This document shows, in pieces, positions 1-21,383 of a DNA stretch of 21,383 nt. Source of the DNA: a virus. The notes beneath the pieces are model-generated. The model was given only the letters and a program-made list of their open reading frames with translations. It searched no databases and was not told the DNA's origin. The position numbers were made by a program, and so were the translations under genes. Within the stretch, counting starts at the first letter, position 1; each line of letters starts with the position of its first letter. The stretch is from the IMG/VR virus record IMGVR_UViG_3300047548_001346, positions 1-21,383 of that record; one strand, 5' to 3'.

Positions 1-60
1 ATCTTCTTTTTTAGCTAGTTTAGAAGCATTCTGTAAAATTTCATATATTGCTAATCTCAT
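1..60 (-). CDS. Partial CDS, N-terminus of a small T4-like phage protein
   Basis: Only the first 20 codons lie in the window; the gene runs off the left edge. The peptide begins MRLAIYEILQNASKLAKKED. The start is supported by AGAGG four bases upstream of the ATG and by a gap of only 8 bases after the RNase H stop codon. The opening 'MR-x-YE-IL--ASK' resembles a small conserved protein that often follows RNase H-region genes in T4-like phages (I recall it as a DUF6433-type protein). That assignment is from memory of the family and rests on 20 residues, so treat it as tentative. It is probably the last part of the transcript that carries the RNase H gene. Confidence 0.6.
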   Translation of the reverse strand, partial: MRLAIYEILQNASKLAKKED

Positions 61-68
61 TTTACCTC

Positions 69-926
69 TCAAAACTCATTAATATGTTCCATAAGCAATT
101 TAAGTTTGTTATTAATGAAATAGTTAATTAAAGTGTGTTTACTATTTAATTTATAACAGTCATAGAGATTATTAATCTTTTCCTGCAATTCATTTGGAAC
201 ATTTGTTAGATCAATTAACATGCTATTTCGCATATAGTTTCTTTTTGCTTCATAGTCATATTCATCAATATCATTTTCAAAATAAAAACTAAGTTTTTTA
301 GCAGTCATCATTTTTTGACGCTGACCTAAAACAAAACAGTTATCTGGGGATAAAATATTAGGAACCCCATCACCAGAATCACCTCTGATGATATGTTCTT
401 TTAAAAATGAAGATGGTGAATTATGTTCAATAACTCTTTTATTCACAGGATCATATTGAGAAACGTTTGCAAACTTATGCAATTGAATGAAATCTTTGTC
501 ACCTGAAAGAATTAATATTCTTTCACCTGTATTTAGAACAGATCCAAAACGCATTACTAATGTTGCAATAATATCGTCGGCTTCTGCTGTTTCTAAATCA
601 ATTACTCTATAGGGGAAAAATTCTTTAAGTTCTTGTCTAATTTTATCAAGACAGTTAAAAACAATATTCCAATCTAAAGAAGATTCTTCTCTTGCTTTTT
701 TACGATTTGCTTTATAATAAGGAAAATAATTCCTTCTCCAACAATTCTTGTTATCACATGCAATAACAAGTTCGCCATAATCTGATGAAAATTTCATTTT
801 CAAACTTCTAATAGAATTTAATACCATATGGCGAACCATATTTTCTTCTATATCAAAAGTTTTACTAAATGAAACCTGTTTCATTAGGTTAGATATCATA
901 ACCTGATTTAAATCAAGAATAATCAT
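69..926 (-). CDS. rnh: RNase H / 5'-3' exonuclease (T4 Rnh, FEN-like)
   Basis: 285 aa, close to the 305 aa of T4 RNase H. It removes RNA primers and trims flaps on the lagging strand, with metal-dependent 5'-nuclease chemistry. The acidic metal-binding motifs of the FEN/5'-nuclease superfamily are visible in order: ILDLN (D5), VIACDN (D58), TAEADD (E115, D117, D118), LSGDKD (D143, D145) and GDSGDGVPN (D183, D186) at the start of the helix-hairpin-helix region. 'YFPYYKANRK' near residues 67-76 is the usual basic helical-arch segment. The start has no strong Shine-Dalgarno sequence and lies 8 bases after the stop codon of the preceding 127-aa gene, so coupled translation is likely. With the primase at 18888-19910 it completes primer synthesis and removal. 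Family assignment is firm. Confidence 0.93.
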   Translation of the reverse strand: MIILDLNQVMISNLMKQVSFSKTFDIEENMVRHMVLNSIRSLKMKFSSDYGELVIACDNKNCWRRNYFPYYKANRKKAREESSLDWNIVFNCLDKIRQELKEFFPYRVIDLETAEADDIIATLVMRFGSVLNTGERILILSGDKDFIQLHKFANVSQYDPVNKRVIEHNSPSSFLKEHIIRGDSGDGVPNILSPDNCFVLGQRQKMMTAKKLSFYFENDIDEYDYEAKRNYMRNSMLIDLTNVPNELQEKINNLYDCYKLNSKHTLINYFINNKLKLLMEHINEF

Positions 927-933
927 TCTAAAG

Positions 934-1317
934 TTATTCGCTTTCTTCTAGTGAATCTTTTAAAGATAAACACAATTCATCTGCTACTAATAATACACCA
1001 TTATCTTGTATTGTAAAGACAGAATCTGAAATTTTTTGAAAAGGATGTGGCAATTCGTAATATTTATGTAAAATTGATCTAATTGCTTCTACAAGAAAAG
1101 CCCCATCTTTCAATGATGTTTGTTCATCATCATCGTCTATAATGTCAAATCCAGCAACAGAGAGTTGCTGGAAGATCATAGGAATAATAACAGAAACTGT
1201 TTCTTGGATATGAGCATATTTCATGCCGTCAACACTAACTTTAATTTCATTAAAATCTTTAGGTAAATTTTCTTTTTGAATTATTTTTTCCTTAGGAAAA
1301 TTAATAATATTCGACAT
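934..1317 (-). CDS. Conserved phage protein of unknown function, 127 aa
   Basis: I do not recognise a functional domain. The protein is acidic, has an N-terminal charged segment, a predicted helical middle (about residues 35-60) and a run of five acidic residues followed by glutamine (DDDDEQ) near residues 62-66. AAGGAG sits 6 bases before the ATG. Upstream lies a perfect TATAAATA late-type octamer and an inverted repeat that pairs ACTCC with the GGAGT overlapping its ribosome binding site, so it looks like a late-expressed gene with a hidden start in read-through RNA. It is directly upstream of RNase H. A structural or virion-associated role is possible given late control, but nothing in the sequence proves it. 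Confidence 0.8.
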   Translation of the reverse strand: MSNIINFPKEKIIQKENLPKDFNEIKVSVDGMKYAHIQETVSVIIPMIFQQLSVAGFDIIDDDDEQTSLKDGAFLVEAIRSILHKYYELPHPFQKISDSVFTIQDNGVLLVADELCLSLKDSLEESE

Positions 1318-1320
1318 GAT

Positions 1321-1365
1321 ACTCCTTGTACACCATATGGTGTTAGATATTTATAATTATGGAGT
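1321..1365 (-). promoter_or_regulatory. Late-type promoter inside an RBS-pairing inverted repeat (127-aa gene)
   Basis: On the minus strand TATAAATA occupies 1355-1348, a perfect match to the T4 late -10 octamer. ACTCC at 1365-1361 (the end of the upstream glycosyltransferase gene) can pair with GGAGT at 1325-1321, which covers the Shine-Dalgarno sequence of the 127-aa gene. Between them lies a perfect 12-base palindrome CACCATATGGTG (1331-1342). A transcript starting downstream of the octamer would lack the upstream arm. The promoter match is seen; the switch is inferred. Confidence 0.6.
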
Positions 1366-2337
1366 TTTATAAACAAACTGCTGCTTTGGAATTTCTCTTG
1401 GCAAATCAATTAGGCTATACAATAGAGCTTCCCATTGCATCTTTCTAATATTCCACTGATAAAAAATATCCGTATAAGATTTTTGAGTCATAATTTTATT
1501 ACGGTATTGATCATCAGATAGTGAATTTAATTCTTTAATTGCGGAATCTAAAATACTATAAAACATATTTGCATGTTGAGAAGGATTCTCATTCCATTGA
1601 TACATGTGTGTCCAATTAGCAGCCGTTTCATATAACGCACCTAAATTTGGATGTACACAGATGTTTCCAGCACTCATTGCTTCAATAAGAGCGAGACAAC
1701 TAGTTTCTGTCCATATAGAAGGATATGCAAAGATATGCGATCTTGTCAACGAAGTACGAATTTCTTCGTTCGGGACAAATCCATGATAGTTGATGTTTGG
1801 TGTATTTTTACAATCATCAAACAGTTGTTTATATTGCTCGTCTCTAGATTCCCATCCGTAAATTTTAAATGATGAGTATACGTCTAGTTCAATGTTGTCA
1901 TGTGTTTCACATAACTTCTTAAACACAGGAACTAAAATATTCAATCCACGATGTGGAGTCGTGTGATAGATAAGCCTAATCTTATCTCGTGTTTTTGTTG
2001 AAAGATCAAAGTCTAATGGTTGAATTGCATTTTGCAAAACAATACAATGACTCCATGGGATATTATAATGTTGAACATATGCTTGCATTTGCCAATTAGA
2101 AACAAAGACGAGCTTATGAAACTTCTCCCACCCACGATTCTTTAGATGTTCGGATTCTGGGTCACCAGGTAAATCATGTAGCCAAAGAACCCTAATCTTA
2201 GTCTCATCTAGTTCTCTTACACGAGACGGAATAATTTGAAAATTTTCAATTAAATCTTTGTTGATGCTAGAATGCAACCTTTCTAGCATCAACTCTGTTC
2301 CTCCACGTGCATTCTTAGATAATTCATTCACTTCCAT
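1357..2337 (-). CDS. GT4-type (GT-B fold) glycosyltransferase
   Basis: 326 aa. The C-terminal half has the GT-B nucleotide-sugar binding pattern: 'LIYHTTPHRGLNIL' near residue 120 (start of the second Rossmann domain), 'NINYHGFVPNEEIRTSL', then 'ETSCLALIEAMSAG' near residues 212-225, the E-x7-E signature of retaining GT4 enzymes. The N-terminal domain is short and starts with 'ARGGTELMLERL', a glycine-rich acceptor-side loop. AAAGGAAAT precedes the start codon at a good distance. Possible targets are hypermodified phage DNA bases, the virion, or host surface sugars; the sequence does not tell which. No base-hydroxymethylating enzyme is visible in this window to favour DNA modification. It is followed by a late promoter for the next gene and preceded by the SpeD-like gene, 15 bases away. 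Confidence 0.85.
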   Translation of the reverse strand: MEVNELSKNARGGTELMLERLHSSINKDLIENFQIIPSRVRELDETKIRVLWLHDLPGDPESEHLKNRGWEKFHKLVFVSNWQMQAYVQHYNIPWSHCIVLQNAIQPLDFDLSTKTRDKIRLIYHTTPHRGLNILVPVFKKLCETHDNIELDVYSSFKIYGWESRDEQYKQLFDDCKNTPNINYHGFVPNEEIRTSLTRSHIFAYPSIWTETSCLALIEAMSAGNICVHPNLGALYETAANWTHMYQWNENPSQHANMFYSILDSAIKELNSLSDDQYRNKIMTQKSYTDIFYQWNIRKMQWEALLYSLIDLPREIPKQQFVYKTP

Positions 2338-2352
2338 TATATTTCCTTTATT

Positions 2353-2715
2353 TTAAGCTTTTCTAATTAGAAATGCCTTATTCGTAATGTCGCAATCAAA
2401 ATACTCTTTGCATAAAAATACAACTGTATCTGGATCAAATTGCTTACATGAAAAAACATCCAAATAAAATGTATCGTTTTCATCTACGAAATGAGCACAA
2501 ATGTTACTGGTTTCGATAAGTTGCACTAAAGTGTACCCAGCTTTATTGCCAGATCCAAACTTTACGATCTGGGGTTCTCCATAAGCTACCATGTCGATAG
2601 CCTTAACTAAATGTTTAGTAAAATTGTAAATATTTTCATTGTCTGTAATTTTTGAATGTTCGCAGTTACTTGCGTCAATAATTAAATGATAACCCCAAGG
2701 ACCGAGTGCTTCCAT
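2353..2715 (-). CDS. speD: S-adenosylmethionine decarboxylase-like pyruvoyl enzyme (SpeD family)
   Basis: 120 aa, the length of bacterial class 1B SpeD proenzymes. Such enzymes self-cleave to make a pyruvoyl group and decarboxylate AdoMet for spermidine synthesis. Aligning by eye to the Thermotoga/Bacillus pattern (S63, H68, C83) gives S70, H75 and C90, with identical spacing of 5 and 15 residues: 'LIETSNICAHF' and 'LDVFSCKQFDP'. The residue before the cleavage serine is Thr69, where canonical enzymes have Glu. N-terminal 'GYHLIIDASNC' matches the usual GxHxxxDxxxC start. Some SpeD homologues, including phage ones, have been reported to be ornithine or arginine decarboxylases, so the substrate is open. 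AGGAG lies 10 bases upstream of this ATG but only 5 from an out-of-frame ATG at 2720. A GATAAATA late-type octamer lies upstream at 2760-2767. Confidence 0.85.
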   Translation of the reverse strand: MEALGPWGYHLIIDASNCEHSKITDNENIYNFTKHLVKAIDMVAYGEPQIVKFGSGNKAGYTLVQLIETSNICAHFVDENDTFYLDVFSCKQFDPDTVVFLCKEYFDCDITNKAFLIRKA

Positions 2716-2740
2716 TTCATTTGAACTCCTAATGTTAAAT

Positions 2741-2767
2741 TAATGCCTTTTGGCATCATTATTTATC
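2741..2767 (-). promoter_or_regulatory. Late-type promoter with 5'-leader hairpin before speD
   Basis: GATAAATA on the minus strand at 2767-2760 differs at one base from the T4 late octamer. It overlaps the stop codon of the preceding 89-aa gene. Just downstream is a 7-bp stem (UGAUGCC/GGCAUUA, one G-U pair) with an AAAA loop at 2758-2741, which would sit at or very near the 5' end of a transcript starting here. No T-tract follows, so a terminator is unlikely. Unlike the other late modules, it does not pair with the Shine-Dalgarno sequence. Confidence 0.45.
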
Positions 2768-3035
2768 AATCGTATCCAGATACACCTTGTGCATATGTAA
2801 CAGAATTGATTTTAAATGAACGCCAACCATTATTCTGAACATCCCAAACAATTATAGTGTCTGAGTTCTTTTGATGAAAAGATTCATCTTCTTCCTTAAT
2901 ATAGTCCCTAGGAAGATAATTTGGTTTCAGCGTACAAATCATATTTCTTTGTTCACCATTTACTTTTGTAAATAGAACTTCTACTACGTTAGAACGCAGT
3001 TCATTCAAAAGTGTATCACGATCATACATCATCAT
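2766..3035 (-). CDS. Small SH3-like phage protein (WYL_2 / DUF2693 type)
   Basis: 89 aa. The pattern 'VVEVLFTKVNGEQRNMICTLKPNYLP' followed by 'TIIVWDVQNNGWRSFKINSV' is typical of the small SH3-barrel proteins (DUF2693, later called WYL_2) common in T4-like and cyanophage genomes; the function is not known. Three consecutive ATG codons are available (3035, 3032, 3029). The first overlaps the glutaredoxin stop (TAATG), the third has the best spacing from GGAG. It lies between glutaredoxin and the SpeD-like gene. Family assignment is from memory of the motif, reasonably confident. Confidence 0.75.
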   Translation of the reverse strand: MMMYDRDTLLNELRSNVVEVLFTKVNGEQRNMICTLKPNYLPRDYIKEEDESFHQKNSDTIIVWDVQNNGWRSFKINSVTYAQGVSGYD

Positions 3036-3292
3036 TACTCCACAAGAAATAGTTTACCTACGTTTTCTCTATGCTCTAAAACATAACTTTCAAACTCTAC
3101 TAATCCGCCGATAAATTCATTATTAATGACAATTACTGGATATGATCTAGCATTTGGAAACTTGTTTATGATAAAATCTCTAGTAACATCTACTTCAACA
3201 ACATGTTCAACAAATTGAACATTTAGAGACTTTAAAATATTTTTAGTTTTTACACAATAATTACAATTATTTTTGGTATAGATTTCAATCAT
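3035..3292 (-). CDS. grx: Glutaredoxin
   Basis: 85 aa, a typical phage/bacterial glutaredoxin length. The active site is CNYC (C10, C13) after the first beta strand 'MIEIYTKNN'. The cis-proline region 'SYPVIVINNEFIGG' (about residues 55-68) with the following GG glutathione-binding loop is also visible. It reduces disulfides using glutathione; in T4-like phages the usual partner is the ribonucleotide reductase, which here is encoded at 10497-15466. The start overlaps the stop of the 35-aa ORF upstream (TAATG) and its own stop overlaps the next start in the same way, so the three genes are probably translated from one message. Confidence 0.92.
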   Translation of the reverse strand: MIEIYTKNNCNYCVKTKNILKSLNVQFVEHVVEVDVTRDFIINKFPNARSYPVIVINNEFIGGLVEFESYVLEHRENVGKLFLVE

Positions 3293-3399
3293 TAGCTTAA
3301 CCTTTCTTCCCAGTATTTTTGAACTTGTTGCACATCATCCGGATCATATCCATTGATATACATATCATATCTAATAAGTAATTCAAGATCTGATTGCAT
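3292..3399 (-). CDS. Small ORF, 35 aa, unknown function
   Basis: A 35-residue acidic peptide that begins MQSDLELLIRYDMYINGYDP and ends with YWEERLS. Support for it being real: GGAG 7 bases before the ATG, and a one-base TAATG overlap between its stop and the glutaredoxin start. It is the first gene of the leftward unit that faces the divergent SprT gene. No domain is recognised. Confidence 0.7.
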   Translation of the reverse strand: MQSDLELLIRYDMYINGYDPDDVQQVQKYWEERLS

Positions 3400-3421
3400 T
3401 ATATATCTCCATGTTGTTTAT

Positions 3422-3467
3422 GTAACCTCCGATAAATAAAAAGTAGACTTTTAATTAGGGAGGTAAC
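3422..3467 (+). promoter_or_regulatory. Late-type promoter inside an SD-masking stem-loop (SprT gene)
   Basis: GATAAATA at 3431-3438 on the plus strand is one base from the T4 late octamer. GTAACCTCC (3422-3430) pairs with GGAGGTAAC (3459-3467) at 8 of 9 positions; the downstream arm is the whole Shine-Dalgarno sequence of the SprT-like gene. The octamer starts directly after the upstream arm, so RNA begun at this promoter cannot form the stem. Confidence 0.65.
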
Positions 3468-3468
3468 T

Positions 3469-3948
3469 ATGATCATAAGATCAAAAAGAAAACCAAAAAA
3501 AGTAAAAGTCGATTTAATAAAAGAAGCGTCTCATTGGTTTGCAGAAAAACTTCTTACAAAGAGATTAAATCAAAAAATAATTTTACATTTAAAATTTACA
3601 GATAATTTAGATAAAGATACAGGGTGTATAGCGTTCTGTTCATGGTTAGATAAAAATCACAATCCTCGTAAATTTGAATTTGAAATAGATAGTAATTTAT
3701 GTGAACAAGATATGTTAAGAGCTGTTGCTCATGAAATGGTACACTTAAAACAATATGCTACGGGACAAATAAAAGATTTTGCAAGAACAGATAAAATAAA
3801 ATGGGAGGGCAAAATCATGGCAGCAAAAAATGATAGCGATGCAGAAGCATATTGGTTTAGTCCATGGGAAGTAGAAGCATATGGAAAAGAGATTGGTCTG
3901 TACGCTCTATTTAAATCATATAAAAAGGAAAAACTAAAGCGAAAGTAA
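3469..3948 (+). CDS. SprT-like zinc metallopeptidase
   Basis: 159 aa and the only plus-strand gene in the window. HEMVH (88-92) is the HExxH zinc site, in the context 'LRAVAHEMVHLKQYATG' typical of SprT/Spartan-like families. The segment 'SPWEVEAYGKE' (131-141) offers glutamates that could serve as third ligand, as seen in phage members. There is no C-terminal zinc ribbon, and the first 15 residues are very basic, so it may bind DNA. Cellular Spartan cleaves DNA-protein crosslinks; a phage role is not established. A very strong AGGGAGG precedes the start, but it lies in the masking stem described at 3422-3467. The gene is convergent with the nucleotidyltransferase and overlaps it by 15 bases at the 3' ends, unusual in this genome. 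Confidence 0.85.
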   Translation: MIIRSKRKPKKVKVDLIKEASHWFAEKLLTKRLNQKIILHLKFTDNLDKDTGCIAFCSWLDKNHNPRKFEFEIDSNLCEQDMLRAVAHEMVHLKQYATGQIKDFARTDKIKWEGKIMAAKNDSDAEAYWFSPWEVEAYGKEIGLYALFKSYKKEKLKRK

Positions 3949-4653
3949 TTTATCCTGCTTCTTCTTTTGATAATTATTTATTTTATCCAAATAACCTCTA
4001 TTTCTAAGCTCTTTGAAAACCAAATTTTCTAATGAAAATTCCCCACCCTTTTGAATACCTGATGATCTCATATCTTTAATTTTTGATTTCAAATTATCAA
4101 ATAAATCAACTGAAACATTGCTCTTAATCATATGATCTATCATATGCATATATGATAGAACTTTTTGTTTTAGATGTTTGTCGTTCTTAAAATCAAAAGT
4201 TCCATGCACAGGTTTTTGAATCCATTTATCATTTTTTAATGAATAAACACCTTGACCTTCTGGAAACTTTGCTGATACATCTTGAGCGTATGGTTCTAGT
4301 GGATATGTAAACACTTTAATATCATGTGTCATCGTCCACATTGTTTTTTTATCTTGTAGGTAGTCGTCTATTAATTTACGATCTTTACCTAATTTGTTTC
4401 TATCTATTAATAGATGAACATCAATATCTGATTTTTTTGTATAGTTGAAGTTTGCATTTCCACCAACCATAACAATGTCTTTTACAAGGTTTTTTGGTAT
4501 ATTAGCGTATTCTCTCCAAGAATCAATAAATTTCAATAGAGATGATTTCACTTGTGGTTTTAGTTTATCATTAACCCAAAGATCAGGGTTTAATGTATCA
4601 TGATACTCAAGTGAAATTTTCATTTCTGTTAAAAAAGATTTAAAATTCTTCAT
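3934..4653 (-). CDS. Pol beta-superfamily nucleotidyltransferase with capsid-targeting-like N-terminus
   Basis: 239 aa from the ATG at 4653, chosen because AAGGAG lies 7 bases upstream; an in-frame ATG at 4671 lies inside the promoter hairpin. The nucleotidyltransferase core is 'MVGGNANFNYTKKSDIDVHLLID' (about residues 62-84): GG64-65, then S75-D-I-D78, with 'HDIKVF' (D111) as likely third acidic residue. This is the minimal MNT/Pol beta catalytic set, so the enzyme may be active on a nucleic acid or protein. The N-terminus MKNFKSFLTE closely resembles the capsid targeting sequence of T4 internal proteins (MKTYQEFIAE), including the (L/I)-x-E prohead protease site. Together with the late promoter just upstream, this suggests packaging in the capsid and injection into the host (inference). 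Substrate unknown. Confidence 0.8.
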   Translation of the reverse strand: MKNFKSFLTEMKISLEYHDTLNPDLWVNDKLKPQVKSSLLKFIDSWREYANIPKNLVKDIVMVGGNANFNYTKKSDIDVHLLIDRNKLGKDRKLIDDYLQDKKTMWTMTHDIKVFTYPLEPYAQDVSAKFPEGQGVYSLKNDKWIQKPVHGTFDFKNDKHLKQKVLSYMHMIDHMIKSNVSVDLFDNLKSKIKDMRSSGIQKGGEFSLENLVFKELRNRGYLDKINNYQKKKQDKLLSL

Positions 4654-4660
4654 TTTGTTC

Positions 4661-4687
4661 TCCTTGTACATTATTTATATACAAGGA
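4661..4687 (-). promoter_or_regulatory. Late-type promoter in the loop of an SD-masking hairpin (nucleotidyltransferase gene)
   Basis: On the minus strand TCCTTGTA (4687-4680) and TACAAGGA (4668-4661) form a perfect 8-bp stem. The 11-base loop contains TATAAATA (4679-4672). The downstream arm holds most of the AAGGAG ribosome binding site. Late initiation just past the octamer removes the upstream arm. This is the cleanest example of the arrangement in the window. Confidence 0.7.
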
Positions 4688-4690
4688 TTT

Positions 4691-4852
4691 TCATTCTTCT
4701 TTGTTTACTTTGAGTCCTTGTTTAACTAGCCACTGAATTTGTTGTATGTCCATCTTATCAAGATCAGGCTTTTTTAAAATAGTATTGATTCTTTCAAGAA
4801 CATCAATACACCATGATAGATCAGCATTTTTGATTAAATTTTCTTCAACCAT
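4691..4852 (-). CDS. Small ORF, 53 aa, unknown function
   Basis: Begins MVEENLIKNADLSWCIDVL and ends VKQGLKVNKEE. TAGGAG precedes the ATG by 6 bases. The peptide looks helical, has several lysines and acids, and ends four bases before the inverted repeat that controls the next gene. The middle segment, a leucine-spaced helix followed by 'IQQIQWLVKQG', could be a small interaction domain. It lies just after a terminator, so it needs its own promoter or read-through. No family is recognised. Confidence 0.65.
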   Translation of the reverse strand: MVEENLIKNADLSWCIDVLERINTILKKPDLDKMDIQQIQWLVKQGLKVNKEE

Positions 4853-4862
4853 ATTTTTCTCC

Positions 4863-4892
4863 TAAAAAGGTAGGGACATTAAGCCCCTACCC
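4863..4892 (-). terminator. Rho-independent terminator after the cell-wall hydrolase gene
   Basis: On the minus strand GGTAGGG (4891-4885) pairs with CCCTACC (4875-4869) around a 9-base loop, followed at once by TTTTTA (4868-4863). The GC-rich 7-bp stem in a very AT-rich context and the U-tract make this a convincing intrinsic terminator. It starts 6 bases after the stop codon of the hydrolase gene and overlaps the leader of the 53-aa ORF. Confidence 0.8.
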
Positions 4893-4897
4893 ATATT

Positions 4898-5554
4898 TTA
4901 CACATATCTATATGCTATAACTCTATTTCTAGCATAAACACCGACACCAACTCTACGACTGTGGTTACCTGAAATTATTATTGGGTTCCCATTAGAATCG
5001 TATCCAGTCACAATACCGACATGGTGTCCATTTCTTCTTTTTGTAACCGCTACGCAGTTAACACAACCATGGTATGCAGGTCTTCCACGATTTACATATG
5101 AAATGGCTCTACGGTCAGTTCCGCCAGCAATCATATTCATAAAATCAGCACACCATAATCTAGATGGTAATCCTAATTGACTAGCACTAGCACCAACATA
5201 TTTCGATGCTTTGTTAACTAGATCACCACCATATTGAATAGTTCTTTCTGAATGAACAAATGCTCTAGAAACACTTTGTCTAGTTTGTTCGATCAGATTA
5301 GCTCTTTGTTGCTCTCTAGCAAAAAAAGCTGCCGATGTTTCGTCATCAGGATTTACATGATTTACTTGTTGAGTTACAACAGGAGGTTTAACTTGTCTCT
5401 GTTGCCTAATAACTCTTGTTTTTTTCACAGTATGCTTTTTTACTTTTTTCTTTTGACTATAATGATAGCTCTTATTTGGTCTAGCTTCTGCCAAATTAGG
5501 CATAATCCAAACCGATCCTAGCATTACTGCTAGAATGAGGATAAGTTTTTTCAT
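4898..5554 (-). CDS. Secreted TIGR02594-like (NlpC/P60 or CHAP superfamily) cell-wall hydrolase
   Basis: 218 aa. A Sec signal peptide is clear: MKKLILILAVMLGSVWIMP with a probable cleavage after NLAEA (A24). Residues 25-60 are very basic. The C-terminal domain (about 105-218) has the papain-like set: C135 in 'LWCADFMN', H178 in 'HHVGIVTG', and N197 in 'IIISGNHS', the order and context of the TIGR02594 family of predicted peptidoglycan peptidases or amidases. It would act in the periplasm on peptidoglycan, as an exported endolysin or a remodeling enzyme. The RBS is AAAGGA. It follows the RlpA-like gene by 40 bases and ends at a terminator, so the two secreted wall proteins form the end of one operon. 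A SAR-type or holin-independent release is possible because of the signal peptide. Confidence 0.85.
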   Translation of the reverse strand: MKKLILILAVMLGSVWIMPNLAEARPNKSYHYSQKKKVKKHTVKKTRVIRQQRQVKPPVVTQQVNHVNPDDETSAAFFAREQQRANLIEQTRQSVSRAFVHSERTIQYGGDLVNKASKYVGASASQLGLPSRLWCADFMNMIAGGTDRRAISYVNRGRPAYHGCVNCVAVTKRRNGHHVGIVTGYDSNGNPIIISGNHSRRVGVGVYARNRVIAYRYV

Positions 5555-5594
5555 TACTCTTTCCTTTTTTCTTTGTCACGGCGAGAATAATAAA

Positions 5595-5981
5595 CTATCT
5601 CAAAACTTGCATTTTTAGTTTAGTTTTACCTTTACCAATAAATCCAAGTTGGTGAGCAGCACCTCTTGAAACATCCAACCCGGTCCCACGGATAAATGGA
5701 CCTCTGTCGTTAACCGTAACAATTATGGACTTCCCATTATTAGGGTTTGTCAGCTTAAGTTTAGTCCCAAACGGTAGGGTACGATGTGCGGCAGATAATC
5801 CGTTTGGGTCGAAACGTTGTCCAGAAGCAGTCCTATGACCAGACTGATACCAAGATGTGACAACGGTATTACTATTTATTTCTCTTGAATCCGTAGTTTG
5901 ACATGCTCCAAGAAACAAACAAAAAAATGCAGTGATTTTTTTAATGTCGAAATTCATATTCATAATTAATTGATTCTTCAT
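5595..5981 (-). CDS. rlpA: RlpA-like double-psi beta-barrel lipoprotein
   Basis: 128 aa from 5981. The DPBB domain covers about residues 40-128: 'TSWYQSGHRTASGQRFDP', 'AAHRTLPFGTKLKLTN', 'VNDRGPFIRGTGLDVSRGAAHQLGF' are the RlpA hallmarks (conserved H, DRGPF, D-SRGAA). RlpA enzymes cut glycan strands that lack stem peptides. A signal peptide ends in the lipobox L-G-A-C (C27 from this start), so it is a predicted lipoprotein. No start has a good Shine-Dalgarno; ATGs at 5981, 5963 and 5957 are all possible, and 5957 would give the most compact signal peptide. All overlap the 3' end of the GNAT-like gene, so coupling is likely. The next gene is a secreted wall hydrolase whose product could create the denuded glycan that RlpA uses. 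No SPOR domain is present. Confidence 0.85.
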   Translation of the reverse strand: MKNQLIMNMNFDIKKITAFFCLFLGACQTTDSREINSNTVVTSWYQSGHRTASGQRFDPNGLSAAHRTLPFGTKLKLTNPNNGKSIIVTVNDRGPFIRGTGLDVSRGAAHQLGFIGKGKTKLKMQVLR

Positions 5982-6393
5982 TTTCTGAAAGAATAAAAGC
6001 CCCATTACCCAAATGAAACTTTTTAGCCATTTCAGTTTTAGGGCTTAAAGTAACAAAACGCCTAACCCATGGCTTTACTTGTTTAATTGCTTCAACAGCA
6101 GAAAACACAATATCTCTACCGGCACCCTTTTTATATGACCACACAGTATAAAACACTGCAATACTATTTGGGTCATTAAAATCATTAAAGCTATACTCAT
6201 CAAGTTCTTTAATATTTTTTGGAACTTGATGAGTATAGGCAACACAGATTATAGAAGAAATTTTATCTTCATCAAATAATGCTAAACATTCTCTACCATT
6301 AGAAACTCTAAATTTATAATCTAATTCAGGCCTAACAGTATCATCTTTTAAAAGATGATTATAATCATAATCTAAATTTGTAAGATATTTCAT
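5941..6393 (-). CDS. GNAT-like acetyltransferase fold protein
   Basis: 150 aa. 'FYTVWSYKKGAGRDIVFSAVEAIKQ' (about residues 80-105) has the acetyl-CoA binding G-x-G-R pattern after a central strand, and 'LSPKTEMAKKFHLGNGAFIL' resembles the C-terminal alpha4/beta7 part of GNAT domains. An early strand pair 'CLALFDEDKISSIICVAYT' fits beta2-beta3. Substrate unknown. Its 5' end lies 17 bases downstream of the tRNA with CAU anticodon, and its stop codon lies inside the following rlpA reading frame. The call rests on pattern only. Confidence 0.6.
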   Translation of the reverse strand: MKYLTNLDYDYNHLLKDDTVRPELDYKFRVSNGRECLALFDEDKISSIICVAYTHQVPKNIKELDEYSFNDFNDPNSIAVFYTVWSYKKGAGRDIVFSAVEAIKQVKPWVRRFVTLSPKTEMAKKFHLGNGAFILSENEESINYEYEFRH

Positions 6394-6410
6394 CTATCAC
6401 CTCAAAAAGA

Positions 6411-6486
6411 TGGTGCGCGAGGAGGGATTCGAACCCCCGATAAGACCGTTATGAGCGGCCGGCATTAACCGCTATGCTACTCGCGC
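6411..6486 (-). tRNA. tRNA with CAU anticodon (Met, or Ile2 if lysidine-modified)
   Basis: A full cloverleaf on the minus strand: acceptor GCGCGAG/CTCGCGC, D stem GCAT/ATGC with GG in the loop, anticodon stem GGCCG/CGGTC with loop CTCATAA, T stem GGGGG/CCCTC with loop TTCGAAT, discriminator A and encoded CCA. The acceptor starts with a G-C pair, so it is not an initiator. The loop CTCATAA is shared by elongator Met and by Ile2 (AUA-reading) tRNAs, which cannot be told apart here; an AUA-reading tRNA would suit this AT-rich genome. Confidence 0.93.
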
Positions 6487-6505
6487 TTTATATGTAAATC
6501 TCCTA

Positions 6506-6985
6506 TTAAGAAGATGAAAGAATTTCTTTTAGACGATCCGCAGCATATGAAGCAGAAAATGCTTCAGGTTTTACCTTTGGAGGGAACCCACACATGCCAC
6601 GAATATACCCAGTAGCTTGTTGAATAACACATGATGAACCATGCATTTCATCTGGATTTATGTCCAGATGAACTTCACAATGACGATCTCCAATAACATC
6701 GATTAAGTCAAGATACATTTGAGCTGCACGATATACCTCATTCATCAAACGTGTTGCTGGTCTATCGTGCCGATTGTCGTAATCACGCTCAGTATCTACT
6801 TTTCCGAAAACTTTGCAACCGCGAGAAGAGTCCATATGAATAACAATAGCGACTGTGTAATCAGCGTACCAGAAGTCATTCCTACCACGGTAACGTTCGC
6901 TATCTGCTCCAATGTAGATGGAGGTAGAAGGCGAGGTGTTACAAATAAATTCTTTAACTTCATCAATGTTAAATTCCTTCGCCAT
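6506..6985 (-). CDS. YkuK/DUF458-type RNase H-fold protein
   Basis: 159 aa, the full length of the family. 'IYIGADSERYRG' (D28) gives the first acidic strand, 'CEVHLDINPDEMHGSSCVIQQATGYIRGM' (D108, D112) the second, and 'KVKPEAFSASYAADRL' the C-terminal helix; these are the conserved blocks of Bacillus YkuK-like predicted nucleases. Enzyme activity in this family is predicted from the fold only. It lies between two tRNA genes, after the two small basic ORFs, and starts 8 bases after the stop of the 33-aa ORF. A link to RNA processing is suggested by position, not shown. Confidence 0.8.
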   Translation of the reverse strand: MAKEFNIDEVKEFICNTSPSTSIYIGADSERYRGRNDFWYADYTVAIVIHMDSSRGCKVFGKVDTERDYDNRHDRPATRLMNEVYRAAQMYLDLIDVIGDRHCEVHLDINPDEMHGSSCVIQQATGYIRGMCGFPPKVKPEAFSASYAADRLKEILSSS

Positions 6986-6992
6986 AATTTAA

Positions 6993-7094
6993 TTACCTAC
7001 CCTTACGACGCCCCTTTAGACGCCTTGTCTTACGCTTCTTAGAGCCAATTTTTCGGCGGCCCTTTCTTGGACGATTTTTATGCGGATGCGCCAT
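6993..7094 (-). CDS. Tiny, extremely basic peptide, 33 aa
   Basis: Begins MAHPHKNRPRKGRRKIGSKK. Of 33 residues 18 are Lys or Arg, two more are His, and none is acidic. AAGGAAG lies before the ATG at normal spacing. Its start overlaps the end of the 40-aa ORF by 17 bases in another frame, and its stop lies just before the YkuK-like gene. The composition fits an RNA- or DNA-binding peptide, reminiscent of very small ribosomal proteins, but I see no specific match. Confidence 0.6.
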   Translation of the reverse strand: MAHPHKNRPRKGRRKIGSKKRKTRRLKGRRKGR

Positions 7095-7200
7095 TTGATG
7101 CTTCCTTCTTCATAAGGTTCCAAGTACTTCTTCCGTCAACTTTACCCATTCGATTTTGAATCTTAATGAGCTTCTTATGCATACGTTGGCGTTTTGTCAT
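7078..7200 (-). CDS. Small basic protein, 40 aa
   Basis: Begins MTKRQRMHKKLIKIQNRMGK and ends KKEASNGASA. AAGGAG sits 6 bases before the ATG, and the gene begins 20 bases downstream of the tRNA-Leu 3' end, so it would be co-transcribed with the tRNA. Basic amphipathic helix in the first half. It overlaps the next, still more basic ORF. No family is recognised. Confidence 0.6.
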   Translation of the reverse strand: MTKRQRMHKKLIKIQNRMGKVDGRSTWNLMKKEASNGASA

Positions 7201-7220
7201 ATTTTTCTCCTTCATAAAAT

Positions 7221-7297
7221 TGGTACGGACTGAGGGACTCGAACCCTCAAAACTCAGATTTTAAGTCTGATATGTATACCTATTCCATCAAGTCCGC
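7221..7297 (-). tRNA. tRNA-Leu (UAA) lacking the long variable arm
   Basis: Minus-strand cloverleaf of 77 nt: acceptor GCGGACT/AGTCCGT (first pair G-U), 3-bp D stem ATG/CAT with a Leu-like loop (GGAATAGGTATA), anticodon stem TCAGA/TCTGA with loop CTTAAAA (anticodon UAA), T stem GAGGG/CCCTC with loop TTCGAGT, discriminator A73 and encoded CCA. The variable region is just GTTTT, although bacterial tRNA-Leu is class II with a long variable stem. The last 10 bases of the HNH reading frame (including the stop) overlap its 5' end. Confidence 0.85.
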
Positions 7298-7713
7298 TTC
7301 AGTGATTCAGAAATTTTCTTTTTGTGTTCTGCTGATTTAGGTATTCCTTTATTAGCTTTTCCACCTTTTGACCAACCAGAACTTACGTTATTTTTCAATA
7401 TTTCTTTTGCTTTGTCAATCCCATATTTTTGTACCAAACCTTCCCATGGTGAAACCCATTTTTTGGCTTTTCTAGCATCTTCTACATTTTCTTTTCTTGT
7501 GCCCCAATATAAATGTTTTGGATTTGAACATTTCTCATTATTACATGCATGACATAAATCAACTTTTGATGGCATATCAGTACATAAAAATTGTGCCAAA
7601 ACACCTCTATGAACTGTACTATTTCCACCTCTTTCAATACATTCTTCAGTCAAATCAATATGAATAGTTCTTATTTCTCTAGATTCTTTTATCCAATCAG
7701 ATACTTTAATCAT
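7288..7713 (-). CDS. HNH homing endonuclease with NUMOD3-like C-terminus
   Basis: 141 aa from the ATG at 7713, chosen because AGGAG sits 6 bases upstream; an in-frame extension to 7737 has no such site. 'DLCHACNNEKCSNPKHLYWGT' (about residues 52-72) is an HNH_3-type core with C54, H55, C57, C62, N64 and H67. The C-terminus 'NKGIPKSAEHKKKISESL' is a NUMOD3-type DNA-binding repeat found in phage homing enzymes. The final codons and stop are encoded by the first 10 bases of the tRNA-Leu gene, so tRNA and protein coding sequence overlap. A TATAAATA octamer lies upstream. Free-standing enzymes of this type cut alleles that lack them and spread by recombination. Confidence 0.88.
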   Translation of the reverse strand: MIKVSDWIKESREIRTIHIDLTEECIERGGNSTVHRGVLAQFLCTDMPSKVDLCHACNNEKCSNPKHLYWGTRKENVEDARKAKKWVSPWEGLVQKYGIDKAKEILKNNVSSGWSKGGKANKGIPKSAEHKKKISESLKRT

Positions 7714-7727
7714 GTTATCTCCTGTTA

Positions 7728-7772
7728 GTAGACGCATGATTATTTATAATCAGACTCTGCCTGTTGGTCTAC
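7728..7772 (-). promoter_or_regulatory. Late-type promoter with nested inverted repeats (tRNA-linked HNH gene)
   Basis: TATAAATA on the minus strand at 7748-7741 lies within the 16-base perfect palindrome TGATTATTTATAATCA (7737-7752). Around it GTAGAC (7772-7767, minus) can pair with GTCTAC (7733-7728), ending 4 bases before the CAGGAG ribosome site. The arrangement is similar to the SD-masking modules elsewhere but the stem stops just short of the ribosome site. Confidence 0.5.
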
Positions 7773-7803
7773 GTGGGCAAATCAATCATGCTATTAACAT
7801 ATA

Positions 7804-8202
7804 TTACTTTTTTAGAAACGTCAAATGTTTTTTATGTATGCGGCACATGATCCAACTGTTATAAAAATCATCACGTTCTAATACATTATTGTCAAATTGA
7901 AGTTTTGCTTCATAATATCCAAATTCACTTTTTGATTTACAAAGCATTAAGATGTCACGGCGAAAGTTTTCTTCACCATTTTTATTGACATCTTCTTGAA
8001 GTTCTTTATTTGAACCGTAATATGTTTTCCAATCCGATTCAACTTTAATTCTTTTTTTCTTTCCCTTGACTTGTTTAGTTTTAGAAAAGTAAAAGTTTTT
8101 CTTACCGATATACTTTTTATTATTCAATAAATTTGTTATCTGGTAAACGAATCCTATATATTCACCAATGGATTCGTAAGGTTCATTATTATAATACCAC
8201 AT
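7804..8202 (-). CDS. SegE-like GIY-YIG endonuclease-family protein
   Basis: 132 aa. The N-terminal region contains 'IGFVYQITNLLNNKKYIGKKNF': GFVY (17-20) and YIG (31-33) replace GIY and YIG with typical spacing, as in the SegE-type GIY-YIG family of T4-like phages. A basic insert (KQVKGKKKRIK) and 'WKTYYGSNKELQEDV' follow, with the usual phage pattern 'YYGSN'. No clear ribosome site; the start follows the stop of the membrane protein gene by one base, so coupling is likely. It may be an active homing enzyme or a degenerate relative, and lies right before the HNH gene and the tRNA. Confidence 0.75.
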   Translation of the reverse strand: MWYYNNEPYESIGEYIGFVYQITNLLNNKKYIGKKNFYFSKTKQVKGKKKRIKVESDWKTYYGSNKELQEDVNKNGEENFRRDILMLCKSKSEFGYYEAKLQFDNNVLERDDFYNSWIMCRIHKKHLTFLKK

Positions 8203-8203
8203 A

Positions 8204-8713
8204 CTAAATCATACAAAAGTATGCAGCATATAATCCCCATAAAGCACCTACTGCTGCTTCTGCTGGTCTAATAGCATCTAAGTTTCCATACTTTCTCCAA
8301 GAAATCTCATAACACAATACAATTAGGAAAGGCATTGCTAAGAAATATGGAGAGATTAAAACAATAGCAGGTAGTAGGCCTATTAAATGTCTTGCAAAGA
8401 ACCTATAATGATCGTTTGGTAACTTATCAATATACTTTTCTAAGAAACTGCCTCTTTGTGGTTCTTCTGGCATTCTTCCTAGATCGTACCATCTTCCCCA
8501 ACCAAAAAGATTTGATATTAAATAACTAATTGCAAATGTAAATGCAAGATACGCATTTGATGCGAAATATAATATTAAAAATATTACAATAGTTACTTGA
8601 AAGCGCGGATGGATTTTAAGAATTTTTCTTGATTGCTCAGCAAAAAATCCACCGCCTCTATATGCGTTTAAAATAGAAAATACTGGAATTAATAATAAAA
8701 ATAAAATGTTCAT
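8204..8713 (-). CDS. Integral membrane protein of unknown function
   Basis: 169 aa with about four to five hydrophobic segments: residues 2-16, about 39-70 (one long or two short helices), about 108-135, and 151-167. Conserved-looking loops are 'NAYRGGGFFAEQSRKILKIHPR' (partly listed) and 'GWGRWYDLGRMP'. GGAG lies 8 bases before the ATG. The ribosome site and start codon lie in the downstream arm of an 11-bp perfect inverted repeat with a late-type octamer in its loop, so the protein is probably made late. Late timing and membrane location would allow a holin or lysis-timing role, but no holin family is recognised and the size is large for one. Confidence 0.75.
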   Translation of the reverse strand: MNILFLLLIPVFSILNAYRGGGFFAEQSRKILKIHPRFQVTIVIFLILYFASNAYLAFTFAISYLISNLFGWGRWYDLGRMPEEPQRGSFLEKYIDKLPNDHYRFFARHLIGLLPAIVLISPYFLAMPFLIVLCYEISWRKYGNLDAIRPAEAAVGALWGLYAAYFCMI

Positions 8714-8754
8714 AAAGTTTCTCCATTTTATTTTTATTTATCAAGAAACTTTAT
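8712..8754 (-). promoter_or_regulatory. Late-type promoter in the loop of an 11-bp start-masking hairpin (membrane protein gene)
   Basis: On the minus strand ATAAAGTTTCT (8754-8744, the end of the preceding gene) pairs perfectly with AGAAACTTTAT (8722-8712), which runs from the edge of the GGAG ribosome site into the AUG. The 21-base loop contains GATAAATA (8742-8735). The upstream arm encodes the last residues YKVS of the upstream protein, so it is used twice. Confidence 0.7.
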
Positions 8755-8902
8755 ACACCCCTACAGTATTTCCATTATCCCATACTTTTATTAGATATGT
8801 GCCCGGATTATAATTTTCGCGTACATACTGCGCGAGTTGTTCAAATGAGGTCTTATCACATTCTGTATAATAGAATGTTTTAACAACCACGGTCTGTGCC
8901 AT
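8741..8902 (-). CDS. Small protein, 53 aa, unknown function
   Basis: Begins MAQTVVVKTFYYTECDKTSF and contains 'YLIKVWDNGNTVGVYKVS' at the end. It looks like a small alpha/beta protein. The start at 8902 has GGAAG close upstream; an in-frame ATG at 8920 is an alternative but has no ribosome site. It overlaps the 3' end of the zinc-ribbon gene by 23 bases. Its last codons form the upstream arm of the hairpin for the next gene. No family is recognised. Confidence 0.65.
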   Translation of the reverse strand: MAQTVVVKTFYYTECDKTSFEQLAQYVRENYNPGTYLIKVWDNGNTVGVYKVS

Positions 8903-9044
8903 CGTCTTCCCAGTCTTCATCAACTAAATGGTCATCATATACCATCTTATTACCACAGAATGGGCAAAATTCTGGTGTTGAAACAAAATCGTATTCAACA
9001 TTAAATTCTGCATCACACTCTTCGCAAAAATATTCCTTATCCAT
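8880..9044 (-). CDS. Small zinc-ribbon protein, 54 aa
   Basis: Two CxxC pairs, 'CEEC' (C7, C10) and 'CPFC' (C27, C30), 16 residues apart, form a typical zinc ribbon; the C-terminal part is strongly acidic. AAGGAG precedes tandem ATG codons at 9047 and 9044, either of which could start it. The start overlaps the stop of the coiled-coil gene upstream. Proteins of this type often serve as phage regulators or adapters, but no specific partner can be named. Confidence 0.75.
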   Translation of the reverse strand: MDKEYFCEECDAEFNVEYDFVSTPEFCPFCGNKMVYDDHLVDEDWEDDGTDRGC

Positions 9045-9252
9045 CATTCTTCTCCTTTATTAATTTTTTAACATCTACTACCGTTTCTTTTTCAATGATT
9101 TCAATACAAAGGTTTGTGATATCTATTTCTTTTTGAACGAAAAACATTTTCTGTTTTAGTTTTTCTAATTGCTCATGATAAAAGGCAAGTTCTTCTTCTT
9201 TCCTCTTACGCATAGCATAAATGTCATTAAGAAGAATGATCTTGCCAGTCAT
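9037..9252 (-). CDS. Small coiled-coil protein, 71 aa
   Basis: Highly charged and almost fully helical: 'RKRKEEELAFYHEQLEKLKQKMFFVQKEIDI' (about residues 15-46) has heptad-spaced hydrophobics. The start overlaps the stop of the upstream gene as ATGA, and its stop overlaps the zinc-ribbon start. No function can be assigned; small coiled-coil proteins like this are common in the accessory early regions of T4-like phages. Confidence 0.75.
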   Translation of the reverse strand: MTGKIILLNDIYAMRKRKEEELAFYHEQLEKLKQKMFFVQKEIDITNLCIEIIEKETVVDVKKLIKEKNDG

Positions 9253-9485
9253 TTGTTTACAGGAACAATATCGTTCTTATGTGTATAAGATACAATTTTA
9301 TTTGGACAGTTTTGTAGATAACAAACTACACCACTGATACCAGTTCTACCACATATTGAGCATCCGCTATTCATGTCTATCTTTGGTGCAATATATGGTG
9401 TTGTTGGAATGTTTACTGGTTGTTCACGCTTTGCAGCTTGATAACCATCATACCAACCCTTCTTATAATCATCAGATTCAATCAT
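9249..9485 (-). CDS. Small Cys-rich protein, 78 aa
   Basis: Starts 'MIESDDYKKGWYDGYQAAKRE', a motif (GWYDGYQAA) seen at the N-termini of several small phage proteins. A possible zinc knuckle follows: CSIC (C42, C45) and then C55 and C60 in 'VCYLQNCP'. The stop overlaps the next start as ATGA. Function unknown. Confidence 0.75.
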   Translation of the reverse strand: MIESDDYKKGWYDGYQAAKREQPVNIPTTPYIAPKIDMNSGCSICGRTGISGVVCYLQNCPNKIVSYTHKNDIVPVNK

Positions 9486-9585
9486 TACAGTGATCCTTTA
9501 AATATTTTAGAGTAACACTATATCTTTGTATCATTCTATACATCCTCCAATTCCAAACATGACTATCATATTGATCTTGCATCAT
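9478..9585 (-). CDS. Small ORF, 35 aa, between pstS and the Cys-rich gene
   Basis: Fills the 106-base gap after pstS. Begins MMQDQYDSHVWNWRMYRMIQ and is rich in aromatic and basic residues. It starts 6 bases after the pstS stop codon and its 3' end overlaps the next start by 8 bases, the same spacing seen at other junctions in this operon. The ribosome site is weak (GGA), so it may depend on coupling with pstS. Real coding status is likely but not certain. Confidence 0.5.
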   Translation of the reverse strand: MMQDQYDSHVWNWRMYRMIQRYSVTLKYLKDHCND

Positions 9586-9591
9586 GATGCT

Positions 9592-10500
9592 CTATTTCCA
9601 ACTATCTAGTATTTGTCGCTTTAATTCGGGTTGTAATGGAACATAATCTAACTCATCTGCGTATGTGTCACCATTTTCAAATGCCCACCTGAAAAAGTTC
9701 AATGCGATGTTTTGATCATTTTCATTGGTAGGCTTTCTATGCATTATAATGAATGTTGGTGCAGTAATAGGCCAGGAGTTATTTTGAAATGTTGACTTTC
9801 CTGCTCTTACTACAACATCATTAATAACTATCGTCGTATACTTTAAATTATTCTGCTTTGCATATGCATATTCTACGTATCCGATAGAATTTCTAGCTTG
9901 TGCAACATTACCTGCAACGCCTTCATTACCTCTCGCACCAACACCGACTGGCCACTCCAATGCAGTTCCAGTTCCTACTCTAGTTCTCCATTCTTCAGAT
10001 ACAGAAGAAAGATATTTTGAGAAAATATATGTTGTACCTGAACCATCAGAACGTCTAACCACAGAGATATTTGTATTTGGTAAATTCACATTAGGATTTA
10101 ACTTTCTGATTCTTTCATCATTCCATCTAGTAATTTTACCAAGGTAAATATCAGCTATAACTGGGCCTGTTAGATTTAAATCAGAAACACCGTCTAGATT
10201 ATAAACCAACACGTTACCACCAATAACAGTTGGGAATTGAAATAGGTTATTCCTATTCAAAATTTCTTCTGTTAGGGGCATATCTGAAGCGCCAAACGTT
10301 ACAGTTCTTGCTAGAATTTGTTTAATACCCGCTCCAGATCCAATACTTTGGTAATTGATCTGAATGCCAGTTTGCCTTTTATAAGCATCTGTCCATTTTG
10401 AATAAACTGGAAATGGAAAAGTTGCTCCAGCTCCAGTTATACTTTGTGCGTTTGCATATGTTGCAAATATCATAGAAAAAACAAAAATTATAAATCTCAT
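9592..10500 (-). CDS. pstS: Phosphate ABC transporter substrate-binding protein PstS
   Basis: 302 aa. Signal peptide MRFIIFVFSMIFATYANA, cleavage before QS. The mature protein opens with 'ITGAGATFPFPVYSKW', and later shows 'SIGSGAGIKQI' and 'RSDGSGTTYIFSKYLS', the three phosphate-binding loops of PstS. It would be exported to the periplasm and feed phosphate to the host PstCAB transporter, helping nucleotide and DNA synthesis under phosphate limitation; this is the usual explanation for pstS in marine phages. The start overlaps the nrdB stop (ATGA), so it is tied to nucleotide metabolism genes. No Pho-box-like repeats were found next to it, and as an internal operon gene it is unlikely to have its own PhoB control here. 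Confidence 0.95.
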   Translation of the reverse strand: MRFIIFVFSMIFATYANAQSITGAGATFPFPVYSKWTDAYKRQTGIQINYQSIGSGAGIKQILARTVTFGASDMPLTEEILNRNNLFQFPTVIGGNVLVYNLDGVSDLNLTGPVIADIYLGKITRWNDERIRKLNPNVNLPNTNISVVRRSDGSGTTYIFSKYLSSVSEEWRTRVGTGTALEWPVGVGARGNEGVAGNVAQARNSIGYVEYAYAKQNNLKYTTIVINDVVVRAGKSTFQNNSWPITAPTFIIMHRKPTNENDQNIALNFFRWAFENGDTYADELDYVPLQPELKRQILDSWK

Positions 10501-11609
10501 AGATTAAAACCTTTAAATGTATCAGTTGTAACATCTTTTTTAACACCACCAACAACATAGCTGGTAATTTCTGTTTCCTGTGGAGCTACCTGAACCTCAG
10601 CTCCTGAAATCCACTTCTGAGTCCATGGCAATGGATTTGAACCATTCTTATATGGCGAAGGTAAACCAACAGAAGACATACGCTTGTTAGCGATCCATTC
10701 GATATATTCACTCAATACCGCTTCGTTAAGACCAACCATCGATCCATCGCGAAATAGATAACTTGCCCATGCTTTTTCTTGGTTAACAGCATCGACGAAT
10801 AGTTGAATACACTCTTCTTTAGTTTCTTCCGCAATGCGGGCGAAATCCTCGTCTTCCTTAGGTAACGCTTTGAGTAGTTGCTGTGTCCCAGCAAGGTGAA
10901 GGTTCTCATCTCGAGCGATGAATTTAATAATTTTGGCGTTGCCTTCCATTTTTTTAACTTCCGCGAAAGCCCACGAACATGCAAACGAGACATAGAATCT
11001 AACTCCTTCAAGAACATTAACAGACATTAGAGCAAGCCAAAGAGCTTTCTTATGATCATATTCAAATTGACCCCAATCTGGTGGATCAAAATCTTGATAA
11101 TATCTTTTAGTATTCATTTCAATCAAATCATCATAATACTTAGAAATATCCTTTGCACAATCAACAATCTCAGCAATATCCATAATCTCATCAAATACCT
11201 TTGACGGATTAGGATACACATTACGAATAATGTGAGTGTATGAACGTGAGTGAATTGTCTCAGAAAATGCCCAAGTCGTAATCCACGTTTCAAGTTCTGG
11301 TAATGAACAAATAGGACCAAACGCAATTGTTGGCGCACGTCCTTGAACAGAATCAAGAAGAATCTGTCTCTTTAGATTCGACGTGAAGATGTGCTGCTCA
11401 TGCGGCGTAAGCGCCTTAAAGTCTTTCGCATCTTTATAGATGTCAACCTCTTCAGGTCGCCAAAAGAAACCGAGCTGGCGGTCGGTGAGCTTGTCGAGCC
11501 ATCCATACTTCTGTCTATCATATCTTGCAATAGTGGGTGCATCATCGAAGAACGCCTTTACTTGTGTGTGATCTTTTTTGTTATTAGAATCAAAAACTGA
11601 ATATGACAC
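10497..11609 (-). CDS. nrdB: Ribonucleotide reductase class Ia, small subunit
   Basis: 370 aa, similar to T4/E. coli NrdB. Metal and radical residues are present: 'WRPEEVDIYKD' (first Asp/Glu ligand), 'ETIHSRSYTHIIRN' with the radical tyrosine in the SYTH context and the Glu/His ligands, and 'IARDENLHLAGTQQ' with the second Glu/His ligand pair. It generates the tyrosyl radical used by NrdA to make dNDPs. The start is GTG (11609-11607), overlapping the stop of the 61-aa gene as TAGTG, with AGGAG 9 bases upstream. The stop overlaps the pstS start. nrdB is separated from nrdA by an HNH gene and two unknown genes. Confidence 0.96.
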   Translation of the reverse strand: MSYSVFDSNNKKDHTQVKAFFDDAPTIARYDRQKYGWLDKLTDRQLGFFWRPEEVDIYKDAKDFKALTPHEQHIFTSNLKRQILLDSVQGRAPTIAFGPICSLPELETWITTWAFSETIHSRSYTHIIRNVYPNPSKVFDEIMDIAEIVDCAKDISKYYDDLIEMNTKRYYQDFDPPDWGQFEYDHKKALWLALMSVNVLEGVRFYVSFACSWAFAEVKKMEGNAKIIKFIARDENLHLAGTQQLLKALPKEDEDFARIAEETKEECIQLFVDAVNQEKAWASYLFRDGSMVGLNEAVLSEYIEWIANKRMSSVGLPSPYKNGSNPLPWTQKWISGAEVQVAPQETEITSYVVGGVKKDVTTDTFKGFNL

Positions 11610-11794
11610 TAAATGACTCTCCTATAAAAATTAGCCTTATCGTAATCTAAGTAGCCTTCAGGAATATCGTATAATATCATACTTTCAACGTCAAGTATCT
11701 TAGGAATCATAGTTTCTTTCATATGCACAATCATATATTCACGGTCTTCTAATCTTTTAAAAATTTGCTGAAAATTTAAATTAATTGGATTCAT
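11609..11794 (-). CDS. Small protein, 61 aa, unknown function
   Basis: Begins MNPINLNFQQIFKRLEDREY. Two helices with many methionines and a C-terminal 'YDIPEGYLDYDKANFYRR' segment. It overlaps the 3' end of the upstream 218-aa gene by 14 bases and its stop is shared with the nrdB GTG start. Tight packing between nrd genes suggests co-expression with them. No family is recognised. Confidence 0.75.
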   Translation of the reverse strand: MNPINLNFQQIFKRLEDREYMIVHMKETMIPKILDVESMILYDIPEGYLDYDKANFYRRVI

Positions 11795-12437
11795 CTGTAT
11801 ACTTCATCTCGTACTCAAACCTATCATCATCGGATAAAATCCATCGAGGTTGATTCTCAACAGACCAATATGTTGTTCCTAGTCTTCTATCAATAACAGT
11901 ATTTCCCCACTTTGTTACAAAAGATGGTTCAAATACTTTTACTCTATTATTAGGTTGAATAGCGTAATTACCATCATCTAACTCAATAACATGTCCGCAT
12001 TTATGTTGACCAGGAATCTGTGAAAAACCAACGTCAATAATATTTGCGTCTGCCTGAAGCCAATCTAATGTGAAAAGATATTTTCCGCTCTTTTCATTCT
12101 TATTTCTATCAAAGTAAACCATCTTCTTTTCTGATAGAAAGTCATATTTATTAACAGAAACATATGGAGAAAATGAATCCCATAATACTAACTGAAATAA
12201 ATCTTCCTGTGGTGTATCTGGTTTTGAACAAAATGCATGAATTGGCATTCTCCACCAGAGTCCACCATCTTCCATGACAAAATGAAATAATGGTGCTCGG
12301 TGTGGCACAGATGCCACACCGATAATAATGCAAGGTAGATAAGTGTCTGTAATTTCAAACTTTTCAGGTCTATTTTGCAAAAAATTTGATCTTACATAAC
12401 ATTCTATTGGTGGAATGTTTGCATTAATAAAACTCAT
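11781..12437 (-). CDS. Conserved phage protein of unknown function, 218 aa
   Basis: I do not recognise a named domain. The protein is rich in aromatic residues and beta-strand-like segments: 'PLFHFVMEDGGLWWRMPIHAFC', 'MVYFDRNKNEKSGKYLFTLDW' and 'HVIELDDGNYAIQPNNRVKVF' are the most distinctive stretches. The many Trp and Asp/Glu residues suggest a compact soluble beta protein. Its start overlaps the HNH stop as ATGA, so the endonuclease gene sits neatly between nrdA and this gene. Residence within the nrd operon suggests early or middle expression. Confidence 0.75.
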   Translation of the reverse strand: MSFINANIPPIECYVRSNFLQNRPEKFEITDTYLPCIIIGVASVPHRAPLFHFVMEDGGLWWRMPIHAFCSKPDTPQEDLFQLVLWDSFSPYVSVNKYDFLSEKKMVYFDRNKNEKSGKYLFTLDWLQADANIIDVGFSQIPGQHKCGHVIELDDGNYAIQPNNRVKVFEPSFVTKWGNTVIDRRLGTTYWSVENQPRWILSDDDRFEYEMKYTDESN

Positions 12438-13120
12438 TTAAATCTACCCTTTTCATCTTTATTCATTTTTAATCTTCCCAATTTCCATCCTTCTGGACAC
12501 TTATCTTTGTAAGTTTCTTTTATATCATTATTATACCATTTTTTATTTTTAGCAGCTTTTTTTGGAACTTTTATCATACCATATGTATTGTTACCTATAA
12601 AAGGTTCCGGATCAATTCCATTTTTATAAAACTTATTATAAAGGTGATATGAAATTCCTGTATATTTTTTTAATTCATCATAACCAATATATAAATTACC
12701 TTTGTATTCAATGGTTTTTAATTTTTTCTTTCTTATATTATCTTTATGTTTTTCACTTTTAGAAACATTTTTACGAGATTTACTCATTTTCATTTTAGAT
12801 TCGACTGTATGTTTCATTCCAGTATGATCTAAAGAATTTTGAATAGCAAATTTTCTTTTAACCCATCCATATGATTTATTATTTCTATTACCCATCATAT
12901 TAGCTGCATAAATTAATTTAGGTTCGTTTGGGTATATTTTAATTAATAACAAATGACATATGTAATGTTCTTCTGGTAACAAATGAACAAGATTATCTTC
13001 GTCATCAGTTCCATTCATACATTTTGGGATGATATGATGACGCTCATAATATGTTTGTTCATTTGTTACTCTATTTTTTGCTTTTTGTATTAAAGTTTCA
13101 TAGATTTTTTTATAATTCAT
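12434..13120 (-). CDS. HNH homing endonuclease inserted next to nrdA
   Basis: 228 aa. 'YERHHIIPKCMNGTDDEDNLVHLLPEEHYICHLL' (partly H28-H29, N43, H52) is a textbook HNH core of the phage free-standing type. Downstream a lysine/serine-rich region (about 104-134) looks like a NUMOD-type DNA-binding linker, and the C-terminal 'YDELKKYTGISYHLYNKFY' a small helix-turn-helix-like segment. Placement between nrdA and downstream nrd-operon genes parallels T4 mobE, which lies between nrdA and nrdB. It has its own TATAAATA octamer, and its ribosome site and start codon lie in an 11-bp hairpin. Base composition is more AT-rich than the neighbouring nrdA, consistent with later insertion. Confidence 0.9.
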   Translation of the reverse strand: MNYKKIYETLIQKAKNRVTNEQTYYERHHIIPKCMNGTDDEDNLVHLLPEEHYICHLLLIKIYPNEPKLIYAANMMGNRNNKSYGWVKRKFAIQNSLDHTGMKHTVESKMKMSKSRKNVSKSEKHKDNIRKKKLKTIEYKGNLYIGYDELKKYTGISYHLYNKFYKNGIDPEPFIGNNTYGMIKVPKKAAKNKKWYNNDIKETYKDKCPEGWKLGRLKMNKDEKGRFK

Positions 13121-13154
13121 AAATACGTACTCCTTGCCGTCATACGTATTTATA
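13119..13154 (-). promoter_or_regulatory. Late-type promoter forming one arm of a start-masking hairpin (nrd-linked HNH)
   Basis: TATAAATA on the minus strand at 13154-13147 overlaps ATAAATACGTA (13153-13143), which pairs perfectly over 11 bases with TACGTATTTAT (13129-13119). The AAGGAG ribosome site is in the 13-base loop and the AUG is at the foot of the stem. Here the promoter itself is the masking arm, so RNA started at the octamer loses most of it. The same logic controls T4 I-TevI. Confidence 0.7.
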
Positions 13155-13165
13155 TAATAGAAAGT

Positions 13166-15466
13166 TTAAATAGTACAAGAATCACAATTTTCTTGGTCTA
13201 TTTCTCCAGCTTTAAGCTCTCCTCTAGAATTAAGTTCAAGTTCACCTGCACCATCCATAACATTCATATAATAGAGTTGTTTTCCACCATACTTATAAAA
13301 CATCAACATGTGCTTTAACATTTCACTCATCGGAATCTTTTCTTCTTCATAGAACTTGGGGTTGTATGAAGTGTTGACCGAAATGCCTTGGTCGATAAAC
13401 TTTTGGAGAACAGCGCAGATCTTGAGATAACCTTCTGGCGATTTCTGATCCCAAAGCAAGTCATACTTATTCTTGAGCTTGCGAACTTCGGGAACCACTT
13501 GCTTAAGAACACCATCTTTGCTCTGCTTAACGGATACCAACGAGCGTGGAGGTTCAATTCCATTTGTCGCATTTGAGATCTGAGCTGATGTCTCTGATGG
13601 CATGAGAGCCATGAGTGTAGAGTTCCTAATACCGAACTGTTGTGCATCCTTTCGAAGAGCATCCCAGTCAAATCGATATGTTGGCGACGCCAATTCATCC
13701 ACTTCTTTTTTGTACGTATCGATTGGCATGATACCCTTTGCATACTTAGTTTCTCCACTCTTAGGACATGCACCCTTTTCCTTTGCAAGATCAACAGATG
13801 CCTTGATTAAATAATACGCCCAACCTTCAGTATACCCATGAAGACGATTTAACCCATCATGATCAATATTAGAATAATTGAGATCATTGCGAGCAAGCCA
13901 GTAAGCGAGATTAATAATACCAACTCCAAGAGGGCGCCGATCCATAGTAGAACGCTTGGCGGCTCTAACAGGGTAGTCTTGATAGTCAAGTAGCTCATCG
14001 AGAGCCCGCACAGCAAGAGTACAAGGGCGCTCAAAGTCAGAAGGATCACGAATCTTGCCCCAGTTGATTGCTGCTAATGTACATAGTGAAATTTCTCCTT
14101 CTTCATCCTTAACATCATTCAATGGCTTTGTTGGGAGATTAATTTCACAGCAAAGGTTTGATTGACGAATAGGCGCAACTTCCTTAACGAATGAACCATG
14201 ATCATTAGCATGGTCAACGTTCATAAGATATATACGTCCTGTATCCTTACGTTCCTGCATGAATGCTGAAAACAAATCAATAGCGGGAATTTGTTTCTTT
14301 CTGATTCTGGAAGAACGTTCATACTTTTCGTAGAGCTCACGAAACTTTTCTGTGTTAGTGAAGAAACTATCGTACAAATCTGGTACGTCGCTAGGGCTGA
14401 AAAGAGTAATAACGCCCCCAGAAAGAAGACGTTCATACATAACCTTGTTGAATTGTACGCCATAATCCAATCCCCTAATACGATTATCCTCAGTACCCTT
14501 GTTATTCTTCAGAACAAGAAGATCTTCTACTTCCAGATGCCAAATAGGATAATATAGAGTTGCTGCACCGCCTCGGACACCTCCTTGAGAGCATGACTTA
14601 ACCGCTGACTGGAAGTGCTTGTAGAAAGGCACCACGCCAGTATGACTAGTGTCCCCGTTGCGAATAGGAGAGCCAATAGCCCTAATACGACCAGCACCGA
14701 TGCCAATACCCGCCTTTTGAGAAACGTACTTAACGATAGAAGAAGCCGTGGCATTGATTGAGTCAAGCGAGTCATCTGTCTCGATAAGAACGCAAGAGCT
14801 AAACTGCTTTTGAGGACTACGAAGACCCGCCATAATAGGAGTCGGCAACGAAATTTCAAAATTGCTTGTTGCATCATAGAAATCCTTTACCCATTGTAAA
14901 CGGGTTTCCTTTGGATAATTACGAAAGAGCACCATTGCAATGAGCATATACGCCATTTGTGGTGTTTCGTAGATCTTACCAGTTACTCGATTCTTAATTA
15001 GATACTTTCCACGAAATTGCTCCATTCCTACATAAGCAATCTTGAAATCTCTACTATGATCGACATAGCCATTAAGTACACTGAGATCATCAGCGGAATA
15101 CCAAGAAGTAATGTCTTTGTCATAATATCCCAAGTCGATAACACTGCGAATATGAGTAGCGAGATCAGGAACATTATAATCACCATAAACTTCCTTTCTA
15201 AGATGGTAATTTACAAGACGACCCGCAACATACTGATATGCAGGAACATCAACAGAAATTAAGTCTGCTGCTGCTTTAATTAATGTTTCTTGAATATCAG
15301 ATGTCTTGATACCATTATAAAATTGAATACGAGAACGAATTTCAACTTCAGATTCAGAAACGTTATTAAGGCCTTCACATGCCCAAGCTACTACTTTATG
15401 AAATTTATTTAAATCAAGAGGCTCTCTACTACCATCACGCTTTGTTACCTGAATCTGTGTCGTCAT
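13166..15466 (-). CDS. nrdA: Ribonucleotide reductase class Ia, large subunit
   Basis: 766 aa, close to E. coli (761) and T4 (754) NrdA. It reduces NDPs to dNDPs. The N-terminal region 'QVTKRDGSREPLDLNKFHKVVAWA' is the ATP-cone allosteric domain. Catalytic parts: 'FSSCVLIETDDSLDSI' (first redox Cys), 'SNLCCEINLPTKPLND' (thiyl radical Cys) and 'EISLCTLAAIN' (second redox Cys), 'YYMNVMDGAGE' with the paired tyrosines of the radical pathway, and a C-terminal CDSC pair that accepts electrons from thioredoxin or glutaredoxin (the phage encodes one at 3035-3292). GGAGAAG precedes the ATG. The start overlaps the upstream small gene by 32 bases. No intron or split is seen. Confidence 0.97.
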   Translation of the reverse strand: MTTQIQVTKRDGSREPLDLNKFHKVVAWACEGLNNVSESEVEIRSRIQFYNGIKTSDIQETLIKAAADLISVDVPAYQYVAGRLVNYHLRKEVYGDYNVPDLATHIRSVIDLGYYDKDITSWYSADDLSVLNGYVDHSRDFKIAYVGMEQFRGKYLIKNRVTGKIYETPQMAYMLIAMVLFRNYPKETRLQWVKDFYDATSNFEISLPTPIMAGLRSPQKQFSSCVLIETDDSLDSINATASSIVKYVSQKAGIGIGAGRIRAIGSPIRNGDTSHTGVVPFYKHFQSAVKSCSQGGVRGGAATLYYPIWHLEVEDLLVLKNNKGTEDNRIRGLDYGVQFNKVMYERLLSGGVITLFSPSDVPDLYDSFFTNTEKFRELYEKYERSSRIRKKQIPAIDLFSAFMQERKDTGRIYLMNVDHANDHGSFVKEVAPIRQSNLCCEINLPTKPLNDVKDEEGEISLCTLAAINWGKIRDPSDFERPCTLAVRALDELLDYQDYPVRAAKRSTMDRRPLGVGIINLAYWLARNDLNYSNIDHDGLNRLHGYTEGWAYYLIKASVDLAKEKGACPKSGETKYAKGIMPIDTYKKEVDELASPTYRFDWDALRKDAQQFGIRNSTLMALMPSETSAQISNATNGIEPPRSLVSVKQSKDGVLKQVVPEVRKLKNKYDLLWDQKSPEGYLKICAVLQKFIDQGISVNTSYNPKFYEEEKIPMSEMLKHMLMFYKYGGKQLYYMNVMDGAGELELNSRGELKAGEIDQENCDSCTI

Positions 15467-15752
15467 TTTCTTCTCCGTAATTAATTTTATTAATAAATCG
15501 TAGCTTTTGTTCTTCAGCCCATTGCTGAAGATAATCGTTGTCTTCGTTAAATATTTTTAGATATTCTTCTTTAGAAATTTCTCTATGAGAAATAATAGTT
15601 TCACCTAAATACTTTTGAGAAAATTCCTCAAAGTAGGCATCGGTATCTCTAGCAACTACTTCATCAAGAGCATGATCAATATCATCTTCTACTTCAACAA
15701 CATAACGAATACGGTGTTGCGAAATGCAATCTACCATAACAAGCTTTTTCAT
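15435..15752 (-). CDS. Conserved small phage protein, 105 aa
   Basis: Acidic protein beginning MKKLVMVDCISQHRIRYVVE. The pattern of a beta strand pair followed by 'ALDEVVARDTDAYFEEFSQKYLGETIISHREISKEEYLKIF' is one I associate with small conserved proteins next to nrdA in T4-like marine phages; no function is known. The 3' end overlaps nrdA by 32 bases and the start overlaps the stop of the upstream gene. Confidence 0.75.
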   Translation of the reverse strand: MKKLVMVDCISQHRIRYVVEVEDDIDHALDEVVARDTDAYFEEFSQKYLGETIISHREISKEEYLKIFNEDNDYLQQWAEEQKLRFINKINYGEENDDTDSGNKA

Positions 15753-16003
15753 TATATAGCCTCATATGTTTCTTCAAAAATATTTCTAGCACAAAAATAA
15801 AATTCGCCTCTAACACCTCTAATTAGGTAATCTCCGACTGCACCAGTCATTGTGCCTTCAAGAGTATATACCATCATACCAGTCATAGAACCATCAGGTC
15901 TACGTATAATATCAGACTTTGACCAAGATGCAAGTTCGTCTGCATTTTCAATGGTGATCTGACGAGCTTCAATCGGAATAGGCTTCTTTGTATAAAACGG
16001 CAT
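15752..16003 (-). CDS. Small PGDYG-type phage protein, 83 aa
   Basis: 'IPIEARQITIENADELASW' at the start and 'VGDYLIRGVRGEFYFCARNIFEETYEAI' at the end form the pattern of the PGDYG family, common single-domain proteins in phage genomes with no known function. The start overlaps the stop of the 45-aa ORF (TAATG), with AAAGGAG upstream. Its stop shares a base with the next gene's start. Confidence 0.75.
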   Translation of the reverse strand: MPFYTKKPIPIEARQITIENADELASWSKSDIIRRPDGSMTGMMVYTLEGTMTGAVGDYLIRGVRGEFYFCARNIFEETYEAI

Positions 16004-16140
16004 TACTTCTTCTCCTTTTGCTCAGTAAACTTATTAGAAGCAAACATTGTTGTGCCTTTCAATGCCTCAACACCTAAGCTTGTGATAGTTTCTGTAATTG
16101 CCTGAATTAGTGCAATCTTAACTCTATCGAAGTCAATCAT
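16003..16140 (-). CDS. Small protein, 45 aa
   Basis: Begins MIDFDRVKIALIQAITETIT and ends TEQKEKK. It has an amphipathic helix in the first half and a basic/charged tail. One-base overlaps at both ends (TGATG upstream, TAATG downstream) and an internal ribosome site for the next gene (AAAGGAG) argue that it is real. No family is recognised. Confidence 0.7.
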   Translation of the reverse strand: MIDFDRVKIALIQAITETITSLGVEALKGTTMFASNKFTEQKEKK

Positions 16141-16361
16141 CACTTAGTCTCCAATATTCTGTTCAAATCATCAAAGGTGTAACTTGTCATTGATACGCCG
16201 ATACGATCAGTTCTATGCTTATAGATGATATATCCTTTTGGATTACCATCTATATCTATGAATGGATAAAAAGAAACAACGACAGGACTTTCTTCGCCTT
16301 GAGAGTACCATTCACTAAGATGATGGGTTATCTTAACCCAATCTTCGAAAGAGTAGTTCAT
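16140..16361 (-). CDS. Small protein, 73 aa, unknown function
   Basis: Begins MNYSFEDWVKITHHLSEWYS. Central strands 'PVVVSFYPFIDIDGNPKGYIIYKH' look like a beta-hairpin domain. The ATG at 16361 overlaps the upstream stop (AAGTGATG); an in-frame GTG directly before it is the longer alternative. Early accessory cluster, function unknown. Confidence 0.7.
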   Translation of the reverse strand: MNYSFEDWVKITHHLSEWYSQGEESPVVVSFYPFIDIDGNPKGYIIYKHRTDRIGVSMTSYTFDDLNRILETK

Positions 16362-16573
16362 CACTTAACCCCAAAGTGTCGTTTGATTTTCTTTGAATAT
16401 AATAATCCCATAACATGTTCTTCTTGCTGTCCTTCGGTACAAACTTTGACACATTCTTCAACAATCAACTGAGCAAACTTCTCATAATCAAAGTCATCAT
16501 AATGAACCCAGTTCATCATTTCAAACCTTGCCCCAGCTTTCCACATAAGAGAATTGATTAGTTTTTCATTCAT
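16361..16573 (-). CDS. Small conserved phage protein, 70 aa
   Basis: 'FDYEKFAQLIVEECVKVCTEG' (about residues 29-49) is a very common motif in small early phage proteins (the FAxLIVxEC pattern), of unknown function. Start at 16573, overlapping the upstream gene by 8 bases; the following gene begins at a TGATG junction. Two cysteines in the motif helix may be coincidental. Confidence 0.75.
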   Translation of the reverse strand: MNEKLINSLMWKAGARFEMMNWVHYDDFDYEKFAQLIVEECVKVCTEGQQEEHVMGLLYSKKIKRHFGVK

Positions 16574-16790
16574 CACTGCCTACCTTTAAATCTGATGCAA
16601 GAGCATATTCAAGCATTTCAAACGCCAACTGTCTATCATAGAATTGACTTCTTGTCAATCTAGGCATCTCAATCAGAATACCAGTTGGCTTGTGACAGAG
16701 GCGGATAACTGTATTCCATCCACCAATTCCCACTCCTATACGCTGATCAATTACACGAATGTCGGTGTCCTTATACAGTTGTTCATTCAT
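16566..16790 (-). CDS. RF-1-domain-like protein with GGW in place of GGQ
   Basis: 74 aa from the ATG at 16790 (AAGGAGAAAAAGTA upstream); a longer frame to 16880 lacks a ribosome site. The region 'GVGIGGWNTVIRLCHKPTGILIE' then 'RSQFYDRQLAFEMLEYAL' follows the catalytic domain of class I release factors and ArfB/ICT1 (GxGGQxxN...VRxxHxPTGIxxxxxxxRSQxxNRxxAxxxL). Visible: GGW (23-25), N26, HKPTGI (33-38), RSQ (47-49). The catalytic Gln is Trp, so peptidyl-tRNA hydrolysis by the known mechanism is unlikely; it may bind ribosomes or tRNA. There is no codon-recognition domain. The fold assignment is by eye. Confidence 0.65.
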   Translation of the reverse strand: MNEQLYKDTDIRVIDQRIGVGIGGWNTVIRLCHKPTGILIEMPRLTRSQFYDRQLAFEMLEYALASDLKVGSDE

Positions 16791-16972
16791 TACTTTTTCT
16801 CCTTCAGCAGAGATCCAAAGTTGTAACAGGCAATCAAAAAAAGAGCTATAATGAATACTATCGCAATATAATATGGCCATGTAACCAAAAGAATGGTGAA
16901 CAAAGCAAATACGATTGTCAAAGGTGTGACAACTAAAAGACCCAACAACAACGTCTTTATAAGATCAATCAT
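16790..16972 (-). CDS. Small membrane protein with two transmembrane helices, 60 aa
   Basis: Begins MIDLIKTLLLGLLVVTPLTI. Hydrophobic segments about residues 5-31 and 33-50, with a basic C-terminal tail (LLKEKK). Located among early genes between two soluble small proteins. AAGTGATG junction at its start (16972). Possible membrane-active early protein; no family recognised. Confidence 0.7.
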   Translation of the reverse strand: MIDLIKTLLLGLLVVTPLTIVFALFTILLVTWPYYIAIVFIIALFLIACYNFGSLLKEKK

Positions 16973-16984
16973 CACTTCTCTCCA
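16970..16984 (-). repeat. Junction repeat copy 1 (stop/SD/start cassette)
   Basis: Plus-strand CATCACTTCTCTCCA. On the minus strand it carries the GGAGAG ribosome site, the codons for the last residues GEK, the TGA stop and the ATG of the next gene. Identical copies are at 17224-17238 and 17684-17698. Confidence 0.8.
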
Positions 16985-17226
16985 TACTTCATTAGATCAG
17001 CCAATGAAACACTAGTCAGATTAATTGATTTCATTATATCACTATATGTCTTTCCTTTAGCACTATCAAAATTATAAACAGTTTTTGGTTGACCTTGAAG
17101 AGATGTTACTATTTCATTCTTAAAAAGATCAACATCCACAACACGTTTACCTTGTATAAAGGGTTGAAGATGTCTTACAGATTGTATCTTATAGCAGATG
17201 ATCGCCCATTGTTGTTTGGTAATCAT
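16972..17226 (-). CDS. Small protein, 84 aa, unknown function
   Basis: Begins MITKQQWAIICYKIQSVRHL and ends DLMKYGEK. The C-terminal half 'TVYNFDSAKGKTYSDIMKSINLTSVSLADLM' looks helical. Start and stop both lie in copies of a 15-base junction repeat. Function unknown. Confidence 0.7.
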   Translation of the reverse strand: MITKQQWAIICYKIQSVRHLQPFIQGKRVVDVDLFKNEIVTSLQGQPKTVYNFDSAKGKTYSDIMKSINLTSVSLADLMKYGEK

Positions 17227-17238
17227 CACTTCTCTCCA
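17224..17238 (-). repeat. Junction repeat copy 2 (stop/SD/start cassette)
   Basis: Second identical copy of CATCACTTCTCTCCA, joining the 76-aa and 84-aa genes. Confidence 0.8.
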
Positions 17239-17456
17239 ACAGTATCAACCACAAAAGCAGAACCATCATCAAGAACAGTCGTTTTGGTACCCGTCATATA
17301 ATCATGCATTGCCATCATAGCATTTGCAAACCAACCTACCATGTAACTCTCGTCACGAAAAGCATCACGATCTAGGTCTTTAGTAAACTCAATAAACAAC
17401 TTTGCCCATGCCATCGCATCAGGATTTGTGTGAATGCTCATATCATAGTCAGTCAT
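17226..17456 (-). CDS. Small conserved phage protein, 76 aa
   Basis: 'NPDAMAWAKLFIEFTKDLDRD' and 'MVGWFANAMMAMHDYMTG' form a pattern widely seen in small early phage proteins; function unknown. The ATG overlaps the upstream stop (ATGA). It ends GEK within a junction repeat copy. Confidence 0.75.
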   Translation of the reverse strand: MTDYDMSIHTNPDAMAWAKLFIEFTKDLDRDAFRDESYMVGWFANAMMAMHDYMTGTKTTVLDDGSAFVVDTVGEK

Positions 17457-17686
17457 GGCGCAATTCCCTTATCCCATCCATAAGTTTCAGGACCATCTTC
17501 ACCATCTTTATATGCTGAAATTAGTTCATCGTAATATGGACCAGCAAGGGCACGAACAGCCTGATCGATTACCCATGCCTTGTGATGAGCGCCATCAGTT
17601 TGTCCATATTCTAGTAGAATGGATAGTGCTAACCTAGCATCATCATGGCTATTCTCAAAAATTTTATCAAAGATTTCTTCGTTCAT
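17453..17686 (-). CDS. Small conserved phage protein, 77 aa
   Basis: 'HHKAWVIDQAVRALAGPYYDELI' and the C-terminal 'DGEDGPETYGWDKGIAP' are typical of a very widespread small phage protein family of unknown function (the AWVIDQ...W..GIAP type). Its start lies in copy 3 of the junction repeat directly after thyX. Confidence 0.78.
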   Translation of the reverse strand: MNEEIFDKIFENSHDDARLALSILLEYGQTDGAHHKAWVIDQAVRALAGPYYDELISAYKDGEDGPETYGWDKGIAP

Positions 17687-17698
17687 CACTTCTCTCCA
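17684..17698 (-). repeat. Junction repeat copy 3 (stop/SD/start cassette)
   Basis: Third identical copy of CATCACTTCTCTCCA, joining thyX to the 77-aa gene. Confidence 0.8.
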
Positions 17699-18369
17699 AG
17701 ATCAAGACAATCCTTTAGCGACGGAAACACTTCAGTGATCTGATACCAAGCATCAAGAGCAACTTCACGATGTTCCTTCTGTGTTTCTGGTCCCATACGC
17801 AACTGGCAGTAGTGAATCCAAGAACGCAAAGTACCATTCATATACATGCGAGAAACAGTCAGACCTTCAGGCAGAACAGCACGAGCCTGTTCCTTGGCGA
17901 TATTATTCCATGTCGCCCAATTGTATGCTTCTTGTGCCGCATCAATTACCTTTTGTTGCACTTCTTCCCATCTTTCGGTTAAAGGTGTATCTTGAGCAAT
18001 TTCGATGCTGTTCTGACGGTTCTTCATGTCTTGAAGACGAGCTTCACGAGTAACGAAACCTAAGTCCTTAGTAGGATCAGCATAACGCTGAGAGAACTCT
18101 TGGAATGAGAACGATCTGTGACGGAGAATCTGACGAGCAATATCACGAGTCGTCTCAATTTCCATCACAATATTTACCATCTCAAACGGCGACCAATGTT
18201 TGTGCTTTGCGAGATACCGCAGCAACTTGGTTGCAGTCAACGTGTTACTCTGATTAGAAGGATTAGAAACACGTGCTACGTATGCAATAAATTCATCAAC
18301 CTGCAACCATGCACCATTTTCATTCTCAATCCATGGCTGGGTGACAGCAATAATCTTAGCAGTATTCAT
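17686..18369 (-). CDS. thyX: FAD-dependent thymidylate synthase ThyX
   Basis: 227 aa. The signature RHRx7S is present as R83-H84-R85...S93 in 'ILRHRSFSFQEFSQRY'. Upstream 'KHKHWSPFEMVNIVMEIETTRDIARQ' is the substrate- and FAD-binding helix region, and 'YMNGTLRSWIHYCQLRMGPETQKEHREVA' the C-terminal active-site part. It converts dUMP to dTMP using FAD and methylene-folate, complementing the phage ribonucleotide reductase for dNTP supply. It replaces the classical T4 td (ThyA). The start overlaps the upstream stop as ATGA. Confidence 0.96.
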   Translation of the reverse strand: MNTAKIIAVTQPWIENENGAWLQVDEFIAYVARVSNPSNQSNTLTATKLLRYLAKHKHWSPFEMVNIVMEIETTRDIARQILRHRSFSFQEFSQRYADPTKDLGFVTREARLQDMKNRQNSIEIAQDTPLTERWEEVQQKVIDAAQEAYNWATWNNIAKEQARAVLPEGLTVSRMYMNGTLRSWIHYCQLRMGPETQKEHREVALDAWYQITEVFPSLKDCLDLGEK

Positions 18370-18620
18370 TCATTTACCTTTCCACTAATACCATATAAAT
18401 CAGGAATAATTCTTTCTAACTGTATAAGAGCTTCCTTGATATTTCCTCTTTTATACCAATCAATTACTTCTTGAAGAAGTTCAAGAGACACTTCCTCTTC
18501 CTCTTCCTCTTCATATTCACTTACCTTCACATGTAATCCTCGTAATTTTAACTCATCAATCAATTCATCATCATTAAAATCATTTAGATCGACTTCAATG
18601 TATTTACTTACGATTGGCAT
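18366..18620 (-). CDS. Small acidic protein, 84 aa
   Basis: Starts MPIVSKYIEVDLNDFNDDEL; this ATG has AAGGA upstream at 7-8 bases, better than an in-frame extension to 18653 that overlaps the upstream gene. 'EVDLNDFNDDELIDELKLRGL' followed by a glutamate run (EYEEEEEEE) and a helical C-terminus. I have seen the first motif in small conserved T4-like cyanophage proteins; the function is not known. Co-transcribed with primase and thyX. Confidence 0.7.
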   Translation of the reverse strand: MPIVSKYIEVDLNDFNDDELIDELKLRGLHVKVSEYEEEEEEEVSLELLQEVIDWYKRGNIKEALIQLERIIPDLYGISGKVNE

Positions 18621-18624
18621 ATCA

Positions 18625-18888
18625 TCATCCTTTGAGTTGATATTTAGATTCAACTTCCTTGACTAGATTATTGCTACTATTATGCAGTGATACAATATAT
18701 TCTGCAATGTGAGGACTTTCAACTGTACATAGAATTTCGTTTGTTTTCTTATTATATATTTCAATAGACGAACCATTAGGCCAACGATATAGCCAAACAG
18801 AATCGTCATTGTTAGTCAGTGTCTTAAAAGTTTTAAGATGACGCATCATATAAAACAAGTCATTTTCCATCTTAACAAGTTTTTCCAT
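18625..18888 (-). CDS. Small protein, 87 aa, unknown function
   Basis: Begins MEKLVKMENDLFYMMRHLKT. 'DDSVWLYRWPNGSSIEIYNKKTNEILCTVESPHIAEYIVSLHN' looks like a small beta-sheet then helix. Start overlaps the primase stop (TGATG), GGAG upstream. No family recognised. Confidence 0.7.
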   Translation of the reverse strand: MEKLVKMENDLFYMMRHLKTFKTLTNNDDSVWLYRWPNGSSIEIYNKKTNEILCTVESPHIAEYIVSLHNSSNNLVKEVESKYQLKG

Positions 18889-19910
18889 CACACTTTACTC
18901 CATTTTGTAAGAGCGAGCTTTGCCGCTAAATCACGATATGTGTTTGAATCAATAATATGCTTAATAAATTCAGAAGATAACCCAGCAAGGATCATATCAT
19001 TAATATCTTTATGATTCATGTTTTCTGGCCATATGCATACATTATAACCATTCATGATAGCCTTGTCAAGTTTCTGTTTGGTTTCTTTTGATCTAGGTTC
19101 GTTGTCATAGATGATAACTGCATTTTCTTTGTTAAAAGATCCCAAAGAAGCAACAATATCACCACCAGCACTTGCCACTGAATTTTTTACGAACATAGAA
19201 TCAAATGGACCTTCAAACACATAATACTTTTTATCAAAGTTACATGTATCAATACCATATACAACAGGTGTAGAATCATCTAATACAATTGTTATATATT
19301 TCGATTTTGATTTAGGATTTAATGATCTTCCTTGATATGCATGTAATTTTTGATTTTTATCAATGAATGGAATCAATAATCTTGTTTCATCAAACTTTAA
19401 TCCATCTGTATCAAATTTGTCAGGAATCAATTCATTTGTCCATGTCATGAAATTAGGACATGAAAACAACTTTGCATGATACGGTGTTGGTAACTTTCTA
19501 CCATCAACATATTGTTTAATCTTATTGTCTAGAGATAACTGAGATACTTTTTTTAGATTTTTTAATGGTGATGATGAAATAAAAGCTTTAGGCTTTAACT
19601 TTTCAACGAACTGCTCATATTCAATCTGATCAGGTGTTTTTGATTCTTGAAGTTTCTCTAACCTATACTGATTGTATAGAGTTTGATCAACATTTTTTAA
19701 GAAATTAGGAAAGGAGTGATGGGTTTCACAATTAAAGCAATGATATCTAAATGAACCCTTATCACCCGAATATATCCATCCTCTTGCTTTTGTTTTAGAT
19801 GTTTGACTATCACCACAAATAGGACATCTAAAATTGTAACTATTATTTCTACGCTTGAACCTATCTAGCCTTGTAGATAGTAAGCCAATGTACTTTGATT
19901 CCAACCACAT
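18888..19910 (-). CDS. 61: DNA primase, T4 gp61-like
   Basis: 340 aa, almost the length of T4 gp61 (342). N-terminal zinc finger: 'FRCPICGDS' and 'YHCFNCETHHSF' (two CxxC pairs). The Toprim catalytic core shows 'YYVFEGPFDSMFV' (conserved Glu) and 'NAVIIYDNEPRSKET' (Asp), with the DNEPR motif typical of the T4-type primases. It makes RNA primers on the lagging strand together with the phage helicase, which is not in this window. AGGAG lies 5 bases before the ATG at 19910; a GTG codon directly before would be the longer option. It is the first gene after the sigma70-type promoter at 19954-19981. Confidence 0.95.
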   Translation of the reverse strand: MWLESKYIGLLSTRLDRFKRRNNSYNFRCPICGDSQTSKTKARGWIYSGDKGSFRYHCFNCETHHSFPNFLKNVDQTLYNQYRLEKLQESKTPDQIEYEQFVEKLKPKAFISSSPLKNLKKVSQLSLDNKIKQYVDGRKLPTPYHAKLFSCPNFMTWTNELIPDKFDTDGLKFDETRLLIPFIDKNQKLHAYQGRSLNPKSKSKYITIVLDDSTPVVYGIDTCNFDKKYYVFEGPFDSMFVKNSVASAGGDIVASLGSFNKENAVIIYDNEPRSKETKQKLDKAIMNGYNVCIWPENMNHKDINDMILAGLSSEFIKHIIDSNTYRDLAAKLALTKWSKV

Positions 19911-19953
19911 CACAGCTCCTAATAATAGCTAATATATCATTCCGATACAAATA

Positions 19954-19981
19954 ATTATACACACAACTTTTTATGTGTCAA
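19954..19981 (-). promoter_or_regulatory. Sigma70-type promoter driving the primase/thyX/nrd operon
   Basis: On the minus strand TTGACA (19981-19976) and TATAAT (19959-19954) are both perfect, separated by 16 bases. They lie in the 71-base non-coding gap before the primase. Early host-polymerase transcription of the replication and nucleotide operon is the natural reading. The spacer contains a short inverted repeat (ACACA/TGTGT), whose role is unclear. Confidence 0.75.
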
Positions 19982-19984
19982 GAA

Positions 19985-20380
19985 CTATTTTATGAGTTTT
20001 AGAAATAATGGTCCATATGATAAAAGGAATCCAACAGCTACACCACCGCCTGTAACCATCCATACCAATTTTTCAAATTTATTGAATTTTTCGTTTAAAT
20101 GTTGATGCTGTGTTCTTTGTTCATCACGAATGTCTTTAACTTCATCCCAAATTTCTTCTAATTTTTTATCCGTCTCGTTTCTTCTTTGTTCCATAAGGTG
20201 GGAAAATTGATTGTTAATTTTTTCTTGTTGATCCAATTTTTCTTCGTGTACTGCTAATAACTTTGATACGTTTTGTGACACTTCCGTTAACTTTTCAATG
20301 GACGTATCCAATCTATCTAACATCACATCCATTCTCTCAGCCTTACGTTGAAGGTCGTATATTACATTATCAGGAATCAT
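19985..20380 (-). CDS. Coiled-coil protein with C-terminal membrane anchor, 131 aa
   Basis: Long heptad-type helix covering about residues 8-105 (e.g. 'VMLDRLDTSIEKLTEVSQNVSKLL'), then one hydrophobic segment 'LVWMVTGGGVAVGFLLSYGPLFL' (about 106-128) and a short basic tail. The layout resembles phage XhlA-like or other tail-anchored coiled-coil proteins. Located downstream of the tail fibre and two small genes, so probably a late gene. The start overlaps the upstream stop as ATGA. Confidence 0.7.
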   Translation of the reverse strand: MIPDNVIYDLQRKAERMDVMLDRLDTSIEKLTEVSQNVSKLLAVHEEKLDQQEKINNQFSHLMEQRRNETDKKLEEIWDEVKDIRDEQRTQHQHLNEKFNKFEKLVWMVTGGGVAVGFLLSYGPLFLKLIK

Positions 20381-20520
20381 TTCTTATTCTCTTTAGTAGG
20401 CCTTTCTCTCTTCATCATAGGGACAATTTCACGTAATTTTTTCTTGTCTTTCCAATGAACAGGATCAGACCCTGTGCCTACTACTCCAGCTGTGGATACT
20501 GTTGGTGCGTTTTCGTTCAT
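20377..20520 (-). CDS. Small protein, 47 aa
   Basis: Begins MNENAPTVSTAGVVGTGSDP, then 'VHWKDKKKLREIVPMMKR'. GAGGAAG lies 3-5 bases before the ATG. ATGA overlaps at both ends link it to its neighbours. The Gly/Thr/Ser-rich N-terminus plus a basic helix is a pattern I have seen in small proteins near the tail-fibre genes of T4-like phages; function unknown. Confidence 0.72.
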   Translation of the reverse strand: MNENAPTVSTAGVVGTGSDPVHWKDKKKLREIVPMMKRERPTKENKK

Positions 20521-20909
20521 ATCTTCCTCAAAATTTTAACTATGTTTTCGTCCATTGGAATTAAGTCTGTATAAATTATTTTTTCGCTGTTGACATTAAA
20601 TAATTTTTCAGGTAATATATTTAACAATATTAAAAATGGCTTAATATATTTCAACTCATTTTTCATTTTTAAATATAAAATTTTACATAAAATTTCAGAA
20701 GTAAAAACATTACTTAAAATAATAAGGTGATTTAAAATCAACCGTTCTTTTAAATCACCTTCGTTTATATATCTTGTTATTAATTTTTTTATATATTTAA
20801 TGCGCTTTAAATCTTCAATGAACTCCTCAGTTGAATGGCACTGAGGATTATCATAGTGTTTTGCAGCATATATCAAAAAATTTTTATCATTCAAATTTTC
20901 ATTATTCAT
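20517..20909 (-). CDS. Conserved phage protein, 130 aa
   Basis: 'NFLIYAAKHYDNPQCHSTEEFIEDLKRIKYIKKLITRY' and 'GDLKERLILNHLIILSNVF' are well conserved in T4-like marine phages, where the gene sits close to tail-fibre or structural genes (I recall a DUF7207-type family, not certain). Mostly helical. It overlaps the fibre gene's 3' end by 8 bases. No function can be stated. Confidence 0.78.
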   Translation of the reverse strand: MNNENLNDKNFLIYAAKHYDNPQCHSTEEFIEDLKRIKYIKKLITRYINEGDLKERLILNHLIILSNVFTSEILCKILYLKMKNELKYIKPFLILLNILPEKLFNVNSEKIIYTDLIPMDENIVKILRKI

Positions 20910-21383
20910 TTTCTAATTTATTAATTTTTTCCTTTAGTGCTGCAACTTCTTTAGATAGTTCTTGAATTGCTTTAATCATTGGTGAGATGAATTCTTCATA
21001 TCTTAGTAATTGCTTACTGTGTTCATCTTCTTTGTCGCTGATTACCCAACCACCAAAGTTATCAACACCCATGTTATCAAGTACACTCTTAACTTCTTGT
21101 GCAATTAAACCATAGTGTGTGACTTTTGGCATTGTTTCATTTGAAACATAATTAGATTCAACTGTACCATCTTCTAGTTCATTTACAACTAAATCTTTAA
21201 TTTCTTCTTTTTTCTGATAAGATACTGGGCGAAGATTATTGATAAATGCTAATCCGAGATTAGAATCTACGATATCACTCTTGTATCTTACGTCAGAAGT
21301 TACCGTTAAAGCGTTTTCAGAATATATATTTCTCCACGCTCTTGCAGAACTTCCAATGTCATACGCATTATCTGCATAAGGAC
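20902..21383 (-). CDS. Tail fibre protein, C-terminal part with S74 intramolecular chaperone
   Basis: The gene runs off the right edge; 159 codons are seen, and an internal ATG at 21132 is not the start. The visible part opens with 'GSSARAWRNIYSENALTV' and then 'TSDVRYKSDIVDSNLGLAFINNLRPVSY', the peptidase S74 signature: the Ser-Asp of the self-cleavage site and the conserved Lys. 'HYGLIAQEVKSVL' and the C-terminal coiled coil 'PMIKAIQELSKEVAALKEKINKL' complete the trimerising chaperone. It assists folding of the fibre shaft and is then cleaved off. Host-recognition parts lie outside the window. Confidence 0.92.
   Translation of the reverse strand, partial: PYADNAYDIGSSARAWRNIYSENALTVTSDVRYKSDIVDSNLGLAFINNLRPVSYQKKEEIKDLVVNELEDGTVESNYVSNETMPKVTHYGLIAQEVKSVLDNMGVDNFGGWVISDKEDEHSKQLLRYEEFISPMIKAIQELSKEVAALKEKINKLENE

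Follow-up and report, generated by a model that had tools for sequence, protein, structure and literature searches.

A nucleotidyltransferase with a T4-type capsid-targeting tag as probable enzymatic cargo of a phage head

A virus fragment of 21,383 bases from IMG/VR (in the following the window, by which the whole stretch of DNA analysed is meant) encodes a nucleotidyltransferase that is probably packed together with the phage DNA and delivered with it into the next host cell. We regard it as probable that the protein is an ejected internal head protein of the T4 style, in which the nucleotidyltransferase is a new enzymatic cargo. As read from the sequence, the gene has an N-terminal tag, a late promoter and a masked start, and its product has an enzyme fold with an intact active site (Table 1). 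Catalytic activity is predicted from the sequence, and delivery into the host by analogy to T4 Alt, to IPI and to tag fusions of foreign proteins. Both the internal proteins and the Alt protein of T4 enter the host along with the DNA (PMC9026906).

Table 1. Coordinates, in the window, of the tagged nucleotidyltransferase gene and of the features assigned to it
Feature	Position	Strand	Basis or remark
Tagged nucleotidyltransferase gene	3934..4653	(-)	ORF list and translation; 239 aa plus stop
Capsid-targeting-type tag MKNFKSFLTE	4624..4653	(-)	predicted prohead-protease cut after E10, new N-terminus Met11
Predicted mature enzyme, Pol-beta-type nucleotidyltransferase plus helical C-terminal part	3937..4623	(-)	AlphaFold2 mean pLDDT 93.3
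Active-site carboxylates D76, D78 (SDIDVH) and E120	4294..4428	(-)	invariant among 55 aligned relatives
Shine-Dalgarno site AAGGAG	4660..4665	(-)	sequence; 6 nt ahead of ATG 4653
T4-type late promoter octamer TATAAATA	4672..4679	(-)	exact match
Hairpin hiding the ribosome-binding site	4661..4687	(-)	RNA fold z -2.65

In the list of open reading frames the gene starts with the ATG at 4653 and ends with the stop codon at 3936-3934 of the minus strand. A longer alternative starting with the ATG at 4671 was discarded; this ATG lies within the loop of the hairpin and has no Shine-Dalgarno site. By its gene content the window is from a T4-like phage, because it encodes a gp61-type primase, with top matches to myoviruses of Prochlorococcus and Synechococcus (42%), and also NrdA; head genes are absent from these 21 kb, and a prohead protease of this phage itself was accordingly not seen. 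When the whole window was searched for near-identical DNA in named phages, only short matches to thymidylate synthase were obtained, and therefore there is no close relative among the named phages.

Convergent with the nucleotidyltransferase gene is a plus-strand gene (3469-3948), whose 3' end overlaps that of the nucleotidyltransferase gene by 15 bases and whose product has a zinc-peptidase-like motif (HEMVHLK; SprT-like by eye, no Pfam match). Host-like genes in the window are those for an S-adenosylmethionine decarboxylase (2353-2715; PF02675), for a protein matching the C-terminal model of malonyl-CoA decarboxylase (5941-6393; perhaps a GNAT fold) and for a phosphate-binding protein that is PstS-like by eye (9592-10500).

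The N-terminus of the protein was compared with the capsid targeting sequence of T4, which we take to be MKTYQEFIAE. M1, K2, F7 and E10 are identical, and the exchanges of Y4 for F4 and of I8 for L8 are conservative. For T4 IPIII, amber-suppressor mutagenesis had assigned targeting chiefly to residues 4 and 7, and processing to residues 8 and 10 (PMC9026906); with F4, F7, L8 and E10 the window protein has all four of these determinants, so that the likeness from which the original prediction started holds at the four identical residues and at every position defined by mutation. The strict pattern (aromatic residue at 4, F or Y at 7, L or I at 8, E at 10) is expected 6e-5 times per start, given the amino-acid composition of the cyanophage S-CREM2, and 848 internal methionines yielded a single instance. 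With a broader pattern at the DNA level, eight large relatives yielded 6 matches versus 3 in the reversed control, and a match to the tag pattern is therefore weak by itself; upstream of four of the six the octamer TATAAATA is found. In the AlphaFold2 model the part of lowest confidence is residues 4-10, a short helix of their own.

The late promoter with a masked start, likewise part of the original prediction, was recovered as an exact octamer (4679-4672) enclosed by a hairpin that pairs the Shine-Dalgarno site. The hairpin has an 11-bp stem over the AAGGA of this site and a stability of -13 kcal/mol, equalled by 1 of 200 shuffled sequences. The Shine-Dalgarno site was calculated to be paired to 0.70 in read-through RNA versus 0.02 in the late transcript; in the shuffle test, made on the near-identical locus L003, none of 100 shuffles equalled this. 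RNA made from the late promoter contains only half of the hairpin, by which the ribosome site is predicted to be freed. The arrangement of octamer and hairpin is known for T4 genes such as e and soc. Copies of the octamer are about as frequent in the window as expected by chance (4 found versus 3.5), and all four lie directly 5' of the start of a minus-strand gene; among the relatives the octamer precedes 17 of the 30 with a full tag versus 7 of 41 others with a start of their own. Because conservation of the hairpin over the family is only marginal (Wilcoxon p 0.036), the hairpin is claimed for the window gene and, by eye, for its near relatives L004, L152 and L154, and not for the whole family. 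Octamer and masked start are the sequence evidence for late expression, which characterizes the T4 internal proteins. Control that allows only late expression argues against an early role in the cell that makes the protein, and in favour of one in the cell infected next.

Two of the other octamers in the window (7741-7748 and 13147-13154) are located just upstream of genes that by eye are HNH-type homing-endonuclease-like (7288-7737 and 12434-13120, respectively).

The only Pfam family found in the protein is NTP_transf_2 (PF01909; 23.6 bits, cut-off 21), and the protein belongs to PHROG 36119 (E 4e-76), a family to which no function has been assigned. G64, G65, D76, D78 and E120 are invariant in 55 aligned relatives; E120, located in a beta strand of the model, is the predicted third acid. 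Residues 21-153 adopt a Pol-beta fold, with 2rff (Z 6.8), AadA (6.4), CdnD (6.3) and MNT (5.7) as matches. By sequence and model the protein thus is a member of the Pol-beta nucleotidyltransferase superfamily (GG/GS, DxD, third acid and fold), as had been proposed for it at the outset: PF01909 is above its cut-off, the acids are invariant and the fold matches. Since the Z scores are tied within about 1 unit, the fold is assigned and the substrate is not. Comparison of a profile with solved structures gave only matches at E 0.8, and Foldseek found no match in the PDB at E < 0.001; no specific substrate can therefore be read from the structure. An ADP-ribosyltransferase domain, which would have placed the protein with Alt, was not found, Pfam giving NTP_transf_2 and the model a Pol-beta fold.

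A direct link to virions comes from the Synechococcus phage S-CREM2, in which tblastn detected a homologue that is 48% identical and spans 99% of the length (ORF156; OR473000.1:126012-126725). ORF156 is listed as "hypothetical protein" in the proteome of CsCl-purified S-CREM2 virions, with 6 unique peptides and a coverage of 15.2% (PMC10665884). Its gene is surrounded by those for gp55, primase and nrd proteins. Whereas the window protein has the full tag, ORF156 has the short form MKKLISE, and an octamer is found just upstream of the window gene and not of ORF156. Because a protein with the short tag was detected in virions, not every lineage requires the full one. Packaging, the central claim of the original prediction, is therefore upheld in part: a homologue is present in virions and the tag of the window protein has the T4 determinants, but the virions are those of a relative, and this relative carries the short tag. 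The neighbouring ORF154, a cytidylyltransferase and virion protein, starts with MKNFSSFLTE, and a cytidylyltransferase is also contained in the virion list of S-SZBM1. ORF155 is likewise in the S-CREM2 virion proteome, in which many other enzymes are not (PMC10665884).

For each of the 219 proteins of S-CREM2 we then compared the N-terminus with presence in virions. The full tag is found in 5 of 52 virion proteins versus 1 of 167 undetected ones (p 0.003). When the 24 virion proteins classed as structural by the S-CREM2 authors are left out, the ratio is 5 of 28 non-core virion proteins versus 1 of 167 (p 2e-4). The five are the SAM hydrolase, the APH-like kinase, the cytidylyltransferase, ORF13 and ORF136. 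A looser test, for any [LIVMF]xE near the N-terminus, did not separate virion proteins from the other S-CREM2 proteins (p 0.07). A targeting sequence is not mentioned in the S-CREM2 paper, whose authors point out that abundant proteins not belonging to the virion may outlast CsCl purification (PMC10665884). The Cas9-like nuclease of the S-CREM2 virion (OR473000.1:7704-10313; L242) contains LRFASFMAE, which resembles the tag, at about residues 17-25, ahead of the remainder of the protein.

In S-SCSM1 the virion NMNAT starts with MKSFLQFLKE (virion data from PMC9602691). One of the two tagged proteins of this phage, ORF30 (106 aa), was not detected in virions (PMC9602691); its gene (MK867354.2:44215) is located among virion and terminase genes. 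ORF30 belongs to a small tagged family (about 100 aa; MKxFxxFLxES-x-NISGDFNG) that recurs in viral contigs such as L035, L041 and L046, and proteins of this type are possibly core proteins removed during maturation.

Relatives of the enzyme were found by tblastn in 45 of 50,697 phage records. In a set of 87 relatives, non-redundant at 90%, simple patterns applied to guessed starts assigned a full tag to 30, a short or variant tag to 22 and no recognized tag to 26, while in 9 the enzyme is located behind other sequence. In many relatives position 10 is occupied by a residue other than E (e.g., MKTFKELRLTL). Since so many have a tag that is short, E-less or missing, the full tag is not universal in the family. 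Relatives without the motif had been named in advance as an observation that would speak against the prediction: they make up part of the family, and 30 of the 87 retain the full tag.

In all eight relatives in which another domain clearly precedes the enzyme, an [LV]xE sequence lies within three residues of the start of the conserved domain (background 0.11 per position), an indirect hint of the predicted cleavage; because L161, L163, L164 and L165 are relatives of one another, the eight cases count for closer to five independent ones. Such a site is present in 53 of the 58 relatives in which the domain start can be placed, and several of those in which it cannot be placed have none. Some relatives extend beyond the usual C-terminus, the extension following LSLTE or LSLNE: it is a lysozyme in L189 (PF00959, E 4e-7), endolysin-like in L179 and other sequence in L176 and L178. 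The protein L176:4597-6945 (783 aa) starts with the tag MNPFLTYLTE, followed by a GTNWCTA-type domain and short repeats; then come IKPFIRFLSE, an internal second tag just ahead of the nucleotidyltransferase, and LSLTE behind the enzyme. By its sequence it looks like a capsid-cargo polyprotein. Among eight large records in which relatives occur, six encode a gp21-type prohead protease (PF03420), including the one whose enzyme is 59% identical. In a short contig of a Cyanobium MAG (JAIXOF010000127.1; L230) the tag of a homologue is replaced by an apparent signal peptide.

We propose the following sequence of events. The gene would be transcribed from the late promoter, the hairpin leaving RNA from earlier read-through untranslated. 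The first ten residues would bind to the prohead core, by which the enzyme would be built in. A gp21-type protease would then cut after E10, so that the enzyme would lie loose inside the DNA-filled head, from which it would reach the next cell on ejection of the genome. There it would modify a host target with a nucleotide monophosphate, most probably AMP, within the first minutes of infection. As target we rank a host protein, for example a component of a defence system or a toxin, as the likeliest, although only tentatively; a tRNA or other RNA comes second and is rather unlikely, and a small molecule third and doubtful.

Tag and virion data might be explained differently. The protein could be packaged and yet work within the head or in its assembly and not be directed at the host, which we consider improbable. 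Core proteins seem to be tagged too, namely the family of the undetected S-SCSM1 ORF30, and T4 IPIII influences head assembly (PMC9026906). However, the active site of the nucleotidyltransferase is complete and invariant, the patchy occurrence among T4-like phages better suits an accessory effector than a part of the assembly machinery, and in relatives the enzyme is joined to further enzymes, among them lysozyme and ART/KptA-like domains. Just as improbable, in our estimate, is an ordinary late enzyme of the cytoplasm whose N-terminal helix merely resembles the T4 tag and whose homologue was carried over into the S-CREM2 preparation. The absence of the full tag from many relatives, the small number of ORF156 peptides and the carry-over allowed for by the S-CREM2 authors (PMC10665884) are in favour of such an enzyme. 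On the other side, the tag is associated with presence in the S-CREM2 virion, the fully tagged ORF154 and also ORF155 are found there while many other enzymes are not, and in the fusions a site of the cleavage type is retained ahead of the domain.

More improbable still is a stand-alone MNT-type antitoxin or anti-defence enzyme that silences a HEPN-type toxin in the infected cell, packaging being secondary or absent. The profile match to the MNT antitoxin 8xeh is weak (E 0.8), and the structural similarity to MNT (Z 5.7) is in line with such a function, but AadA, CdnD and FAM46 fit the fold equally well, within about 1 Z, and late promoter and masked start postpone expression past the moment of host defence. 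No Pfam family was detected in either immediate neighbour (3469-3945 and 4694-4852), nor is any gene labelled HEPN next to the relatives in annotated phages. An MNT/HEPN pair was set aside, as no partner gene was found.

If the protein is an ejected internal head protein, it combines features of two kinds of T4 proteins. Like IPI, IPII and IPIII it has an N-terminal tag of ten residues with the four determinants named above, late expression as judged from the sequence, and a body that differs from phage to phage. The T4 internal proteins are, however, small, basic and non-enzymatic, whereas the body of the window protein, for which packaging is predicted, is a nucleotidyltransferase of 229 residues. 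With Alt it would share the property of a head-carried enzyme that acts at once on a host target. Alt loses an N-terminal propeptide of 7 residues, and the S-CREM2 homologue would lose 7; Alt has a different fold, catalyzes ADP-ribosyl and not nucleotidyl transfer, and is not a homologue. MNT antitoxins, AadA and CD-NTases (CdnD) have the fold and the active-site pattern in common with the window protein (Z 5.7 to 6.8, with about 100 residues matched), yet none is a close match, and the helical C-terminal part lies outside the matches.

In viral contigs the same tag is found on many unrelated bodies, among which are a HAD phosphatase and an ART/KptA-like protein; an address that is modular would be expected to occur in this way. 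It is about an even chance, in our view, that the tag is a swappable address marking a broad, unrecognized group of proteins injected by environmental T4-like phages, with some of the cargo in polyproteins. Proposed members are the nucleotidyltransferase, the cytidylyl- and NMN adenylyltransferases, the SAM hydrolase, the APH-like kinase, the HAD phosphatase, the ADP-ribosyltransferase-like protein and perhaps the Cas9-like nuclease. In the same reading L176, L179 and L189 would consist of cargo modules separated by LxE protease sites and cut apart inside the head.

Should this be true, the N-terminus would suffice to predict the phage proteins that are delivered along with the DNA. Enzymes (NMNAT, kinases, SAM hydrolase, Cas9-like nuclease) have been found repeatedly in virion proteomes of cyanophages, whose authors could not tell packaged enzymes from carry-over; a shared head tag defined by mutation would provide both a mechanism and a simple test. 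For the unannotated PHROG 36119 an injected enzyme is now predicted, together with a defined site of maturation, so that packaging and early action on the host can be tested. Among the papers searched there was only a review on the history of T4 and no work that ties the T4 tag to the virion enzymes of cyanophages.

A tagged protein closer to Alt was seen in IMGVR_UViG_3300023174_000064 (L250). It has 387 aa, starts with MKSFIQFLSES, contains an ADP-ribosyltransferase-like LYRGTS...GPGQYWTSSPTYAERY and has a TATAAATA late promoter upstream; from its sequence it is a candidate for an Alt-like tagged protein.

Follow-up and report, generated by a model that had tools for sequence, protein, structure and literature searches.

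According to a recent review, tRNA-Leu keeps its long variable arm everywhere save in animal mitochondria (PMC9976931). The E. coli synthetase LeuRS depends on A73, the A15-U48 pair, G18G19, and A20a, is indifferent to the anticodon and to the sequence of the long arm, and still leucylates E. coli tRNA-Leu constructs from which the arm is missing (PMC9976931), while SerRS reads the long arm (PMC7609411). Class I-sized tRNA-Leu is already known from animal mitochondria and from laboratory constructs, and that of phage BF23 stands in the public record (tRNAL1; AJ604530). The tRNA-Leu(UAA) described here, encoded on a 21,383-nucleotide stretch of viral DNA (hereafter the window), can be set beside each of these. 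With class II tRNA-Leu of bacteria, such as E. coli leuZ (87 nt), it shares the anticodon UAA, A73, A15-U48, the G18G19/A20a spacing, and a 3-bp D stem, but the bacterial tRNA has a long variable arm where that of the window has 5 nt. Animal mitochondrial tRNA-Leu likewise lacks the long arm and owes its identity to A73 and A14 (PMC9976931); it operates, however, with a mitochondrial LeuRS and genome, whereas the cloverleaf of the phage tRNA remains fully paired and its T arm canonical. The E. coli variants without a long arm, leucylated via A73 and contacts of the D and T loops (PMC9976931), are laboratory constructs, whereas the phage form is natural. BF23 tRNAL1 and its Epseptimavirus relatives have in common with the window tRNA a length of 77 nt, a variable region (V) of 5 nt, a Leu-type core, A73, and an encoded CCA, but differ in their UAG anticodon, acceptor stem, and E. 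coli host and, in BF23, in the lack of an HNH gene beside the tRNA.

The window contains two tRNA genes, both on the minus strand as called by ARAGORN. The features of the locus are as follows.

7221 to 7297, minus strand: tRNA-Leu(UAA), 77 nt, with a class II-type core, a class I-sized variable region, and an encoded CCA (ARAGORN, Rfam RF00005; identical in contig L007)
7261 to 7263, minus strand: anticodon UAA, which reads UUA, with UUG possible by wobble (ARAGORN position 35; sequence)
7249 to 7253, minus strand: variable region GTTTT, 5 nt, the final base of which, U48, pairs with A15 (sequence; calculation of V length)
6411 to 6486, minus strand: tRNA with CAT anticodon (Met or Ile2), the only other tRNA of the window (ARAGORN, Rfam RF00005)
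7288 to 7737, minus strand: HNH homing-endonuclease-like ORF, 149 aa (ORF; Pfam; tblastn to phage endonucleases)

ARAGORN, a check proposed in an earlier sequence-only reading of this DNA, called a tRNA-Leu with anticodon TAA at 7221-7297 (minus strand), and the coordinates, anticodon, A73, CCA, and five-base variable region given in that reading were all correct by ARAGORN, Rfam, and the sequence itself. The Rfam model RF00005 matched 7224-7297 with 62.5 bits (E 1.2e-11; gathering score 29), slightly above the score of the CAT-anticodon tRNA. Written 5' to 3', the tRNA is GCGGACU-UG-AUGGAAUAGGUAUACAUA-UCAGACUUAAAAUCUGA-GUUUU-GAGGGUUCGAGUCCCUC-AGUCCGU-A-CCA. All stems pair (7 acceptor, 3 D, 5 anticodon, and 5 T pairs), the anticodon loop is CUUAAAA, the T loop UUCGAGU, and the discriminator A73; the invariant bases U8, G18, G19, U33, U54-C56, A58, and C61 are kept. 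The first acceptor pair is G-U in place of the usual G-C, and U72 is likewise seen elsewhere among phage tRNA-Leu, in 43% of those with a short and 30% of those with a long variable region. Folded alone, the tRNA scores only mildly better than its shuffles (z -1.84), and the strong evidence for it comes from the family model and from covariation among relatives, not from the single-sequence fold. A contig of 5,455 bases from a different metagenome sample (L007) is 99.85% identical to the window and carries the same tRNA, which is thus no sequencing artefact.

With 5 nt, the variable region of the window tRNA has class I size (4-5 nt) and falls short of the at least 10 nt that define class II, and the tRNA bears a leucine anticodon (TAA). 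Its core is not of the class I type, in which position 46 is a purine, mostly G, and 13-22 is paired: the window tRNA has U46 and unpaired G13/A22 by our own numbering. Neither broken stems nor lost invariant bases, the marks of a pseudogene, were seen. A73, left free in the search patterns, was found in all 211 short phage tRNA-Leu (100%) and in 98% of the 178 long ones, as compared to 62% of other phage tRNAs with V=5, and is present in the window. The window also agrees with both sets in the Levitt pair A15-U48 (99% of tRNA-Leu in the short and in the long set alike; 26% of other V=5 tRNAs; T48 in 99% of short phage tRNA-Leu) and in GGYA (G18G19, A20a) at the same D-region offset (192/211 short and 147/178 long), figures to be read with the facts that A14, A15, G18G19, and A20a were required beforehand by the patterns of both the V=5 and the free-length scans, and U48 by that of the V=5 scan, and that ARAGORN contributed many of the tRNA-Leu counted in both sets, as further members of the same arrays. 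Position 46 of short tRNA-Leu is more often T (59%) than G (18%), as compared to G in 75% of the other V=5 tRNAs, a bias that fits a trimmed class II core and not a swapped class I tRNA. Among 129 unique 77-nt short tRNA-Leu, each stem position is paired in 93-100%, with many compensatory pair types, and the family is thus under structural selection. Their core sequence marks the short tRNAs as tRNA-Leu, as opposed to class I tRNAs carrying a leucine anticodon.

Relatives were sought with an exact pattern derived from the anticodon and T arms of the window tRNA, which retrieved 18 viral contigs. Apart from L007, each of these is a phage array with 7 to 27 tRNAs, in which tRNA-Leu (UAA, UAG, CAA, and GAG) is nearly always 77-78 nt and tRNA-Ser (86-91 nt) and tRNA-Tyr (85-90 nt) keep the long arm. 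A leucine core pattern gave at least 120 viral matches with V=5, and with V=4 it matched 6 viral and 9 bacterial-genome stretches. When arm length was left free, yielding an estimate not biased by it, V was 7 nt or less in 31 of approximately 157 unique phage tRNA-Leu (about 20%), and at least one short tRNA-Leu was present at 21 of 116 loci. The V lengths of 389 unique phage tRNA-Leu, from loci among the matches listed, are bimodal with few intermediates: 211 form a short heap (4-7 nt, exactly 5 in 176), and 178 form a longer one with its peak at V=13. Phage tRNA-Ser and tRNA-Tyr at the same loci are almost all long-armed. All leucine anticodons are represented among the 211 short forms (UAG 89, CAA 55, UAA 46, GAG 13, CAG 7, and AAG 1), and the loci with two or more tRNA-Leu (n=120) include 50 with short forms only, 49 mixed, and 17 with long forms only.

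Short tRNA-Leu were found in, among other isolates, the E. coli phages BF23 and 18-1-2, the Salmonella phages PRF-SP13 and SP76, Cronobacter phage GAP31, Aeromonas phage TS3, Vibrio phage Thalassa, and Erythrobacter phage L02, and Gordonia phage Phendrix has two short and one long. Long-armed tRNA-Leu were found in T5, the cyanophages S-PM2 and S-CAM9, Pseudomonas phage Phabio, Bacillus phage BM15, and Rhizobium phage Pasto. The V=5 leucine pattern, with this core sequence, had no match in 796 bacterial genomes sampled from two phyla (398 from that of G001, reached via a Woeseia MAG, and 398 from that of G002, reached via Hathewaya). As a positive control, the free-length pattern matched all 31 bacterial genomes tried, and the only match without a long arm was a truncated copy on a contig of a MAG. 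Short-armed tRNA-Leu is thus a widespread variant in many unrelated phages and no broken gene, contradicting the published statement that confines loss of the arm to animal mitochondria (PMC9976931). No description of a short-armed phage tRNA-Leu was found in the open-access literature; subscription papers on T5 and BF23 may mention one.

A mirror case was observed in phage tRNA-Ile(UAU), which measures 90-99 nt with a variable region of 21-27 nt (L003:12285-12379, L010:3932-4023, L017:5840-5934, L059:4722-4815, L083:1266-1361, L153:7611-7705, and about 20 more). Its variable arm carries AGAT in 25/25 and AGATWA in 20/25, located in the hairpin loop, and the hairpin stems vary between phages and still pair (GCG-CCAGATTA-GCG, CAA-CAGATAA-TTG, and TCGC-CAGATTA-GCGA). 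Other long variable arms hardly ever contain the motif, which looks like a conserved recognition element. Nematode nev-tRNA-Ile(UAU) likewise has a V arm (PMC4300185).

The HNH ORF matches the Pfam families HNH_3 and zf-His_Me_endon with E values of 3e-4 to 5e-4, both under the curated cut-offs. Its last 10 bases (window 7288-7297) are also the 5' end of the tRNA-Leu, and its TGA stop corresponds to tRNA bases 8-10. This arrangement is reminiscent of T5 hegC and hegD, which extend at their 3' ends into the start of tRNA-Ser2 and tRNA-Gln2, and of Salmonella phage SP76, in which a homing endonuclease overlaps that phage's own short tRNA-Leu by 6 nt; the placement of the window ORF looks like ordinary endonuclease lodging. 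By tblastn, the window HNH was found only in the window, in the near-identical L007, and in L244, where a homologue of 46% identity is located immediately upstream of a tRNA-Leu with a long arm. Several free-standing endonuclease candidates occur within the 21 kb. A segE-type GIY-YIG endonuclease (7804-8202; Pfam E 8e-38) lies directly beyond the HNH gene, and an ORF between ribonucleotide reductase genes (12434-13120) has an HNH-like motif (ERHHIIPKCMNG) and no Pfam match. The ORF at 9592-10500 we take, by eye, to resemble the phosphate-binding protein PstS, which marine phages are known to encode as an auxiliary metabolic gene.

The sister phages BF23 and T5 carry tRNA-Leu(UAG) at an equivalent place, between tRNA-Ala and tRNA-Ser2, in short form in BF23 (L265, 3995-4071) and in long form in T5 (L276, 3625-3709), with hegC at this locus in T5 only. 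Simple deletion of the arm between the two was rejected, since the tRNAs differ throughout; this difference indicates that the locus was replaced, perhaps with hegC, and replacement by homing with co-conversion is probable.

The sequence-only reading had offered two origins for the short arm, a deletion linked to movement of the adjoining HNH gene and decay of the tRNA gene, and neither survived the comparison with relatives. Local deletion of the arm upon insertion of the HNH gene would suit the 10-nt overlap of the two, but it is scarcely credible: the HNH gene adjoins the 5' end of the tRNA, and over 30 nt separate it from the variable region; the arrays L003-L006 and L008-L020 have this short tRNA-Leu(UAA) but, by tblastn, no copy of the HNH gene, and most of them have another tRNA 3-93 nt upstream of the tRNA-Leu; BF23 has a short tRNA-Leu with no HNH beside it, and T5 a long-armed one with the HNH gene hegC next door; and the L244 homologue adjoins a long-armed tRNA-Leu. 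Related phages with the short arm and no such gene, which that reading had named as evidence against the deletion, were thus found both in the arrays and in BF23. Decay into a pseudogene, to which the non-canonical class II form and the weak G-U first pair might be ascribed, is very improbable for a tRNA with all stems intact, an encoded CCA, an Rfam score of 62.5 bits, and covariation across 129 relatives, and the short form is recurrent and constrained in length, not the outcome of random shortening. The same reading's view of the tRNA as Leu-like, short-armed, and most likely functional was supported by the intact stems, the conserved leucine core, and this covariation. The class I-sized variable region would also be expected of a class I tRNA that is specific for another amino acid, has acquired the anticodon UAA by drift, and delivers a non-leucine residue at UUA. 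We strongly doubt this, as the core (3-bp D stem, A14 A15, G18G19 U20 A20a, U48, and A73) is common to long-armed phage tRNA-Leu, the other V=5 phage tRNAs are unlike it, and short forms are present with all leucine anticodons; because LeuRS ignores the anticodon, identity follows the core. Given the anatomy, conserved determinants, covariation, and distribution observed in the present analysis, it is very probable that the window encodes a functional tRNA-Leu with a class II core and a 5-nt loop for an arm, a recurrent phage variant that is charged by the host LeuRS and reads UUA.

In a tree of the core (67 sites), arm class changes approximately 40 times, as compared to 107 times with shuffled labels. 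Arm class is clearly inherited, with repeated change, the number of which 67 sites cannot fix. In addition, 22 of 186 short tRNA-Leu are closer to a long tRNA-Leu than to any short one, and together these results make several losses, gains, or swaps likely and disfavour a single origin of the short arm. The window tRNA belongs to a tight UAA group (nearest short form differing at 5 sites, nearest long form at 15) and thus inherited the short form. Rather unlikely, in our estimate, is that arm loss was repeatedly selected and not merely tolerated, as an escape from long-arm-reading nucleases, toxins, or modifying enzymes of the host or of rivals, or from the risk of mischarging by SerRS across hosts. 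Such selection would fit the recurrence (approximately 40 parsimony changes versus 107, on a tree of low resolution), the tight 5-nt length, the absence of the short form from the sampled bacteria, and the mixed arrays (49/120 multi-Leu loci), but a dispensable arm in phages prone to deletion would lead one to expect all of these as well. Selection would supply a further reason for the functional, host-charged tRNA-Leu favoured above, with which it is compatible and which it does not exclude.

The pattern among phages, tRNA-Leu without the arm and tRNA-Ser with it, follows the rules of the synthetases: SerRS needs the long arm and bacterial LeuRS does not, leaving phage tRNA-Leu free to lose it, although the measurements behind those for LeuRS come mainly from E. 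coli, which may not be the host of the window phage. Function is directly attested for a relative: the tRNA-Leu(UAG) of BF23 (77 nt, V=5) is the parent of an effective amber suppressor, made by changing its anticodon to CUA (GenBank note, AJ604530; inserted residue unstated). In the window, UUA is the commonest leucine codon (176/534; 33%), consistent with a supply role for tRNA-Leu(UAA). We infer leucine charging of the window tRNA itself by the LeuRS of its host, and likewise the host and the benefit of the tRNA. The tRNA would be transcribed together with its phage neighbours and the transcript trimmed to the encoded CCA; the host LeuRS would then add leucine, reading A73 and the corner of the D and T loops (A15-U48, G18-G19, and A20a) and neither a long arm nor the anticodon, and the charged tRNA would decode UUA, the top leucine codon of this AT-rich phage.

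Phages often break the long-arm rule, and for leucine only, as biochemistry predicts from a LeuRS that does without the arm and a SerRS that needs it. They provide a natural experiment on the dispensable parts of tRNA, and T5 and BF23, long and short at an equivalent place, form a ready laboratory pair. The finding raises the question of why bacteria retain an arm that their LeuRS can spare. If arm loss is a selected trait, the phage tRNA-Leu would work with almost any bacterial LeuRS and would be host-range-robust or defence-proof, and what it escapes may be cross-charging by SerRS or a tRNA-cleaving or tRNA-modifying defence.
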